Source of the DNA: an uncultured Shimia sp.
Lineage (GTDB): Bacteria; Pseudomonadota; Alphaproteobacteria; Rhodobacterales; Rhodobacteraceae
DNA length: 64,000 bases
NCBI RefSeq assembly: GCF_947493595.1
Contig: NZ_CANLRL010000008.1
Location: 1 to 64,000, forward strand
Direction of reading: 5' to 3'
Shown here: positions 1 to 64,000 of the stretch, one piece after another
Layout: each line of letters starts with the position of its first letter
Position numbering within the stretch: position 1 is the stretch's first letter
Notes under the pieces: generated by a model
What the model was told of the DNA's origin: nothing
The model's database searches: none
The model's input: only the letters and a program-made list of their open reading frames with translations
Program-made: the position numbers and the translations under genes

Positions 1-1082
1 GGCGCGGTGTAGAACTGGTTCACGCGGTGCTTTTCACAGACCTGCCAGAAGCGGGAGGCATCCGGATAGGTCGGCACACCTTCAAACATCAGCGTGGTGG
101 CGCCATTGGCCAGCGGGCCATAGACGATGTAGCTGTGGCCGGTAACCCAGCCCACATCGGCGGTACACCAGAAGATGTCGCCATCTTTGTAATCAAAGGT
201 GTATTGATGCGTCATGCTGGCATAGACCAGATAGCCGCCGGTGGTGTGCACCACGCCTTTGGGCTGGCCGGTGGAGCCGGAGGTATAAAGCACAAACAGC
301 GGATCTTCGGCATTCATCTCGGCGGGTTTGCAGTAGTCACCCACCTCCATGACCATCTCGTTGTAGTCATAATCACGGCCGTCAATCCAGGTGGTCTGAT
401 CACCGGTGCGCTTCACCACCAGACATTTTACAGTGTCTTTGGTGTGCAAAAGCGCGGCGTCGGTGTTGGATTTCAGTGCAGTCTTGCGGCCGCCACGCGG
501 CGCGCTGTCGGCAGTGATCACAACTTTGGCGTCACAGCCGTTGATCCGGGCGGCGAGCGCATCCGGGCTAAAGCCGGCAAACACAATCGAGTGGATCGCG
601 CCGATGCGGGCACAGGCCAGCATGGCGTAAGCGGCCTCCGGGATCATCGGCAGGTAGATGACAACACGGTCGCCTTTGCGCACGCCCATCTCTTCGAGCA
701 CATTGGCAAAGCGGCAGACACGGCGGTGCAGGTCAGCATAGGTGATCGACTGGGCCGGCTCGTTGGGATCATCCGGTTCAAAGATGATCGCGGCCTGATT
801 GCCGCGGGTTTCCAGATGGCGGTCGATACAGTTGGCGGCCACATTGAGCGTGCCGTCCTCAAACCATTTGATGTCCACATTTCCCGGCGCAAAGGAGGTG
901 TTTTTCACCTTGGTGTAGGGTTTGATCCAATCCACACGCTGGCCATGCTCGCGCCAAAACCCCTCAGGATCAGACATCGATGCGGCGTACATTTCATCGT
1001 ATTTGGCGGTATCAATATGTGCGTCTTTGGTTAGCTCTGCGGATGGCAACGAGCTGGTGGATGCATTGGTGTCCAACGACAT
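1..1082 (-). CDS. acs: Acetyl-CoA synthetase, N-terminal part (runs off the left edge)
   Basis: AMP-forming acetate:CoA ligase, a cytosolic enzyme that activates acetate through acetyl-adenylate. About 360 codons are present and the C-terminus lies outside the window. The start at 1082 is preceded by a good GGAGGA ribosome site (about 1086-1094). The N-terminus has the acetyl-CoA synthetase cap with YDEMYAAS, then [17 protein letters not shown], the [20 protein letters not shown] segment, and the AMP-binding P-loop [11 protein letters not shown] near residue 265, followed by [16 protein letters not shown]. These are hallmarks of Acs. It stands alone at the edge and is transcribed leftwards from the 1083-1450 region. 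Propionyl-CoA synthetase is the nearest alternative; the motifs fit Acs better. Confidence 0.95.
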
Positions 1083-1450
1083 GAAGGCTCCTCCCTCGGT
1101 CAATATCTCAAAAAACTCCTCACTCAAGCCAAATGGCTCAAGACCCCGAGGCCAGAATAGGGATTTGTGAAAACAAGGAAACAAAGCACGGAAATAAAAC
1201 AGAAAATCTGTAAAGATATTTCCGAACAAACCGGCTGATCTGTAAATTTTTTTGTGACGGCGAAAAGAAACCCCCTATTTCTAAGGGTTTGATTACGTTT
1301 TATTAACCACCTGAAAGGGCCAGAAATCCGCCCCGACACCCCGCGCTAGCGCTAACATTTTCATTTTCGCAGGTGTGACAATTCGTTCCGGTGTAGATGG
1401 TCACAAACAGGTCTTGCGCTAACAGAGACGACTCACAGCAAAGCTCCCGG
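1083..1450. other. Intergenic region between acs and the porin gene
   Basis: No convincing gene. It must hold the acs promoter and the 3' end of the leftward porin operon. The part near 1160-1310 is AT-rich. A palindromic operator-like site at 1345-1356 is listed separately, and a related half-site, TTGCGCTAAC, lies at about 1414-1423. I see no clear intrinsic terminator for the porin. Confidence 0.5.
1345..1356. promoter_or_regulatory. LacI-type operator-like palindrome
   Basis: GCTAGCGCTAAC is a near-perfect 12-bp palindrome around TAGCGCTA, the form seen in many LacI-family operators of proteobacterial sugar genes. It is about 260 bp upstream of acs and downstream of an OprB-type porin. 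No LacI-family gene is present in the window, so any regulator is unknown. Chance occurrence is possible. Confidence 0.25.
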
Positions 1451-2647
1451 TCAGAAAACCAAACGTGTGCGCAACCCCAGCACCGTCACGGTGCCCAGCC
1501 CCGGATTGCCCAATGGGCTGTCGATAACTTGAATGGAAGGTGTGATCTGCAACCCTGAAGAAACCGTGAACCGGTAGAACAGCTCCGCCGTAAACTGTGT
1601 CTGGGTCGAGGTTGCGCTCTCCGCCCAATTGAGCCCAAGCCCGGCAGCATCGGTGTTGCGTCCGTAGTAAGCCAAACCGGTGGACAACGAACGCTTGTAC
1701 AGCCCCGTGCCTTGATCCGCGACACCGGCGCGCAGGAATGGCAACCACTTATTGTCCACAAACCAAGCCGCAGAGAAGCTGGCGCCATAGTCCTCCGCCC
1801 GGCTCTTGCTGGCATCTCCGTCAATATGCCAGAGCGTCATATGCACGTTGTCAAAATAGATCCGGTCCCGCGCACTGGTGACACCCAACTCGAGGCTTTT
1901 GAACAGCTTGCCGTGGTCAAACACATCAAATCCCGGATCAGACGGGTCCGCATTGGCATCGGCCACACTGCCCACCGCGTAAACCGTATCCCCAAGCCAC
2001 ACACCGCCAGCCAAGCCCAAGCCAGGGTTTGGCGCATTGATGGTGGGATTGGTGTTAAACGACAGATTCTGGAATGCTGAATAGGGGCTCACCGCACCGT
2101 AGATGTCCAAGAAGTCCGTCACATCAATTTGTCCAGCCTGGAAACTCCAGCCGCCTTCCGGCGCGCGCTGGGTCCAGAACAGATTGGTCAAAAGCGTGCC
2201 GTTGTCATTAAACGCGGTGCCAGGCATAAACGTTGCCCCCGCCGCAAAGCCAAGGTTCTGCGGCGCCACATCAGTATAGGCGTGCCGGTGCTCCAACTTG
2301 AACGTCAGGCTGCCATTCTCGGTGGCCGCCCAATTGCCATAGAACCGGAACATGCCACCGGCCGCGCTGTCCTCCGCCACATCCATGTTGCTCCATTGGC
2401 CCAGCGCGAGATAGTCAAAGTTGAACTTGAAGCCGCTCTCCGCAAGCCCATCTTTCCGGGCAAACCACCCAGGTGCCACATTGCGAGGGAAGTCTGACCG
2501 CAGCTGTGGATCGGTCAGCCCGTCACCCGGCTGCAAATCTGCTGCCACGGAAGAAGGCCCAGACAGACCACCTGATTGAGCCCTGGCGTAACCGCCAAAC
2601 GCCGCCGCACCCATCAACCCCATCAATATGTATTTATAGATCGTCAT
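1451..2647 (-). CDS. OprB-family outer-membrane porin
   Basis: 398-residue beta-barrel protein with a signal peptide ending near residue 23 (cleavage after YARA) and a C-terminal aromatic residue (LVF) typical of barrel proteins. The body resembles the carbohydrate-selective porin OprB family: an early GLTDPQLRSDFP segment, FDYLALGQWSN, alternating strands such as GSLTFKLEHRHAY, a QAGQIDVTDFLDIYG region and repeated Gly/aromatic strands. The family usually moves sugars or other small solutes across the outer membrane. It is the last gene of an apparent operon with the barrel protein 18 bp upstream and the exported amidohydrolase before that. The substrate cannot be told from the sequence. Confidence 0.75.
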   Translation of the reverse strand: MTIYKYILMGLMGAAAFGGYARAQSGGLSGPSSVAADLQPGDGLTDPQLRSDFPRNVAPGWFARKDGLAESGFKFNFDYLALGQWSNMDVAEDSAAGGMFRFYGNWAATENGSLTFKLEHRHAYTDVAPQNLGFAAGATFMPGTAFNDNGTLLTNLFWTQRAPEGGWSFQAGQIDVTDFLDIYGAVSPYSAFQNLSFNTNPTINAPNPGLGLAGGVWLGDTVYAVGSVADANADPSDPGFDVFDHGKLFKSLELGVTSARDRIYFDNVHMTLWHIDGDASKSRAEDYGASFSAAWFVDNKWLPFLRAGVADQGTGLYKRSLSTGLAYYGRNTDAAGLGLNWAESATSTQTQFTAELFYRFTVSSGLQITPSIQVIDSPLGNPGLGTVTVLGLRTRLVF

Positions 2648-2665
2648 TCTGGCCTCCGAATAGGC

Positions 2666-3538
2666 TTAGCGTATAGGTGCAAGGGCAGCGGCACGCGTTG
2701 CCGCATCTACCGGTACGGGCGGCGTTCTCTGAAATGGATTTTTGACAACTGGACTAAAGGTAAAGGTGTAAGTCCATTCTTCGGCAAAAACGTCTGGTCG
2801 TACCGCATTGTACTCAGCCGAAAAATTTAACTTCACCAGTTGCTCACCAATCGCAGTTGTTTTTGAAAGGGACAGCTGCACCGGCACGGTCCAGGCATCG
2901 CCATCTGGGGCATTCCAATCGTAGCTCATGGTTGGTCCTGTGCCGATCAACCAGCCTTCACCAAGGCTGTAGAACAGGAAATACTGCAATGATGTGATAG
3001 AGGTATCCGGCCCGCTGCCACCCACTTTTTCATTGTGAAACGGAAACAGCCCCCAAACTCCCCAATCGGCAGTTCGCACAGCCAAGGCGCTCGGGCCCAG
3101 CAACCAATTGTCAGATGAAGCCGCGCTTCCTGTCGGCATCGACCCGACGACCCCAGCACCAAATGTCCACCCATCGCCACTCCAAGAGTAAAGCAGATCA
3201 TAAGGGACATCGCCCCAAGAATTTCGTTGCGATATGCCGCCACCACTCACGCTTGGCTGATCCCATGCATAGCTGAAAGCCGGGCGGAAAATCAGGTTAT
3301 TGCCATTTGGGAGGATAAACGGCAGCACAGGCTGAAACGTCAGGGTTGTGCTGCTCTGATCACCCGCGCCTGCCAAAGATCCGTCAAAACTGCGATACTC
3401 CAGTTTGAAATTCAAAGTCGCATTTGCGGCTCCAGGATTGGAAAGCTCCTTGGCCAGATCGTCGATATTTGGCCCGACCTGCGCCAAGAGGGGCGCGCCT
3501 GCAAAACACCCGATCAAAGCCAGAATTGGAAACCGCAT
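2666..3538 (-). CDS. Predicted outer-membrane beta-barrel protein
   Basis: 290-residue exported protein: signal peptide of about 19 residues (cleavage near GAPLLA), then a segment DDLAKELSNPGAA followed by amphipathic strands (LNFKLEYRSF, STTLTFQPVLPF, LIFRPAFSYAW, LVKLNFSAEYN). It resembles the barrel family often mis-annotated as neuromedin U or transporter, which begins with a similar L-A-K-x-L-x-N-P-x-A motif. Role unknown; it probably works with the porin just downstream (18 bp) and the amidohydrolase upstream (75 bp). The C-terminus does not end in the classic aromatic residue, so assembly details are uncertain. Confidence 0.65.
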   Translation of the reverse strand: MRFPILALIGCFAGAPLLAQVGPNIDDLAKELSNPGAANATLNFKLEYRSFDGSLAGAGDQSSTTLTFQPVLPFILPNGNNLIFRPAFSYAWDQPSVSGGGISQRNSWGDVPYDLLYSWSGDGWTFGAGVVGSMPTGSAASSDNWLLGPSALAVRTADWGVWGLFPFHNEKVGGSGPDTSITSLQYFLFYSLGEGWLIGTGPTMSYDWNAPDGDAWTVPVQLSLSKTTAIGEQLVKLNFSAEYNAVRPDVFAEEWTYTFTFSPVVKNPFQRTPPVPVDAATRAAALAPIR

Positions 3539-3613
3539 ATGCTGTGCTCCACGTCCAGAGAGTTGCGAGGATAAGCCGATAGGACGGAGCCAACAGACAC
3601 CGCCCTAACAGGT

Positions 3614-4999
3614 TTAATTCAGCGTGTTTTTATAGATCACGCCGTCTTTCATGATAATGCGCAATGTTTCTGGGCTGTCTGGTCGCGGGTCCGCGCCAAA
3701 CCACTTGTCGCCGGTCCCAACCACAGAGAAGTCTTCCAAAGGATTACCGTCAATCAGCAGGATATCTGCATAGGCGCCCTCTTCGATCACACCCAGCTTG
3801 CCGGCAGTGTAAGGGTTGGTGAAATCACCAGACAGTCCAACCAATTCGCCACCAACCGAAGTCAGCGTTACCAGTGACGCATAAGGTCCAAAGAAGTCGT
3901 TGTTCAGATTCTTCTCATAAGCAATTTGAATGTTACAGGCGGCCACCGAGCCCACACAATCGGTTTGGAACGCACGCTTAACGGGACATTCCTGCATGTT
4001 GGGAATGTAGTTGGCAAAGGTGGCAGAGGCCGACTTTGCCTTGGCCAGGCTACTTGGCACGCTGGCAACAGCCGGAATCTCCAACAGACCTGGATCAAAA
4101 GCCGTCAAGTTGGTGGTGATAAACGCGCCTTTGGCATTCATCACTTCGGCAATCTCGCAGTCAAAAGAGAACCCGTGCTCAATCGACATCACGCCAGCTT
4201 CCAATGCACTCAAGATCGCCTCTTTGCGATAGGAATGTGCCATGACGTAGCTGCCGTATTCCTCTGCCACCTGCACGGCCGCTTCTATCTCCTCGGTTGA
4301 CCCAGCCAGCAGCTGCCAGGGGTCAAACGCCGAGACTACGCCGCCTGATTGCATGTATTTGAGTTGAGTTGCCCCCATGCGAAAGTTATTGCGGCCAAAC
4401 TTTTGAACATCCGCTGCGCTGTCCGCTTCCTGCGCCATATTCAAGCGTCCCATATTGGTCGACGACCCTGGAGGGGCTGTGAAGTTCGCAAAATCCGCAT
4501 GGCCGCCACGGGTGCCAATAAACGCCGCCGAAGGATAATATCTAGGGCCAAGGATTTGTCCGCTGTCAATCGCACGCCGCAAGCCAGCATTGCCACCACC
4601 CGCATCACGCACTGTGGTAAACCCCTGCATCAGATACATCTCTGCCATCAGTGTCCCGTGGATGGCAAAATCTTCCCACGTGGTATTCGCTTCCATCGAA
4701 GGTAGACTTGGCCCCATCAGCATCAAGTGAGCGTGGGCTTCCACGAACCCCGGCGTCAGCGTACGTCCGCCACCATCAATCACTGTGGCATCCGGTGCAT
4801 CAATTGCCTCGGCACTCACAGCTTTGATTAGGTTGCCTTCAACCAGTACCGACGCGTTTTCAATCCGCGCCTCGTTCACGCCATCAAAAACATGCACATT
4901 GGTGAAAAGTGTCTGTGACACAGCATCTTGTGCCGCAAGAGAGGTACCAAAAACCCCGACAACAGCAGACATGAGTCCTGAGAAAATCCGGTTTGACAT
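3614..4999 (-). CDS. Exported metal-dependent amidohydrolase
   Basis: 461 residues from the start at 4999, chosen because AGGGAG lies 7 nt upstream and a signal peptide follows directly (MSNRIFSG...SLAAQDA). An upstream in-frame ATG at 5089 would bury the signal peptide. Amidohydrolase-superfamily hallmarks: HAH metal motif at residues 89-91 after LTPGFVEA, a later AHSYRKEAI histidine, SIEHGFSFD, and the closing GLSGDFTNPYTAGKLGV with the catalytic-type Asp, then the small beta-sandwich domain. Closest in style to imidazolonepropionase-like or prolidase-type secreted amidohydrolases. It probably acts in the periplasm on an amide or cyclic amide. First gene of the operon with the two outer-membrane barrels, divergent from the AraC regulator at 5157. 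Confidence 0.85.
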   Translation of the reverse strand: MSNRIFSGLMSAVVGVFGTSLAAQDAVSQTLFTNVHVFDGVNEARIENASVLVEGNLIKAVSAEAIDAPDATVIDGGGRTLTPGFVEAHAHLMLMGPSLPSMEANTTWEDFAIHGTLMAEMYLMQGFTTVRDAGGGNAGLRRAIDSGQILGPRYYPSAAFIGTRGGHADFANFTAPPGSSTNMGRLNMAQEADSAADVQKFGRNNFRMGATQLKYMQSGGVVSAFDPWQLLAGSTEEIEAAVQVAEEYGSYVMAHSYRKEAILSALEAGVMSIEHGFSFDCEIAEVMNAKGAFITTNLTAFDPGLLEIPAVASVPSSLAKAKSASATFANYIPNMQECPVKRAFQTDCVGSVAACNIQIAYEKNLNNDFFGPYASLVTLTSVGGELVGLSGDFTNPYTAGKLGVIEEGAYADILLIDGNPLEDFSVVGTGDKWFGADPRPDSPETLRIIMKDGVIYKNTLN

Positions 5000-5156
5000 A
5001 ATCGCGCTCCCTAAAGAAATATCCTCAATTCTACTTCTACGTGTCGCAAGAAACAGGCCACTTTCGATCTCTTTTTGCCAAACAGTCAAAAAAAATGGCC
5101 GACACCTGCATCAAACTGGCCTAAAAGTGACAGTGTAACAACCTGGACGTCACCCA

Positions 5157-6161
5157 ATGCCAACCAAACATGACGGCTTTATCAAGGCCCAACTTCTGCG
5201 CCCTTTTGTGGACCTCGCCATGGCGCGGGGCTGTAATGTCGACGCCGCCTTAAAGCTCTATGGGTTGACCAAAACTGACTTGCGAGATCCTGAAAAAGCC
5301 GTGCATGCAGAAATCATTTACGGCCTCACTAACACGCTTGCAGAAAAGGCCAAAGACCCGCACCTCGGCTACCATGTTGCGGACACCTTTGACATGAAAA
5401 CGTGGCTTCCCACTCAGGATGCCTTTGAAAATGCGCGTACTATTGGCGACTATTACACCCGGTTTCTGCTAAACGTCCCGCAACAAGCGAGTTCGGTGCG
5501 CCATACATTGACGGTCACCGCACCCCGCGCGACATATGCGGTTACACGCACGGTGCAGACGCACCAAAGGCCGGTTCAGGTAGAAGGTTTTGGTATGGGG
5601 TTGCACATCCGCACCTTGCGACATTTGTCTCACGCGCATTGGCAAGCCGATTTGGTGCAATTGGAAACGCCCTTCCCGGAGGCGCTTCCCAAAATGCCAA
5701 CAGGCGTTAACATCAAACATTCCAATGTGTCAGGTCTCTCACTCACCTTCCCAAGCAGCTGGCTTACCCTGCCTGTTCAGCCTCAAGACAGTCGCCCCAA
5801 TCGCCCCAGCACCTCTGTGGCATCAGCCTCGCGAGATATCTCCATCATCAGCACCCTGCGCACTGCCGCACGCCCCCTATTGGACGACCGCACCCTCACC
5901 GAACAAGACTTTGCAGACGCATTGGGTTTGTCCCCGCCCCGCCTCAAAGCCTCGCTGCGGCTGCAAAACACAACCCTGCCTCGGGAGCTGAAACGTCTAC
6001 GCATTGATGTTGCCAAAGAGATGTTTAGGGAGGCGACCTATTCGGTCGCCACCGTCGCACAGGCGTTAGGATATTCAGATCAGTCCCATTTCTCCCGCTT
6101 TTTTCGCTCTCAAACGGGCCAATCCCCGCGGGAATACCGCGCAACCCTGAACCAAAACTAA
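5157..6161 (+). CDS. AraC-family transcriptional regulator (arabinose-binding-like N-terminal domain)
   Basis: 334 residues. The N-terminal half (about 10-200) has the pattern of the PF12625-type sensor domain (LRPFVDLAMARGCNVDAALKLYGL, DPHLGYHVADTFD). The C-terminal 100 residues are an AraC double HTH ending SVATVAQALGYSDQSHFSRFFRSQTGQSPREYR, which is diagnostic. It faces away from the amidohydrolase/porin operon across 157 bp, so it is the likely regulator of that operon; the ligand may be the transported compound (inference). The start lacks a strong ribosome site; a later start would cut into the conserved domain. Confidence 0.9.
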   Translation: MPTKHDGFIKAQLLRPFVDLAMARGCNVDAALKLYGLTKTDLRDPEKAVHAEIIYGLTNTLAEKAKDPHLGYHVADTFDMKTWLPTQDAFENARTIGDYYTRFLLNVPQQASSVRHTLTVTAPRATYAVTRTVQTHQRPVQVEGFGMGLHIRTLRHLSHAHWQADLVQLETPFPEALPKMPTGVNIKHSNVSGLSLTFPSSWLTLPVQPQDSRPNRPSTSVASASRDISIISTLRTAARPLLDDRTLTEQDFADALGLSPPRLKASLRLQNTTLPRELKRLRIDVAKEMFREATYSVATVAQALGYSDQSHFSRFFRSQTGQSPREYRATLNQN

Positions 6162-6339
6162 CGGGCTGAATCTTAAATCCAGTCGCAAACCGTGCTCCGG
6201 CAACCCCACATCCAGTTGCAATTACCCCTCAAATGGTTTCTGGATTTGACCATTACGCGCCACTCAGGCAATTAAACATAAATCGCATTTTGTGCAGGCT
6301 GACGACCGCCGCACCACCTACAGAAGACAGAAAGACACA

Positions 6340-7653
6340 ATGGAACAGTCTATCCCTCTGACGCATCTCCCCAACAACACGCTCTATGGTGAGGGTGACG
6401 TGTTTGTCCTCTTTGGTGAGCTGTTTGGACGCGGCTACGCCACAGGCCTGATCGACGCCGCCAAAGCGGCCGGAATGACCATTGTTGGCATCACCGTTGG
6501 CCGCCGTGAAGACGATGGCGCCCTGCGCGCCCTGACCGACGAGGAACTGGCCCAGGCGGAAGACAACCTTGGCGGCAAGATCATCAACATTCCACTGATG
6601 GCCGGCTTTGACATGGACGCGCCAGAAGGTGGTGACACCCCAACCGACATGCTCAAAGAGATGACGCTGGACAACTGGCAAGAGTTCAAACTCGACTGGG
6701 ACAAAGTTGACGCCTGCCGCGAGACCGGCACGGCCCGTTTCACTGGAGCGCTGAAAGAGGTCATGGGTGCCCTTGCTGCACACATTCCTGCTGGAAAAAA
6801 CGTGCACTTCGCCCACACTATGGCGGGTGGCATCCCTCGCGCGAAGGCTTTCTTGGCAATTGCCAACCGTATCTACAAAGGCCGCGGCGCACGTCACATG
6901 TCGTCTCAGGCCCTACTGGACGCCGACCTGGGCAAGCTGATCCTGCAGAACTTTGACGAGGTCACAGCCAACAGCTTTGGCCACCTGCTGGAACACAGCG
7001 CAGAGCTGCGCGGTAAAATCGAAGCAGACGGCGGGCAGGTTCGGTACTCCGCCTACGGCTACCATGGCACGCGTGTGCTGATCGATGGCGAATACCGTTG
7101 GCAGACTTACACCAGCTACACCCAGGGCTACGCAAAAATGCGTCTGGAACAGTTTGCCCAGGACGCCTGGAACAACGGCGTGAAAGCCACTGTCTACAAC
7201 TGCCCGGAAATCCGCACCAATTCATCCGATGTGTTTGCTGGTATCGAGCTGTCCTTGCTGCCCCTACTGGAAGCTTTGCGCCATGAAGGTGGTGGTGCAT
7301 GGGTCGATGCACTTTGGGCGGAATGCCAGGGCCTGCTGAAAGACGATGTGTCCCTCGAAAGCGTGCTGACGACTGTACAGGACTACCAGCAGAGTGACGC
7401 AATGCAGCCGTTCTACAACTTCACCGCTTGGCCGATGAACAACTCCGCCGATCAGGTCGACATGACCGTCGGCACCTCTCAGGATATCGTAGCCCTGCAC
7501 AGCAATCGTAAGGAGCTGGTCAGTGACGTGCTCAGCCAGCACGTGGTGAACGCAACCGGTGCGCTGATTTTTGGGTCCGCAGGCAACCCAGACGGTCCAG
7601 TGCTGTGGCTCGATCACGACATGGTTGCCCAGCACCTGATCAAATCAAGCTAA
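6340..7653 (+). CDS. Reductase-like protein, possibly FabMG-type enoyl-ACP reductase
   Basis: 437-residue cytosolic protein from the ATG at 6340 (AGAAAGACACA upstream; the ORF extends 16 codons further upstream without a good site). It opens with a Rossmann-like stretch GDVFVLFGELFGRGYATGL...GMTIVGITVGRREDDGAL, then a helical segment with conserved-looking HFAHTMAGGIPRAK and YSAYGYHGTRVLI. No signal peptide or membrane segment. From memory it resembles proteins named enoyl-ACP reductase FabMG family in Rhodobacterales; I cannot confirm this without a search. A strong terminator follows at 7675, so it is monocistronic. Lysine codons aside, codon use looks like its neighbours. Confidence 0.5.
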   Translation: MEQSIPLTHLPNNTLYGEGDVFVLFGELFGRGYATGLIDAAKAAGMTIVGITVGRREDDGALRALTDEELAQAEDNLGGKIINIPLMAGFDMDAPEGGDTPTDMLKEMTLDNWQEFKLDWDKVDACRETGTARFTGALKEVMGALAAHIPAGKNVHFAHTMAGGIPRAKAFLAIANRIYKGRGARHMSSQALLDADLGKLILQNFDEVTANSFGHLLEHSAELRGKIEADGGQVRYSAYGYHGTRVLIDGEYRWQTYTSYTQGYAKMRLEQFAQDAWNNGVKATVYNCPEIRTNSSDVFAGIELSLLPLLEALRHEGGGAWVDALWAECQGLLKDDVSLESVLTTVQDYQQSDAMQPFYNFTAWPMNNSADQVDMTVGTSQDIVALHSNRKELVSDVLSQHVVNATGALIFGSAGNPDGPVLWLDHDMVAQHLIKSS

Positions 7654-7674
7654 ACGCATAGACACCAACGCTTC

Positions 7675-7710
7675 AAAAGCCCCGGTCACAGCACCGGGGC
7701 TTTTTCTTTT
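7675..7710 (+). terminator. Rho-independent terminator
   Basis: A perfect 12-bp stem, AAAAGCCCCGGT paired with ACCGGGGCTTTT around a short loop, followed by TTTTCTTTT. It sits 21 bp after the stop of the reductase-like gene. Confidence 0.9.
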
Positions 7711-7877
7711 CTCACAACGCCTTAGCATACAGAAAATTTTGAAACGCACGATCAAGGTTAACCCTTGTGTATGTTAACCAACGGGCCCGACGGCGCTTCC
7801 GGACATCTCGCAGAAAAGGTAATTCAAATTATTACCAAATGATTAACGACTGCACTGCGCGGAACGAGGGCCTGAGT

Positions 7878-8375
7878 ATGAAAAAAGAGATTGCACAAGC
7901 CTACAAGATCTTGGGCGTGTCTCCTGAAGTCAGCGACAAAGAGATGCGGACAGCGTGGCGCAAGTTGGTGCGCAGCTATCATCCTGACTTGGCACGCTCC
8001 GACCCGGAAGAGGCGTCGCGGCGCATGGGTGAAATCAATGCAGCCTATGACGCTGTTGCACATCACCGCTTAAAAAAAGCTGAGCAGCCAAGACCCAAGC
8101 GCCGCCGCCACCCACGCCAGCAGACCGCTCAAACAACCAAAAATGCGCGTCCTGATGCCCAGCGCGCCCGAACAGGCCATACCCGCACGGCCAACAGCGC
8201 CACACGCAAAGCAAAGCCATCTCAAACCGCGCCAAACGCCCCGCTCCTCAAGCGCCGCACCTACCGCAGCCCGCAGGAGCAACGCTTGATCGACGCTGCC
8301 TGCGCTGTCTTTGAGGAAACCCGCCGCAACCTCAGCGCCGCCTCGCGCCAACCAGCCTTCTCTACATGCCGCTAG
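7878..8375 (+). CDS. J-domain (DnaJ-like) protein
   Basis: 165 residues from the ATG at 7878, preceded by GAGGG at suitable spacing; longer in-frame starts lack this. Residues 5-60 form a J-domain with the diagnostic HPD at 35-37 (RSYHPDL) and flanking helices (AYKILGVSPEVSDKEMRTAWRKLV). The rest is basic and low in complexity (Arg/Lys/Pro/Thr/Ala-rich, residues 65-140) and probably disordered. The J-domain stimulates DnaK ATPase; the tail could bind a client or nucleic acid, but nothing shows which. It lacks the Gly/Phe and zinc domains of DnaJ, so it is a type III J-protein. Confidence 0.85.
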   Translation: MKKEIAQAYKILGVSPEVSDKEMRTAWRKLVRSYHPDLARSDPEEASRRMGEINAAYDAVAHHRLKKAEQPRPKRRRHPRQQTAQTTKNARPDAQRARTGHTRTANSATRKAKPSQTAPNAPLLKRRTYRSPQEQRLIDAACAVFEETRRNLSAASRQPAFSTCR

Positions 8376-8412
8376 GGCGCCTCACGGTCATAAAGCGTCG
8401 CATATACTGCCC

Positions 8413-8870
8413 ATGAATTTGCAGAAACCAAACGACAACTGCCATGTAGGGCAGCTTATCTCGGCCGTGTCCGGTCGGTAGAAGCTGATGATCTTGTTCT
8501 GGCTTGGGCGGGGCCGTGCCGGTTCAATCAGCGACAGCTGCTTCTCTGGGAAGTCACACATCGCATTCACACACACCAGCTGGCAGAGTTGCTGGAGGCC
8601 GGTTTTGTGCATTGCGAGGATTTTCAAACCATCCCACCGCATGTGGAATACAGCCTCACGCCCTTGGATCAAAGCTTGATACCATTGTTGGAGGCGATGC
8701 ATGGCTGGGCCGTCAAAAATGCCGGTGGCCGCCGAGTAAACGACAAGAACAAAGCATCGAGCGCGCGGTTCTCCAGCCGATCCTGTCCTGTGACGCGGCG
8801 ACCAGGTTTGGCTCTCATCCGTGTTTGCGCACGCCGTCTTTCTGAAATCTTGCCTCCGGCAGGCAATTGA
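8413..8870 (+). pseudogene. Decayed HxlR-family regulator (nonsense codon plus frameshift)
   Basis: Frame 1 from the ATG at 8413 reads NCHVGQLISAVSGR, a TAG at 8479-8481 exactly where HxlR proteins have the Trp of GRWKLLIL, then KLMILFWLGRG. Around 8515-8525 the homology moves to another frame, reading GPCRFN..., THRIHTHQLAELLEAGFVH, then PPHVEYSLTPLDQSL and LLEAMHGW, the core of the HxlR winged helix. Recognisable homology ends near 8745; the open frame stops at 8870. With a nonsense change and a frameshift it cannot make a full protein. HxlR regulators usually sense redox or aldehyde stress and sit next to their targets; no obvious target remains. Confidence 0.75.
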
Positions 8871-8992
8871 TTGCCACCAGATCGTGATCACCCCTTCCTT
8901 CCACTTGATCATTGTCTAAGTTATCACAATCAAGTTTCAGTGGGTGTAGACAGTCCGTCGCGGACTGCCCATCCTGTCGTAAAGGAATTGGC

Positions 8993-9424
8993 ATGTCTGT
9001 TTTTACCCGCGCGCTTGCGTTCGCCCTGCTGTTTACGCCAGGCTTGGTCCTGGCTCAATCAGACGGCACAACCAAGCCCGGCGTGTCTCTTGAGCTCAAT
9101 GCCGTGCAAGATGTGGAAGGTGCCTGCCGGTTTACTTTTGTGGCGGGCAACAGCACGAGCACTTCCATTGACAAGGCTGTCTTTGAGACTGTGATTTTTG
9201 ACACGGAAGGCGCGGTTGTGCGCCTGTCCTTATTTGACTTTCGCGCGTTGCCGGAAGGTCGCCCCCGGGTGCGCCAATTTGATGTGCCGGGTATGGCCTG
9301 CGACCTAATTGGCCAAGCTCTCATCAATGGCACAAACAGCTGCATCGTGAATGGAGCAGAAAGCGGCGTGTGCGGCGACGGACTGACGCTCACCAGCCGT
9401 ATCACCATGAAACTACTGGGATAA
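8993..9424 (+). CDS. Small exported four-cysteine protein heading the first TonB cluster
   Basis: 143 residues with a signal peptide (MSVFTRALAFALLF...VLAQ, cleavage near residue 21) and an AAGGAA ribosome site before 8993. The mature part is about 120 residues with four cysteines (GACRF, GMACDL, NSCIV, GVCGDG), suggesting two disulfides and a periplasmic location. I do not recognise a family. It ends 5 bp before the ExbB start and is co-oriented with exbB-exbD-exbD-tonB, so it is probably co-transcribed and may serve the TonB machine or its substrate. Confidence 0.75.
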   Translation: MSVFTRALAFALLFTPGLVLAQSDGTTKPGVSLELNAVQDVEGACRFTFVAGNSTSTSIDKAVFETVIFDTEGAVVRLSLFDFRALPEGRPRVRQFDVPGMACDLIGQALINGTNSCIVNGAESGVCGDGLTLTSRITMKLLG

Positions 9425-9429
9425 CAAAA

Positions 9430-10074
9430 ATGAGTGGATTGCGCGATGTGGTCGCCTTAGGTGGACCAGTGGTGGTCATCCTTTTGGTGATGTCTGTTTT
9501 AACGATGGCTGTGACCATCTACAAGCTGTGGCAGTTTGCGGCGTCCGGCGTTGGGCGTCATAAGGTGCTGTCCGAGGCTTTGGCGGCCTGGGACGCGGGT
9601 GACGCGGGTCAAGCACAAGCGCGGTTGTCGCAGAGCCGCAGCTATCTGGCACCGCTTATTGAAAGCGCCATTCAAACGCGCACCTCCCAAGCGCTGAGCG
9701 ATCGACTGGATGCCGAAGCAGGTTTGGCGCTGGCCCGACTGGAGCGCGGCTTTCGCCTGCTGGATACCATTGCGCAGCTGGCGCCTCTACTGGGTCTGTT
9801 TGGGACCGTATTGGGCATGATCGAAGCCTTCCAAAGCCTGCAAACTGCTGGCGCGTCAGTGGACCCATCTTTGCTTGCTGGCGGTATCTGGGTGGCCCTT
9901 GTCACCACAGCAGTGGGCCTTGCGGTTGCCATGCCTACCTCAATGATTTTGTCCTGGTTGGAGAGCCGCACAGCACGGGAACGCGTGTTTGCCGACAAAG
10001 CGTTGCGCACGGCATTGATGCAGCAAGACGCAGGCAGTCATCAGGCATCGCAAACAAAAACACATCATGCGTAA
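9430..10074 (+). CDS. exbB: ExbB/TolQ/MotA-family proton channel subunit (cluster 1)
   Basis: 214 residues with three membrane segments: about 10-30 (VVVILLVMSVLTMAVTIYKL), about 115-135 and about 155-175. The conserved core LLDTIAQLAPLLGLFGTVLGMIEAFQ followed by LLAGGIWVALVTTAVGLAVAMP is the ExbB/TolQ signature. It forms the inner-membrane proton channel that, with ExbD, energises TonB. The start at 9430 lies 5 bp after the upstream gene. It overlaps exbD by 8 bp, so translation is probably coupled. The C-terminal tail is polar and short. Confidence 0.92.
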   Translation: MSGLRDVVALGGPVVVILLVMSVLTMAVTIYKLWQFAASGVGRHKVLSEALAAWDAGDAGQAQARLSQSRSYLAPLIESAIQTRTSQALSDRLDAEAGLALARLERGFRLLDTIAQLAPLLGLFGTVLGMIEAFQSLQTAGASVDPSLLAGGIWVALVTTAVGLAVAMPTSMILSWLESRTARERVFADKALRTALMQQDAGSHQASQTKTHHA

Positions 10075-10432
10075 CCATGCGCGCTTTGTCCGTCGCCCGC
10101 TTGCGCTCACGCCGTTGATCGACGTGATCTTTTTGTTGCTGCTGTTCTTTATGCTGACGTCGACGTTCTCCACGTTTGGCGAGATCGAACTCAGCAACGC
10201 GCGCAAAGGCAGCGGCACAGCGGCGGCGGACGTCGAGCGTTACTTTGTGCAGCTGGGCGCAGAGCGTCTTACCCTAAACGGCCAACCAACAACGCTCGAA
10301 GACATCGCAGCAACCATTGAAACGGGACAGGTTTTGGTCAGTCTGGATGCGGACACCACGGCGCAACGGCTTGTGGACTTACTCCGCCTCATGCGCGCGC
10401 GTGATGGGCTCGACGTTTTGGTTCTGGAGTAA
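10067..10432 (+). CDS. exbD: ExbD/TolR-family protein 1 with membrane Asp (cluster 1)
   Basis: 121 residues: short cytosolic start, one membrane helix at about 14-34 (LTPLIDVIFLLLLFFML), and a periplasmic domain. Asp19 in PLIDV is the protonatable residue required in ExbD and TolR. The periplasmic part has the usual ExbD layout, ending LRLMRARDGLDVLVLE. It overlaps exbB upstream and is followed after 4 bp by a second exbD in which this Asp is Asn. Confidence 0.92.
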   Translation: MRNHARFVRRPLALTPLIDVIFLLLLFFMLTSTFSTFGEIELSNARKGSGTAAADVERYFVQLGAERLTLNGQPTTLEDIAATIETGQVLVSLDADTTAQRLVDLLRLMRARDGLDVLVLE

Positions 10433-10436
10433 GCAG

Positions 10437-10814
10437 ATGATCCGACACACTCCTCTGCGCAAGAAACGGGATTCGACCATTCCGTTGATCAATGTTGTCT
10501 TTCTGATGTTGGTGTTCTTCTTGATTGCAGGCACCGTTGCGCCCCCGCTCGACCCCAATTTGAACCTGGTGCAAACCAAAGACCTCGAAGGGCGCGAACC
10601 ACCCGACGCCTTGGTATTGCACGCGGACGGCCGCTTGAGCTTTAGAGGCCGTGCCACCTCGCCTGACCAACACATCCTGGAAAATGGCACCGGCCCAAGC
10701 CGGATCGTGCCAGACCGGGATGCCCCCGCCAAGCGCTTGATGGAAGTCACAGGCGCATTGCGACGCGCGGGCGCCTCCTCCGTAATCCTTGTCACCGAGC
10801 GAGCGCTGCAGTGA
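10437..10814 (+). CDS. ExbD/TolR-family protein 2 with Asn in place of the membrane Asp (cluster 1)
   Basis: 125 residues with the ExbD plan: Lys/Arg-rich start, membrane helix at about 15-35 (IPLINVVFLMLVFFLIAG), then a periplasmic domain ending GASSVILVTERALQ. The position of the essential Asp (residue 19) is Asn (PLINV). It therefore may not carry protons itself and could pair with the Asp-bearing ExbD just upstream. The start at 10437 follows the previous stop by 4 bp; its own stop overlaps the tonB start (GTGA). Confidence 0.9.
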   Translation: MIRHTPLRKKRDSTIPLINVVFLMLVFFLIAGTVAPPLDPNLNLVQTKDLEGREPPDALVLHADGRLSFRGRATSPDQHILENGTGPSRIVPDRDAPAKRLMEVTGALRRAGASSVILVTERALQ

Positions 10815-11935
10815 TCCGTCGCTCGCTCCTCATTGCCTCTGTTGCGCTGCTGCTTTCCCTTGCGGTGCACCTGCTGGGTCTTGGTTATGCCATCAGGATT
10901 GAGCACGCCCCGTCGAGGTCGCAAACCTCGGCTGAGCCTATCGCCCTCGGCAACGCCTTTGACGACTTAGCCGAGGAGCTCGAGGCGCCCGAACAGCCCG
11001 ATCCAGCCCCGGAACCGGAGCCCCCGCAACCTGTAGAGCCAGTGGCGCCAACCACCGACGCCGATGTGCCAGATACCGAAGTTCTTGTGGCTTCTGAAAA
11101 CCCACAAGACACCTATGCGCCCGATACAGGCACCGCCCAAACTGTCGCGCCGGTCCCGCTTGCCGGGACGCAAAGCGATTTTGTGGCAGAGCCAGATGTA
11201 ACCGAACCAACCGCTCAATCAAAAGCAACCGCTCCGGTGCCACCACAAACCGACCAGGCTGCACCGCTTGGAAGCGAGACCGACACCGTAGAGATCACCG
11301 AACCTGTGGCTGCACAGCCGCCTTCACCGACCACAGCCCCGGAAGTCACACCGCCAACAAAAGAGGTCATCGCAGCTCTACCGGAAACCGTGGTGCCGGT
11401 AGAGCCCATCCAGCCGCTGTCTGTTCCGAAAACCGAGGACCAGGCAGCCCCCACTCCCACTGAAAACCAGGACGAGGAGCAGCCGCAGGACAACACCGAA
11501 AGCAAACTGCAACCCTTGTTTCCAGGCCTGCGCAACGGGTTTGATGATCTGCGCAATCCAACGCAAACGCTTGAGTCTCCGTTGGAAACCTTCAAACGCG
11601 AAGGCGCTCATGCCTCCGTGGGAGGCTTTGGCATCCCATCGGGCTCTGCAGCCAACTCTCGCGGGCCCGGAAATTCTGACACCACCAACTACGCGGGCCG
11701 TGTGCTGGTTCATCTCAACCGAACCCGCCCGGTCCACGTCAAAGCAACAGGCTTCGCCCGTGTGTATTTTGAAATTGCCCCGAATGGTTCCATAAACTGG
11801 GTGGAAATCATCGACAGCTCCGGCAACGACGCTGTCAATCGCGCGGCCCGCACGCAAATCCAAAGCGCCGTGCCGTTTCCACGGCCGCCAAATGGCGAAC
11901 GCCGGCAGTTGTCGTTTTTGTATAGCTCAAGATAG
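10811..11935 (+). CDS. tonB: TonB-family energy transducer (cluster 1)
   Basis: 374 residues with a GTG start overlapping the previous stop by 4 bp. An N-terminal membrane anchor (about 7-25, IASVALLLSLAVHLLGLGYA) is followed by a long acidic Pro/Glu/Thr-rich periplasm-spanning region (about 50-235, with PEQPDPAPEPEPPQPVEPV) and a C-terminal TonB domain (about 290-374, VLVHLNRTRPVHVKATGFARVYFEIAPNG...PFPRPP). It transmits the ExbB/ExbD proton-driven force to outer-membrane receptors. The hmu genes next door make heme receptors plausible clients (inference). Confidence 0.9.
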   Translation: MIRRSLLIASVALLLSLAVHLLGLGYAIRIEHAPSRSQTSAEPIALGNAFDDLAEELEAPEQPDPAPEPEPPQPVEPVAPTTDADVPDTEVLVASENPQDTYAPDTGTAQTVAPVPLAGTQSDFVAEPDVTEPTAQSKATAPVPPQTDQAAPLGSETDTVEITEPVAAQPPSPTTAPEVTPPTKEVIAALPETVVPVEPIQPLSVPKTEDQAAPTPTENQDEEQPQDNTESKLQPLFPGLRNGFDDLRNPTQTLESPLETFKREGAHASVGGFGIPSGSAANSRGPGNSDTTNYAGRVLVHLNRTRPVHVKATGFARVYFEIAPNGSINWVEIIDSSGNDAVNRAARTQIQSAVPFPRPPNGERRQLSFLYSSR

Positions 11936-11973
11936 CGCGATTGCCTCTGGTGCGTCTGGCCACCTGTCAAAAG

Positions 11974-12150
11974 TCACTTTTTGATTTCAAATACAAGAGT
12001 GTCGCTATCCGGATCAGTGAGGTCAGCCGAAACCGTGACCGACGGGATCGTCGTCATAACCTTGATACAGAAATTGAAAGCAGCTTGGATTCTAGTGATG
12101 CGTCTCTCTAAATAGCGAGGAGACCATGCCCCTGACCGCGCAAACAAAAA
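11974..12150 (-). pseudogene. Possible gene remnant (C-terminal fragment without a start)
   Basis: The minus strand is open from a TAA near 12150 to a TGA at 11974-11976. The translation looks protein-like in its second half: RYLERRITRIQAAFNF, then TTIPSVTVSADL and TDPDSDTLVFEIKK. There is no upstream ATG or ribosome site; the only internal ATG would give a peptide of 27 residues. It may be the tail of a gene lost between tonB and hmuV, or chance. Confidence 0.25.
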
Positions 12151-12157
12151 TGGTTAT

Positions 12158-12949
12158 CTAAAGTAACTCCTGGGATGGATAAACACGCGCCAATTGAGGC
12201 AACGTGAAAAAACCCGATATCGGCGCTTCGCAGACCTTCAAATCGCACCCATAGGCGTCCGTTAGCCGCTCCGCTGTCAGCGCCTTGGGAACGCTATCCT
12301 GCACAACCAACGCGCCATCCACAACCAAAGCCACACGATCCGCAAACATCGCGGTCAAATTGAGATCGTGCATGACAACCACAACACCGCCCCCCTGATC
12401 GGCAAAGTCCCGCGCCGTCTGCATCACCCGCAATTGCTGGCCAATATCGAGACTGGACACAGGCTCATCCAGAAACAACCAGCGCGGCACCCCATCCTCA
12501 ACCGGCTGCCAAACCTGACACAACACGCGCGCCAATTGGACCCGCTGTTGCTCCCCACCGGACAGAGACTGGTAATATTGCCCCTCAAATCCCGCCATCC
12601 CAACTTTTTGCAACGCATGCGCCGCGATTTTTGGTTCCGTGTGCCTTTGCAATCCAAGACGCACGATTTCAAACACGGTGAATGGAAAGGCCAAAGGCGT
12701 GGCCTGCGCCAGAACCGCCCGATGGTGCGCCAGCACGGAGGCCCGGATGGACTTGATATCCTGCCCGTTCAAACTCACGCTGCCAGTGTAGGCCACATCC
12801 CCGGACACGGCTGACAGCAACGTGGACTTGCCTGCTCCCGATGGACCAACAATGGCTGTGACCGCACCAGGCTGTGCATCAAAAGTCACGTCCCGCAGCA
12901 GAACCTTCTTTTCAACGCGAACTCCGATATTCTTGGCAATCAAAGCCAT
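12158..12949 (-). CDS. hmuV: Heme ABC importer ATP-binding protein
   Basis: 263 residues from the ATG at 12949, which has GTGAGG 9 nt upstream; a GTG at 12964 overlapping the hmuU stop lacks a ribosome site. Walker A GPSGAGKST, signature LSGGEQQRVQLARVL and Walker B WLFLDEPVSSLD are intact, with the HDLNLTAMFAD His-switch. It powers import of heme from the periplasm through HmuU. Last gene of hmuSTUV. Confidence 0.95.
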   Translation of the reverse strand: MALIAKNIGVRVEKKVLLRDVTFDAQPGAVTAIVGPSGAGKSTLLSAVSGDVAYTGSVSLNGQDIKSIRASVLAHHRAVLAQATPLAFPFTVFEIVRLGLQRHTEPKIAAHALQKVGMAGFEGQYYQSLSGGEQQRVQLARVLCQVWQPVEDGVPRWLFLDEPVSSLDIGQQLRVMQTARDFADQGGGVVVVMHDLNLTAMFADRVALVVDGALVVQDSVPKALTAERLTDAYGCDLKVCEAPISGFFTLPQLARVYPSQELL

Positions 12950-12960
12950 TGTCTTCAGCC

Positions 12961-14028
12961 TCACAGGTCAACCACGCCCCGTTGGCGCAGTAATATCCAC
13001 AGAAAAAACGGCCCGCCAAAAATCGCTGTGATAATGCCAATCGGCAGCTCCGCCGGCGCTATGATCACCCGTGCCACAACATCGGCCGACACAAGCATAC
13101 ATGCGCCCAACAGCGCGGAGTTTAACACGAGATGCTTGTGATCCGGCCCGGACACAAGCCGCAATACATGGGGAACAACGATGCCGACAAAACCAATGCC
13201 ACCGCTGATTGCCACAGACACGCCCGTCGCAGCGGCCACACATAGAATGGCCAACCGTTTGATCACCTGCACGGACACCCCCATATGGCGCGCGGCATCC
13301 TCTCCCAGCGCCATGGCGTTCAAACCGTTTGCCAAGAACTGAGCTGTCCCCAGTGCAAGCAAAACGACAGGCGCAACAATCAAAAGCTTGTTCCAGTTGG
13401 CACCGGATAGCGCCCCCATATTCCAGAACGTGAAATCCCGCATCTGGGCGTCATCCGCCATGTAGATCAGCACCCCTGTGAACGCCATTGTCAGGGCTGA
13501 CAACGCGATCCCCGCCAACAGCATGGTGGCCACCGACGTGCGCCCTCGACGTGTAGCAATGCCATATAGCAAAAGGGTCGCACCCCATGCGCCTGCAAAG
13601 GCAAATATAGGCAGGAGAGCCGCTCCCAAAAAGTTTGCGAACGGCAAAGCACCGCCAAGCACAATGGCGCAGACCGCTCCGAAACTCGCGCCTGCACTCA
13701 CGCCAATGATCCCCGGGTCCGCCAATGGGTTGCGAAAGAGCCCCTGCAAAAGCGCACCAGAGGACGCCAAAGCAGCGCCAACCAGCAGGCCGGTCAACAA
13801 ACGCGGCAACCGTATGTGCAGCAGCACAATTTCATCCCGCAACGACAGGTCTTCCCCTTGCATCACCGCAAACAGGCCGGACCAAAGAGAGGTATCAGCA
13901 GCCCCAACAGCCAGGCCAGCAATCGACACCCCCAAAAGCAGCACGCATAAGGCAGCTGTCACTTTTTGAGCACCCGATGTGCGGCCTCCGTTTTGGTGCG
14001 GCGCATAATCTGTTGTCGCGGCAACCAT
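12961..14028 (-). CDS. hmuU: Heme ABC importer permease (FecCD family)
   Basis: 355 residues with about ten predicted membrane helices and the FecCD-family pattern: RLPRLLTGLLVGAALASSGALLQGLFRNPLADPGIIGVSAGA near the N-terminus and GGIGFVGIVVPHVLRLVSGPDH followed by GACMLVSADVVAR...PIGIITAIFGGPFFLWIL at the C-terminus. It forms the inner-membrane channel for heme with HmuV and HmuT. The start lies 3 bp after the hmuT stop, consistent with an operon. Confidence 0.95.
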   Translation of the reverse strand: MVAATTDYAPHQNGGRTSGAQKVTAALCVLLLGVSIAGLAVGAADTSLWSGLFAVMQGEDLSLRDEIVLLHIRLPRLLTGLLVGAALASSGALLQGLFRNPLADPGIIGVSAGASFGAVCAIVLGGALPFANFLGAALLPIFAFAGAWGATLLLYGIATRRGRTSVATMLLAGIALSALTMAFTGVLIYMADDAQMRDFTFWNMGALSGANWNKLLIVAPVVLLALGTAQFLANGLNAMALGEDAARHMGVSVQVIKRLAILCVAAATGVSVAISGGIGFVGIVVPHVLRLVSGPDHKHLVLNSALLGACMLVSADVVARVIIAPAELPIGIITAIFGGPFFLWILLRQRGVVDL

Positions 14029-14031
14029 GGA

Positions 14032-14910
14032 TCAGCTGCCCGCGGCGGCCAATCCAGCGGCCAGTTCAGACACCGCTTGCCCGGTCCGCACGGAGAAGCC
14101 GAGAAGCAACATTCCGTCCATTTGCAACACGGCCTGCGCCCGTCCGGCAGGTGTCGCCGCGATGGAGGGATGCGCCAACACATCCGCAGCAGTAACAGCG
14201 CCCGGCCGGTGCGATTGCATCATCAAAATCACATCCGGCGCGGCGGTCAAAACGGCCTCGTCTGACACCAACTTATACCCGTCAAAGCCTGCTATTGCAT
14301 TCTGGGCGCCAGACAGCGTCAAGACGCCTTGCGCGGCGGTATTCCCTCCCGCTGCCATGATCCGGCCACCCTGCATCGACAACACAAACAACACCTTTTG
14401 ATCACGCAATCCAGCGAGCTGACTGGCCTCTTCCACGTCAGTGGTCACCTGCGCTGCCAAGTCTTCACCTGCATCCACCGCATCCAGAGCTTTGGCCACG
14501 GCACGGATCTTGTTTTGGACCGAAGGAAGGTCAAATCCCATGGGAACAGTGACAATCGGTAACCCAGTATCGGCCAGAACGTCAAAGGTTTCCGGTGGGC
14601 CTGCCCCCTCTTCCGCCAAGATCATGTCGGGCGCAACGGACAGCAAGCCTTCTGGCGATAACCGGCGTACATAGCCCACGTCCGGAAGCTTGCGCGCTTC
14701 CGCCGGGAAATTTGAGGTTGTATCACGCGCAACCAACCGATGCTCTTGGCCCAGCGCAAACACAATCTCCGTCACCGATCCCCCAACAGAGACAATCCGT
14801 GAAGGCACGGAATCCGCCATGGCACCACGTGCCAGCACAATCGTAAAAAGCGCAAGCAACGCACCCCCCATACTCACTTGCAGTTTGCTAAGTGGAGACA
14901 ATTTGGTCAT
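14032..14910 (-). CDS. hmuT: Periplasmic heme-binding protein
   Basis: 292 residues: signal peptide (about 1-32, ending RGAMADS), then the PeriBP/TroA-type fold with SRIVSVGGSVTEIVFALGQEHRLVARDTTSNFP, YVRRLSPEGLLSVAPDMILAE and the C-terminal ADVLAHPSIAATPAGRAQAVLQMDG. This matches HmuT heme carriers, whose conserved Tyr and His residues hold heme. The start overlaps the hmuS stop by 4 bp (ATGA), so translation is coupled. Confidence 0.93.
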   Translation of the reverse strand: MTKLSPLSKLQVSMGGALLALFTIVLARGAMADSVPSRIVSVGGSVTEIVFALGQEHRLVARDTTSNFPAEARKLPDVGYVRRLSPEGLLSVAPDMILAEEGAGPPETFDVLADTGLPIVTVPMGFDLPSVQNKIRAVAKALDAVDAGEDLAAQVTTDVEEASQLAGLRDQKVLFVLSMQGGRIMAAGGNTAAQGVLTLSGAQNAIAGFDGYKLVSDEAVLTAAPDVILMMQSHRPGAVTAADVLAHPSIAATPAGRAQAVLQMDGMLLLGFSVRTGQAVSELAAGLAAAGS

Positions 14911-15962
14911 GCCACAGCCTCCTCTTTCAGGCTTGGCAAACCCGCCACCAGATCATTCCATTTTTCGGCGGCCTCAGGCTCAGCCAGAACACCAAAGACC
15001 TGCAAAATCAGACCACCCTCGGCGTCAAATGCCTCCACGGAAACAGCGTCTCCACGGCGGGTGGCTTTGGTCGCCTGCCAGACTTCGGCAATATGGTCGT
15101 TGCGCAGATGCAGATTGAACCGCGGGTCAAGCACGTTGATCCAAGGCCCCATTGATTTCACTGTCTCAATTGGCCCGGTGTGGATTTCAATGCACCCGCG
15201 ATTGCCAACAAACACCATAATTGGCAGCCCCAAATCGCGGGCCTTTTCAAGCAAGTCTGAAACCGCAGAGGTCTGCAAGGGACGCACATATGGCGCACCG
15301 GCCACGCGATAGGCTCCTAGCCGATTCATCGTGAGCTTTTTCACCATCTGCAAGAACTGGTGCGTGTCGGTGATCTTGTCCCACTCGGCATGCAACCGCT
15401 CTGCTTTTGCGTGGTCACCAATCGCTGCTTCTGTCTTCTGCCGGGGAAGGATTGGAAGGTCACCGGACTGCTCCGGAAACCTCAGTTCCGCAAGCACGCC
15501 TCGCCACGCCTCATGCTGGGAAGTCTCTTTGAGAAATACCTTATGCACCGCATCGCCTGCGGCATCAAACACCTGAAGGGAGCGGCGCTCGCTGCCATCG
15601 TCCAACGGCTTCACGACCGCAAAGGCATACTTCCAATGTCCAGGAAACATGCGCAGGTCAATCTCATCATTCACCACCAACGCCGCATGTGGACCACCGC
15701 GGTAGTCAGCATAAACGCCAGTCTTCTCAATCACGCAGCTCTTATTGCGGGTGAGCGCCATTACTTCGCCTAACCGCATAATCGCAGGCATCAATACATC
15801 CATCTCCGGCGTTATGCGTGTCACCCCCTGCCCCAAATGCGCCGCAAGCAGCTGCGCCTCCGAGATCCCAAGCTTGTCGGCCAGATCGCGTTCCCGCATT
15901 TTGGGGTTGTCCAGGCGGGCTTGCTGGATTTCTGTAACTGTAAAAGAAGTGGATCGTGCCAT
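14907..15962 (-). CDS. hmuS: Hemin-degrading factor / cytosolic heme-handling protein
   Basis: 351 residues with the two-repeat HemS/ChuX architecture: repeat 1 has RERDLADKLGISEAQLLAAHLG, VMALTRNKSCVIEKTGVY and NDEIDLRMFPGHWKYAFAV; repeat 2 has GAPYVRPLQTSAVSDLL, IMVFVGNRGCIEIHTGPI and WINVLDPRFNLHLRNDHIAEVW. HmuS-type proteins accept heme in the cytosol and deliver or degrade it. First gene of hmuSTUV; GGGGGA lies upstream of the ATG at 15962. Divergent from hmuR across 321 bp. Confidence 0.94.
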   Translation of the reverse strand: MARSTSFTVTEIQQARLDNPKMRERDLADKLGISEAQLLAAHLGQGVTRITPEMDVLMPAIMRLGEVMALTRNKSCVIEKTGVYADYRGGPHAALVVNDEIDLRMFPGHWKYAFAVVKPLDDGSERRSLQVFDAAGDAVHKVFLKETSQHEAWRGVLAELRFPEQSGDLPILPRQKTEAAIGDHAKAERLHAEWDKITDTHQFLQMVKKLTMNRLGAYRVAGAPYVRPLQTSAVSDLLEKARDLGLPIMVFVGNRGCIEIHTGPIETVKSMGPWINVLDPRFNLHLRNDHIAEVWQATKATRRGDAVSVEAFDAEGGLILQVFGVLAEPEAAEKWNDLVAGLPSLKEEAVA

Positions 15963-16283
15963 GTGCGTCCCCCGATGAGCTTGGAAGAAGCAGTGGCTGT
16001 GACCGAAGGAATCGGAAGCAGTGGCTGTGCTTTGCTGATGTGTTCCTCATGCACTAAGTGCAAAAAAGTCGCACCGCAAGACCCATCGCAATTTTTCTGA
16101 CAAAAATAATATAGTATTTACCAATCAGATCATTTAGGCCGCTTCCGACTCGAACCTCGGACGTCTTCTAACGTCTGCTTATCGGGCAATCACCCAGCTT
16201 CCAGCCAGGAATAAACACACCGCAAGGCCCCATAGGTCCACTCGCGGTTTGCCATGGGGCCCTACGCTCCGGAAGGAAGGAAA
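15963..16283. promoter_or_regulatory. Divergent hmuS/hmuR control region
   Basis: No gene. It holds the start regions of both heme transcription units. Visible elements: a direct repeat GAAGCAGTGGCTGTG at 15987-16001 and 16015-16029 (28-bp period); a perfect palindrome TGCACT-A-AGTGCA at 16050-16062; and an AT-rich near-palindrome AATAATATAGTATT at 16105-16118. The last could be a -10 region or an iron-regulator site. The regulator is not identifiable from sequence. Confidence 0.5.
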
Positions 16284-18278
16284 ATGCCTGTGAAATATAG
16301 TGTGAGCTGTTTATCGATGGCCTCCGCCGCCCTATTGGGAGCGGTGTTTGCCAGCCCCGTCCTCGCCCAAGACGAAACAGATTATGCCTTGGACGCCATC
16401 ACCATCACCGGAAGCGGGCTTCCGACCGAAGTCATGAACAGCCCGTCCTCGGTGACTGTGGTAGATGAAGAGCAAATCAAAACCATTCCGCCAAGCTCGG
16501 TGGCAAACCTGCTCAAGGGTGTGCCCGGCGTCCGCGTGACAGAATCCGGCATCGAACGCATCAAGGTCCGAGGCGAAAGCGCCCAGCGTGTTGCCATCAT
16601 GATCGACGGTCAGAAAATCACCGACCACACCAACTACGGCACGCCTATCCTGATTTCGCCAACCGAGATCGAACGCATTGAAGTTGTACGCGGCCCATCC
16701 TCCGTAACCTCCGGCAACGCAGCCATTGGCGGTGTGGTCAATATCATCACCAAGCGCGGTGCGGACAAGCCAGTTGTGGCAACAGTATCTGCCGGGTATT
16801 TGGGCGCCAACAAAGGTTATCGCGCAAATACCAGCCTTGCCGGCACCGTTGGCAATTTCGACTACCGCCTGTCCTATTCCAAATCAGATTTGGACAACCG
16901 CGAAACCGCTAATGGCGAGCTTGTCCCTTCAGGCAGCGAAGACCGTGACATCCACGCCTTTGCTGGCTATCGCGCAGGCAATCACTACTTTGGCGTACGG
17001 GCTCAGGATTATGACCTGTCCGCAGATGTTTACACTGGAACCCCGACGTTTGCCATTGACCTGCCCAAACGCGACCTCCGTAAATACAGTGCCTTCTATG
17101 AGAGCGAAGACCTCACCCCATGGATGTCGCTTCTGAAAATCGACGCCTACACCCAATCTGTTGACCGCGCGTTTGAAAGCAACGGCATCTTTGGCCCTGG
17201 CATGTCCAGCAACTCGACTTCGGAAGATGATCAAAAAACCTCGGGCTTCAAGGCAACCGCCAATTTTGAATTTGCGCCGGGTCACCGCACCGTGGTGGGT
17301 TTTGAATACGAAGACGACAACCTGATTTCCGACAAGGTCGCCACCAGCAGCTTTGGCGGCCCGCCTTCGGTCACAACTCGCTACTCCGACGCCACTATCA
17401 AAACAGCCTCGGTTTTTGCCCAACATGAGGCAGAGCTGGGCAGCGCGACCGCCGCAACCTTTGGTCTGCGCTACTACAATGTTGACAGCAAGCTAAACCA
17501 GTACCTGGTCAATGGCGTAGCGCAACCAACCCAGTCCAATTCAGACAGCCGTCTGCTTGGCTCACTTGGCTTGGTGCATCAGCTGAACGACACCTCAGTG
17601 CTGCGAGCCAACATCTCGCAAGGCTACAACTATCCGTCGCTGAGCCAGTTGTTCCTGACCTCGGTTGGCGCAGGCGGGACTGTGATTGGCAATCCAAACC
17701 TGAAACCCGAGACCTCCATCAACTATGAGGTCGGCGCGCGGATCGACAACGGCAATCTCGTGTTGGACGCGGCGCTGTTTTACACGGATTCCAAAGACTA
17801 CATCGCATCAATCGCCACCGGCATCCCAAGACAATCGCGCTATGAGAACGTGAACGCCGCCCAAACCTGGGGCTTTGAAGTGGCCGCAGAGTTCGATCCA
17901 GGCTGGTGGGGCGGCGTACGCCCTTATGTGAACCTGTCCAATGTAAACCGCACCTTTGAATACTCTGACGGGACAAGCACCAAAAACACCGGCACACCAA
18001 CGTGGTCCGGTGACATCGGTCTGCGCGGGGACTGGGGCCTGCAATCCACCTCCGGCACATGGGACATCTTCGTGCGCGGCGAAAGCGGCAACACCGACAC
18101 CGACGGCACACGCTACGGTGGCTACGGCACGCTGAACCTGCGTGGCACCGTAGACCTGACCGACAATCTCGATGTGAGCTTTGAAGTTGGCAACATCTTT
18201 GACCGCTCTTACCAGGCAGTAGACCAGATTCCAGGCGCTGGCCGTAACGCCAGTATTTTCCTGACCGCCAAGTTCTGA
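16284..18278 (+). CDS. hmuR: TonB-dependent heme receptor
   Basis: 664 residues from the ATG at 16284, which is preceded by a purine-rich GGAAGGAAGGAAA; an ORF extension of 10 codons precedes it. Signal peptide to about residue 29 (SPVLAQD), a TonB-box-like DAITITG, the plug domain (VTVVDEEQIKTIPPSSVANLLKGVPGV, VMIDGQKITDH, IERIEVVRGPSSVTSG), then a 22-strand barrel ending FLTAKF. NPNLKPETS is the conserved heme-receptor type motif. It imports heme with energy from TonB. It is intact, unlike the receptor at 18828. A terminator follows. Confidence 0.93.
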   Translation: MPVKYSVSCLSMASAALLGAVFASPVLAQDETDYALDAITITGSGLPTEVMNSPSSVTVVDEEQIKTIPPSSVANLLKGVPGVRVTESGIERIKVRGESAQRVAIMIDGQKITDHTNYGTPILISPTEIERIEVVRGPSSVTSGNAAIGGVVNIITKRGADKPVVATVSAGYLGANKGYRANTSLAGTVGNFDYRLSYSKSDLDNRETANGELVPSGSEDRDIHAFAGYRAGNHYFGVRAQDYDLSADVYTGTPTFAIDLPKRDLRKYSAFYESEDLTPWMSLLKIDAYTQSVDRAFESNGIFGPGMSSNSTSEDDQKTSGFKATANFEFAPGHRTVVGFEYEDDNLISDKVATSSFGGPPSVTTRYSDATIKTASVFAQHEAELGSATAATFGLRYYNVDSKLNQYLVNGVAQPTQSNSDSRLLGSLGLVHQLNDTSVLRANISQGYNYPSLSQLFLTSVGAGGTVIGNPNLKPETSINYEVGARIDNGNLVLDAALFYTDSKDYIASIATGIPRQSRYENVNAAQTWGFEVAAEFDPGWWGGVRPYVNLSNVNRTFEYSDGTSTKNTGTPTWSGDIGLRGDWGLQSTSGTWDIFVRGESGNTDTDGTRYGGYGTLNLRGTVDLTDNLDVSFEVGNIFDRSYQAVDQIPGAGRNASIFLTAKF

Positions 18279-18300
18279 CGCCAGTTGCACCAAACAAATA

Positions 18301-18324
18301 AAAGGCCCCGCGAGGGGCCTTTTT
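18301..18324 (+). terminator. Rho-independent terminator of hmuR
   Basis: AAAGGCCCC, a 4-nt loop, then GGGGCCTTTTT. It sits 22 bp after the hmuR stop and also separates hmuR from the convergent hemP. Confidence 0.9.
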
Positions 18325-18365
18325 CATAGGTGTTTCGAAAAAACTTGGGACCAAACAGAAGGGAT

Positions 18366-18545
18366 CTACTTGGTCAAAATAAGCTTCCCCTGACGGGTGA
18401 TCCGCAGGGTATAGACAGCTTCAGAAAGACGGATCTGCGCCTGGTTACCGCCAGCCGTCAGCTCCTCGGCACCATAAACCGGGGTGCCGCTTTCCACGCC
18501 TTCAATCGAGGCCACAGAGTGCCCCATTTCAACTTTGGGTGTCAT
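18366..18545 (-). CDS. hemP: Hemin uptake protein HemP
   Basis: 59 residues. The C-terminal half, VYGAEELTAGGNQAQIRL then YTLRITRQGKLILTK, is the diagnostic HemP pattern (G-x-x-A-x-I...Y-x-L-R-x-T-R-x-G-K-L-I-L-T-K). The start at 18545 has GGAAG upstream. HemP proteins are small factors tied to heme receptor expression or heme uptake. Here it is convergent to hmuR and lies downstream of a small ORF and the damaged receptor, with which it may be transcribed. Confidence 0.9.
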   Translation of the reverse strand: MTPKVEMGHSVASIEGVESGTPVYGAEELTAGGNQAQIRLSEAVYTLRITRQGKLILTK

Positions 18546-18564
18546 TGGATTCTTCCAGTGCGCC

Positions 18565-18720
18565 CTAGCTGCGTCGCTGTGGTTTTTGGGGCCGAGCAAT
18601 CCGATCAATGAAGCTTTCGGAGCACCAGGTGTCCGGCCACGGAATTTCCCCAACCAGATCAGCCAAGTTCACCCAGTCGCGGTCTTCTCTGTCTTTAAAG
18701 TCGTTTTGCTCGCTGCGCAT
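18565..18720 (-). CDS. Small hypothetical protein between the receptor and hemP
   Basis: 51 residues from the ATG at 18720, which has TTGAGG 7 nt upstream. Acidic start, DREDRDWVNLADLVGEIPWPDTW in the middle, basic end RPQKPQRRS. No membrane segment or signal. I do not recognise it. The 19-bp gap to hemP and shared strand suggest co-transcription and a role in heme or iron uptake. It is short, so it could still be chance. Confidence 0.45.
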   Translation of the reverse strand: MRSEQNDFKDREDRDWVNLADLVGEIPWPDTWCSESFIDRIARPQKPQRRS

Positions 18721-18827
18721 AACTAGCCTCAAAGTTGCAATGCGCATTTCATACAAAAAGAATCAGGTATTGACAAGAGGCTGAAATTTGCCGCCTGCCC
18801 CGAGGGAGGATAGGGCACCAAAGTGGC

Positions 18828-20801
18828 TTAGAAAGTCAACGTCGCGGTCAGAGCGATGGTCCGCCCCGGCTCGTTCATCGGGATGGGACGCCCAGAGGTA
18901 TCTCCGGCCGAGTCGTTGGCCCGCGCCACAAAGGTTTCATCAAACAGGTTGCGCAGGTCGAGACGAACGCGCAGGTTGTCCATGTTTGGTGGCACATACT
19001 CCGCATAAACGTTCCAAACCGAGTAGGACCCCATATTGGCGTCTTTGTACTCCGGTGCAATTTCTGCTGTACCGCCAAGGGTCCAACCGCTACCCGGCTG
19101 CCAGGCACTCTCGAGCGCCACAATGTGCCCCATTGGACGACCACGGTAATAGGCTGTGGACCCGATGGTTGCGCCATCCTCCTCGACGTCGGCGTAAGTA
19201 TAGTTCAGACGCGCAAACCCTTCGCCCCAGTGATACGCCAACGATCCATCAAAGCCGCGTGTTGTGATATCGGATGCCGTCGCACGCGTGCCGCCGCGCG
19301 GCGGGAAGCCGGACACATAGTCGTTGATCTCTGTGTAGAACAGCGCCCCATTCGCAACCCAAGGTCCATTGTCAAACCGGAGCCCAAGACGCGCACTGTT
19401 GCTGCGCGAGGTGTCCAAACCGGTATACTCCCAAGGCGCAAAGAAGTTGATGATTGTTGCCTCACCAAGCTCGTATCCGCCAAAGGTCGATGCAATCCCT
19501 GCATTCAATGTCCAGAAATCAGACAGAACATAGTCAATCGCTGCATTGGCACTCAGACCGCTGTCATCAAACTTCGATCCATCTGCACCGGTGAAGTTCT
19601 GAAAATCAAACCGGGCGCCATAGGAAACGGATGCGCGGCTCGAAAGGTCCTGCCGGACCTGCGCAAACACACCGATGTTCCGGTTTTTCTCCGTGCCACC
19701 AAAGGCCAAAGGCGTCACCGAACTTGCCGTGCGGCCCGCCGCTTTCTCGTCAAAGAAGTCCAAACCAGCAGAAACAGTGCCATTGTTGAGCTGGAAGGTG
19801 TTTTTAAACGTCCCGCTCAGGCTTGTGTTTTCGCCCCAACCATCGCCTGCGTCAATTTCCTGTTCGTTGTAGGCAATCTAAAAAAATGGATCGAACTAGC
19901 CCCGCGCATCTTCTTTGGTGTAGGTCAAAGAGTAAGACGTCCGCCGCGCCAAGGCGTCAACGATCATATTTGGCCCGGTGTTCAAGCCACTGAAGTCAGG
20001 ACGAATGAACACAAACGGCCCCGGTCCCATCTGTGCCGCGCGGTCGCCGGTGTCGCGCGTGTCAGACGCGGAAAACGCCACGCGGTGACCTTCATCAGAG
20101 GTATAGGAAAACTTGGCCACATAGTCGGTCAGATCCGCCTGTGTCCCCTGTACCGTTGTCCCGTCACCGTCCTTGTAGTCTTCGCCTTTGTGACGTGCGC
20201 CGTGCAAAACATAGTCAAAGCCGCCAGACTGGCCATAAAGCGACAAGGTCGAGCGCAGTCCAACCCCGTTGCTTCCACCGCCCAAAGTTAGACGACCACC
20301 AAAGGTGTCCCCTGCGCCCAGCATGTCCGACGCGTCTTTGGTGGTGTAGGCGATCGAGCCGCCCAGACCGCCGGGACCGCCATCAGCTGGGGCCAGACCA
20401 GAGGTGACCTCAACCACCTTCAGTAGGCCCGGATCGATCAATACGTTGCCGGTGTGGTGGAACGCAGATTTGTTCTGGCGCGCGCCATCAATGGTCACGT
20501 TCAACAGAGTTTCTTCGATGCCGTTGACATAAACCTTCTTTGCGATGGCGGCACCGCCGCTGGCATTCACCGCGGACTCGCCGTCAAACACATCACTGAT
20601 TGTTGCGGGATTACGTTGCTCAATATCTTCTTGCGAAATTGTGTGGTTGCCCAGCACAGTTTGCGCGTCATCAGCCTCAATGCGGATTTCATCAAGTTCA
20701 TAATCTTCTGCCAGGTTCTGGGCATAGGCCGGCAGTGCGAGGAAAGGCGCACACAGCGCTGTTGTGGTCAACAGCTTCAGACGCGGGAGCGGGTGGGTCA
20801 T
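18828..20801 (-). pseudogene. TonB-dependent receptor interrupted by two in-frame amber codons
   Basis: A single continuous reading frame of 657 codons. Signal peptide (ALPAYAQ), plug domain (TISQEDIEQRNPATISDVFDG, VYVNGIEETLLNVTIDGARQ, LLKVVEVTSGLAPADGGPGGLGG) and a full barrel ending TIALTATLTF with DLRNLFDETFV. Codons 302 (19896-19898) and 308 (19878-19880) are TAG; the context ARG-stop-FDPFF-stop-IAYNEQE suggests original Trp and Gln. No frameshift is present. Divergent from the AraC regulator at 20964, so it was probably its target, a siderophore-type receptor. As written only a truncated 301-residue product would be made, unless TAG is read through. Confidence 0.85.
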
Positions 20802-20821
20802 TCTTCGTCTCTTCAGTTCAT

Positions 20822-20836
20822 TGACTATTATTGTCA
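20822..20836. promoter_or_regulatory. IRO-box-like iron-responsive operator
   Basis: TGACTATTATTGTCA fits TGA-N9-TCA, the RirA iron-responsive operator form known from alphaproteobacteria, and its arms TGAC/GTCA are fully palindromic. It lies 20 bp upstream of the receptor start and within the divergent receptor/AraC promoter region. No rirA gene is in the window. Confidence 0.4.
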
Positions 20837-20963
20837 GGTAAGTAAACTGCCCTCCAAATCCTTGCCAGACGACGGCCTTTGCCTCCTGTTCAAAAACCTT
20901 TGCAGGCTGTGCAAACTCAAAACCGCCAAGCTTTTGGGACCGTTTTGATATGAAAGTCTGTCA

Positions 20964-21905
20964 ATGGCGCAGCCCCGCACCGCCTTCTACAGAGGCGCGA
21001 CCCCCTCTGACAAAATCAACTGGTTTCGCCGCGCGGACCTGTCGGAAGACAATGTGTTTCAAGGTCTGGTCACCGCCACTGAGTTTCGCGAAGGCTTGGG
21101 CGTGCACACGCTCAATGCGCGCGCCAAACGCAGCTTTGAAACAAAAACGCAACGCGTGCCGGGCGTGATCCTGAACTGCTTTCTCGAAGGCTCCACCGAA
21201 GCCTGGCTGGACGACAAGCCGATGGGTTTGGGTCGCCCAAACCACGCGCCAGTAAAGTTTTCTCTGTCCGCAATTGATGAAACCCTCAGCTTTCATCGCC
21301 GGAGTGGCCCCGGTGAATACGTGCGAAAAGTCAGCATTCGAATATCACATGACTGGCTCGGAGAGCAGTGTCTTGAGCTCCCGCAACCAACTGTTCTGAA
21401 GAACAAAAGGCAATATCTTGCGGACTGGAACGCCACCCCTAGCGACATTCAGATACTGGAAACTCTCGCATCAATGGATGGTTTTCACTCCCCGATTTCG
21501 CGCCTTCACGGAGAGGCCATGGTGCTTGAACTGATCGCCTCCACCTTTGAAAAACTATCTGACACGGGCACCTCCGCAAGCCTCACGCCGCGCGAAGTTT
21601 CCCAACTCAAACATGTCGAAGACCTCATCCATACTCCTGGCCCCTTGCCTGACTTGGCAGCCTTGGCGAAAGCTGGCGGTCTGAGCCTGTCCTCCCTGCG
21701 TCGGCTGATACAAAAGGCCCACGGATGCGCGCCTTTAGCGCACGCCCGCGCGATCCGTCTTGCCATGGCCAAAGACCACCTGGTGGCAAACGCACTCTCC
21801 GTTTCACAGGCAGCCGAAGTGGCAGGGTTTTCCACGCCAGAGAATTTTTCTACCGCCTTCCGGCGGGCTTTTGGTATCTCCCCCTCTAGCGCAAGGCGCC
21901 GCTGA
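20964..21905 (+). CDS. AraC-family regulator, PchR-like
   Basis: 313 residues. The C-terminal about 100 residues form an AraC HTH pair (LPDLAALAKAGGLSLSSLRRLIQKAHG and VSQAAEVAGFSTPENFSTAFRRAFGISPSSAR). The N-terminal half is a PchR/YqhC-like sensor without a recognisable sugar-binding pattern. Regulators of this kind commonly activate siderophore receptor genes when the ferric siderophore is present; here the divergent receptor is interrupted by amber codons. The second TonB cluster follows on the same strand but has its own promoter-like site. Confidence 0.88.
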   Translation: MAQPRTAFYRGATPSDKINWFRRADLSEDNVFQGLVTATEFREGLGVHTLNARAKRSFETKTQRVPGVILNCFLEGSTEAWLDDKPMGLGRPNHAPVKFSLSAIDETLSFHRRSGPGEYVRKVSIRISHDWLGEQCLELPQPTVLKNKRQYLADWNATPSDIQILETLASMDGFHSPISRLHGEAMVLELIASTFEKLSDTGTSASLTPREVSQLKHVEDLIHTPGPLPDLAALAKAGGLSLSSLRRLIQKAHGCAPLAHARAIRLAMAKDHLVANALSVSQAAEVAGFSTPENFSTAFRRAFGISPSSARRR

Positions 21906-21932
21906 ACCGGCGAAAGCGGCGAACCACCCTAC

Positions 21933-21961
21933 TTGACAAAAACAATCGACATTTTTATCCT
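21933..21961 (+). promoter_or_regulatory. Sigma-70-type promoter for the second TonB cluster
   Basis: TTGACA at 21933-21938, a 17-nt spacer, then TATCCT at 21956-21961. It is 28 bp after the AraC stop and about 137 bp upstream of the chosen ExbB start. Confidence 0.6.
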
Positions 21962-22097
21962 ATGGAAACACTTCCAGCCATGCTTAAAGCCCCGCCACGC
22001 GGCTCGCCAAGAAGTCATCACCGCAATGCCTGTGGTCGACGACATAACGCGCGCGCTTTTCGTCTTCCTGTTGGCCTATGAGTTCACTGGAGTCGCC

Positions 22098-23165
22098 ATG
22101 TCCCGCCATTTGTGCGCTTCCCTCATGAAAGCAACATCCCTGTCAGGCGTCCTTTTGCTTGCCGGTGTCTACACAGCTCTGGCGCAGACAGAACCCGCTG
22201 CACCGCAACTGCCCTCGCCTCCGACCACAGAAATGCCTCCGCCGTCTCTGCAATCACTGCAAGAGGGCGGCCTTTCACTTGAGGTCGCAAACCAACCTGA
22301 GAGCCTGAACGTTCCAAGCTCCGAAACGCAATTGTCCAGCGACACGACGTCGACACTTCCGCCAACAGTGAAATCAGAGAGCGCAACCGCCCCTGAGGCC
22401 GAAAATCTAAGCACCGAAAGCGAAACCGGAGAAGCCATCACCGAGGCCACAATAACAGCTCCAGAGCCAGAAATTGCCACTCCTCAAACCACAACGGAGC
22501 AGATAGAAGCCGCCGCAAAACGTGCCACCACTTTCCTTCAGCACGGTGGTCCGTCTATCTGGGCCATTGCCGCTCTCTCTGTCATCACCGTCGCGCTCAT
22601 CCTCTGGAAAATCTGGCGGCTTGCGCTCATAGGTGCCTGGGCACGCGGCAAAGCACAGAAGGCTGTTAGCCTCTATGAAGATGGCAACACCGATACCGCA
22701 CAAGCGCTGGTATCCCGCCGCAGGGGGCTGCGCTCCAAAGTGGTTGGCGCGGCCATAACCGCTCGCGAAACCTTGACCGAAGACGCCGCGCGCGAGGAAA
22801 CCGCCCGCGTGGCAAGGCGCGAGCTCGGCGAAGCGGCTGTCGGCCTACGCGCATTGGAATTGATCGCCACCATTGCTCCGTTGCTGGGCCTGCTGGGCAC
22901 CGTTCTGGGCATGATCTCGGCATTCCAGGCACTGCAAGAAAGCGGCAGCAGCGCCGATCCCTCGCTGCTGGCAGGGGGCATCTGGGAAGCGCTTCTGACC
23001 ACCGCCGCTGGTATGGCCGTGGCCATTCCCGCCTCCGCGGCTCTTACATGGTTTGAGGCCGTCATCGACCGTATGCGCCGCGATGTCGAGGATGCCGCCA
23101 TGCGGATTTTTGTGACCCGCAAAGAAATGGACGCCATCACGGTGCAAGCCCTCGCGGCCGAGTAA
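22098..23165 (+). CDS. exbB: ExbB-family proton channel subunit with exported N-terminal extension (cluster 2)
   Basis: 355 residues from the ATG at 22098, chosen because TGGAG lies 5 nt upstream and a signal-peptide-like segment follows (KATSLSGVLLLAGVYTALAQ). A longer in-frame ORF back to 21933 overlaps the promoter. After the signal comes a Pro/Thr/Glu-rich periplasmic stretch of about 110 residues, then the ExbB core: helix AIAALSVITVALILWKIWRL, and LELIATIAPLLGLLGTVLGMISAFQ with LLAGGIWEALLTTAAGMAVAIP. The extended N-terminus resembles ExbB proteins of the heme and iron systems of some alphaproteobacteria. Confidence 0.9.
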   Translation: MSRHLCASLMKATSLSGVLLLAGVYTALAQTEPAAPQLPSPPTTEMPPPSLQSLQEGGLSLEVANQPESLNVPSSETQLSSDTTSTLPPTVKSESATAPEAENLSTESETGEAITEATITAPEPEIATPQTTTEQIEAAAKRATTFLQHGGPSIWAIAALSVITVALILWKIWRLALIGAWARGKAQKAVSLYEDGNTDTAQALVSRRRGLRSKVVGAAITARETLTEDAAREETARVARRELGEAAVGLRALELIATIAPLLGLLGTVLGMISAFQALQESGSSADPSLLAGGIWEALLTTAAGMAVAIPASAALTWFEAVIDRMRRDVEDAAMRIFVTRKEMDAITVQALAAE

Positions 23166-23169
23166 CCCA

Positions 23170-23547
23170 ATGCAGTTCACCGACACCCGCCGGTTTCGTC
23201 GCAAACCCAGCCTAACGCCGATGATCGATGTGGTGTTCCTGCTGCTGGTTTTCTTCATGCTGGCCTCCCGCTTTGGCATAGATCAGGTGCTGCCGATACC
23301 GCTGGCTTCATCCGGTGGCGACTTCACCGGCAACCCAAAACTCGTGGACATCTTGCCCGAAGAACTGCGCCTCAACGGCATAACACGCACCGCCGACAGC
23401 CTTATCCCCGCCCTCACAGAAGTGATGGAAAAATCCACGGAAACCATCGTGTTGCGCAGTACGGACGGTGCGACCGTGCAACGGGTGGTCGCGATCTCCG
23501 AACACCTGCGCGCGGCCGGCTTCACCTCAATTGTGCTGGTGGAATAG
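23170..23547 (+). CDS. exbD: ExbD-family protein 1 with membrane Asp (cluster 2)
   Basis: 125 residues. Membrane helix at about 15-37 (LTPMIDVVFLLLVFFML) with Asp20, then a periplasmic domain ending SEHLRAAGFTSIVLVE. It starts 4 bp after exbB and is followed after 2 bp by a second exbD. It carries the proton-relay Asp and so is the likely active ExbD subunit of this motor. Confidence 0.92.
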   Translation: MQFTDTRRFRRKPSLTPMIDVVFLLLVFFMLASRFGIDQVLPIPLASSGGDFTGNPKLVDILPEELRLNGITRTADSLIPALTEVMEKSTETIVLRSTDGATVQRVVAISEHLRAAGFTSIVLVE

Positions 23548-23549
23548 CC

Positions 23550-23933
23550 ATGGACTTTGACAACGCCCCCCGCAAACCGCGCGCTGAAAGCATCGTACCG
23601 ATGATCAACGTGGTGTTCTTAATGCTGATCTTCTTCCTGATGACCGCCCAAATCGCCCCACCGGAACCCTTCGAGGTCTCCCCGCCCACCGCAGATAAAG
23701 CCGCCGAGCCGGATGGAGAGCTTGTCCTCTACGTGGGCAAGGATGCCGCTTTGCAGTTCCAGGACACGGCGGGAGATGCCGCCTACGGCGCCATTTCCGC
23801 CGCTGCCGGAGACGGCAAAACTCTGCAACTGCGCATTGATGCCTCATTGGATGGAGACCGCCTCGCGCAAGTTATGCAACGCCTGTCCGCTGTCGGCTTT
23901 TCCCGCGTTGAAGTGGTGGTGCAAGCGCCATGA
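23550..23933 (+). CDS. ExbD-family protein 2 with Asn in place of the membrane Asp (cluster 2)
   Basis: 127 residues. Membrane helix at about 16-38 (IVPMINVVFLMLIFFLM) with Asn20 at the position of the essential Asp. The periplasmic domain ends LSAVGFSRVEVVVQAP. It overlaps tonB by 4 bp (ATGA). The same Asp-to-Asn arrangement occurs in cluster 1, which argues for a conserved heteromeric ExbD design. Confidence 0.9.
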   Translation: MDFDNAPRKPRAESIVPMINVVFLMLIFFLMTAQIAPPEPFEVSPPTADKAAEPDGELVLYVGKDAALQFQDTAGDAAYGAISAAAGDGKTLQLRIDASLDGDRLAQVMQRLSAVGFSRVEVVVQAP

Positions 23934-24937
23934 AAAAGATCACTGAACTTATTGTATTCCTGAGCCTCGCACTAAGCATCCACGTCCTGATGGCGGTGCG
24001 CAGTGCCGAAGATGGCGGCAATGCAGACGGCGCTGGCGGCGATGCGTTTGTGTCCATCACAGGCGCGCCCGCGTCCATCGAAACGGTCCTGGCGGATTGG
24101 ACAGCCGCCCCGACGCACCAAGCTCAAGTTGTGGAAATCGAACAGCCTGAGCTCGACATCACCGATGCGATCAACGCTCCTGCAATGGCGTTGCACGAAG
24201 CGCCCAACGCGGCCATCAAGATTGCGGCACTGCAACCCAAAGACCTGCCCAATCAACCAGATGTGGACCTGGCACGTACACCGTTGCCAGCACAACCAAC
24301 ACTCACCGCGCCCACATCTCCCGCTCTCCAAGTGCCTGAAACTACCTCTGCGCCGGAACTTCGAGAAACAACCCCAGCCCCCGTGAAGCCGCCTCAACGC
24401 CCCACCTTGCGACCTCCAGAACCAAGCATGGATCAGGCCATCGACATGCCAGAGCCAGCGCCGAAGCTGCCGGCCGAGCCTGTTAAGAAGCCGAAGCCCA
24501 AACCTGCGCCGAAAAAGAAGCCTGAACCAAACAAAAAATTTGCGGACAAGGCTTCCAAGGCCTCTGCGGGCGCCGCGACCCAAAAAGCAGCGGGCGCTGG
24601 TAAGAGCCATCAGGCGGGCAGCTCCAAAAAATCAAACGCGCTAGGCAAAGGCAAAGAGGCCAGCCTGATGTCTGTTTGGGCCGGGAAAATTCAGTCCCGC
24701 CTGCAACGCGGCGTGCGTATCGGCAAAATCAAGGGCGCGTCAAATCACGTGGTCATCCGCTTGAAAGTGGCACCAAATGGACGGTTGCAAAGCGCATCCG
24801 TCGCCAAATCCTCCGGTTCGGCCAAGGTGGATCAGGCGGTCCTGACCTCTGTTCGCCGCATCGGAAAATTTGCCAAGGCGCCAAAGCAACTAAACAAAAG
24901 CAGCTACGGCTTTACCCTGCCTGTGCGGGTCAAATGA
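23930..24937 (+). CDS. tonB: TonB-family energy transducer (cluster 2)
   Basis: 335 residues. An N-terminal membrane anchor (about 6-24, LIVFLSLALSIHVLMAV) is followed by a long linker. The linker's second half is Pro/Lys-rich (about 165-200, EPVKKPKPKPAPKKKPEPNKK), unlike the acidic linker of the cluster 1 TonB. The C-terminal TonB domain has WAGKIQSRLQRGVR, VVIRLKVAPNGRLQSASVAKSSGS and YGFTLPVRVK. It transmits energy to outer-membrane iron receptors. It is convergent with the ABC ATPase gene 6 bp away. Confidence 0.9.
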   Translation: MKKITELIVFLSLALSIHVLMAVRSAEDGGNADGAGGDAFVSITGAPASIETVLADWTAAPTHQAQVVEIEQPELDITDAINAPAMALHEAPNAAIKIAALQPKDLPNQPDVDLARTPLPAQPTLTAPTSPALQVPETTSAPELRETTPAPVKPPQRPTLRPPEPSMDQAIDMPEPAPKLPAEPVKKPKPKPAPKKKPEPNKKFADKASKASAGAATQKAAGAGKSHQAGSSKKSNALGKGKEASLMSVWAGKIQSRLQRGVRIGKIKGASNHVVIRLKVAPNGRLQSASVAKSSGSAKVDQAVLTSVRRIGKFAKAPKQLNKSSYGFTLPVRVK

Positions 24938-24943
24938 CCCGCC

Positions 24944-25696
24944 CTAGGGCATCACAAACGGCGTAGCGCCCACCAAGGCCACCTGCGCATCCGTGCCAAA
25001 CACATCCGCCAGCAGCGCCCCTGTGACCATGTCCACCGGTGAGCCTTCCCGCTCAATGCGCCCATCTTTGAGCACCACCAGATGATCCGCATAATGAGCA
25101 GCAAAATTGATGTCGTGCAGCACGATCACAATGGTCTTGCCTTCCTCATCCGCCAACCAACGCAACAGCGTCATCAGCGCGCGTGACGCAGCGATATCGA
25201 GGTTGTTCAGCGGTTCATCAAGCAGAAGGTAGCCCGTGTCCTGCGCGTAGGTCATCGCCACATGCGCTTTGTGACGCTGCCCTCCGGAAAGCGTGTCCAG
25301 AAAACGATCCGCCAAGGCTGTTAGACCAAAGGCGGCAAGCGACGCCTCAACCATCTCATGGTCTTCTGCGCCCAACCGCCCCTGACAATGCGGATAGCGC
25401 CCGAATTGAACCAACTCCTTCACCGTCAGCCGCGTGGCAAAATGCACTTGCTGAGGCAGGATCGCCAGTTTGCGGGCCAGAGCCTGCCGATTGGCAGGCG
25501 CAACGTCCATCCCATCGACCGTGATGCGGCCAGACTGCATCGGCAACAGCCGCGCAATATGAGAAAACAGCGACGACTTGCCAGCACCATTGGGACCGAT
25601 GAGGGCGGTGATGCCGCCTTTTGGCAAAGTCACAGACACATCGGTCAGAATTTGCGCGCTCGCCACCGAGTAGTTCAAGTTCTCAACGACAATCAT
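24944..25696 (-). CDS. Iron-siderophore ABC importer ATP-binding protein
   Basis: 250 residues from the ATG at 25696, which overlaps the permease stop (ATGA) and has GGAAAGG at proper spacing; an ATG at 25702 is too close to that site. Walker A GPNGAGKSS, signature LSGGQRHKAHVAM, Walker B YLLLDEPLNNLD and the VLHDINFAAHYADH switch are intact. Family: FepC/CeuD-type ATPases of ferric-siderophore importers. Last gene of the four-gene importer operon. Confidence 0.92.
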   Translation of the reverse strand: MIVVENLNYSVASAQILTDVSVTLPKGGITALIGPNGAGKSSLFSHIARLLPMQSGRITVDGMDVAPANRQALARKLAILPQQVHFATRLTVKELVQFGRYPHCQGRLGAEDHEMVEASLAAFGLTALADRFLDTLSGGQRHKAHVAMTYAQDTGYLLLDEPLNNLDIAASRALMTLLRWLADEEGKTIVIVLHDINFAAHYADHLVVLKDGRIEREGSPVDMVTGALLADVFGTDAQVALVGATPFVMP

Positions 25697-26637
25697 GTCC
25701 ATCCTTTCCGCAGCAAAAGTGCCAAAAATACAAAGCCACCGACAAAATCGATGACTACGGCCAAAGGCGTCGACATGCCCAAAACCCGCTCCAAAATGGT
25801 CTGCCCGCCCACCAGAACAATGCCTGCGATCAAAGCAGAGAGCGGGATCAGCATGGCATGGGTTTCGTTGGGCGCAATCAGTCGGGCAATCGACACCACC
25901 AGAAGCCCCAAAAACGCCACTGGCCCGACCAGCGCCGTACTCACCGCAACCAGCACCGCCACAAGCACCAAGGCCTGCTTCTGCCGCTTCGCCACCGGCT
26001 CGCCAAGGTTGGTGGCAATTTCAAAACCAAGGCTCAAAATATCCAGCTGCCGCCGCATGCGCCAGCACAGCAGCAGCGTCACCAAGGTCAGCCCAGCTGC
26101 CAACCACAGCAGGTTGAGCTCAATATAGTTGAACCGCGCATAAGAACTTACCTGAATGGTCGCAAACTCGCTGGGGTCGATCATCCGGAACACAAATGAC
26201 GTCAACGAGCGAAACAGGAAGCCAAAAATGATCCCGGTCAGCACCATGCGCATCAGATCCACGCGGTGTTGCCCCAACAATGTGCCAAACAACAGAAGCG
26301 CCGCGCCGATCAATAGAAACAGGTTTACAAAGAACACCAGTTCAGACGGCAAATGGTTGTACCCCGCCGCCCCAATCGTGAACACCGCCAGCGTGACGAT
26401 CAACGTGAACAGCGCATCAAATCCCATGGTGGACGGCGTCAATATGTGGTTGCGGGAGATGGTTTGAAACAACAGCGTCGCGGTCGACACCGCCACCCCA
26501 ACCAGCAGCAATGCCGCCAATTTCCGTCCCCGGAACCACAGCACAAAATCCCAGTTCCCACGCGCCTCCAACGTCATAAAAAGGCCGCAGCACACGGTCA
26601 GCAACACGCCGCAAATCAGCATCGACCTAGCGCGCAT
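25693..26637 (-). CDS. Siderophore ABC importer permease 2
   Basis: 314 residues from the ATG at 26637 (GAGG 7 nt upstream); longer in-frame starts exist up to 26688. About nine hydrophobic helices. FecCD-family segments: FRGRKLAALLLVGVAVSTATLLFQTISRNHILTPSTMGFDALF and VGPVAFLGLLVVSIARLIAPNETHAMLIPLSAL. This resembles the CeuC/FatC-type second permease of catechol siderophore importers. It overlaps the upstream permease gene by 11 bp. Confidence 0.9.
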   Translation of the reverse strand: MRARSMLICGVLLTVCCGLFMTLEARGNWDFVLWFRGRKLAALLLVGVAVSTATLLFQTISRNHILTPSTMGFDALFTLIVTLAVFTIGAAGYNHLPSELVFFVNLFLLIGAALLLFGTLLGQHRVDLMRMVLTGIIFGFLFRSLTSFVFRMIDPSEFATIQVSSYARFNYIELNLLWLAAGLTLVTLLLCWRMRRQLDILSLGFEIATNLGEPVAKRQKQALVLVAVLVAVSTALVGPVAFLGLLVVSIARLIAPNETHAMLIPLSALIAGIVLVGGQTILERVLGMSTPLAVVIDFVGGFVFLALLLRKGWT

Positions 26638-27589
26638 GCTTTGGCCTCGCATAGAGCAGCCACAAGAACACCACCGCGCCCAAAACACCCAGCACGGTAC
26701 CGACCGGAATTTCGTATGGCGCCCGGATCACCCGGCCAATGATATCAGACACCAGCACCAGCGAAGCCCCGCACAATGCGGTCAGCGGCAGCGTGGCGCG
26801 CAAGTTGTCGCCAAACCGGCGACTGATGATGTTGGGCACTATCAGACCCACAAACGGAATGGCCCCAACCGAGATCACAGTCAGCGCGGCCACCACTGAT
26901 ATCGCCAACAATCCAAGGATCATCACTTGATCATAATTGAGACCCAAGTTGATGCTCGCATCCCGACCAAGCCCGGCAATCGCAAACTGATCGGCGATCA
27001 CATAGATCAACACTGTCATCAACGCGGCGATCCACAACAGCTCGTAGCGCCCGCGCATGACGCCGCTGAAATCGCCATTCAGCCAGGTGTCAATGTACTG
27101 CAGCATGTCCCATTGGTACGCGACGAAAGTCACCCCTGCCCCAATGATCCCACCGTAAATCATCGCAACCAAAGGCACCAAAAGCGGTTGGGCCGGTGGC
27201 AAACGCCGCACAATCAGCAGGAACCCAATGCTTGAGAGCAGCGCGGTCGCCGTGGCGATGCTCATCTTCACAAGAATAGAAACCTTCGGGAACAACAGCA
27301 CCACTATCAAGATGCCAAGCGCCGCCCCCTGCCCTGTGCCAGCCGTCATCGGTTCAACAAACCGGTTGCGCACCAGCATCTGCATGATCATCCCGCACAC
27401 CGCCAAGGCAGCGCCAGCAATCAATGCGGCCAAGGTTCTGGGCAATCGACTGTCCAGCATCAGGCCAAAGGCCTCACTGTCGTGTAAAACCTCACTTGGC
27501 CGCAGGGAGATCACCCCAACAAACAAGGAAATGGCGGCCAGAACCAATGTTCCAGCCGCCAAACAAAGTGCTGCGGAGTGCCGTCGCAT
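26627..27589 (-). CDS. Siderophore ABC importer permease 1
   Basis: 320 residues, about nine to ten membrane helices, FecCD family: LDSRLPRTLAALIAGAALAVCGMIMQMLVRNRFVEPMTAGTGQGAALG and SVGAIPFVGLIVPNIISRRFGDNLRATLPLTAL, ending APYEIPVGTVLGVLGAVVFLWLL. CeuB/FatD-like. It starts 6 bp after the binding protein gene stop. With permease 2 it should form a heterodimeric channel. Confidence 0.92.
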   Translation of the reverse strand: MRRHSAALCLAAGTLVLAAISLFVGVISLRPSEVLHDSEAFGLMLDSRLPRTLAALIAGAALAVCGMIMQMLVRNRFVEPMTAGTGQGAALGILIVVLLFPKVSILVKMSIATATALLSSIGFLLIVRRLPPAQPLLVPLVAMIYGGIIGAGVTFVAYQWDMLQYIDTWLNGDFSGVMRGRYELLWIAALMTVLIYVIADQFAIAGLGRDASINLGLNYDQVMILGLLAISVVAALTVISVGAIPFVGLIVPNIISRRFGDNLRATLPLTALCGASLVLVSDIIGRVIRAPYEIPVGTVLGVLGAVVFLWLLYARPKHAR

Positions 27590-27595
27590 TCAGCG

Positions 27596-28480
27596 TTAGC
27601 CCGAGGTAAAGGCGCTTAGGAACGCGTCCAGAGTGCGGGACATGGACTGGATGCCGCCACCGGCAATGTAGATGTCCGCCGCATTCAGGTAGACAACGTT
27701 GCCGTTTTTCCAGGCAGTGGTCTCAGCAACCAGCGGGTTGTCCAAGGTAATCGCTGCACTTTCGCCCGGACGGCCAATCGCCGCCAGACGATCAATCACG
27801 ATCAGAATGTCCGGGTTGGCCTCTTTGATGAACTCAAAAGAAACCGCCTCGCCATGCGAAGATTGCTCCACGCCATCCACGGCTTCTTCCAGCCCCAACT
27901 TGGTGTGCAGCCAGTCAAACCGCCCGCCAGCGCCATAGGCCGAGATCTTTGGCCCGTTGGTCATCACGATCAGCGCAGTGCCTTTGCCGTCCAGTGCGGC
28001 CTTGGTATGCGCCAGCTTGTCCGTGAACGCCGCTTTCAACCCGGCCGCTTCCGCTTCCTTGCCAAAGATCGCACCGTAGGCGTCAAGGCGCTCAAGCCCC
28101 TGACCAACAGTGTCTTGCCAAATGGTCATGTCAATGGTGGGCGCCATTTCTGCCATGGCCTTGGCCTGCTTGGAGGAGCGTCCGCCTACCACAACCAGAT
28201 CCGGTGCCAGCGCGTTGATCGCCTCAAAATCCGGCTCAAAAATGTTGCCAATCGTGGCCGCGCCTTTGGTCGCATCCACCAAGTAATCTACGTAGACGTT
28301 TTCCGGGACACCCGCCAAAGGCACTTGCAAAGCCGACAGCGTATCGATGGCCGCAATGTCAAACACCGCTACCTTAGCGGGTGTGCCATCTACATGTGCC
28401 TTACCTGCATAGGTGTCCACCTCTGCGGCTTGCAGAGAGGTTGCGCTCAGAACCAGCGCGCAAAAAATACGCTTAAACAA
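27596..28480 (-). CDS. Periplasmic ferric-siderophore-binding protein
   Basis: 294 residues with a short signal peptide (about 1-18, LSATSLQAAE) and the PeriBP/TroA fold: KVAVFDIAAIDTLSALQVPLAGVPE, FEPDFEAINALAPDLVVVGGRSSKQ, GPKISAYGAGGRFDWLHTKLGL, VIDRLAAIGRPGESA. This pattern matches the CeuE/FatB/YclQ group, which binds catecholate or mixed siderophores, often through Arg/Tyr/His side chains. The lack of a lipobox indicates a soluble periplasmic form. First gene of its operon; divergent from the DUF2218 gene. Confidence 0.9.
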   Translation of the reverse strand: MFKRIFCALVLSATSLQAAEVDTYAGKAHVDGTPAKVAVFDIAAIDTLSALQVPLAGVPENVYVDYLVDATKGAATIGNIFEPDFEAINALAPDLVVVGGRSSKQAKAMAEMAPTIDMTIWQDTVGQGLERLDAYGAIFGKEAEAAGLKAAFTDKLAHTKAALDGKGTALIVMTNGPKISAYGAGGRFDWLHTKLGLEEAVDGVEQSSHGEAVSFEFIKEANPDILIVIDRLAAIGRPGESAAITLDNPLVAETTAWKNGNVVYLNAADIYIAGGGIQSMSRTLDAFLSAFTSG

Positions 28481-28599
28481 TGGAATTCTCCAGTTTAGGC
28501 GTCTGGCTGTTTATCTGGCTGAACGCGATTGCAGCTTGATTATCCGCTCAAAATGCGCGAGTCCAGAGTAACAAATTATTTTACTCAGGAACTAGCCCG

Positions 28600-28884
28600 A
28601 TGTTGACGGCCACAGGCACTTTTTCCACCAAAAACGCTTCAAAATACCTTGTACAACTGTGCAAGCACTTTGCCCATAAGATCGACGTGACCTACGACGA
28701 GGCCAACGGAAATTGCTCCTTTCCCATGGGCACCGCCGCCATGGCGGCCGATCCTGAAGAATTGCGTGTGGAAGTCGAAGTGAACGATGCCGAAGGGCTC
28801 GCACAGGTCAAACACGTGATCGACGTTCATCTTGAACGGTTTGCCTTCCGCGAAGATTTCAAAAACATGGACTGGAGCGCCTAA
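28600..28884 (+). CDS. DUF2218-family small protein
   Basis: 94 residues. The pattern GTFSTKNASKYLVQLCKHFAHKIDV...FPMGTAAMAADPEELRVEVEVNDAEGLAQVKHVIDVHLERFAFRE fits DUF2218. It is cytosolic with no signal peptide; cysteines at the LCKHF and NGNCSF sites. Members sit beside siderophore or heme uptake genes, and this one is divergent from the siderophore-binding protein with 119 bp between. It may act in intracellular iron release, but the function is not established. Confidence 0.85.
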   Translation: MLTATGTFSTKNASKYLVQLCKHFAHKIDVTYDEANGNCSFPMGTAAMAADPEELRVEVEVNDAEGLAQVKHVIDVHLERFAFREDFKNMDWSA

Positions 28885-28925
28885 GCAAACTTGCGCTGTG
28901 ATTTCTTCACAACCGAAGTACCGTT

Positions 28926-29400
28926 ATGAGTGAAAACAGTGCCTCACTTCAGGATACGCCATCTTACGCAGCCTTCTTTAATGATGCGATCCAAACATCG
29001 GCCACAGCCGTGTTTGGTTTTACATCCTGAAAAGCCAACGCAAGTTTTCCCTGAAAATCTCCCAAGCACTAACAGAGCAAGGAATGGGAGATCCCGTCTG
29101 GTATGAAAACTTGTATGTGAGCCGGATAGGAAGCTCATGGGCGAATTGGAGATCAAGCAGCTGCTCCGGCAATACAGCCTCTCCCGCCATGTCAGACGCA
29201 TAGAAAGCGCGGGCCTCATCTGCCGCGACTACATCGCGGACGGGCGACGGAAACAGGTGTTGTTCCTAAGTGACCTAGGCGCTGAGCGATTGGACAGCGA
29301 CTGGCCCTGTACCTTGGCCCGCTCAAGGCGGAGATGGGGCCGCTCCTTGACACAGATGACGCTTACGTTCTTGCGCGCTTCTTACTTCGCTTGCTGCCAT
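28926..29400 (+). pseudogene. Frameshifted MarR-family regulator
   Basis: Pieces of one MarR protein appear in successive frames. From the ATG at 28926: SENSASLQDTPSYAAFFNDA to a stop near 29028. In a second frame: FYILKSQRKFSLKISQALTEQ then GMGDPVWYENLYV. From about 29137: MGELEIKQLLRQYSLSRHVRRIE and SAGLICRDYIADGRRKQVLF, the MarR wing. After about 29298: YLGPLKAEMGPLLDTDDAY and ARFLLRLLP. At least three frame changes are needed to join them. It was probably an iron or stress regulator of nearby genes (inference). Confidence 0.75.
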
Positions 29401-29794
29401 ACTCCACGGCCATATCCACACTGCCGCTATTCACCAGGTTTTGGTTGTGCGGATACTGTTGAACCTGCAACGCCGCCACGGTGCCCAATGGCGCGCCGTA
29501 ATCTTGCAGATACCAGGCGCCGTGGCCGATGCCATCCCGCTCCACATCGCTGCGCGACACGCTAAACCGAATGGAGCCGTTGTCCCCACCACTGCGCACA
29601 TTGTCGATCTGGGTCAGGAAGAACTCACCACCAATTTTGGTGTTTGCAGCCCCCCAGTCAAAACCAACCGTGTGGTTTTCAGCCTGTGAGGCCTCCAGGC
29701 TAGAGCAGCCCCATGTGGGAATCTCGAATAGATAGTTGCCCTCCAGCTGGATGCCGCCAAACATATTGGACGCACCACAGTGGTAACCCGGCCC
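29363..29794 (-). pseudogene. Internal fragment of a TonB-dependent receptor
   Basis: The minus strand reads about 143 codons without start or full domains: CGPGYHCGASNMFGG then IQLEGNYLFEIPTWGCSSLE, HTVGFDWGAANTKIGGEFFL, RFSVSRSDVERDGIGHG, QQYPHNQNLVNSGSVD. This looks like a middle part of a TonB-dependent receptor barrel. Plug and C-terminal strand are missing, it opens after a TAG near 29797, and it overlaps the MarR remnant. It is probably a relic of a second siderophore receptor. Confidence 0.55.
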
Positions 29795-29812
29795 ACACTC
29801 CTATTGTCTCAT

Positions 29813-30619
29813 TCACCAAGAAATTGGGTCAAGGCTGAACAACAAGGACAACTGTTCATAGACGCCTGGTTCTTCTTGCTTAAGGGATGTCGGTCTTTCA
29901 AAGAAAACCTCAACGGATACAGCAAAGAATTCTTCGTGACCTTCCGCACCATAATGGTCGATAACGGTCTTCCGCCCCCTTTGAACAAGTTGGACGTGCT
30001 TGTTAAATGCCGTTTTGAACACTTGAGCCCAATCCGAGTACTTTTGGTTAGGTCCGAGGTTTGGCACCCCATCTGTACGGCCTGACAGGTCATCGATTTG
30101 ATGGGCAAACTCATGGAATACTACATTGTGACCATCCATGTGATTTGCTGCGCCTTTCTGGGAGTGCGACCAGGACAGGATGACAGGTCCACGCGACCAG
30201 CTTTCCCCAGTGCGAACGATGTCGCGTTCGATCACGACATAGCCATTGTGTTGTGTTTGCCTCGACTTGAAGGCTCCGGGGTATACAAGAATAGTGGTAA
30301 GGTGATCATACCAGATTTCGCTGTTAGCAACCAAAAGACAGGCTTGCCCCGCTATGGAAACTTTCATTTCCTCCGTGATTTCAAGCCCATTGCATCCGGT
30401 GAATTGCACCTGATCCAAAAACCGATTGATCTTGCCTTCCAGCTTATTGCGCAGGTCTATGGGCAGCTTTTCGGTAATGGGAACTTGTTCCTCCAAAATC
30501 GCGCGATGAACCGCAGACAAGGGTTGAGACAGAAGCCTATGCAGGCGCTGGCGCTTGGCCCAGAATTTGATCATCAAAGCGAAGGCACCTAGGGCCAACA
30601 CAACAAAGAAGACAACCAT
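29813..30619 (-). CDS. mtfA: Zinc metallopeptidase MtfA (M90 family)
   Basis: 268 residues from the ATG at 30619 with GAGG upstream; a TTG eight codons earlier lacks a site. One N-terminal membrane segment (about 1-18), then the MtfA domain with IAGQACLLVANSEIWYDHLTTILVYPGAF, the zinc site HEFAHQIDDLSG (HExxH), and the downstream glutamate region YGAEGHEEFFAVSVEVFFERP. In enterobacteria MtfA binds and inactivates Mlc and so tunes sugar uptake; the membrane anchor here suggests a membrane-bound variant. It stands alone, flanked by receptor remnants and a long gap. Confidence 0.9.
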   Translation of the reverse strand: MVVFFVVLALGAFALMIKFWAKRQRLHRLLSQPLSAVHRAILEEQVPITEKLPIDLRNKLEGKINRFLDQVQFTGCNGLEITEEMKVSIAGQACLLVANSEIWYDHLTTILVYPGAFKSRQTQHNGYVVIERDIVRTGESWSRGPVILSWSHSQKGAANHMDGHNVVFHEFAHQIDDLSGRTDGVPNLGPNQKYSDWAQVFKTAFNKHVQLVQRGRKTVIDHYGAEGHEEFFAVSVEVFFERPTSLKQEEPGVYEQLSLLFSLDPISW

Positions 30620-31013
30620 CCGTGTAAACCTCGCTCTGCACAATACCGCCCCCCGGACATAGGCGAAAATGGGATGAAACAGAACCGTGCGGGTCCAAGT
30701 ATCCGAATTCTGTCAACACATACCGCACAGTGCATCGACACTCGGCGAGATTTAGAATGTGGTCAATAAATGGGAAATCCCCAACTGTGACACGAAAACG
30801 CTTGCACTAAATCGTCAGCGAGCAGTCATTCGACCCGGCTGCGAAAACAAAGCGTTAATGGCGAAAGCGACCAACTAGGCTCTCCCTGAGCGAATTCCGC
30901 ATCCAACGCTGCACACCAACATCGGTAAAGTGCAGGTAGTGTCTTTCGCTAAATTACAGAAAACGGTTCTGATCGTAATTATGAAATCGAGACGGTTTTG
31001 AGTGACAAACCTG
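30620..31013. other. Intergenic region between mtfA and ubiX
   Basis: No gene supported. It contains the mtfA promoter region and the 3' side of ubiX. TTGACA occurs near 30712 on the mtfA strand without a convincing -10 at 17 nt. No repeat or terminator is evident. Short ORFs here have no ribosome sites. Confidence 0.4.
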
Positions 31014-31610
31014 TTAGAGCGCTTTTTCTGTGTGGGACCCCGCCGTCTCCGTCCAACATTTCGCAAGGCCGCTGCCAACGCCTAGAACATCAATTGCTCG
31101 CGCGGCCACTTGATCCACAATCTGGGCAGTGGTTTTCGGATTTAAGTAAAACGCGGGCACCGGTGGCATCACAATTGCGCCCATTTCGGTCACCGATGTC
31201 ATGTTCCTGAGATGCGCCAAAGTCAGTGGGGCCTCGCGGGCCAGTAACACCAACCGCCGGCGCTCCTTGAGTTGCACGCCAGCCGCGCGGGTCAGCAAAT
31301 TGTCGTCTAATCCCGCAGCGATGGCGGCGAGCGACCGCATGGAACACGGCGCTACGATCATGCCCGCGACCGGCACGGATCCGGAGGCAATGCTGGCGCC
31401 GATGTTGTGCACGTCGTGAACCCGAGAAGCCTGCGCTTTCAGGTGGTGCCAGGCGTCCGGGCCAACCTCTTCAAGCAACGTGAGTCGCGTCGCCGCGCTG
31501 GCCACCAAATCCACTTCGGCGCCCACTTCACGCAACTGACGCACCACTGACACACCCAAGGCCGCGCCGGACGCGCCTGCAATCCCCACAATCACTCTTG
31601 TATTGTGCAT
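31014..31610 (-). CDS. ubiX: Flavin prenyltransferase
   Basis: 198 residues from the ATG at 31610, which overlaps the ubiD stop (TAATG). Pattern: IVGIAGASGAALGVSVVRQLREVGAEV at the FMN-binding N-terminus, SGSVPVAGMIVAPCSMRSLAAIAAGLDDNLLTRAAGVQLKERRRLVLL, AREAPLTLAHLRNMTSVTEMGAIVMPPVPAFY. UbiX prenylates FMN to give the cofactor of UbiD. The coupling to ubiD fits this role. Confidence 0.95.
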   Translation of the reverse strand: MHNTRVIVGIAGASGAALGVSVVRQLREVGAEVDLVASAATRLTLLEEVGPDAWHHLKAQASRVHDVHNIGASIASGSVPVAGMIVAPCSMRSLAAIAAGLDDNLLTRAAGVQLKERRRLVLLAREAPLTLAHLRNMTSVTEMGAIVMPPVPAFYLNPKTTAQIVDQVAARAIDVLGVGSGLAKCWTETAGSHTEKAL

Positions 31611-33127
31611 TATTTTGCGTCCTTTCTGAGCCCTGGCATCACCTGAGCAACGAGGCTTTCCGCAAAAGCCGCGTCCGCGGGTGCTGTGTGCATGACAGCG
31701 CCCCAATCACGGCGGGTCTCACTCTCAATTTTGATGGTGGCATCAAGGCCAATTTTTCCCGCTAAGCCAGGTTCTGGCGAGGCAAAGTCCAGATAGTCCA
31801 TTGGCATGTTTTCAAGTCGCAAGACATCGCGCCCCGGATCCATCCGGCTGGCCAAGGCCCAGGCAATGTCATCCCAGTTACGCACGTCGATGTCGTCATC
31901 CAACACCACAATCATCTTGGTGTAGCTGAACTGCGGCAGCATTCCCCACAGCGCCATCATCACGCGACGGGCTTGCCCGGGATAGCGTTTGTCTATGCTA
32001 ATAACCGCCATGCGGTATGAACAGGCTGCTGGCGGCAGCCATACGTCGCGGATTTCTGGGATTTGTGCCTGAATGGTTGGCAGTGCCAGATAGTTGAACA
32101 CCTCTCCAATCACCGCAGGCTCATCCGGAGGCCGCCCCGTATAGGTCGACAAATAAAGCGGGTCTGTGCGGTGGGTCACTGCTGTAACTTGCATCACTGG
32201 GAAGGGCTCTGCCTTGTTGTAATAGCCAGTATGATCGCCAAACGGACCTTCCGGCGCGGTCTCCGTTGATGACACATAGCCTTCCAAAACAATTTCGGCG
32301 TTTGCCGGTACGAGTAGCGGCACTGTCTTGGCTGGCACCATGGCTGGCCGTTGGCCATTGAGCGCTCCGGAGAAGGTCAGCTCCGACACGGTTTCCGGCA
32401 AGGGCAAGGCGGCTGACAACAGTGTCGCGGGGTCTGCGCCCAGTACCACCGCCACGGGGGTTGGCTCCCCAGCTTGTGCCCAGCTTCGGTGATGCGCCGC
32501 GCCGCCGCGATGAGGCAGCCACCGCATGATCAGTTTGTCGCGGTCGAGCACCTGCGCGCGATAGACCCCCGCGTTATATCGTGTCACCTGCGTGGTCTCC
32601 ACGCCACAAGGTTTGGTGATGACAACTGGCCAGGTGATCAGCGGTCCGCCATCCTCCGGCCAATGGGTTTGCACCGGAATCTTTCCAAGATCCACAGCCG
32701 CGCCTTCCTGCACCACCTGTTGAACAGGCGCGGATCGCACTGTCTTGGGCCGCGTATTAAGGGCCGCCTTTAGCATTGGCCATCGCGACAGCACATCCCG
32801 CATGCCACCTGGGGGCGTTGGAGCCCGCAGCGCTGCCAAGAAATGCCCCAGCTCTGAGATACTCTCCAGGGAAATGCCCAACCCTGCGGCCACCCGTTCT
32901 GAGGTGCCAAACAGATTTGTCACCACGGGCATGTCAAAGGTGCGCCCTGCATCGGACCTCGGCGTCTCGAATTGCAACACCGGTCCATCCCGCTCCAACA
33001 CATGACGATGCACAGCTGTCATCTGATGGCACACCGCAACCGGGGCGGTAACGGATTGAAACTGTTGGGTCTCTTTGCACCAAGCCAGAAAGTCTCTCAG
33101 GCTTGCAAAAGGCGGAAGCTGGCGCAC
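31610..33127 (-). CDS. ubiD: UbiD-family prenyl-FMN decarboxylase
   Basis: 505 residues with a GTG start at 33127 (AGGACGA upstream). UbiD hallmarks: VTRYNAGVYRAQVLDRDKLIMRWLPHRGGAAHHR (prFMN-binding region with Arg and His), VLGADPATLLSAALPLPE, EIVLEGYVSSTETAPEGPFGDHTGYYN (catalytic E-R-E-type acid cluster), and VVLDDDIDVRNWDDIAWALASRMDPGRD. It should decarboxylate the polyprenyl-hydroxybenzoate of ubiquinone synthesis. Divergent from ubiT with an FNR-like box in between. Confidence 0.93.
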   Translation of the reverse strand: MRQLPPFASLRDFLAWCKETQQFQSVTAPVAVCHQMTAVHRHVLERDGPVLQFETPRSDAGRTFDMPVVTNLFGTSERVAAGLGISLESISELGHFLAALRAPTPPGGMRDVLSRWPMLKAALNTRPKTVRSAPVQQVVQEGAAVDLGKIPVQTHWPEDGGPLITWPVVITKPCGVETTQVTRYNAGVYRAQVLDRDKLIMRWLPHRGGAAHHRSWAQAGEPTPVAVVLGADPATLLSAALPLPETVSELTFSGALNGQRPAMVPAKTVPLLVPANAEIVLEGYVSSTETAPEGPFGDHTGYYNKAEPFPVMQVTAVTHRTDPLYLSTYTGRPPDEPAVIGEVFNYLALPTIQAQIPEIRDVWLPPAACSYRMAVISIDKRYPGQARRVMMALWGMLPQFSYTKMIVVLDDDIDVRNWDDIAWALASRMDPGRDVLRLENMPMDYLDFASPEPGLAGKIGLDATIKIESETRRDWGAVMHTAPADAAFAESLVAQVMPGLRKDAK

Positions 33128-33183
33128 GGCGTCGTCCTGTATTGTCTGTTTGCTCCGCCTATCAGCAAAAATGCCGGGCGAAA

Positions 33184-33197
33184 TTGACCGCCGTCAA
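33184..33197. promoter_or_regulatory. FNR/Dnr-like binding site between ubiD and ubiT
   Basis: TTGACCGCCGTCAA: perfect palindromic arms TTGAC and GTCAA with a 4-nt spacer, as in FNR-class sites (TTGAT-N4-ATCAA). It is 57 bp upstream of ubiD and 63 bp upstream of ubiT, so it can serve both directions. Confidence 0.6.
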
Positions 33198-33259
33198 TTT
33201 GCCCCCCTGTACCAGGCCTTACGAAGGAGCAGTCAAGACCAAGACCAAGGGAGTCCTCC

Positions 33260-33799
33260 TTGTCACAAACTACTGTTTCCGTGCCACGGTGCCCGCCTCT
33301 ATTGGCCGTGCCGTTGCGCGCTGTGCCGCTTGCGCCGCTATCAGCTTCACTCACAGCTTTCTCGCGCCGTATTGCCACGTCCCATCCTGGCTTGTTTCGC
33401 CGCCTGGGCGACTATGCCAACACACCTTTCGTGATCGATCCAACCGACCTGCCGTTGGTAATCCTTTTGCACCCCGGCAATGGCAAACCCAAGATCACAC
33501 TGACCCGCCGTCCGGTTCAGGGGGCCGCCCGCATCGCAGGGCCTTTGGCCGCGCTTCTGGGGCTTGTGCATGGCGGCTTTGATGGGGATGCGCTGTTTTT
33601 CTCACGAGATCTGGTGATCGAGGGGGATACCTCGGCCTCGCTTGCGCTGCGCAACGCCATTGATGACGCGGAACTCGACTTCTCTGAAGAGCTTATGAAC
33701 TTGACCGGTCCGCTTGCTGCGCCGGTCCATCGGGCATTGCTGTTGTTGGAGCGGCGCACTGGCCTGTGTCTCACCCGTCCGGAGGAACCCGCATGGTGA
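33260..33799 (+). CDS. ubiT: UbiT, SCP2-domain accessory factor of anaerobic ubiquinone synthesis
   Basis: 179 residues. TTG start at 33260 supported by AGGGAG 7 nt upstream and a tight fit to the domain. The core LPLVILLHPGNGKPKITLTRR, then GGFDGDALFFSRDLVIEGDTSASLALRNAIDDAELD, is the SCP2 sterol-carrier fold found in UbiT. UbiT probably binds the isoprenoid intermediates for UbiU-UbiV. Its stop overlaps the ubiU start region. No signal peptide, consistent with a cytosolic or membrane-associated role. Confidence 0.9.
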   Translation: MSQTTVSVPRCPPLLAVPLRAVPLAPLSASLTAFSRRIATSHPGLFRRLGDYANTPFVIDPTDLPLVILLHPGNGKPKITLTRRPVQGAARIAGPLAALLGLVHGGFDGDALFFSRDLVIEGDTSASLALRNAIDDAELDFSEELMNLTGPLAAPVHRALLLLERRTGLCLTRPEEPAW

Positions 33800-34776
33800 T
33801 GGAAATTGTTTGCCCGGCGGGCACGCCTGCTGCTTTGCGGGCTGCGGTGAAAGCCGGAGCGCACACGATCTACTGCGGCTTTGCGGATGAAACCAATGCG
33901 CGCAACTTTCCGGGGCTGAACTTTGACCGAACCGAAATGCGCGAGAGCGTTGCCTTTGCCCATCATCATGGCTCAAAAGTTCTGGTGGCCATCAATACCT
34001 TCCCCCGCGCGGGCGACGAAGCCATCTGGCACCGCGCTGTGGCAGACGCGGAATCCTGTGGCGCGGATGCGGTCATCCTGGCCGACGCAGGGCTGCTTGA
34101 TTACGCTGCGCGCCACCATCCCAATCTGCGCCGCCACCTGTCTGTGCAGGCTGCCGCGGCCAATGCTGACATGGTCAACTATTACGCGGACACCTTTGGC
34201 GTGAAGCGCGTGGTCCTGCCACGTGTGTTGTCGGTGCCGGAAATTGCCGCCATCAACGCGGAAACCGAAGTGGAAACCGAGGTCTTTGTGTTTGGAGGTC
34301 TTTGTGTGATGGCCGAGGGCCGCTGTTCGCTCTCCTCATACGCCACCGGGCGCTCGCCAAATATGAACGGCGTCTGTTCCCCGGCCAGCCACGTAGAATA
34401 CCACGATCACAATGGGGTCCTGGATGCGCAACTGGGCGGTTACACCATCCACCGCGCGCAAAAAGGCGATGCGGCCCCGTATCCAACGCTCTGCAAAGGC
34501 TGTTTCACCGCAGGCGAGAAGACAGACTATCTGTTTGAAGATCCGGTTAGTCTCAACGCTGAACAGCTGATCCCGCAGTTGCAAAAAGCAGGCGTGACGG
34601 CCCTTAAGATCGAAGGCCGCCAGCGGTCACGCTCTTATGTGACCCAAGTGGTGCGCAACTTCCGCGAGGCTGTGGACGCCTTGGAGGAGGGCCGCCCCCT
34701 GCCGCAAGGCATGCTGGCGCGTCTGTCCGAAGGTCAGGCCATGACCACCGGCGCTTACAAAAAGACCTGGAGATAA
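33793..34776 (+). CDS. ubiU: UbiU, Fe-S protein of O2-independent ubiquinone hydroxylation
   Basis: 327 residues from the ATG at 33793, with GGAGG 7 nt upstream and a 7-bp overlap with ubiT. U32 family: EIVCPAGTPAALRAAVKAGAHTIYCGFADETNARNF and KVLVAINTFPRAGD. The cluster-binding cysteines are present (FGGLCVMAEGRC, NGVCSP, TLCKGCF). With UbiV it forms the heterodimer that hydroxylates the ring without O2. The ubiTUV order is the usual one. Confidence 0.93.
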   Translation: MVMEIVCPAGTPAALRAAVKAGAHTIYCGFADETNARNFPGLNFDRTEMRESVAFAHHHGSKVLVAINTFPRAGDEAIWHRAVADAESCGADAVILADAGLLDYAARHHPNLRRHLSVQAAAANADMVNYYADTFGVKRVVLPRVLSVPEIAAINAETEVETEVFVFGGLCVMAEGRCSLSSYATGRSPNMNGVCSPASHVEYHDHNGVLDAQLGGYTIHRAQKGDAAPYPTLCKGCFTAGEKTDYLFEDPVSLNAEQLIPQLQKAGVTALKIEGRQRSRSYVTQVVRNFREAVDALEEGRPLPQGMLARLSEGQAMTTGAYKKTWR

Positions 34777-34779
34777 CCC

Positions 34780-35691
34780 ATGCAGCTTACCGTGGCCCCC
34801 ATTCCGTTTTTCTGGTCCAAAGACACTTGGTCTACGTTTTATGAAGAGATCGCTGAGACGTCTGTTGACCGTGTGGTGCTGGGAGAATTGGTCTGTTCAA
34901 AACGCCTGCCGTTCTTCCAAGGCCAAATTCCCGGCGCGATAGAGCGCTTGATTGCAGCAGGCAAAGACGTCGCCCTCACGAGCCTTGCGCTGATCACGCT
35001 CAAACGTGAGCGCAAGTTGACCGCTGATCTGGTTGAGATGGGGCTAGAGGTGGAGGTCAATGACCTCTCGGTTTTGGCCTACCTGCCCAAAGGCACCAAC
35101 TTCTCCGTTGGGCCACTGGTAAATGTCTACAATGAAGGCACTTTGCGTTGGCTGACCTCCCTTGGGGCAACGCGTATCTGCCTGCCGCCAGAGCTGCCAC
35201 TGGCTTCAGTAGAGATTCTTGCCAAAGAGGCCGAAGCGCTGGGTGTGACCATTGAGGTTTGGGGCCATGGCCGCCTGCCGTTGGCCATCTCTGGTCGCTG
35301 CTATCACGCGCGGCTGCACGGCCGCACCAAGGACAACTGTCAGTTTGCGTGCGAGGATGACCCAGACGGGTTGGATGTCGCCACGCTTGATGGGCAGCCC
35401 TTTTTGACAATGAACGGCGTGCAAACCTTGTCCGACAGCTACGCCACCACGGTGCATCAGATCGATCAATTGCGTGCTGCTGGCGTGACGGCCCTGCGCC
35501 TGTCGCCACAATCACAAGGCTTTGCCGACCTCTGTCACCAGTACCGCGCCTTGGTGGAGGGCCAATGCAACGGCGAGGCTGTGCTTAATGCCATCTCCGG
35601 GCAAACCCCTGAGATCCGCTTCTCCGACGGCTTTTTGACCGGAGACCGGGGTGTGGCCATGTCCACGCCTGCAATTGCTGCGAGGACGTGA
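34780..35691 (+). CDS. ubiV: UbiV, partner of UbiU
   Basis: 303 residues, 3 bp after ubiU. U32 family with PIPFFWSKDTWSTFYEEIAETSVDRVVLGELVCSKRLPF at the N-terminus and the Fe-S cysteines in LVCSKR, GRCYHARLHG, and DNCQFACEDD. It also has GLEVEVNDLSVLAYL. It forms the UbiU-UbiV complex. It overlaps the nnrS start by 4 bp (GTGA), so all four genes 33260-36881 form one unit. Confidence 0.93.
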   Translation: MQLTVAPIPFFWSKDTWSTFYEEIAETSVDRVVLGELVCSKRLPFFQGQIPGAIERLIAAGKDVALTSLALITLKRERKLTADLVEMGLEVEVNDLSVLAYLPKGTNFSVGPLVNVYNEGTLRWLTSLGATRICLPPELPLASVEILAKEAEALGVTIEVWGHGRLPLAISGRCYHARLHGRTKDNCQFACEDDPDGLDVATLDGQPFLTMNGVQTLSDSYATTVHQIDQLRAAGVTALRLSPQSQGFADLCHQYRALVEGQCNGEAVLNAISGQTPEIRFSDGFLTGDRGVAMSTPAIAART

Positions 35692-36881
35692 GACACAGCG
35701 CTTTCTGGCAGGCCCCTTACCGGCCACTGTTCACAGCCGCCGGTGTTTGGGCTGTGCTGTGCATTGCCTGGTGGCCGCTGGGCCCGTCGTTCGGAGTGCC
35801 TGCGCCTGCAATGTCACCGCCGGTGCTCTGGCATATTCACGAGCTGTTTTTTGGCTTTGCCACCGCAGCCGTTGGTGGCTACCTGCTGACGGCCATGCCC
35901 AATTGGATTGGCAAGCCCCCAGAGCGAGGCTTGGTACTCAAGGGCTTGTTGTGCGCGTGGATTGCCGCGCGCCTTGTCATGGCGACCTTTGATATCATGC
36001 CGCTGGCTGTCTTACTGCCGGTCAATGCCGCCTACTTGGTGGTTTTGGCAGGTCTCATGGCGATCCGCCTGAAACGCGCCAAAGCGTACCCAAAGCTTGG
36101 TTTTGCCGCCGCTTTGCTTTTGTTGGCGACGTTGGATGCGACCTTCCTCATCTTGGCAAAATCCGGCGACATTGCAGCTTGTATCGCGCTCACACAGCTC
36201 TTGCTTCTGGGCTTCGCACTCTTGCTGACATTTGTTGGTGCCCGGATGATCCCCGCGTTCACACAAAGCTGGCAGCAGATCACAGGTTGCTATGACCTTG
36301 CGGTACACCACCGGCTTCGCGCGCGGGTGTGTGCACTGCTCGCCCTGTTGGTGGCTGTGGTTGCCACGGTGCTGAGCCTGCCTTGGCTGGGCCCGCTTGC
36401 GCTCTTGATTGCGTCCTTCTGCGCGCTCCTCACCGCCACGGGCTGGCGCAGCTTTTCAACGCGGCACAATCCGCTGCTCGCAGGGCTTCATGTCGCTTAC
36501 CTCTGGTTGCCGCTTGGACTCGCCGCCCTCGCACTCACAGACCTCTTCCCCGCCACCTATCCGGCAGGGGCCGCCAAACACGCGCTCACCATAGGGGCCA
36601 TTTCCGGCCTGATCCTTGCTGTTGCAGGCCGCGCAGGATCACACACGCCGTCTGGCCAGCTCAAAGCCCCCAAACCGCTCATCCTCGCCATGATCTGCCT
36701 CTGGCTTGCCACCACCCTGCGCCTGATCGCGCCTATGTCACCTTCCGAAACCACACTCCTCAATGGGGCAGCCCTGCTCTGGATCACCGCTTGGAGCGCC
36801 TTCCTGATCACCCTGCGACCCAGCCTCATCGGCGCGCCGGTCCGTCCGGTGCTCAGCGGCAAAAAAGCCCGCAAAACTTAG
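35688..36881 (+). CDS. nnrS: NnrS-family heme/copper membrane protein
   Basis: 397 residues, GTG start overlapping ubiV. About twelve membrane helices; typical NnrS segments PVLWHIHELFFGFATAAVGGYLLTAMPNWIGKPP, GARMIPAFTQSWQQ and HALTIGAISGLILAVAGRAGSHT. NnrS proteins are linked to nitric oxide stress and denitrification regulons under FNR/NnrR control. Sharing an operon with ubiTUV behind an FNR-like box fits low-oxygen growth. Confidence 0.9.
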   Translation: MRHSAFWQAPYRPLFTAAGVWAVLCIAWWPLGPSFGVPAPAMSPPVLWHIHELFFGFATAAVGGYLLTAMPNWIGKPPERGLVLKGLLCAWIAARLVMATFDIMPLAVLLPVNAAYLVVLAGLMAIRLKRAKAYPKLGFAAALLLLATLDATFLILAKSGDIAACIALTQLLLLGFALLLTFVGARMIPAFTQSWQQITGCYDLAVHHRLRARVCALLALLVAVVATVLSLPWLGPLALLIASFCALLTATGWRSFSTRHNPLLAGLHVAYLWLPLGLAALALTDLFPATYPAGAAKHALTIGAISGLILAVAGRAGSHTPSGQLKAPKPLILAMICLWLATTLRLIAPMSPSETTLLNGAALLWITAWSAFLITLRPSLIGAPVRPVLSGKKARKT

Positions 36882-38023
36882 CGCTCACTTGGGTCCGCGT
36901 GTGAAAGCGTCTTGTACGGGCCCCAATCCTCAATCTCGGGATAAAACTGCCGCCGCCAAGCCCGCACGCGCGGATTGAACATGCGTCGCCACAACGGGGG
37001 CACCATCGCCAGCGCCGTCATTGGCGGATAGCCGGTGGGCAACATCGGCACTTCGCTTTCATCATAGACTTGCAACAGAGGGAACCGCCGCATCGGGTTT
37101 ACATGGTGATCGGCATGGCGCTGCAAATTGATCAGCAACGCCCCGGACACTTGATGGGCCGAGTCCCAGCTGTGATGTGGCTTCACTGGTTCATATTTGC
37201 CCTCGCCGAGGTATTTTCTTGTCAGCCCATAGTGCTCTACATAGTTGGTCAGCTCCAACTGCCACACGGCAACCAACGCCTGAAACGCAAACAGCCCCAC
37301 GCCAATCCAGCCACCAATGCCAAAGGCCAGTGCCAGGAATCCCGCCTGCAAGCCGAGGTATTTCCAGATCGGGTTGGACAAATGTGTGGAGGGCAATCCT
37401 TTGCGGGCCAGCATCGCCTTTTCCGCCCGCCAGGCTGAGCCAAATCCGGTGAAAAGCACCCGCGCAAATGCCCGGTGAAACCCTTCATTGTAGCGCGCAG
37501 TAACCGTATCGCGGCCCGTGCCCACATAGGGGTGGTGCACCAACAGATGTTCGGTACGAAAATGCCCGTAGAGCACCAAAGCCATCAGAAGATCACCCAG
37601 ATTGCGCTCCAGCTTGTTGGGTTTGTGAAACAGCTCATGCGCATAGACAATCCCCACGGTGCCGGTGGTCACGCCAATGCCAAACATAATTGCCAAGGCC
37701 TCCCAAGCGCCATAGTCCGCGACCCGTGTCACGTAATACAGCGCGCCAAATACCAGGCAGAACTGGATCGGAAACCAGATGATCGTCAGCAGGCGAAACC
37801 AGAAGAGTTCGCTCACCGGCGTGTCCGGGTCCGGATTGCGCAAATCCTGTCCCAGCACCACGTCCAGCAACGGCATCAAAACCCAGCCATAAGCCGGGAT
37901 CAGCAAAACCGTCCAACCGCCTTTGACCACGGCCAAGATCACCAGCGGTACAAAGGTGACTGTCAGCCAATACGGCCAGGCGCGCAGCCGCGCCTTGTCC
38001 GGTGTTGTTGTCATCTCAGTCAT
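36878..38023 (-). CDS. alkB: AlkB-like integral-membrane diiron hydroxylase
   Basis: 381 residues from the ATG at 38023 (AAAGGAC upstream), overlapping the P450 stop. Three to six membrane helices and the three His boxes of alkane 1-monooxygenases: HELFHKPNKLE, EHLLVHHPYVGTGRD, NLQRHADHHVNPMRRFPLL. The NYVEHYGLTR box is also present. It should hydroxylate the end of an alkyl or fatty chain using O2 and rubredoxin or ferredoxin. A xylene-monooxygenase-type substrate cannot be excluded. It is convergent with nnrS by 4 bp. Confidence 0.9.
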   Translation of the reverse strand: MTEMTTTPDKARLRAWPYWLTVTFVPLVILAVVKGGWTVLLIPAYGWVLMPLLDVVLGQDLRNPDPDTPVSELFWFRLLTIIWFPIQFCLVFGALYYVTRVADYGAWEALAIMFGIGVTTGTVGIVYAHELFHKPNKLERNLGDLLMALVLYGHFRTEHLLVHHPYVGTGRDTVTARYNEGFHRAFARVLFTGFGSAWRAEKAMLARKGLPSTHLSNPIWKYLGLQAGFLALAFGIGGWIGVGLFAFQALVAVWQLELTNYVEHYGLTRKYLGEGKYEPVKPHHSWDSAHQVSGALLINLQRHADHHVNPMRRFPLLQVYDESEVPMLPTGYPPMTALAMVPPLWRRMFNPRVRAWRRQFYPEIEDWGPYKTLSHADPSER

Positions 38024-39431
38024 GTGTCTTGTCCTTTGCCGCACCGCGTGGTGTGAGTTTGAGCCATATTCCGTCTTTGGACCGCACGGTTAGATGTGCC
38101 ACCGGAACAGCTGGCTTTTCTGTCACAACCTCAAAGTGATACGCTCGTACCAACATGGCCAGTAAGAGCGGCCCTTCTGCCATGGCAAAGGCTGACCCCG
38201 GGCAGACCCGCTGTCCGGCGGAAAACGGAATATAGGCCTTGCGCAGACAGTCTTTGCCGTTTGGGGTTTCAAACCGGTCCGGATCAAACTCATCCGGCCG
38301 CTCCCAGAGCCGTTCGTGCCGGTGCAAGTGCCATGGGCTCAGAATAACCTGCGAGCCGCGCTTCACATCACGCTTGCGGAAATGCTCGGGACAGGCTGCC
38401 TCCCGCACATACATCGGCACCGGCGGGTATAACCGCATGGCTTCTCGAAACACCGCCCGCGCTGCCCGCAGTTTTGACAGGGCTGAGAAATAGATCTTCT
38501 CTGGCGCAATCGCCTCCTGTGCCTCGGCCGCAACCTTGTCCTGCCACTCGGGGTAAAGCGCAAGCAAATAGAGCGACCAGGACAGGGCCGCAGCCGAGGT
38601 CTCATGCCCCGCCAGAAAGAAGATTGCGACCTGATCGATCATTTCGTCGGTCTCAAAGGTCAAACCCGTCTCCGGGTCTGGCGTGGTCATGATTTTGGTG
38701 GCCAAATCCTCCGGCGCGGTCCCTGCCGCGATTTGCGCGGCCCGCGCTTCGGTCAATTGCCCAATCAGGTCGCGAATGGTGCGCGCGGTCTCTTTTGTTT
38801 TACGGGAATGAAAACGTGGCAACCACTTGGGCATGGGCAACACGGCGGCCACATTGGCCAACGGTTGGGCCGCTTGATGGGTTTTGAAGGTTTCAAAGGC
38901 CGCCGCAGCGATCTCATGTTCAATGGGCACGGAAAACAAGGTGCGAAAAATCACATCCATGGCCACATGGCTACAATGGCCCTCCATCTCAACCGGCGTG
39001 CCATCTGCCAGTGGTCGCAGCCGGTCTACCACCGCCACGCCACTGTCCCACATCGCCGGAAACACGCTGCGCAGCCGCCCGCCTTCAAAGGCAGGATCAA
39101 TGATCCGCCGCTGACGCGCCCAAAGCGCGCCGTTTGAGATAAAGATCGACTCCCCCAAAAGCGGCTTAAGACCCACTCGCATGCGCTCTGATTTTGGAAA
39201 ATCCATGGGACGCTGTTTGAGCACCAGATCCACCAACTCAGGATCGTTGCACAGGTAAGACCGGAAGAACGGGGTGCGCATTTCCGCCATCCACGCGCGA
39301 TACAAATGCACGGGCTGGGCTGACAGAATATCCCGCCGAAACAGCTTCAGATAGCACCAGAGCGACACCTTTCCTGTGCGAGGCTTTGGTTTGGGAGGGG
39401 ACGGCGGGGCCGTATGTGGCGTGTCAAACAC
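38016..39431 (-). CDS. Cytochrome P450
   Basis: 471 residues, GTG start at 39431 with a GGGAAA site. P450 landmarks: I-helix FFLAGHETSAAALSW, K-helix REAMRLYPP (ExxR), PERF-like DEFDPDRFETPNG, and the heme loop FSAGQRVCPGSAFAMAE with the axial Cys. It resembles CYP4/CYP102-like long-chain hydroxylases more than soluble CYP153 forms. It is in an operon with the AlkB-like gene, overlapping by 8 bp; both act on hydrophobic chains (inference). No ferredoxin or reductase gene is adjacent. Confidence 0.92.
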   Translation of the reverse strand: MFDTPHTAPPSPPKPKPRTGKVSLWCYLKLFRRDILSAQPVHLYRAWMAEMRTPFFRSYLCNDPELVDLVLKQRPMDFPKSERMRVGLKPLLGESIFISNGALWARQRRIIDPAFEGGRLRSVFPAMWDSGVAVVDRLRPLADGTPVEMEGHCSHVAMDVIFRTLFSVPIEHEIAAAAFETFKTHQAAQPLANVAAVLPMPKWLPRFHSRKTKETARTIRDLIGQLTEARAAQIAAGTAPEDLATKIMTTPDPETGLTFETDEMIDQVAIFFLAGHETSAAALSWSLYLLALYPEWQDKVAAEAQEAIAPEKIYFSALSKLRAARAVFREAMRLYPPVPMYVREAACPEHFRKRDVKRGSQVILSPWHLHRHERLWERPDEFDPDRFETPNGKDCLRKAYIPFSAGQRVCPGSAFAMAEGPLLLAMLVRAYHFEVVTEKPAVPVAHLTVRSKDGIWLKLTPRGAAKDKTHD

Positions 39432-39505
39432 TGAAATTTCCCATCATTTTCCCGCGTATCCGACGCGCAATCTCATCAGGTGTAAGTCGGAATTTTTTGG
39501 GGTCA

Positions 39506-39519
39506 TTGATGTTTGTCAA
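39506..39519. promoter_or_regulatory. FNR/Dnr-like binding site between the P450 and Crp/Fnr genes
   Basis: TTGATGTTTGTCAA: arms TTGAT and GTCAA with a 4-nt spacer, one mismatch from a perfect FNR palindrome. It lies 74 bp upstream of the P450 start and 73 bp upstream of the Crp/Fnr start, so it may act both ways and allow autoregulation. Confidence 0.5.
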
Positions 39520-39592
39520 AAAAACCGCCGCCAATTTGTGAAACAGAAACAGCACATGTCCACGCCCCCGTGGCGCCATCAATGAGGTTCTC

Positions 39593-40306
39593 ATGCGTCC
39601 GCCGTCTTCCTCGGTACACCCGTGCAGCCAGTGCGCTTTCTATGACCAAAGCGTTTGGCACCCAGTTGGCAATGGTGCCATGTCATTTCTCACTGGTGGA
39701 TTCTCCCGTCGAGAGTTCTCCGAAGGGCAAGCGCTGTATCAACAGGGTGATGAAAATCGCGGGGTGTTTTGTGTGTCTCGCGGCCTTTTTGCCATTCGTG
39801 CCCACAGCGAAACCGGCAACACAACTTTGCTAAAACTGGCGTATCCGGGTGACGTCATTGGCTTTCGCTCTTACCTCGCAGGTGGCCTTCACAAAACAGA
39901 GGCCCGCGCGCTTCTACCTTCTCGCGTGTGTACGGTGGCCCATCGAAATGCCAACCGGCTTGTTCACACCGATGCCAAGGTGTTGACCCGCCTGACCGCA
40001 CGCTGTGTTGACGAGATTGACGCCGGACGTGACCGGATCATTGATGCTGCAACCGAAAGTAACCAGACCCGATTGACCCGCATTCTGAGCAAACTGATGC
40101 AGGCCCATGGCAGTCGTGACGGTGCCTACCTCCGGATGCAACTGCCGTTGTCTCGAACCGATTTAGCGGACCTTTTGGGCATTAAACCTGAAACGGTTTC
40201 ACGTGTGCTCAAGCGCTTGAAGCAGGAAGGCGAATTTATTGTGTCCGGGCGCGATATCCGGATGCCGATTGTGCAAACCAGTTCCCCGGCGATTAAAGGC
40301 GCGTAG
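39593..40306 (+). CDS. Crp/Fnr-family transcriptional regulator
   Basis: 237 residues from the ATG at 39593 (GAGG 6 nt upstream). cNMP-binding beta-barrel (REFSEGQALYQQGDENRGVFCVSRGLFAIRAHSETG), long dimer helix, and a Crp HTH (LPLSRTDLADLLGIKPETVSRVLKRLKQEGEF). Only two N-terminal Cys (CSQC, residues 11-14) plus Cys46 and others, so the four-Cys FNR cluster signature is not obvious. It may be an FixK/Dnr-like regulator. The HTH, with E-T-V-S-R, fits FNR-type site recognition, and FNR-like boxes are at its own promoter and upstream of ubiT. Confidence 0.88.
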   Translation: MRPPSSSVHPCSQCAFYDQSVWHPVGNGAMSFLTGGFSRREFSEGQALYQQGDENRGVFCVSRGLFAIRAHSETGNTTLLKLAYPGDVIGFRSYLAGGLHKTEARALLPSRVCTVAHRNANRLVHTDAKVLTRLTARCVDEIDAGRDRIIDAATESNQTRLTRILSKLMQAHGSRDGAYLRMQLPLSRTDLADLLGIKPETVSRVLKRLKQEGEFIVSGRDIRMPIVQTSSPAIKGA

Positions 40307-40455
40307 CCCGATTTCAGAGCTTGTAGCGCCAAATTACGGCATTTGATATGAGGTGGTTCTTGGGTCGTCGATGAAAAGAACACATGGCGTTTTGGACCTG
40401 CTACGGTTTGATGACGTTCCTTTGATAGCAACTACTGCAACAAAGGAAATGAACT

Positions 40456-41064
40456 ATGAGGCTGAGACAAAAGGATGAATTCCGCCAAGATGCGATGCGG
40501 ATTGCGCTGACCAGCTGGACGTCCGATCTCGCGGCCTGCGGGCCTATCGCAGCGGCCCGGCCAGTCAATGACAACGAACTGACATGGTCGTCTTAGCTCA
40601 TTTCAAGAAACAGTCCCGCCTGAGCCTGGGAGGCTGGCCCTACCTCTCCGTGATCCTTGCCTACAAGCACGCCGGGTGATCCGCTAGGCCGTCAGCAACA
40701 GGATGAAGCGCGATCTGGAAATCCGGACATTGAAGATGGCCGTGGCACTGCGGCAACCGCCCAAAGGATGCCTCCACCATGGGATCGCAGCAGCCAATAC
40801 TGTTCTCACGATTATCAGAAGCTCCTGCGCCAGCATGGCGTCCAGGTATCGATGAGCGGCAAAGGCAATTGTTATGGCAACGCCGCAGTTGAGACACTCT
40901 TTAAAACCATCAAGGCTGAGCTGATCTGGAGGCAATCCTGGCCAACGCGACGAGCCGCCGAGCTGGCCATCTTCGAATACATCAACGGCTTCTGCAACCC
41001 GCGGCGAAGGCATTCAGCATTGGGCTGGAAAAGCCCTGTCGCCTTCGAAAGGAAAGTCGCTTAA
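40456..41064 (+). mobile_element. IS3-family insertion sequence remnant
   Basis: An OrfA start (RLRQKDEFRQDAMRIALTSW) at 40456 runs into a stop after about 50 codons. About 40700 gives MKRDLEIRTLKMAVALRQPPKGC in one frame. From about 40780 to 41064 another frame reads the C-terminal integrase core: SQYCSHDYQKLLRQHGVQVSMSGKGNCYGNAAVETLFKTIKAELI ending RRRHSALGWKSP. The N-terminal half of OrfB is missing and frames change, so it is inactive. Terminal inverted repeats are not visible. Confidence 0.85.
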
Positions 41065-41170
41065 ACGAGCACAGGAGGCGGCACGAAAACGTGACAGGTT
41101 CGTTTTTTGAAGCGTGGAAAAACGTGTAGGAGCGACAGCCAAACTCGAAACAAAACGTCGCTTCGGTCGG

Positions 41171-41188
41171 AACTCTATCGATAGAGTT
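41171..41188. promoter_or_regulatory. 18-bp perfect palindrome
   Basis: AACTCTATCGATAGAGTT is a perfect inverted repeat centred on ATCGAT. It may be an operator or IS-related end. It lies between the IS3 remnant and the sulfatase terminus, with no promoter facing a gene, so its purpose is unclear. Confidence 0.35.
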
Positions 41189-41385
41189 AGCTTTGGATCT
41201 AGGTCAGACTTCCCCAGCGATACTGGACCTGAATGCTTCACCTAAGGCCGCCTGAGGCCCAAAAAGGCCATCCACTCCTGCTATGGTAATATCAGATTTG
41301 ATTTGAAAGCGGACAGCTAACGTTAACAGGGTGAGTTTGTGAAAATCAGTGCCCACCCGAAGGAGACGGATCGATAGAGCTTGAA

Positions 41386-41415
41386 CTCATGCTCCAGCAA
41401 GCACTGGAGCATGAG
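41386..41415 (-). terminator. Strong hairpin after the sulfatase gene
   Basis: CTCATGCTCCAG and CTGGAGCATGAG pair perfectly over 12 bp with a 6-nt loop (CAAGCA), 10 bp beyond the sulfatase stop. There is no clear U-tract on the minus strand, so it could be a terminator, an mRNA-stabilising hairpin or an unrelated repeat. Confidence 0.4.
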
Positions 41416-41424
41416 CGAAGTTCG

Positions 41425-43107
41425 TCACCGTTTCGGTGTTTGAGTCATGTACAGGAACTCCTGAACCGCTGCGACGGATTCTGGGCGCAAGTTGTCGATA
41501 CCCTCGTAAGGCATGCCAATTGCAGGACCTTCACTGGGATAGGCTTCTTTGCGTTGCAAGTGGCGCTGGATCATCCGCACAAATTTCGCCCCACCCCAAG
41601 CACCGATCTCTGTGGAGACCGGATACTTTTCTTGGGGATCCCGGAACAAGTCATAAAAGTCGGCCAGGATCGCATTGTCGATGTTTCCGCCCGGAATCGC
41701 GAGTTTATATTGCTCCTTAATCACAGCTTCAAGCTTACCGATATTGTACAGGAACACATAATCGCGGCGGCCATGGGAATCTCCATTCATCAACATGGAT
41801 GTCTGGTCAATGCCGTCGATAATACGGTCTGTTGGAACACCCGCAATTGCGCCGCCGATCCGAGCAAACGTGGTGAAGAAATCGGTGACGTGGAATATGT
41901 CATTGGCGATGGAGTCCGCCTTGATCATACCCGGCCAACGCACAAAGGCATCGACTCGCACACCGCCCTCAAGGGTCTCTCCTTTACCGCCTCGATAGAG
42001 CATAGGCGTATACCCTGAACCCGGTGAGTACTTTGTAAAGTGACCATTGTCTCCCATGATGATCACGATGGTATTGTCCGCCACCCCCAAAGTGTCCATT
42101 TCGGCCATGAGTTCGCCAATCCACTGGTCCACCAATTTCATTTTTTCAACGTAGATACCGCCATTGGGCGTTGTGTATTCGTCGGTTGTTGTTCTGGGCC
42201 CCACCAGCGGATACAGAGGCCAGAACTGGAGGAAAAACGGCTCATCTTTGGCCGCAAGAGACTGTAACTGCTCGCGCGTTTGCTCAAAGTAGCGCACGTT
42301 CATATCGTGATATTTGGCTTCAGTCCACCGTTCACCGGCTTCCATATGGACTTCATTGACGTTTTGGTCTCGCACCCCCTCAACGCCTGTAACCATGGCG
42401 GAGGCATCTGTGCGCAGCCATCCATCCAGAGTGTAGCGGCCGTCGTAGTTGTTGTCGCCAATCCCGATGGAAACTTCTTCATCGGCGGCATCGTCGTGAT
42501 AAATCGTCAACTGACCCTGCTGATGGATTGGAAAAGCGGCATAGTCAAAGCCCTGAAAATTGGGCCAGGATTCCTTGATGTCCCCCATGTGCCACTTGCC
42601 AACGTGAGACGTGTTGTACCCGACATCAGAAAGCACCTCCGCCAGTGTCACTTCCTTGCCCGCCAGGCCAAAGCCGGAGATGTCGACGGCGGTGTTCCCC
42701 ATGCCATTGCGGTGAGGCTGGCGTCCGGTCATGAACGCCACGCGTGTGGGTGTACAGGACGGCTCGGTGTACATGCGCGCCAAACGCATGCCTTCACGGG
42801 CAAACTCGTTGATCGCCGGTGTTTCATACCCACGGACTGCGTTTAGCGTGGGATTACCAAGGTCGCCAAAGCCGATATCATCAATCAATATGTAGAAAAT
42901 GTTAGGCGGCTTGCCGTTGTTGCTTTCCCGGAACTCCGCGAGAGCATTGTCCAATGCGGAGTCTTCTGCCGCCCAACGATCGCGGTTCTGTTCCTCAAGG
43001 ATGTAGTACTCTGCGTCGCGCACGATCTCACCTTGGGCGACTGTGCCCAACCACAACAGCGTTGCGGCGGGAGCGCCTTTTAGAAGAGTTGAGAATAGTC
43101 GTCTCAT
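41425..43107 (-). CDS. Exported sulfatase 1 (formylglycine type)
   Basis: 560 residues with a signal peptide (about 1-27) after AAGGAGG. Alkaline-phosphatase superfamily: FYILIDDIGFGD with metal-binding Asp76-Asp77, the sulfatase signature Cys118-T-P-T-R (C-x-P-x-R, where Cys becomes formylglycine), HVGKWHMGD, and IIMGDNGHF for the second metal pair. The order matches arylsulfatase-type enzymes. A formylglycine-generating enzyme is not in the window. It acts in the periplasm on a sulfate ester of unknown identity. It is paralogous to 47443 and downstream of the DUF3179 gene (152 bp). Confidence 0.9.
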   Translation of the reverse strand: MRRLFSTLLKGAPAATLLWLGTVAQGEIVRDAEYYILEEQNRDRWAAEDSALDNALAEFRESNNGKPPNIFYILIDDIGFGDLGNPTLNAVRGYETPAINEFAREGMRLARMYTEPSCTPTRVAFMTGRQPHRNGMGNTAVDISGFGLAGKEVTLAEVLSDVGYNTSHVGKWHMGDIKESWPNFQGFDYAAFPIHQQGQLTIYHDDAADEEVSIGIGDNNYDGRYTLDGWLRTDASAMVTGVEGVRDQNVNEVHMEAGERWTEAKYHDMNVRYFEQTREQLQSLAAKDEPFFLQFWPLYPLVGPRTTTDEYTTPNGGIYVEKMKLVDQWIGELMAEMDTLGVADNTIVIIMGDNGHFTKYSPGSGYTPMLYRGGKGETLEGGVRVDAFVRWPGMIKADSIANDIFHVTDFFTTFARIGGAIAGVPTDRIIDGIDQTSMLMNGDSHGRRDYVFLYNIGKLEAVIKEQYKLAIPGGNIDNAILADFYDLFRDPQEKYPVSTEIGAWGGAKFVRMIQRHLQRKEAYPSEGPAIGMPYEGIDNLRPESVAAVQEFLYMTQTPKR

Positions 43108-43259
43108 AGTGCCAAATCCTCCTTGTTATTTAATAAGCAACCCAATGTCGTCTCCAGATTGGACGCGGGCTGAAGTATCCGGAACAGGATCATTACTTAC
43201 AAAGGAACTGGGAAAAGGCAGATGGGTGTCTGTGTCATTGGCCCCTTCCCTGACTTCAA

Positions 43260-44471
43260 TCATGTCTGTCTATTGATGTCTGTATGGGGAAAGAACTCAG
43301 CCCACACATGCCAGAACATTCCAGGTTTCACATCAGGTGATCGCTTCAGGACACCATCGGTAGCACGCCCCCAGAAGTCTATTTCAGTCACCGGCTTTCC
43401 ACCGTCGTTGACCCAAACATTCAGACTTTCAAAGATGGGGTCCCAGGACAGAACCAGTGCCTGACCGCCAACTTCGGCATTAATCACACCGCCATTCTCA
43501 ACGACAAAATCATCTGTCCAACAGCATGCATCATCGCCAATGTTTACGCCCCACACGTAAGACTTGGTAGGTAAGCGCGGATCAATGGGTCGCTCCAGGT
43601 TTTGCATGACTGGCTTGGCTTCGGTGTGGTGCTTTTGAATTGTCGCCGTGAAAGCAATCTCCATGGCCATATCCATCAGATACAAAAATGGATTTGACGG
43701 CGGCTTGTTAAGGAAAACCTGCCCTTCCGGGAAAGCCTTTTGGAAGCCGCGAAACGTCATGCGGAAGGTTGGCCAAGGTCGCATCGTTAGCGTTGGGCGC
43801 AATGGGCAAGCCGGACCGTCAGTGTTAAGGTCCTGATCTTTGGCGCGGAACCCATAGATCTGTTGGAGAGGCTCGCCGGTGTTATTGTCTCGCAGAACCA
43901 AATTATTGCCGTGTTGGGCAAGCACTTCCAGGTCGACGTTCTGGCCTTCGACTTCCGGCGTATATCCCAGACCCAAATTTGCAATGGCGCAAAATGTCAT
44001 AATCACATTTTCGCCTTCCAGGCCTTGTTCGTTACCTGCCAAATGCGGGCGCATGATCTGGGACTGGGGATGAGCGCGTGCCACACCGTCGTTTTCGAGC
44101 ACAATCACCTGAGTTGTTGGGCTGACAAACTCTTTGGCCTCTTCGATGCTGTAAAACTGCGCACTGCCTTTTTGATTGCGCAGTCCGAGATGGACGTAGA
44201 TCCAAGTGAAGGCAACCAAACCAAGTGCGGAAATGGTCCCAACCCAGAACACCCAACCAGCTCCGCCTCCAAAACCCAGATGCGTAACCGCAGACAACAC
44301 CCAAGCACCGAGGCCGATTGCCAAAAACTTATATTCGTGCCGGATAAATCGATCTACATTTTTACGCTTGGTGGTGATGAAGAGCTGCGGAATATCCCCC
44401 AAGTCGCGAAAATAGACAAAAGCGATAATGACTGAGATTGCAGTCGTTATGTAAAATGCTAGTTCGGCCAA
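43260..44471 (-). CDS. DUF3179-family membrane-anchored protein
   Basis: 403 residues. The TTG start at 44471 is preceded by AGGAG at 7 nt, so it is the best start. N-terminal membrane helices (about 1-18, 50-70, 75-95), then a large domain with ENVIMTFCAIANLGLGYTPEV and a C-terminal SYVWGVNIGDDACCWTDDFV...ALVLSWDPIFESLNVW, which fits DUF3179. Function not known. Same strand and directly upstream of sulfatase 1, so likely co-transcribed; conserved Cys/His suggest metal or redox binding (inference). Confidence 0.8.
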   Translation of the reverse strand: MAELAFYITTAISVIIAFVYFRDLGDIPQLFITTKRKNVDRFIRHEYKFLAIGLGAWVLSAVTHLGFGGGAGWVFWVGTISALGLVAFTWIYVHLGLRNQKGSAQFYSIEEAKEFVSPTTQVIVLENDGVARAHPQSQIMRPHLAGNEQGLEGENVIMTFCAIANLGLGYTPEVEGQNVDLEVLAQHGNNLVLRDNNTGEPLQQIYGFRAKDQDLNTDGPACPLRPTLTMRPWPTFRMTFRGFQKAFPEGQVFLNKPPSNPFLYLMDMAMEIAFTATIQKHHTEAKPVMQNLERPIDPRLPTKSYVWGVNIGDDACCWTDDFVVENGGVINAEVGGQALVLSWDPIFESLNVWVNDGGKPVTEIDFWGRATDGVLKRSPDVKPGMFWHVWAEFFPHTDINRQT

Positions 44472-44759
44472 TCGTGTCTCCTAAACAGCGTTTTGACAAT
44501 GACGTGCGCGTTCTTCACACACCGTAGTGCGGCTTGATGGTTTTGCGCAACCTTCAATTTTCTAAAGGAATTTTCGGATGGGTGCGCTGGATCAGCTTCA
44601 ACTAATCTCGTCCCCCAACAACCGAGCGGCAAGTTGATCTGCCCGAGAATTTGACAGTTTCGCCACAGGTTTTGGCGCGACGTATCTTTGCCTTTGGAGA
44701 TCACGACACATTGCCCCTACAGTTGCAGAAACATTTTTTTGAAGTAGTGGAGCAAATAC

Positions 44760-45566
44760 ATGAAACGATTTTCCCTTCGTCCTCTCATCGCAGCCACAAG
44801 TTCTGCCATCGCGTTGCTCTCTCCACTGGCTGCCACCGCGCAATCCCTGCCAGCCCCCGGCCAGTCTGAAACAGGATGGCGCCATGCAATTGCCGGCTAC
44901 CTTTTCGCGCCGGTCCGGACAAAAGGGACGTCAACGATCAACGGAAACTCGGTGCCAATTGATCTGGACTTAGGGGACGTCTTGGACTTGCTCGATTTTG
45001 CGGCCGCCGGGAGATATGAGGCTTGGAACAATGACTTTGGCCTGATCTTTGACGCCAACTATGTTGCCATCGAAGCGGATGGGAACCTGCCCGGTCCAGG
45101 CGGTGCGGCTTTCGATGTAACCGTGCGTCAAAAATGGCTCGCGCTTTTGGGCGCTTACCGGATCGCCAATGGCACCTATGGAGATAATTCACAACGCTAC
45201 ACCGTCGACCTGCAAGGCGGTGTGCGCTACAATAATCTCAAGCAGGAAGTGAACGTTGGCCCGGCACCTACCGCAGGTGGCGACGAGGGTTGGTGGGAAC
45301 CTGTCGTTGGCGCACGCGGAATGTGGCGCCTGAACGACAAATGGACCACAATTGCGTCCATTGATCTGGGTGGCTTCGGAGCTGGCGGCAACGACCTGCA
45401 AGTTGGCGCAAACCTGGGCTTTGACTACCAGCCATGGGACAACACTGCGATCACGTTTGGCTATCGCTACTACAGCATGGATTACTCAACCACGCTCTCA
45501 GGCGGCGCTTTTGCATACGACACGACGCAACATGGCCCTTACGTTGGTGTGAAGTTCTTCTTTTGA
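44760..45566 (+). CDS. Outer-membrane beta-barrel protein
   Basis: 268 residues. Signal peptide ending near residue 28 (PLAATAQS), then amphipathic strands: HAIAGYLFAPVRTKGT, YEAWNNDFGLIFDANYVAIE, WLALLGAYRIA, VDLQGGVRYNNLKQEV, TIASIDLGGFGAGGNDLQVGANLGFDYQ, and the aromatic end VGVKFFF expected for BAM recognition. It resembles small 8-strand barrels (OmpW/MipA-like shape), but the family is not clear. GTGGAG precedes the start. Divergent from the DUF3179/sulfatase operon across 288 bp, possibly a partner for product uptake. Confidence 0.75.
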   Translation: MKRFSLRPLIAATSSAIALLSPLAATAQSLPAPGQSETGWRHAIAGYLFAPVRTKGTSTINGNSVPIDLDLGDVLDLLDFAAAGRYEAWNNDFGLIFDANYVAIEADGNLPGPGGAAFDVTVRQKWLALLGAYRIANGTYGDNSQRYTVDLQGGVRYNNLKQEVNVGPAPTAGGDEGWWEPVVGARGMWRLNDKWTTIASIDLGGFGAGGNDLQVGANLGFDYQPWDNTAITFGYRYYSMDYSTTLSGGAFAYDTTQHGPYVGVKFFF

Positions 45567-45699
45567 AGCTGATGCTCAGCGAGCTGTGCCTACCAATACT
45601 GGAGCCAGTTAAGGCAATCAAAGCGAAGATGAAGGCAATTGGTGCGCTCACCTCGTGGCGCACCAATGTCTGTTTTTAAGCATGTGTGTTTTTGAGACG

Positions 45700-47370
45700 T
45701 TATTTGGATACCTCGGGCAGCACGCGACCTGAAGCTCCGCTCGGCTGCGTTGTGCCAAACAAATCAGCGAGAGTGACCGCCACATCGGTGGTTGAAATGC
45801 GACGATCCACTTTACCAGTTGTGATGTTTTCGCCAGAGAAAATGACGGGAACATGTGTGTCATAGCGCCAGGGAGAACCATGCATTACCGCCACAGCCCC
45901 CGGGTCAAGCAGGAACGAGTACGCTGACTGCACGACGTAGACGTCGCCGGAGCGGGCCGGATGAAAATTGTTGCGGATTGGGTTTTCGACAAAATCGCCG
46001 CGCTGTTCATCCATGGGAACCTTGGGCACTGCTATGGCAATGCCTTCTCGGTCCGACATGGCTTGAACAATCAGGCGGTCAATCTCCCGCGGGTCAACGC
46101 CAGAGGCAGCAATGTTGGCGTGATCGTAGTAGATGTAAGGGCGGAAGAACGCCCTAATCGCATTTTCGACCCCCAGCGTTTTTTCAATTTCGGCGTTAAG
46201 GTCAAACATGATCGCCGTGTGGCCGTTGCGTGCGGTCTGATGCCCAAGGTTGGCCATAAACTCCGGCATTTCTGGCATGCCATGATCCGCCGACAATATG
46301 TAAAGCACGTTATCTCGCCCGACTTCGGCGTCCAAAAAGCCAAATAGATCTGCCAAGGTCAGATCCAGGACACGCACCATTTCTTCGCTTTCCAAGCTGG
46401 ACGGACCAAAGAAATGGTTAGATGCGTCAACACCAGAAAAACTGAGGCTCAGGTAATCAGGAAATGCGTCCTGCCCCAAGGATTCTGCCAAGACAGCAGC
46501 CTTTCCAAACTCAGCCGTTAGTTTGTCCCCCAACGGGCTAAGCAAAAGCTGTGTGTAGTACAGGCCATCTTCAGGGGTGCCGTAGGTATGCGGGAAGGTC
46601 ACCCCGAAGCCTTTCAAGTCAGTCTCATAGTCGCGGTCGTCGTTGGCCGCGAGCAGATAGCTGTCCTTGTCCGCATGTAGCGCCCATTGCTGACCAATCA
46701 TGGCGTCCGCTGGGCGCTTTGCGTTCCACTCCCTCACCCAGTCTGGGTATGTGTCGTAGTAATAAGCGCTGGTTTGATAGGCGCCGGTGTCCGTGCTCAT
46801 CCAAAAGGCCTTGCCGGATTTGCCAGCCATGGAAACAGAAGAACGGTCCTTGCCAGACACGCTGAACACTTTTGACATTCCATTGTTGGACTTGATCAGC
46901 TCGTCGCCAAAGGTTGACGCCAAAATGTTGAGAGGAGAGCGACCGTCAGATTGCGCAGCCGCTTGAGTGGCATCAACCTGGGCCCCGTCTTGATCAAACC
47001 CTTCGAGAGGCAGCAGGGGAAAGTTCGCATCCTCAATATTGTAAACCAATCGTCCGTCTGATGTGTCAAACCAAGCATTTCCGATCATGCCATGTTCTGA
47101 CGGATGTGCGCCCGTGGCCAATGTGGCATGCCCAACGATGGTCTCAGTATTGGCATGATCGTGATGCGCATCGGTGTACCACACGCCATTGTTGATCAGC
47201 CTCATGAAGCCATCTTCTGAGAACGACGGTTTATATCTGCTCAATAAATCGCCGCGCAGCCCATCCACAGTGATCTGTACAATCAAACGTGTGTCAGCAT
47301 GGACCGTTTGGCCTAGCAGGCCAATTGCGAATGCCGCACCGGATAGTTTGGACAAGGAGGATAAGGCCAT
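45700..47370 (-). CDS. Exported alkaline phosphatase superfamily enzyme (PafA-like)
   Basis: 556 residues with a signal peptide (about 1-25, QTVHA). Type I phosphodiesterase/PafA-like: QITVDGLRGDLLSRYKP with the metal Asp, the nucleophile Thr region HDHANTETIVGHATLATGAHPSEHGMIGN, LSLSFSGVDASNHFFGP, and SADHGMPEMPEFM with the second Asp-His metal pair. It hydrolyses phosphate mono- or diesters in the periplasm. It is the third gene of the unit beginning at 49363, 72 bp after sulfatase 2. Confidence 0.88.
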   Translation of the reverse strand: MALSSLSKLSGAAFAIGLLGQTVHADTRLIVQITVDGLRGDLLSRYKPSFSEDGFMRLINNGVWYTDAHHDHANTETIVGHATLATGAHPSEHGMIGNAWFDTSDGRLVYNIEDANFPLLPLEGFDQDGAQVDATQAAAQSDGRSPLNILASTFGDELIKSNNGMSKVFSVSGKDRSSVSMAGKSGKAFWMSTDTGAYQTSAYYYDTYPDWVREWNAKRPADAMIGQQWALHADKDSYLLAANDDRDYETDLKGFGVTFPHTYGTPEDGLYYTQLLLSPLGDKLTAEFGKAAVLAESLGQDAFPDYLSLSFSGVDASNHFFGPSSLESEEMVRVLDLTLADLFGFLDAEVGRDNVLYILSADHGMPEMPEFMANLGHQTARNGHTAIMFDLNAEIEKTLGVENAIRAFFRPYIYYDHANIAASGVDPREIDRLIVQAMSDREGIAIAVPKVPMDEQRGDFVENPIRNNFHPARSGDVYVVQSAYSFLLDPGAVAVMHGSPWRYDTHVPVIFSGENITTGKVDRRISTTDVAVTLADLFGTTQPSGASGRVLPEVSK

Positions 47371-47442
47371 CTCAAAAAGCTCCGTCTCAAAGTTGGGAAG
47401 TGTATGTTGACGGCGCGCAACATGTACGCGCCGTCAGGCTTC

Positions 47443-49086
47443 TTACTTTGCTGGTTGCCAGCTCTGGAAAACTTCGCGTGCCTGAAGGCTCTCTGGCCGC
47501 AGGTTATCAATGCCTTCATAAGGCGTGTCTTTGCCAAGCGCCAAATGGGGATACTGTGCAATTGTCAGCTGGTGGCGTTTGACCATGTCCTGGAAGGACG
47601 CTCCGCCCCAAAGAGAGTACCCAACTTGAGCATGCTCTTCGCGAGGATCGCGATACAGGTTAAACACGTTGGCAGCGGCCCCAGGCTGGCCAGCAGCCGG
47701 CAAGTGCATCTTGAATTCCTGTTTCACGACTGAACGCAAAACAGGTCCCTCATACACATATACGTAATCGCGCCGACCATTTCCTTCACCTTCAAGCAGC
47801 AACGCCGTTTGATCGATGCCATCAATTACCCGGTCTCGGGGAATAAAGTCGGTGGCCCCGGCAATGCGCGCAAATGTGGTGAACAGGTCGGACACGTGGA
47901 ATATATCACCGGCCGCGCTACCCGGCTCAATGGCCGCTGGCCAGCGAATGAATGCGTCTGTGCGCACACCGCCTTCGAGGTGTTGCGTTTTACCGCCACG
48001 ATAGATCAACTGGTTAAACCCTGAGGAGCCCTCATAGTGATACATCAAACCGTTGTCGGCCATGATCATCACGATCGTGTTGTCAGCCTCACCGGTTTCC
48101 TCAAGTTTTGCCAACAGATCGCCAATCCAAGCGTCCAAGAGTTGCAGCTTGTCAGCATGGAAACCACCGTTGCGAGAAAGCGCTTCCTCTGGATACACAA
48201 AATTCAGAGGATAGAGCGGCCAATACTGTAAGAAAAACGGTTCGTCCTTGGCTGCTAGGCCTTCAAGTTGCTCCATAATCTGAAGCTGATAGCGCTCGTT
48301 CATCGCCTCATATTTGGCCTGTGTCCAAACTTCTCCAGGTTCCATGTCAACTTCGCGCGCAGTACCGCCCGCTTCACCTTCCACCCCCGTCACAAGACCG
48401 TAGGGCTTAAACCGCTGATCAAGCTGAAATTGATTGTTCTGACCGGCTTCCGCATACCCAAGCATATTGCCGGACCGCATGGCTTCTTCGGTCATAAGAC
48501 TTAGCTGCACTTGTTGATGCAGCGGAAAAGCGGCCCAATCAAAACCTTGGTTATGTGGGTAGGCCTCTTCAATATCCCCTTGGTGCCATTTCCCAACATG
48601 AGAGGTGTTGTAGCCAACCTCTTTCAGCAGCTCCGGAAGCGTCACCTCCTGCGCAGACAGGCCTTCGCCAACCAAAGCCACTTTCACCTCGTCGACGCCT
48701 GCACGAACTGGGTGACGCCCTGTTAGCATTGCCGTTCGTGTCGGAGTGCAAGAAGGCTCCGTGTACATGCGCATCAGCGACATGCCCTCTTGGGCAAAGT
48801 TATTGATGTTGGGCGTTTCAAATCCGGTCACATAGTTCATGGTCCGGTTGCCCATCTGACCAAAGCTGACATCATCAATTAGAATGTAGAGGAAATTCGG
48901 TGCCCCTCCGTTGGCGTCGCGAAGAACCTCAAGCTTTTGTTCAATTTTCACATCCTGAGCATCCCACTGTTCGCCAAATTGGGCGCGCAGGTATTGGTAT
49001 TCGCCATCGTGTACGATGGTGGACGTCTCTGCCAAAGCCGCTGACGCACAGAGCGCCAACGCTGACAGGGAGCTAAAAAGTTTCAT
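47443..49086 (-). CDS. Exported sulfatase 2 (formylglycine type)
   Basis: 547 residues from the ATG at 49086 with GGAGGG 7 nt upstream (an ATG five codons earlier has no site). Signal peptide about 1-19 (CASAALAE). Metal Asp pair in FLYILIDDVSFGQ, signature TEPSCTPTRTAML (C-x-P-x-R), HVGKWHQGD, and IVMIMADNGLMYH. It is closely similar in layout to sulfatase 1, with shared stretches such as GIDNLRPES and MYTEPSCTPTR, so they are paralogs. Second gene of the unit led by the small protein at 49363. Confidence 0.9.
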   Translation of the reverse strand: MKLFSSLSALALCASAALAETSTIVHDGEYQYLRAQFGEQWDAQDVKIEQKLEVLRDANGGAPNFLYILIDDVSFGQMGNRTMNYVTGFETPNINNFAQEGMSLMRMYTEPSCTPTRTAMLTGRHPVRAGVDEVKVALVGEGLSAQEVTLPELLKEVGYNTSHVGKWHQGDIEEAYPHNQGFDWAAFPLHQQVQLSLMTEEAMRSGNMLGYAEAGQNNQFQLDQRFKPYGLVTGVEGEAGGTAREVDMEPGEVWTQAKYEAMNERYQLQIMEQLEGLAAKDEPFFLQYWPLYPLNFVYPEEALSRNGGFHADKLQLLDAWIGDLLAKLEETGEADNTIVMIMADNGLMYHYEGSSGFNQLIYRGGKTQHLEGGVRTDAFIRWPAAIEPGSAAGDIFHVSDLFTTFARIAGATDFIPRDRVIDGIDQTALLLEGEGNGRRDYVYVYEGPVLRSVVKQEFKMHLPAAGQPGAAANVFNLYRDPREEHAQVGYSLWGGASFQDMVKRHQLTIAQYPHLALGKDTPYEGIDNLRPESLQAREVFQSWQPAK

Positions 49087-49108
49087 GGTGATACCCTCCA
49101 AAATGTTT

Positions 49109-49363
49109 TCAGTGTGAGTTTCCGTCCCGTTTCCGGACCAATTCCGTTTGAATTTCTCGTCGCAAGTCTTCGAGGCTCTCGTTCAAATCTGCCAAGAATT
49201 GGTCATCGCCCACCTTACGGTGTTGGGCGGCCTTCAGAATTTCCAATTTGATCGCGGCAAAGTCGGCACAGGCTTCCTGAAAGGCTTCGTTGATGCGGCG
49301 CTCCGCACAAAGCCGTTCAAAGTCAGACGGGAAGTCCAAGAAAAGAATTTCATCTTCGGTCAT
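49109..49363 (-). CDS. Small acidic helical protein heading the sulfatase 2 operon
   Basis: 84 residues with GAGAGG upstream of the ATG at 49363. No signal or membrane segment, acidic and predicted helical: RINEAFQEACADF, FLADLNESLEDLRREIQTEL. It shares the pattern [IL]-x-E-A-[FY] and R-R-E-[IV]-x-x-E-L-x-R with the small protein at 52446. Both lie back to back with a TPR regulator and head an operon of exported hydrolases. An anti- or co-regulator role is possible (inference). Confidence 0.7.
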   Translation of the reverse strand: MTEDEILFLDFPSDFERLCAERRINEAFQEACADFAAIKLEILKAAQHRKVGDDQFLADLNESLEDLRREIQTELVRKRDGNSH

Positions 49364-49462
49364 GGTGACCTCTCAAACGATTTGAAAACAACTGCACATC
49401 AATCGAGAGCCAATTTACAGGTATCAGAGCGCATGTTACGGTAGCAAGCCTGTATTATCTCA

Positions 49463-50800
49463 TTGAAAGAAAAGTACTTTGGTGTGACTTCTGAAGCCGA
49501 AAGCCAAACCAACAAAATCGACGCAGCACATGACGAACTGCGCGCGGCACTGGCCACAGTGTTGAGCTCTAGCGAGTTTTCCGGATCCGCGCGGATGCAA
49601 AATTTTCTAAAGTATGTCGTCGAAGAGGCTCTCGCTGGCCGCGCGCAAAACATCAAAGCGAAAACCATCGGTATGGATGTACACGGCTACTCTCCGGATG
49701 AAATTTCGGACCGAGAGGGCGTTGTGCGAGTGGACGCAGGGCGTGTTCGACGAAAGCTCGCAAAATACTACGCAGAGGAAGGCCAATCTGACGCGATCAA
49801 GATTTATCTCCCAACTGGAAGATATGCTCCGGAGTTTTCAAGAAATGCCAGTGAGGAAACCGCTGAAGAGGTTCCGTCAAAACCACGCCTTGGCATTGCG
49901 GCAATTTCCGTTGTTGTTCCGATTATAGCTGTTGGAATTTGGATGGCTGGGCGCGCGACACATGACCTCCCTCCCCCCTCGATCACATCAATTGATCATA
50001 GCGAGATTTTTGACATTTCGCCGAACAGGGTGGAAGCCATTAATCTGGCGGTTAAAGCCCGCGGGTTGATCTTTCCGGCAACGGATGCGCAGAGGCTGAG
50101 CATTGCCCTCCAAGCCTTTCAAATTTCTATCGGCAAAGATAATGTCTATTTCGGCGGCTACGCGGGCGCAGCGCAGGTTTTGGCCAGCCTCGCGCTCATT
50201 GACCCTGATAGAGAGCGCGCAAAGAAGAACCTGGCTTTGGCGGCCCAGAATGGCAAAGAGGCCACCCGCTTGGCACCAGATGAGGCCTGGTCTTTATCGG
50301 CGCAGGCTTGGGTAGAATTTGCGGTACGCAATCACGGCAGTGCGCTGGAATTGTCGCAGCGGGCAGTCGCCCTCGCACCACTCGACCCGCACATTCTTGA
50401 ATTCGACTTTCTGATCTCCCTTTTTAATGGTCGTTTCCAACACATTCTGGACACGGCAACTCAGTTACCGGTCAGCGCAAAGAGTGTTCAGGGGTTCGTT
50501 TATTCCAACGCAATTGGGTCCGCACAGTACCACACAGGCGATTATGACAGTGCAATCCATAGCTTGGAGCAAGCGATTGCGGCGCAAGGCCCCTTTGGCC
50601 CAATTTCCTTGACTTATTTGACCGCCGCTTACCAAAGAGCTGGCGACACCGAAAACGCCAAATACCTGGCTTCCGTCATGATGAAGAATTGGCCACAAGC
50701 CAGACCGGACCTCCTGTTTTTTGCGTTGTTTTCCGATCCGGCGCCGGCACAGGATCTGTTGGATGCCATAACTGCGGCAGGGTGGCGTGTGCAGAATTAG
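49463..50800 (+). CDS. Membrane-anchored DNA-binding-like/TPR regulator 1
   Basis: 445 residues with a TTG start at 49463 (a GTG eight codons later is possible). The N-terminal domain (about 20-125), with LSSSEFSGSARMQNFLKYVVEEALAGRAQNIKAKTIGMDVHGY and VVRVDAGRVRRKLAKYY, is the type found in front of TPR or cyclase domains in alphaproteobacteria and looks winged-helix-like. A single membrane helix is near 150-168 (IAAISVVVPIIAVGIWMAG). Then a TPR-like part (about 205-440) lies outside. It looks like a transmembrane signal converter. Paralog of 51004. Confidence 0.8.
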   Translation: MKEKYFGVTSEAESQTNKIDAAHDELRAALATVLSSSEFSGSARMQNFLKYVVEEALAGRAQNIKAKTIGMDVHGYSPDEISDREGVVRVDAGRVRRKLAKYYAEEGQSDAIKIYLPTGRYAPEFSRNASEETAEEVPSKPRLGIAAISVVVPIIAVGIWMAGRATHDLPPPSITSIDHSEIFDISPNRVEAINLAVKARGLIFPATDAQRLSIALQAFQISIGKDNVYFGGYAGAAQVLASLALIDPDRERAKKNLALAAQNGKEATRLAPDEAWSLSAQAWVEFAVRNHGSALELSQRAVALAPLDPHILEFDFLISLFNGRFQHILDTATQLPVSAKSVQGFVYSNAIGSAQYHTGDYDSAIHSLEQAIAAQGPFGPISLTYLTAAYQRAGDTENAKYLASVMMKNWPQARPDLLFFALFSDPAPAQDLLDAITAAGWRVQN

Positions 50801-51003
50801 GAATACAGTAAGCGCCAACCCTTTCTGCGGTAGTCTGTCATTGCTGTATGTCGCCGCCCCGCATTTTTGTTGAACGCTTTGCCCATTGGAGCCGAGCGAA
50901 GCGCGGCCCGCTTGATTGGAGCAACGATTTTGGAAACATCTCAAACCAGAAGCCTACGCCTGATAAGCTCAAGAAACGTACCTTGAGGCAACCAGCCTTA
51001 TTG

Positions 51004-52350
51004 TCAGTTATCAACTTTCTGCAACACGCTCAGTATGGTTTTCTCTACGTGAGACCCATCCGCGAACATCGCGTTCACCACAAAGGCCGCCGGAAAATGA
51101 GGCCATGTGTGATTGAGCTCGGCCATCAACGCTTGGGCTTTATCCGGCTCGGCCATCTGATCAAACGCGACAGCTTGGAACAACAAGGACGGCGGGCTCA
51201 CAGGTGCGCCAGCTGCCGCCGCCCCCTGAAAAGCCGCCACCGTTTCCGGGTAATTTTGCAACATTAGCTGGGACACCGCCCAAATATTGCGGGAGCCAAA
51301 ACGCCCAACCCCTTCCCGGAAAATCTTCGGGTCGCTGGCACGTGCCGCCAATGCGGCGTCATCGGCCATAATCGCGGCCATCCCCACCAAATCCAAAACA
51401 TGGCCGTCCTCCGGCGCAAGCTCCAAAGCAATCCGCGCATGTTTGAGCGCATCCTCAGGCTCTTGGCGCGCCGCTAGAACGAAGGCCATCGCCCCATTTG
51501 CCCAGGCATTTGTTGGTGCGATATCTAGCGCCTTTTGCGCCGCGGCAAACGCTTCGCCTCGGGCGTCAGACGCGGCTTCGCGATCCGGCGAGAATAAGCC
51601 GATCACAGCCAGCGTCTGCGCTTCCCCAGCATGTCCATCCGGCAAAGAGGCGTCCAGATCAATCGCATGCCGGAACATGCCCAGCGCCAATTCTTGCCGT
51701 TTCAGATCGAACACCGGAAACAACATGCCTTGCGCCTGCTGGGCCATATTTTTGGCCTGTAGAGACAACATCGAATGCTCACGTAACGCCACGCGCGCAG
51801 GATCATGCTGCTCCACTGCCAAAGCCTCCTCTGGGACGGGGCGCCACAGAACAGCCACCAGAACGATAAGCGCCGCGATCACGCCGCCCCCCACGAGCAC
51901 AGACGGGTTGATCTTGCGCTCCGCCGGCGCGGGACCCTGCTGCACCTCCGCATTCCCAGCGTCCATCGACTGCGGTACGGCCACCTCAAAGCGTGGATGA
52001 TAGCCGCCTGGATCAACAACAATGTGCACCGGCGCATCTTTGCCTTCGCCTGCGTTGTACTCGGCCAGAAGCCGACGTAAGCGCCGCGCCTCCACACTCA
52101 CCAGGTTGAGGCCGGCGTCTTTTTCAAGTTTGCGCCCATAGACATCAACGGCCACCGACTTGCCACGGATGTCCGCCCCGCGCCCTTCCAGCGTTTCGCT
52201 GACAATATACCTTAAAAAGTCCTGTAAACGAGGCGATCCCTCAAATCCGGAGCTGACCAATACATGCTCCAGGGCACTTTTGATCAACGCCTCAGATTCG
52301 ACGATAAAGTCCTGTTCTGAATCTATTTTTTGCAACTGACTCACACTCAA
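51004..52350 (-). CDS. Membrane-anchored DNA-binding-like/TPR regulator 2
   Basis: 448 residues with a TTG start at 52350. Same architecture as 49463: N-terminal domain LVSSGFEGSPRLQDFLRYIVSETLEGRGADIRGKSVAVDVYGR and VEARRRLRRLLAEY-like segment, ending PVHIVVDPGGYHPRFE; one membrane helix near 152-170 (VLVGGGVIAALIVLVAVLW); then a periplasmic TPR-like region with AIDLDASLPDGHAGEAQTLA, AQKALDIAPTNAWANGAMAF, ARIALELAPEDGHVLDLV. Divergent from the small protein at 52446 by 95 bp. It probably controls the DUF3299/MBL/HlyD operon (inference). Confidence 0.8.
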   Translation of the reverse strand: MSVSQLQKIDSEQDFIVESEALIKSALEHVLVSSGFEGSPRLQDFLRYIVSETLEGRGADIRGKSVAVDVYGRKLEKDAGLNLVSVEARRLRRLLAEYNAGEGKDAPVHIVVDPGGYHPRFEVAVPQSMDAGNAEVQQGPAPAERKINPSVLVGGGVIAALIVLVAVLWRPVPEEALAVEQHDPARVALREHSMLSLQAKNMAQQAQGMLFPVFDLKRQELALGMFRHAIDLDASLPDGHAGEAQTLAVIGLFSPDREAASDARGEAFAAAQKALDIAPTNAWANGAMAFVLAARQEPEDALKHARIALELAPEDGHVLDLVGMAAIMADDAALAARASDPKIFREGVGRFGSRNIWAVSQLMLQNYPETVAAFQGAAAAGAPVSPPSLLFQAVAFDQMAEPDKAQALMAELNHTWPHFPAAFVVNAMFADGSHVEKTILSVLQKVDN

Positions 52351-52445
52351 CTCACCCCAAGCTCATGGTGACTCACTTATGCCGAAGACTCAAATCGGCG
52401 CACGTTATGAGTGTTCAGATGGTATTCGCCGGTGGTGTAGAGTCA

Positions 52446-52670
52446 ATGTCCAACCTCGAAGAAGATCTCCCGCATCTTGCGGTCTCGATACGTGCTGCTC
52501 TTCCGGGCAACGCCCCTTTGAGCGAGGCCTATGATGACTATCAATTCGCCTGCCAAAACCAAAAGGCCCCCGACATCAGCGACGCCGAGCGCGCCGAATG
52601 GACCCGTATCCGACGCGAGGTCGCAGATGAACTCGCCCGTCTCTGTCAACGTGCCAAGGAGCCCAAATGA
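52446..52670 (+). CDS. Small acidic helical protein heading the DUF3299/MBL operon
   Basis: 74 residues from the ATG at 52446 (ribosome site weak; upstream in-frame starts at 52407 and 52365 exist). Helical and acidic: LSEAYDDYQF, AERAEWTRIRREVADELARL. Its C-terminal IRREVADELAR parallels LRREIQTELVR of the 49109 gene, so they are probably homologs in matching positions. Its stop overlaps the next start by 4 bp (ATGA), so translation is coupled. Confidence 0.65.
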   Translation: MSNLEEDLPHLAVSIRAALPGNAPLSEAYDDYQFACQNQKAPDISDAERAEWTRIRREVADELARLCQRAKEPK

Positions 52671-53359
52671 TGCCGCTTTCGATCACATTTATTAATCCGT
52701 GGCGACATACGGTTCGGACCTTCGTCTTGGCCATTGGTTTTCTGTTTTCCCAAATTGGAGACAGCTTGGCTGCAGAGCCACGTAACCTTGGTTGGGACGA
52801 TCTGGTGCCATTGGTCACGGTCGGAGAAAACCCTTTTGAAGCGCTCGATTTTCGTCAAAAGAATGACTTGGCCAAACTCTATCGCATCGAGGTGAAAGAA
52901 GCCGCAACAGCCAGCAGCTTTGAAAAGTCTCAAGCAAAGGCCATTCGGGACAGCCTGTCGGCAGATGGTCTCGATGCCGATTGGTATTTTGCAGAGCGTG
53001 AGCGTTTGATGGCGGAACATACTCGGCAGTTTAACGCGCCAAACCCAGAGGTTTTGGCTCAGTCCGTGCGCGTGCCGGGCTACATCCTACCGCTGGAAAT
53101 GGATGGTGTCTTGGCGGTCGAGTTCTTGCTGGTCCCCACGGTTGGGGCTTGTGTGCATACCCCGCCACCGGCGGCCAACCAACTTATCCACGTCCGCTAC
53201 CCGAAAGGTTACCCCCTTAGAGGCATGTACGATCCTGTCTGGATCATCGGTGAATTGAAGGCGGAAACTCAGGTCGAAATGGTCTCCTACTCGGACGGCC
53301 AACGGCACGTGCAGTCCAGCTATGTGATGACCGCATTTGAGGTCGAGCAATACCAGTAG
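52667..53359 (+). CDS. DUF3299-family protein
   Basis: 230 residues. A signal-like hydrophobic stretch at about 18-36 (TFVLAIGFLFSQIGDSLAA), then NLGWDDLVPLV, a helical middle, and a C-terminal domain SVRVPGYILPLEMDGVLAVEFLLVPTVGACVHTPPPAANQLIHVRYP. This is the DUF3299 pattern (G-Y-x-x-P-L ... F-L-L-V-P ... G-A-C-x-H-x-P-P-P-x-x-N-Q). The conserved Cys and His suggest metal binding. It is probably lipid-free and periplasmic. Function unknown; co-transcribed with the MBL-fold hydrolase. Confidence 0.82.
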   Translation: MMPLSITFINPWRHTVRTFVLAIGFLFSQIGDSLAAEPRNLGWDDLVPLVTVGENPFEALDFRQKNDLAKLYRIEVKEAATASSFEKSQAKAIRDSLSADGLDADWYFAERERLMAEHTRQFNAPNPEVLAQSVRVPGYILPLEMDGVLAVEFLLVPTVGACVHTPPPAANQLIHVRYPKGYPLRGMYDPVWIIGELKAETQVEMVSYSDGQRHVQSSYVMTAFEVEQYQ

Positions 53360-53417
53360 GCGCTGTCACGCTTCTCCCTACCCCCCATTTTCCACAAAAT
53401 CCGTTCAGGAGGATAAC

Positions 53418-54857
53418 ATGAAAAAAATCAGAGCATTGGGGGTTGCGGCCCTCACATCCTTGTCACTTGCAGGTTGGGGGCACGCGCAACAAATCCCAGC
53501 ACCCGCAGAACCTTCTTCCCCAGAAGACATTCAGAGTGCGCTTCTGGGCGGTGTGCCAAACGGGCGCTGGAAAGAAGGCCTGATGTTTGAAGGCATTTCG
53601 CCTCAGCCTTGGCTTCAAAGCGCCGCGAACTGGTTCCCGGGGACCGAAGAAGTCCAGCCAGAAGAAATGCGTATCACCTTTATGGGTACGGCCCCTCTGC
53701 TGCGTCCGGGGCAGATGAACACCTCTGTGTTTGTGGAGCTTGGCAATGGCGACAACTTCATCTTCGACATCGGCGAAGGCTCTGTTGCCAACTATCAGGC
53801 CGCACGAATTGCCCTCAATGAACTGACAGATGTCTTCCTGACCCACCTGCACGTCGACCACTTTGGTGCGCTGCCCTACCTGTGGATGTTCCGCACCTGG
53901 AACGGCGGTTGGCACGAGCCCCTGCGCATCCACGGCCCATCAGGTCGCACGCCAGAATATGGCACCGCGGCCATGGTCGAGGGCATGAAGATGATGACCG
54001 CCTGGCACCGCGATGCCTTTAGCGTCTTTCCAACCGGTACAGGTTGGGACATCGAGGTCAACGAGTTCGATTTTGCGGACAACGGTGGCATCATTTACGA
54101 GAAAAACGGCGTGACCGTACGCCACTGGCAACGCAGCCACGCAAAAGACGGCGCCACTGCGTACCGTCTTGACTGGAATGATCTTTGTTTTGTCTGGACC
54201 GGCGACGGGCGCCCCAACCTTCTGGATGTAGAATACGCCAAAGGCTGTGATGTCTATATCACCGAACAGCAGCAGGAAGTTGTGGAAATCAACTCCGGTG
54301 TTCAGGGTGTGCCGCCTTTCCTCGCGCGCTACACGATCGACACCCACCACACGCCAACCTATGCGGCGGGCTATATTGCCAACCTGATCCAACCGCGTCT
54401 CTTCATGACCACCCACATGAGCTACGACAAATATTTGCTGGAAGAGTCCGTGGCCGAAATCCGCGAACACTGGAAAGGCCCGTTCCACTTTGGGGCGCCT
54501 GATGGGATCGTTGTGAACGTGACAAAGGATCAAATCTGGGTCCGCGAAGGCATCTTGCCGGAATTCCCCAACGTGCGTGCGCCACAGTTTGACTTCACCA
54601 ATGAACAGCTGGTTGTGCCTGCGCCGCCACATGCGCGCGAAGACATCCAAAATGCTGAAGTGCGCGAGACCGAACTCGATCCAGAGCTCTACTACCCGGA
54701 AGGCTACCATCCGGAGTTGCTCCCCTTCTGGCCGGTCGAAGGCGATCTTGTTGTGCCCATGGAAATGATGCCTGAGACACTCAAAAACAGCATGGGCGCA
54801 GCCTGGCGCCATCGCGAAAAGAACCGCGCAGTGCTGAAAGAGATGGGCAAGTTCTAA
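53418..54857 (+). CDS. Exported metallo-beta-lactamase-fold hydrolase
   Basis: 479 residues from the ATG at 53418, with AGGAGG upstream. Signal peptide to about residue 23 (AGWGHAQ). MBL motif LTHLHVDHFGALPYLW (HxHxDH) about 135-150, later Asp and His ligands in LCFVWTGDGRPNLLDVEY and FMTTHMSYDKYLLE. An additional C-terminal segment of about 130 residues is unusual for short MBL enzymes. Proteins of this shape have been annotated as MBL-fold hydrolases, some linked to guanitoxin genes (GntH); I cannot verify that relation. It probably hydrolyses an ester in the periplasm. Confidence 0.88.
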   Translation: MKKIRALGVAALTSLSLAGWGHAQQIPAPAEPSSPEDIQSALLGGVPNGRWKEGLMFEGISPQPWLQSAANWFPGTEEVQPEEMRITFMGTAPLLRPGQMNTSVFVELGNGDNFIFDIGEGSVANYQAARIALNELTDVFLTHLHVDHFGALPYLWMFRTWNGGWHEPLRIHGPSGRTPEYGTAAMVEGMKMMTAWHRDAFSVFPTGTGWDIEVNEFDFADNGGIIYEKNGVTVRHWQRSHAKDGATAYRLDWNDLCFVWTGDGRPNLLDVEYAKGCDVYITEQQQEVVEINSGVQGVPPFLARYTIDTHHTPTYAAGYIANLIQPRLFMTTHMSYDKYLLEESVAEIREHWKGPFHFGAPDGIVVNVTKDQIWVREGILPEFPNVRAPQFDFTNEQLVVPAPPHAREDIQNAEVRETELDPELYYPEGYHPELLPFWPVEGDLVVPMEMMPETLKNSMGAAWRHREKNRAVLKEMGKF

Positions 54858-54864
54858 ACAAATC

Positions 54865-54894
54865 AAGGCGGCGCTGGATTTCGGCGCCGCCTTT
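54865..54894 (+). terminator. Rho-independent terminator after the MBL gene
   Basis: AAGGCGGCGC, a 9-nt loop, then GCGCCGCCTTT. The 8-bp GC stem begins 9 bp after the stop. The T-tract is short (TTT), so it may be leaky and allow some reading into the HlyD-type gene. Confidence 0.7.
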
Positions 54895-54938
54895 CCGCAA
54901 AGTAGAAATAACATTCGCTCCATCAGAGGACAGCAATC

Positions 54939-56048
54939 GTGCTTATTGTACTTGGCGCCTATTTTGGCCTGATCTGGTTGATTTTCTCGAAGTTCCAGCT
55001 GCTGCCTTGGAACGCTGTCACAAAAGGGGTGACCTACTTTACCGCGCTTGTCATTGCTTTGGTCGTTATTGGTTTGCTCAATCACACGACCCCTACCGGC
55101 CCGATCTCCGTGCAAGGGGCGGTTGTGGAAATCAAGCCCAACATCGGCGGCACCGTCACACATGTAGACGTCACGCCCAATACGCCGGTCGGCAAGGGGG
55201 ATCTGCTGTTCACCATTGACGCGGCGCCACAAGAAGCCGACCTCGCCATAGCGCAAGCCGGTTTGGAAACCGCTAAGGCAACCGCCGATCAACTGGAAAC
55301 CGACCTCATCGCTGTGATCTCGGAAATCGAAGGGCTCGAAGCCCAGCTGGCGTTTGGCATCCAACGGCGCGATGACATCATCCGGCTCGAGGAACGCGGT
55401 GCCTCCACCGGCTTCCAGATGCAGGAAGCGGTCACCACAATTGACCAGCTCTCCGCTGCCATCCGGGGCGCACAGGCGCGCAAGGCTAGCCTAGAACGCC
55501 GCATCTCAGCCCAGATTGACCAAATAGACGTCGGCGTTGTCGATGCGCGCGGCAAACTTGCCAAAGCAGAATGGGCATTGGCCCAAACCGTGGTCCGCGC
55601 TCCGTCTGACGGAGAAGTCACCGCACTTGATCTTCGGGTCGGCGACAGGGTGTCCCCGATCAACGGGGCGGTCAACTTCGCCTCCCAAAGCGACCGCGCG
55701 CTTGTGGCCACTTTGCCCCAATCCAGTCGTGGCAACGTCCAGGTTGGCGATACCGTCCGCATTGCCTTACGCACCCTGCCCGGTCAGGAGTTTTCCGCCC
55801 CAATCTCCGCCATTCCCCTTGGCAGCGCAGAGGGCGCCTTTGCCCCAAGAAACGGCCTACCGTCCTTACGTGAAATCAGCGGAGGTTCCCGCTTCATCAT
55901 CAGAGTCGACATTCCCGACGACGTGCCACCGGAGGCGCTGCAACTCGGCGCCTCTGGCACTGTTCTGATCATCACCGAAGAAGCCGGCGCTATAGCGGCC
56001 CTTGCCAAAGTTCTGTTCTGGGTCACTCGCATGATGAATTTCATCTGA
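54939..56048 (+). CDS. HlyD/EmrA-type membrane fusion protein
   Basis: 369 residues, GTG start with AGAGGA upstream. Two N-terminal membrane segments (about 1-18 and 30-50), then a biotinyl-lipoyl-like half motif (VQGAVVEIKPNIGGTVTHVDVTPNTPVGKGDLLFTID), a helical hairpin (about 95-190) and the matching half VVRAPSDGEVTALDLRVGDRV, then a beta-barrel domain. This is the periplasmic adaptor of an efflux system. No transporter partner follows, so it is an orphan adaptor (YibH-like). Likely co-regulated with the MBL gene upstream. Confidence 0.88.
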   Translation: MLIVLGAYFGLIWLIFSKFQLLPWNAVTKGVTYFTALVIALVVIGLLNHTTPTGPISVQGAVVEIKPNIGGTVTHVDVTPNTPVGKGDLLFTIDAAPQEADLAIAQAGLETAKATADQLETDLIAVISEIEGLEAQLAFGIQRRDDIIRLEERGASTGFQMQEAVTTIDQLSAAIRGAQARKASLERRISAQIDQIDVGVVDARGKLAKAEWALAQTVVRAPSDGEVTALDLRVGDRVSPINGAVNFASQSDRALVATLPQSSRGNVQVGDTVRIALRTLPGQEFSAPISAIPLGSAEGAFAPRNGLPSLREISGGSRFIIRVDIPDDVPPEALQLGASGTVLIITEEAGAIAALAKVLFWVTRMMNFI

Positions 56049-56472
56049 TCGAAGGGAATAGTTGGTCTCCACACATCTGTTGCGCAACCAGCTGACCGGC
56101 ACCTACTCCGCTGCAGTAAGCATCTTGTCCGCACAACAGCCTTTCAGCTTAAAGAAATCATGCAAACGCCGCGAAGGTCCGAAATGACACGCTGCAGTGC
56201 AGCGCCAAAAGCTTCGCTCAACGGCTGGTATGGGCCGGATTACGGACTGTCGCTGCCCACATGCGTGGGCGACCGCTCTTAGTCGTGAACGACTGGCCAA
56301 AAAGGCTGCACCGCGCAATGCATCTGAGGTAACATTTGTAACCTGATCGCCGGTGGAGCCAAACGAACGAAACAAACTGGTTCGAGCTGCCCAATGTGTC
56401 CACCCAAACCTCTTGCGGCAACGCCAGATGTGCCTCGTTTGTTTTGACTGGCTTCCAAAACATGCACCGAAT
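56049..56472. other. Convergent intergenic region with an orphan operator-like site
   Basis: No gene found between HlyD and the SARP-like gene. At 56327-56344 the inverted repeat AGGTAACA-TT-TGTAACCT has arms that match at 7 of 8 positions, resembling a regulator site. Both flanking genes end here, so it may be a relic of a lost promoter, or a chance repeat. Short ORFs present lack ribosome sites. Confidence 0.4.
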
Positions 56473-58155
56473 TCAGAGGAGTTTGGGAATCCGCTTCAAA
56501 TCAATAATTCGGTACTTTTTCATCAGAGGGTTCGGGTAATCGGGTTCCGCCAATAGTGAAAGCTCGAAGTCTGGCTCCAGTTCCTTGAGGCGTAGAAGCG
56601 TTTTTCCTGCGGCGTCGGTATCTCCCAATGCAAGATGGGTTGCCAGAAGGTACCTTAGAGTTGGTGCAAAGTCTGGCTTGTAGCTGAGAGAAGTCGCGCC
56701 GTAGGCGATCGCATTTTGAAAGTCACCACTCAGCATTTCGGCAATACAGGAATAGCAGTCTATCAAATAGCGATAAGGCGCTTCGCCGGTCGTATTTCTG
56801 GCTTTGGCAATGCTCTGGCGGCCTTCCTCAAGACGACCCAGGTTGATCAGCGCAACGCCACGAAACATCCATCCCAAGGGATTATTTGACTGCAGTTTCA
56901 CGCTACGGTCGGCAAGTTCGAAAGCACTGTGATGGTCGCCCAACGTAAAGGCGTTGACATGTGAACACAGCGCCAAAACCAGCGCGTTATGCGGTTCAAG
57001 CAAAAGGGCTTGGTGCACAAGTTCGCGCATCTCTTCAGGCATGGTGTCGCGATCATGGGATTTGCGGCCACCAATCACGTAGGTCGACAGAAATGCTCTC
57101 CAAGCAAGAAAGACGCCGTGTTGGGTGGACTTGTATTCTTCCTCAAAGACGCTGGACAACATGTCAAACGAGTCACCATGAGTTGCAAACATGCGCTCGA
57201 TTGCTTGAATCGCGGCATTGGCGTTGCGTGGCGTCAAGCCGGTCGAGTCAAATGCAACAGTTGTGACCGTTCTATCAATGGCTTCGTTAATGAGCCTGGT
57301 CAGATTGTTGCGAATACCCGCCCTCTCCCCGATATCAAATTCAAGCGCGCTACGCCAAAGGGTGCTGCCATTTTCAACATCTTTCATGGCGATTTGGACG
57401 TAAGTGTCTTGTTCTATCCGGGTTTCATCGACCTCTAGCAGAAGCGTGTTGGCAGGCGGGCGAGCCGGCATAACGTTGCGTATGTCCAGTGGCAGCCAGT
57501 CACTTACCCCACTTGAAACAGCGCTTGCCAGATGCTTGGAAAGCGAGCCCGCCGTCTCTGAATATGACAACACCAGAGTTCGCGGAACCTTTGTATCGCA
57601 CCTGTCTTTTGGTCTGGGCGCGATCGGAGGTTTCGCATCATATTCCGACCGCCGATCCCTCAGCCAGTTGGTAAATTCAGGGTCTTTGACAGTGTTGCCT
57701 TCAAGGAACTCGCGGTTGCGGGTGAATGCCCGTTCCGTCGGTCCGTTTTCATCGCAGTCCGTTTCAAAAAGCGACTTGTCCAACCATACCAGTGTTCTGT
57801 CACTGTTCAGAATCTGACCAAAATCGCGGAATCCCTTTTTTAATCCGGAAATCTCCTGACGAAGGCTGGCGGCGCCTTGCTCTTGTTCTCGGTCGCTCCA
57901 GAGCAGGTCTTGTAGTGTCGATCTGGGGCGGCAAAATTCAGGCGCAACGAGCAGAAACGCCAGCATTCCTTGGGCTTTTTGCGAGTGAGGAGTAATGTTT
58001 GATCCGTCAGGAGCGAAGACCCGCAGTCCCCCAAAAGTTACAAACGAGAATTTCTTCGCTCCAAATTTCGTCGATTCCATGCTATTGTCTGGGTCGGACA
58101 TTTTGAATGGTTCCACGCGCGCTGGGGGTGACTGCAACACTGGTTCGTCCCCCAT
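56473..58155 (-). CDS. SARP-like transcriptional regulator with TPR domain
   Basis: 560 residues if it starts at 58155; in-frame ATGs at 58101 and 58080 are alternatives, and no start has a strong ribosome site. The N-terminal DNA-binding part (about 35-125: FVTFGGLRVFAPDGSNITPHSQKAQGMLAFLLVAP...LLWSDREQEQGAASLRQEISGLKK) is the OmpR-like winged helix of SARP/AfsR regulators. The middle (190-290) resembles an adenylate-cyclase-associated sensor segment. The C-terminal part (about 300-540) has TPR repeats (NPLGWMFRGVALINLGRLEEGRQSIAKA). Cytosolic: no membrane helix. Divergent from the haloperoxidase-like gene; likely its regulator. Confidence 0.85.
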   Translation of the reverse strand: MGDEPVLQSPPARVEPFKMSDPDNSMESTKFGAKKFSFVTFGGLRVFAPDGSNITPHSQKAQGMLAFLLVAPEFCRPRSTLQDLLWSDREQEQGAASLRQEISGLKKGFRDFGQILNSDRTLVWLDKSLFETDCDENGPTERAFTRNREFLEGNTVKDPEFTNWLRDRRSEYDAKPPIAPRPKDRCDTKVPRTLVLSYSETAGSLSKHLASAVSSGVSDWLPLDIRNVMPARPPANTLLLEVDETRIEQDTYVQIAMKDVENGSTLWRSALEFDIGERAGIRNNLTRLINEAIDRTVTTVAFDSTGLTPRNANAAIQAIERMFATHGDSFDMLSSVFEEEYKSTQHGVFLAWRAFLSTYVIGGRKSHDRDTMPEEMRELVHQALLLEPHNALVLALCSHVNAFTLGDHHSAFELADRSVKLQSNNPLGWMFRGVALINLGRLEEGRQSIAKARNTTGEAPYRYLIDCYSCIAEMLSGDFQNAIAYGATSLSYKPDFAPTLRYLLATHLALGDTDAAGKTLLRLKELEPDFELSLLAEPDYPNPLMKKYRIIDLKRIPKLL

Positions 58156-58162
58156 ATTAGCG

Positions 58163-58180
58163 CAAATTGACGTAAATTTG
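58163..58180. promoter_or_regulatory. Inverted repeat in the divergent SARP/haloperoxidase promoter
   Basis: CAAATT-GACGTA-AATTTG: 6-bp perfect arms with a 6-nt spacer, extending to 7 of 8 matches with the flanking bases. It lies 8 bp upstream of the longest SARP start and 33 bp upstream of the haloperoxidase-like start, so it is a good candidate operator for both genes. Confidence 0.45.
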
Positions 58181-58213
58181 TGATTTTCAAGCTACACAAT
58201 TTTTTGGTGCGAT

Positions 58214-59497
58214 ATGGATGGAATTCGAAACGCTGGCTCAGGTCCGCTCAATGCAGGCAACGCGGGAAACGCTGGAAATGCAGGCAACGCCGGGAATGCA
58301 GGCAATGCCGGAAACGCGGGCAATGCCGGTGGAGAAACGGTCTCTCCTTTCACGTCTGGCGCGCTTCTTCGAAATCGTGACGGGATCGTTGGGAACTGGC
58401 AAGAGCTCCAAAACGCTCCACGGCAACATGCTTTTGGGGACCCGCAGAATGCAGGCCTGTGGTCGGATCGCGTTAGGCAGGTCATTTTTGTTCAACAATT
58501 ACTGCAGCCTTTGGAATTTGCGCAGAGCGCAGAAACTGCTGAAACAGAGGAAGAACAAGAAGATTTGAATGACAAGGGGGGCTGGGCCACGTTGTGGCAC
58601 CGCGGCCCAATTCTCACTACGCCGCTGGAGGATATGCCAACGTTTGGCAGTTCTGCCCAGCGGCTTTTTGCAATGCGACGCCCGGGGCGAGAATTGTTTC
58701 GCGCCCAGATGGAATGGGTGAACCGCTATGCAGATCTGCGCGCGGATCGGTCTGTCGAGATCATGTCCGAGATCAACGACATAATGACGTTTTTTGCGTC
58801 GATCATGACAATGCCGTTTCCCCGGATGCGCCACACGAACGAGCTGCTCTTGGCGGTGCAATCGGCCGTAGTCGCAATCGAGATGCGGTTCAAGGATGCG
58901 ATGGCCTGCAGGCGTCCCTCTGAATTCTCGCCTCAAGACCAACCTCTGATCGTGACACCCGGTCATTCAAGCTTGCCCAGTGGTCACGCAACTGAATCAT
59001 TTGCGGTCGCCACCGTTATGAGAGCTCTGGCGATTCACCGTGAAAGTGCGCAAGCGACGGCAGGGGGCGCGTCAGGCCCCAGCGCGACCCACACCGAAAT
59101 CCAGTTGATGCGACAAGCCTATCGGATCGCTGTAAACCGAACCGTGGCAGGTGTGCATTTCCCAGTGGACTCGGCGGCTGGTGCTTATCTTGGTATGGCG
59201 CTTGGACGATACTTTGTGCAGCGTTTTCAAAAAGCGTCCGATGCTCCCGAGGTTGTCGATTGGACCGTTGATTCCTATGTTTTCAATGGCCCGGCATACA
59301 GCTCTACAGCCATGCCCGGCGTTTCTCCCGACTTTATACCGGCACTTGCGGAGGCCACGCTGGAAAGCGGCGGCGCGTCCGAGACCAACGCCGAAAATCC
59401 CGCATATGTGCGGGAAGACAACCCGATCCAGATCACCGGAACAGGTTCGGCTGAACTGGGGCTTTTGTGGAAAAATGCCCTAGACGAGTGGAGGTAG
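58214..59497 (+). CDS. Vanadium haloperoxidase / PAP2-superfamily protein with NAG-repeat N-terminus
   Basis: 427 residues. Residues 13-39 are nine Asn-Ala-Gly triplets. The C-terminal half carries the vanadate/phosphate site: KDAMACRRPSEFSP (K-x6-R-P), LPSGHATES (PSGH) and NRTVAGVHFPVDSAAG (R-x5-H-x3-D). This set defines the PAP2/vanadium haloperoxidase superfamily; the length and spacing suit haloperoxidases. No signal peptide is evident. Activity, as a halogenating peroxidase or phosphatase, cannot be told from sequence. Four bp upstream of the subtilase gene. Confidence 0.85.
   Translation: MDGIRNAGSGPLNAGNAGNAGNAGNAGNAGNAGNAGNAGGETVSPFTSGALLRNRDGIVGNWQELQNAPRQHAFGDPQNAGLWSDRVRQVIFVQQLLQPLEFAQSAETAETEEEQEDLNDKGGWATLWHRGPILTTPLEDMPTFGSSAQRLFAMRRPGRELFRAQMEWVNRYADLRADRSVEIMSEINDIMTFFASIMTMPFPRMRHTNELLLAVQSAVVAIEMRFKDAMACRRPSEFSPQDQPLIVTPGHSSLPSGHATESFAVATVMRALAIHRESAQATAGGASGPSATHTEIQLMRQAYRIAVNRTVAGVHFPVDSAAGAYLGMALGRYFVQRFQKASDAPEVVDWTVDSYVFNGPAYSSTAMPGVSPDFIPALAEATLESGGASETNAENPAYVREDNPIQITGTGSAELGLLWKNALDEWR
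58250..58330 (+). repeat. Nine 9-bp tandem units encoding Asn-Ala-Gly
   Basis: Units such as AATGCAGGC, AACGCGGGA and AATGCCGGT repeat nine times. Codons vary at third positions, so the peptide repeat is kept while the DNA diverged; this is not recent slippage alone. The repeat probably forms a flexible or collagen-like segment. Confidence 0.9.
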
Positions 59498-59501
59498 GGC
59501 G

Positions 59502-61505
59502 ATGAGTATCGCCTGGTCGGACCCAATTGAGTTGTCGCCGGCTGAAAATGCTCAGGACTCCGCTCAGCACTGGCTATTCGTTCCACCCCAGTCGGATGAA
59601 GACAACGAAGACTACAAGGAGCTCATTGTTGCCTACACATTCGTGTTCAATTCCAATGACGTATACAATGAATTCAAGAATGATTTTTTGCCGGATGGTG
59701 ATGGCGAAACCAAGGTGGTGTTTCCAGAAGGCTTGACGCCGCTAAATGTCTCAGAAGACGAAGGCCTTTTGATGGTCGGGTTTGCCAAGCTTGGCAGCCT
59801 TTCGACCATTTATGCCGAACTGATCCGACGTGAAGCCGGCGACATGTTCCTGACCGGCCTTCCAGTCGAAAACACTGATTTTCTTGCAGCTGGGGAAAAG
59901 TTAACTGGCGTCACTCCTGACGATAACATTGTGGCGATCATTGACACCGATATCGCTTTCGCCAATGCACGATTTCGCGAGTCCGTCACAAAAACGCGCA
60001 TAGGGGCTTATTGGGATCAGGACGCAAGTTCGGGCGTGACAAATCCGTTGTTTCTCGGTCGCGCGATACGGGCCTCCGAAATTGATACGTTACTGGGAAC
60101 CTTCAACCAGGACGGCAACGTCGATGAACATGCGCTCTATGCCCAATATTATTCTGAAAGCTACGGTCCAGGTTCTTACCATCGCCTGCCGACACGGATG
60201 GGGCATGGCACCCACGTGCTTGACGTGATGACCGGTGGGGATGGATCTGACAGTATTATCATTGCCGTCGACCTGCGCAGCGAAGCGGTGAACGCGACGC
60301 AGGGGAATTTTATCTTTCCCTGGGTGGCAATGGCTTTGATCTGGGTTTCAGGGCTGACCAGCACGGGTCAAACTCCACATATCAACTACAGTTTCGGCGG
60401 TCTCGCTGGACGCCATGACGGCAAGGGGCCGTTGGAAATCCTCTTAGACTTGATGTTGCTGTTCTCTAGGGCGTCTGCGATCACGGTGCCAGCCGGCAAT
60501 TTTTATGACACTGAAACCCACGCCAGCTTCCTCGGCAGCGACTTGCAATCTCAAAAAACACTCGGCTGGAATATTCAGCCTGATGACGGCACATCAAACG
60601 CTTTGGAAGTGTGGCTGCCTTTATGTGACGAGAACAACCCGCAGATCTCCTTGACCCTCACGACGCCCGGCGGTGATTTCAGTCTGACCGTCACCGATGC
60701 CGAACTTGGTACGTACCACGAGTTGCTCGATGGAGAGACGCTTCTGGCCCGTGTGTATGTTCAATGCGTTGGCATTTTCGGGGCAGATGCACGCGCGCGC
60801 ATCGCGATCTACACGCGCCACACAGCAATAGACCGGGACTACTATCAGATGCACGGCGGCAGGCCCGACCTCGCCGGTCGCTGGACAATCAGCCTGACAG
60901 CTTTGTCGCTAACGGATGACGATAAAGTCGAGTTGTGGATCGAGCGGGATGACAAATTGGGGCATGCCAAAAATGGCGCGAGACAATCTTATTTCGAAGC
61001 ACAGCGCCCTGTCTGGCCGGAAGTGGAGACGGAGCCGGTCTTTATCCGTAACGATGGAACAACATCTGATCTTTCTACGGGGGCACAAACGCTTGTCGCT
61101 GCTGGCTCGATCCGTAACTCCCGCCAACCCGCCCTATATTCCAGCGAAGGATTTGATCGTCCTGTAACATTTCCACCGACGGCGGCGGCGATATGTGACG
61201 ACAGCCGCGTCCATCGGGGCGTCCTTGCCAGTGGGTTCTTCAGCGGAAGCACAGTGCCAATGAACGGCACAAGCGTCTCCAGCGCTGTTGTCGCCCATAT
61301 TGTCGGTGAGCGGCTCGCTGCAGGCCAGCCGGTGACGCGCGCAAGTATCGGGAATTTGGCCTCAGTTGACGACGGACGAAATATACCCCCCTCCGCTCCG
61401 ATACACCCATTATTTCAAACCTACGATCCGACCCCTCCTGAAACCCGGATTGGCCGCGGCTGCCTCAGTTCGGGGTGGACACGTCTGCCGCGGTTTGAAG
61501 TTTGA
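59502..61505 (+). CDS. Subtilase (S8 family) with divergent long N-terminal region
   Basis: 667 residues; GGAGGTAGGG precedes the ATG, 4 bp after the haloperoxidase stop. Catalytic triad visible: Asp148 in IIDTDIAF, His235 in GHGTHVLDVM, Ser591 in MNGTSVSSAVV; the oxyanion Asn is in VPAGNFYD. A 140-residue N-terminal region precedes the catalytic domain and a long insert (about 340-570, WIERDD, ALEVWLPL) separates Asn from Ser. No signal peptide is obvious, so it may act in the cytosol or be exported by a non-Sec route. Operon partner of the haloperoxidase-like protein. Confidence 0.88.
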   Translation: MSIAWSDPIELSPAENAQDSAQHWLFVPPQSDEDNEDYKELIVAYTFVFNSNDVYNEFKNDFLPDGDGETKVVFPEGLTPLNVSEDEGLLMVGFAKLGSLSTIYAELIRREAGDMFLTGLPVENTDFLAAGEKLTGVTPDDNIVAIIDTDIAFANARFRESVTKTRIGAYWDQDASSGVTNPLFLGRAIRASEIDTLLGTFNQDGNVDEHALYAQYYSESYGPGSYHRLPTRMGHGTHVLDVMTGGDGSDSIIIAVDLRSEAVNATQGNFIFPWVAMALIWVSGLTSTGQTPHINYSFGGLAGRHDGKGPLEILLDLMLLFSRASAITVPAGNFYDTETHASFLGSDLQSQKTLGWNIQPDDGTSNALEVWLPLCDENNPQISLTLTTPGGDFSLTVTDAELGTYHELLDGETLLARVYVQCVGIFGADARARIAIYTRHTAIDRDYYQMHGGRPDLAGRWTISLTALSLTDDDKVELWIERDDKLGHAKNGARQSYFEAQRPVWPEVETEPVFIRNDGTTSDLSTGAQTLVAAGSIRNSRQPALYSSEGFDRPVTFPPTAAAICDDSRVHRGVLASGFFSGSTVPMNGTSVSSAVVAHIVGERLAAGQPVTRASIGNLASVDDGRNIPPSAPIHPLFQTYDPTPPETRIGRGCLSSGWTRLPRFEV

Positions 61506-61629
61506 GGCAATAAACTCGGTAGAGCCTTTTTGTAGTCGAGCCAAACAATTGGGTGCCATGTCAACGTCGCCCCATGACCGATGGACGTCTGCGATCGGCA
61601 ATGGCAAAAACAACTCGCCAGCGCTAACT

Positions 61630-62238
61630 CTATTTTCGAACCTCATAAAGTGGCCAATCTCCCGGAACGTCCTTCAGGCGTGGTGCACTCACATGGCGAA
61701 GATCATGCCCTGATCCGATGGTCACGTCTCTCACCGTTCCGGAGATCAATACTTGCCCGCGAGACGCGTAGCACAGAATTCGAGCCGCAATGTGTACGGT
61801 CAAACCGCTGATGTCAGCGCCACGACGCTCGCATTCTCCAATGTGGATTCCCATTCGCATCGCAATCTTCAAGCGGGAAACTTGTGACCGTATTTTCTGC
61901 GCACACTTAATCGCGTTTGTCGGCCCCGAAAATGCGATGATAAATCCGTCTCCAGTCGTATTGATGGTGTAGCCGCCATATTCACAGACGGTTTTTCGAA
62001 CGATTTCATCGTGTTGGTCCAATAATTTGGCCCAGCGATGATCACCAAGCTGCGCCAATTTGCTTGTCGACCCAACTATGTCCGTCATCAAGAGCGTCAA
62101 TAAAACTGTCTCTGTTTGGCAATCCTCCGCGCTTTGGGAAAACAGAGCCGCAATCTCGTCGCGAACCACATCTTGATTGCTGCACAATTTTAGGTGACCG
62201 TCTCTTGGGCCGAATGTGGCCAGTCTCGCGTTCATCAT
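61630..62238 (-). CDS. Class III adenylate/guanylate cyclase
   Basis: 202 residues, a nearly bare catalytic domain. Metal Asp53 in LMTDIVGSTSKLA and Asp97 in NTTGDGFIIAFSGP; MRMGIHIGECE and LTVHIAARILCYASRGQVLISGTV follow. It ends shortly after the domain. A short N-terminal lead of about 40 residues has no recognised sensor. It makes cAMP or cGMP; specificity is not determined. Convergent with the subtilase gene, so co-regulation with it is uncertain. Confidence 0.9.
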   Translation of the reverse strand: MMNARLATFGPRDGHLKLCSNQDVVRDEIAALFSQSAEDCQTETVLLTLLMTDIVGSTSKLAQLGDHRWAKLLDQHDEIVRKTVCEYGGYTINTTGDGFIIAFSGPTNAIKCAQKIRSQVSRLKIAMRMGIHIGECERRGADISGLTVHIAARILCYASRGQVLISGTVRDVTIGSGHDLRHVSAPRLKDVPGDWPLYEVRK

Positions 62239-62953
62239 GGCAACTATTCCTTGATATGTATTGACTCACTGTTTCTGGAAATAGCGATACTCAAGTGTCG
62301 GTTCGATACATCGTTACGGTACTAATGCGCGGTCCGAGACCAAGCGCCATTTGCAGATAGATCGGCGACCGGACGCCGTTCACAGACGTGTAATCGCTCA
62401 ACACCAGACCAGTGGGTGCAGAAAACTGCAGATTGAGCGCTAAGATCGGACCAACACCACATACGGCAACCATCGAGCGAAACGTAAAAAAGTTCATTTC
62501 TTGAGCCCTTTCCTGTCGTTTTGGTCACTTCCAAAAATCCCGAAAATGCATGTTGGCGTTTAAGTCTTCCCCGCAGCTCGAATAAAATCGGGTGTCGTAA
62601 ATGCGGCGTATGAGAAACGTAATTTGACCGCAAATATTTCAGGAAAACTGCGTGAAATGGCTCTTTGACTGATGTTTCTGGTTATGCGTCCATGGCGAAC
62701 TGAGATTTCGGCAAATTGTTTTGATCCCAATACAGGCATGAGCCTTCGGCCTGCTCGCGATTTGACGGGGCTTCGGGGGTTCTTGCTTACTTCTTGCCTA
62801 TGCATCGCGACGCTTCGAAGCGACATCATCTTTCAGAACACCAGTGCGTTGCCCATTCGACCTTGCAATTGCAGCAAATGACCGGTCTGGGCAGCCGCAA
62901 TGTTGCTGTCGGATAAGCGGCAGCACTGGACCGCGTGAAGACGGCCCAGGAAT
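62239..62953. other. Degenerate or non-coding region
   Basis: No supported gene except a weak small ORF at 62291-62497. Several frames are open briefly without ribosome sites. It separates the cyclase from the integrase remnant and probably belongs to a decayed island. Confidence 0.4.
62291..62497 (-). CDS. Possible small hydrophobic protein
   Basis: 68 residues from the ATG at 62497 with AGGAAAGGG at about 9 nt upstream. A hydrophobic N-terminus (SMVAVCGVGPILALNL) could insert in membranes. No family is recognised. It may be chance within a degraded region. Confidence 0.2.
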   Translation of the reverse strand: MNFFTFRSMVAVCGVGPILALNLQFSAPTGLVLSDYTSVNGVRSPIYLQMALGLGPRISTVTMYRTDT

Positions 62954-63418
62954 TCAGATTTCTACCGCCTCGGCAATCGCCAAAGCGTCTTCCAGTTCTA
63001 CACCCGGTATCTGACTGTACTGTCCATCTTGGTGTGTCCAAGCAGGAGCTGAACAGCGCGCAGATTGCATGTCTTCCGGTAGATCTGCGCAACCTTCGTC
63101 TGCCGCATTGAATGGGGTCCATACGCACTCGGCTCCAGCCCGATTGATTTCACCCAGTCTCGCAACAAACGCGCAGATTGCCGCGTAGAAATATGAAGCC
63201 ATCCGTGTAAGCGCCCTGGTCAAAGGATTCCGGAGCCGACCATTAGTGGTTCCGCCATCCACCTCAAAAGCGATTTCCAACCGCACACGGATTGCCCAGA
63301 CATGTTTGGGCAGAAGTGGACGTTTCTGCCCGACAATGCGACCTTTGTTCCAGGCAGGGAATGGTAGGTAAGATTGGTGTTTGCATGGAGGATCCTCCGA
63401 TCCGCCACTCCCTCCCAC
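62954..63418 (-). pseudogene. Tyrosine-recombinase (integrase) pseudogene
   Basis: N-terminal part: WNKGRIVGQKRPLLPKHVWAIRVRLEIA, the family start. After an internal deletion and a frame change, WMAEPLMVGSGIL appears, then pieces matching STRQ...RDWV, HSMRQTKVAQIYRKT and LLLGHTKMDSTVRY in other frames; the end GVELEDALAIAEAVEI is in the first frame. A 1-base deletion lies beside the catalytic-Tyr region. The enzyme is inactive. It marks an old integration event. Confidence 0.8.
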
Positions 63419-63745
63419 TGCGACAACCCGACGTTGACCTGGTCACCTTACTACGGATGCTGCGCTGTCTCCGAGGTCTGCTTTGAGCCCTTAAGGCCGG
63501 ATCCTGAACTAAGCTCGAACGGCTGCAATGCAAAGGTAGCAGCCGTGATTCAATGAAGAGAACAGCTCATATCGGCCGATACCGGTTTATGAAGGCCCTG
63601 AAAGGCATTTAAGAGGCAGACATCGGTCAGCACTTCGACTTTGGGGAACCAAATTACTCAGCACTAGCAAGACGAGGTTCGTTCTAGACCAGTTTATTGC
63701 CTTTGTACCAAAGATATCTTGTATACCATTCCTGCCTTCTCGCAT
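63419..63745. other. Intergenic region near the right edge
   Basis: No gene, terminator or repeat could be supported. Short ORFs have no ribosome sites. Confidence 0.4.
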
Positions 63746-64000
63746 TCAGCGTTTACGGCTGTTTGCGATACTTCTAAGCGCCAATTCAACCCGGTTTTGC
63801 CGAATTTGACCGCCGCTCGCCTCCGCCCGCTTCAGCAAGTTCATTGCATAAAGCCTGTCCGTTCGACACCGCCTGTATAACCGATGGATTGCAGGAACAG
63901 TTGCCTCGTCCTCAACAATAGTGCTCACAACCTTACTCAGAACACCGCCGTTCCGTAGCACAAGCGCAGTTTTGTGATCTGCGTTTCTCAGTGGTACCCG
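63746..64000 (-). CDS. Partial hypothetical protein (runs off the right edge)
   Basis: About 84 codons open from the window end to a stop at 63746, with no start needed inside the window. Basic, helical sequence: LRNGGVLSKVVSTIVEDEATVPAIHRLY, RRCRTDRLYAMNLLKRAEASGG, ELALRSIANSRKR. It has no recognised domain. It could be the C-terminus of a real gene or chance. Confidence 0.3.
   Translation of the reverse strand, partial: RVPLRNADHKTALVLRNGGVLSKVVSTIVEDEATVPAIHRLYRRCRTDRLYAMNLLKRAEASGGQIRQNRVELALRSIANSRKR

What the first reader, a model, noticed from the sequence alone, without database searches (positions are those of the whole stretch)
49109..54857. Duplicated regulatory head: TTG-start TPR regulator back to back with a small acidic protein that leads exported-hydrolase operons
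Two loci have the same design. (a) Regulator at 49463-50800 faces away from a small helical protein (49109-49363), which leads sulfatase 2 and a PafA-like phosphatase. (b) Regulator at 51004-52350 faces away from a small protein (52446-52670), which leads DUF3299, an MBL-fold hydrolase and an HlyD-type protein. The regulators are paralogs (N-terminal domain, one membrane helix, TPR). The small proteins share R-R-E-[IV]-x-x-E-L-x-R and [IL]-x-E-A-[FY] spacing. Both regulators start with TTG. This suggests a one-component transmembrane regulatory module that I have not seen described.
Basis: partly seen in the sequence, partly recalled or inferred. Interest (0 to 1): 0.75.

Follow-up and report, generated by a model that had tools for sequence, protein, structure and literature searches.

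The report
Membrane gene switch with small partner
Marine bacteria carry a recurring two-gene switch, a membrane-anchored gene regulator facing a small acidic protein that heads the operon it probably controls, and the pairing is old and conserved although neither gene has a known role.

Summary
In detail: both regulators, both small genes and the named neighbours are present, and the regulators are paralogs (29% identity; N-terminal domain, one membrane helix, TPRs). In 78 related loci the small gene sits divergently beside the regulator in 75. The first sizeable gene behind it is a sulfatase in 51, a GntH-like MBL hydrolase in 11, a DUF3179 protein in 9.

The small protein tracks the regulator's divergence, not the sulfatase's. 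Small A's family is a distant DUF465/YdcH relative; small B's membership is likely, not proven. A conserved palindrome lies in the divergent promoter of locus A and occurs once in the whole genome; locus B lacks it.

Best reading: a ToxR/CadC-like membrane regulator with a cytoplasmic, operon-encoded partner. Direction of control, physical binding and signal are inferred. Two points of the finding fail: A and B are ancient paralogs, not a local duplication, and TTG starts are not a family trait. Longer relatives of the regulator often lack the small gene (found in 7 of 41). No structure was computed (20 attempts, server busy).

The parts
49463..50800 (+). RegA: N-terminal divergent OmpR-like domain (about 49532-49843), one membrane helix, periplasmic TPR region; start codon uncertain (TTG 49463 or a later one)
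49109..49363 (-). small A: 84-aa acidic protein, distant DUF465 relative, first gene of the operon
49434..49446 (.). palindrome TGTTACGGTAGCA in the divergent promoter; the only TGYTACSGTARCA in the 4.28-Mb genome; candidate operator
49414..49442 (+). by-eye sigma-70-like TTTACA-N17-TACGGT for RegA overlapping the palindrome; not reported by the promoter scan
   Evidence: sequence; one search does not list it
47443..49086 (-). exported sulfatase (C-T-P-T-R in the active-site stretch, read by eye); ATG taken as start inside the listed ORF
45700..47370 (-). PafA-like exported phosphodiesterase/phosphatase (NF042991 378 bits, below its 650 cut-off)
51004..52350 (-). RegB: paralogous regulator of the MBL/DUF3299 clade
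52446..52670 (+). small B: 74-aa acidic protein, probable relative of small A
52667..53359 (+). DUF3299 protein
53418..54857 (+). MBL-fold hydrolase; NF041257 (GntH) 554 bits over cut-off 333; ATG inside the listed ORF taken as start
54939..56048 (+). HlyD-type adaptor

Best explanation
Each locus is a self-contained membrane switch. The regulator is a ToxR/CadC-like one-component receptor: an N-terminal, strongly diverged OmpR-type winged-helix domain in the cytoplasm, one membrane helix, and a TPR sensor region in the periplasm. It binds a site in the roughly 100-bp promoter shared with the divergent operon and controls that operon, and probably itself. The first gene of the operon encodes a small acidic helical protein distantly related to DUF465. 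It stays in the cytoplasm and acts on the regulator as a dedicated partner, most likely as a feedback modulator that reports that the operon is being expressed. The cargo behind it (sulfatase, MBL hydrolase, DUF3179 protein) can change while the pair stays. Shown here: conserved pairing and divergent orientation, membrane helix, TPRs, a palindrome conserved in the divergent promoter in part of the family, parallel divergence of small protein and regulator. Inferred: DNA binding at that palindrome, activation or repression, physical contact of the two proteins, and the periplasmic signal.
For: 75 of 78 related loci have the small gene (76 genes for 79 regulators), all 76 divergent and within 300 bp of a regulator-domain start; 13,965 ORFs were searched at E 1e-2 and no other hit is in the list. 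Nine of the 78 repeat loci of the first set that trained the model. Domain starts lie 178-291 bp apart, median 204, in 75 loci. Membrane helix in 77 of 77 regulators measured, K/R 2.9 before against 1.3 after. OmpR-type domain: 5 of 29 members match Trans_reg_C, best E 5e-4; hhalign 46%, E 2e-4, at the recognition-helix stretch. Palindrome TnnTAC-n(1-4)-GTAnnA in 33 of 78 intergenic stretches against 0.56 in shuffles; unique in the own genome; half-sites vary together and go with regulator type. Small-regulator distances correlate (0.68 domain, 0.76 TPR; 44 loci); with sulfatase held fixed 0.72, while small-sulfatase with regulator held fixed is -0.18 (32 loci). Small proteins are acidic (75 of 76 below pI 6) and none has a membrane-grade stretch (0 of 76 above KD 1.6).
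Against: Pairing is not obligatory: L157, L160 and L204 keep regulator and cargo without it; the third relative in the own genome has none; the longer relatives are paired in 8 of 15 loci of the family set and 7 of 41 loci of the class and phylum sets; genome G170 of the same genus has three regulators and no small gene found. The small protein's distances follow the TPR part (partial 0.48) more than the DNA-binding domain (0.13), which does not favour contact with the cytoplasmic domain. Locus B has no match to the palindrome pattern. The symmetric TACSGTA core could be part of a bidirectional -10 element. Sequences are related, so shuffles overstate significance. No structure or complex was computed.
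Confidence: 0.6

Rival explanations
1. The small protein serves the cargo: a cytoplasmic chaperone or assembly factor for the exported hydrolase behind it; its place next to the regulator only reflects its being first in the operon.
For: It lies directly before a sulfatase in most loci (first sizeable gene in 51 of 78). Small, acidic and probably helical, like many chaperones.
Against: It persists before unrelated cargo (MBL 11, DUF3179 9 of 78; DUF3604, DUF1254/1214, DUF2955, DUF3141 near it in more distant loci). Its divergence does not follow the sulfatase once the regulator is held fixed (-0.18). Loci without it keep the sulfatase (L157, L160).
Confidence: 0.15
2. The small gene is a passenger with a general DUF465-like role, or a leader that helps translation of the operon, with no specific tie to the regulator.
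For: DUF465 proteins occur in many genomes without this regulator: 28 of the 29 loci L059-L087 showed no regulator domain in the flanks (L059 later proved to lie beside one).
Against: Conserved divergence beside this regulator in 75 of 78 loci; parallel divergence; a Cys-x-[DEH]-aromatic motif in 72 of 76, absent in small B and its clade.
Confidence: 0.2
3. The palindrome is a symmetric -10 element of two overlapping divergent promoters, or the site of another protein, and not the regulator's operator.
For: TACSGTA reads as TAnnnT on both strands; by eye TTTACA-N17-TACGGT points at RegA.
Against: The promoter scan did not report it. Symmetry extends over 13 bp, with both half-sites changed together and spacer 1 to 4 between groups; unique in the genome.
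Confidence: 0.25

Closest known systems
CadC / ToxR-like membrane one-component regulators
   Same: N-terminal DNA-binding domain, one membrane helix, C-terminal periplasmic sensor; CadC's sensor includes a TPR-like helical domain (passages of PMC9214523).
   Different: N-terminal domain matches Trans_reg_C only weakly; RegA/RegB show TPRs alone; a cytoplasmic small protein is encoded divergently.
Co-component systems VtrA/VtrC, ToxR/ToxS (PMC9214523, passages read)
   Same: Membrane-tethered transcription factor with a small partner encoded next to it.
   Different: There the partner is a membrane-bound periplasmic lipocalin-like protein encoded downstream in the same direction, often overlapping. 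Here it is divergent, acidic and without a membrane stretch.
DUF465 / YdcH (PF04325), e.g. HP1242 (PDB 1zhc)
   Same: Profile relation over 73-74 columns, hhalign 96-97%. HP1242 is fully helical, coiled-coil-like, of unknown function (passages of PMC3397514).
   Different: None of the 22 members of A1 matches the Pfam model; conserved Cys-x-Asp motif; always beside the regulator in the set.
HilA / BTAD-type TPR regulators (recalled; BTAD label seen)
   Same: OmpR-type DNA-binding domain joined to TPRs.
   Different: Recalled as lacking a membrane helix; no small divergent partner recalled.

Membership tests
ToxR/CadC-like membrane one-component regulators | N-terminal OmpR/PhoB-type winged helix | tested here: inconclusive
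   Trans_reg_C in 5 of 29 members, best E 5e-4; hhalign 46%, E 2e-4; no structure (20 busy replies)
ToxR/CadC-like membrane one-component regulators | single membrane helix after the DNA-binding domain, N-terminus inside | tested here: met
   hydropathy above 1.6 in 77 of 77 regulators; K/R 2.9 before, 1.3 after; hydropathy only, no topology program
ToxR/CadC-like membrane one-component regulators | periplasmic sensor that alters transcription | not testable with these tools
   TPR region found; function needs experiment
Co-component systems (ToxR/ToxS, VtrA/VtrC) | partner gene downstream in the same direction | tested here: not met
   76 of 76 small genes divergent
Co-component systems (ToxR/ToxS, VtrA/VtrC) | partner membrane-bound with periplasmic lipocalin-like domain | tested here: not met
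   0 of 76 with KD19 above 1.6; 84 and 74 aa; fold not predicted
DUF465 (PF04325) | match to the Pfam model | tested here: not met
   0 of 22 members of A1; not among the 25 shown of 43 families for A5
DUF465 (PF04325) | homology at profile level, small A family | tested here: met
   hhalign 96.7% and 96.4%, controls 1.6% and 0.1%; the 12 DUF465 rows were picked among hits of profile A1, and 12 of 12 match PF04325
DUF465 (PF04325) | homology at profile level, small B clade | tested here: inconclusive
   hhalign 6.7%, E 0.005

The most novel reading that the evidence does not exclude
A branch of the widespread, function-unknown DUF465/YdcH superfamily consists of dedicated cytoplasmic co-regulators of membrane-anchored transcription factors. 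The operon's first product reports expression back to the receptor, possibly through its conserved Cys-x-Asp motif, giving a co-component design with the partner inside the cell and the pair reused to control different exported enzymes.
Probability: 0.35. Interest if true: 0.75.

Novelty: new variant of a known kind. Interest (0 to 1): 0.58.

Why it matters
It links a small protein related to a function-unknown family to one molecular partner and one testable promoter, and gives a possible control circuit for sulfatases and other exported enzymes of marine roseobacters. It would show that membrane one-component regulators can carry a cytoplasmic, operon-encoded partner, which differs from ToxS-type periplasmic partners.

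Tried and rejected
Structure prediction of RegA (alignment A4) and the small protein (A5) was asked for 20 times; each time the machine was busy, so no fold, complex or fold search exists. Sequence searches of solved structures with the small-protein profiles A1 and A5 gave only helical and coiled-coil look-alikes, and A5 did not list 1zhc. The regulator-domain profile A2 gave one hit at E 0.62. Paper searches for such a pair gave no relevant listing.

Rejected: local tandem duplication; shared TTG starts; a cargo chaperone as first choice. A search for covariation between residues of the two proteins was considered and not run: too few distinct pairs.

Also rejected as too weak: sigma-70 promoters by consensus.
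Full report
What is in the window. The genome lies in the same GTDB family as the roseobacter loci used here, and the window is contig C8, bases 1-64000, of a 4.28-Mb assembly. RegA (49463-50800, +) and RegB (51004-52350, -) converge. Each has a small gene behind its back: small A (49109-49363, -), followed by a sulfatase and a PafA-like enzyme, and small B (52446-52670, +), followed by DUF3299, an MBL hydrolase and an HlyD protein. RegA and RegB are 29% identical over nearly their full length. Small A and small B are not similar by BLAST.

Conservation. RegA relatives were found in 20 of 149 genomes of the family, and the N-terminal domain in 10 of 289 genomes of the class and 26 of 398 of the phylum at E 1e-10. 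A small-protein model seeded from seven loci was searched over 5,783 ORFs of the first loci. A scan of named genomes then gave 78 loci, nine of which repeat loci of the first set. Over their 13,965 ORFs the model finds the small gene in 75 loci (76 genes beside 79 regulators); all 76 are divergent and within 300 bp of a regulator-domain start. Missing are L157, L160 and L204. In the first family set, 11 of 12 RegA-like loci and 8 of 15 loci with other, mostly longer, proteins carry it; one further locus has no regulator domain. In the class and phylum sets 7 of 41 loci carry it in the flank; in two more it lies further off or in the same direction (L222, L223). A named Ruegeria plasmid shows the same order, with regulator and small gene both annotated as hypothetical proteins.

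Cargo. The first gene of at least 140 aa behind the small gene is a sulfatase in 51 of 78 loci, a GntH-like MBL protein in 11, a DUF3179 protein in 9, HlyD in 1, an outer-membrane-like protein in 1, and none of these in 5 (DUF3179). The three loci without the small gene are included in this count. On a tree of 82 regulators the cargo label changes 13 times against 28.6 in shuffles, so cargo is fairly stable but not fixed. RegA groups with Shimia sagamensis (100/100) and RegB with two MBL-associated regulators (100/100).

The regulator. The N-terminal domain is conserved (58% mean column identity in 29 sequences) and has no Pfam model of its own. Five of 29 members match Trans_reg_C weakly, and a profile made from nine Trans_reg_C proteins of the same genome aligns at its recognition-helix stretch with 46% probability. 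A membrane-grade stretch follows in 77 of 77 regulators, with more positive residues before than after it. TPRs fill the rest. Together this fits a ToxR/CadC-like receptor; the winged helix remains unproven without a structure.

The small protein. A profile of the small A family reaches the DUF465 family (hhalign 96-97%; 12 of 12 rows of that alignment match PF04325), although no member of A1 matches the Pfam model by itself. The DUF465 rows were picked from hits of the small-protein profile, so some bias towards similarity is built in; controls against the regulator domain give 1.6% and 0.1%. The B clade is linked to the A family only weakly (29%; E 0.5 for small B in a model without its clade). 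The proteins are acidic (median pI 4.7, 75 of 76 below 6) and carry a Cys-x-[DEH]-aromatic motif in 72 of 76. None has a membrane-grade stretch.

The promoter. Domain starts lie 178-291 bp apart. A palindrome of the form TnnTAC-n(1-4)-GTAnnA occurs in 33 of 78 intergenic stretches (76 from the named loci plus A and B) against a mean of 0.56 in 50 dinucleotide shuffles, and the core ACSGT in 69 against 25.9. Variants change both half-sites together and go with regulator groups (TGCTAC-n-GTAGCA; TGTTAC-nnn-GTAACA). In the own genome TGYTACSGTARCA occurs once, at 49434-49446. Locus B has no match to the pattern. Because the loci are related, the shuffles overstate significance.

Who the small protein works with. 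In 44 non-redundant loci its pairwise distances correlate with those of the regulator (0.68 with the domain, 0.76 with the TPR part; none of 500 permutations as high for the domain). In 32 loci with a sulfatase as first gene, the correlation with the regulator domain is 0.72 when the sulfatase is held fixed, while that with the sulfatase is -0.18 when the regulator is held fixed. This favours the regulator as partner over the cargo. The partial correlations do not single out the cytoplasmic domain (0.13 against 0.48 for the TPR part).

Mechanism. I propose a membrane receptor that controls the shared promoter and a cytoplasmic partner made by the controlled operon. Co-occurrence, orientation, membrane helix, the palindrome at locus A and parallel divergence are shown. 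Binding, direction of control and signal are inferred.

Novelty. The closest described designs are CadC and the ToxR/ToxS and VtrA/VtrC co-component systems (passages of PMC9214523). There the partner is periplasmic and encoded downstream in the same direction. Eight searches of the open-access library listed no description of the pair found here, as far as titles and abstract openings show. The library lacks most subscription journals.

Noticed in passing
window 53337-54857: The MBL protein scores 554 bits with the NCBIfam GntH model (cut-off 333) and would be named a guanitoxin-pathway enzyme. Relatives lie in operons with this regulator pair in 11 of 78 loci, so the name may be too specific.
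   Followed up: partly
window 56473-58155: A 560-aa protein with C-terminal TPRs and an N-terminal part that by eye resembles SARP-type regulators, with an opposite-strand pair behind it: a PAP2-superfamily protein (58214-59497) and a subtilase-like protein (59502-61505).
   Followed up: partly
window 58214-58380: The PAP2 protein begins with a tandem NAG amino-acid repeat, possibly variable in copy number.
   Followed up: no
L050 5992-7367: The closest RegB relative (genome G038) lies in two separate reading frames, while its DUF3299 and MBL neighbours are intact (64% and 90% identity).
   Followed up: no
L005 5045-6421: A third, far-diverged regulator relative in the own genome without a small partner.
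   Followed up: partly
L091, L100, L101: A genome of the same genus has three regulators of about 520 aa and no small gene found.
   Followed up: no
L217, L218, L219, L220, L224: In distant relatives the pair lies near other function-unknown families: DUF3604, DUF1254/DUF1214, DUF2955, DUF3141.
   Followed up: partly
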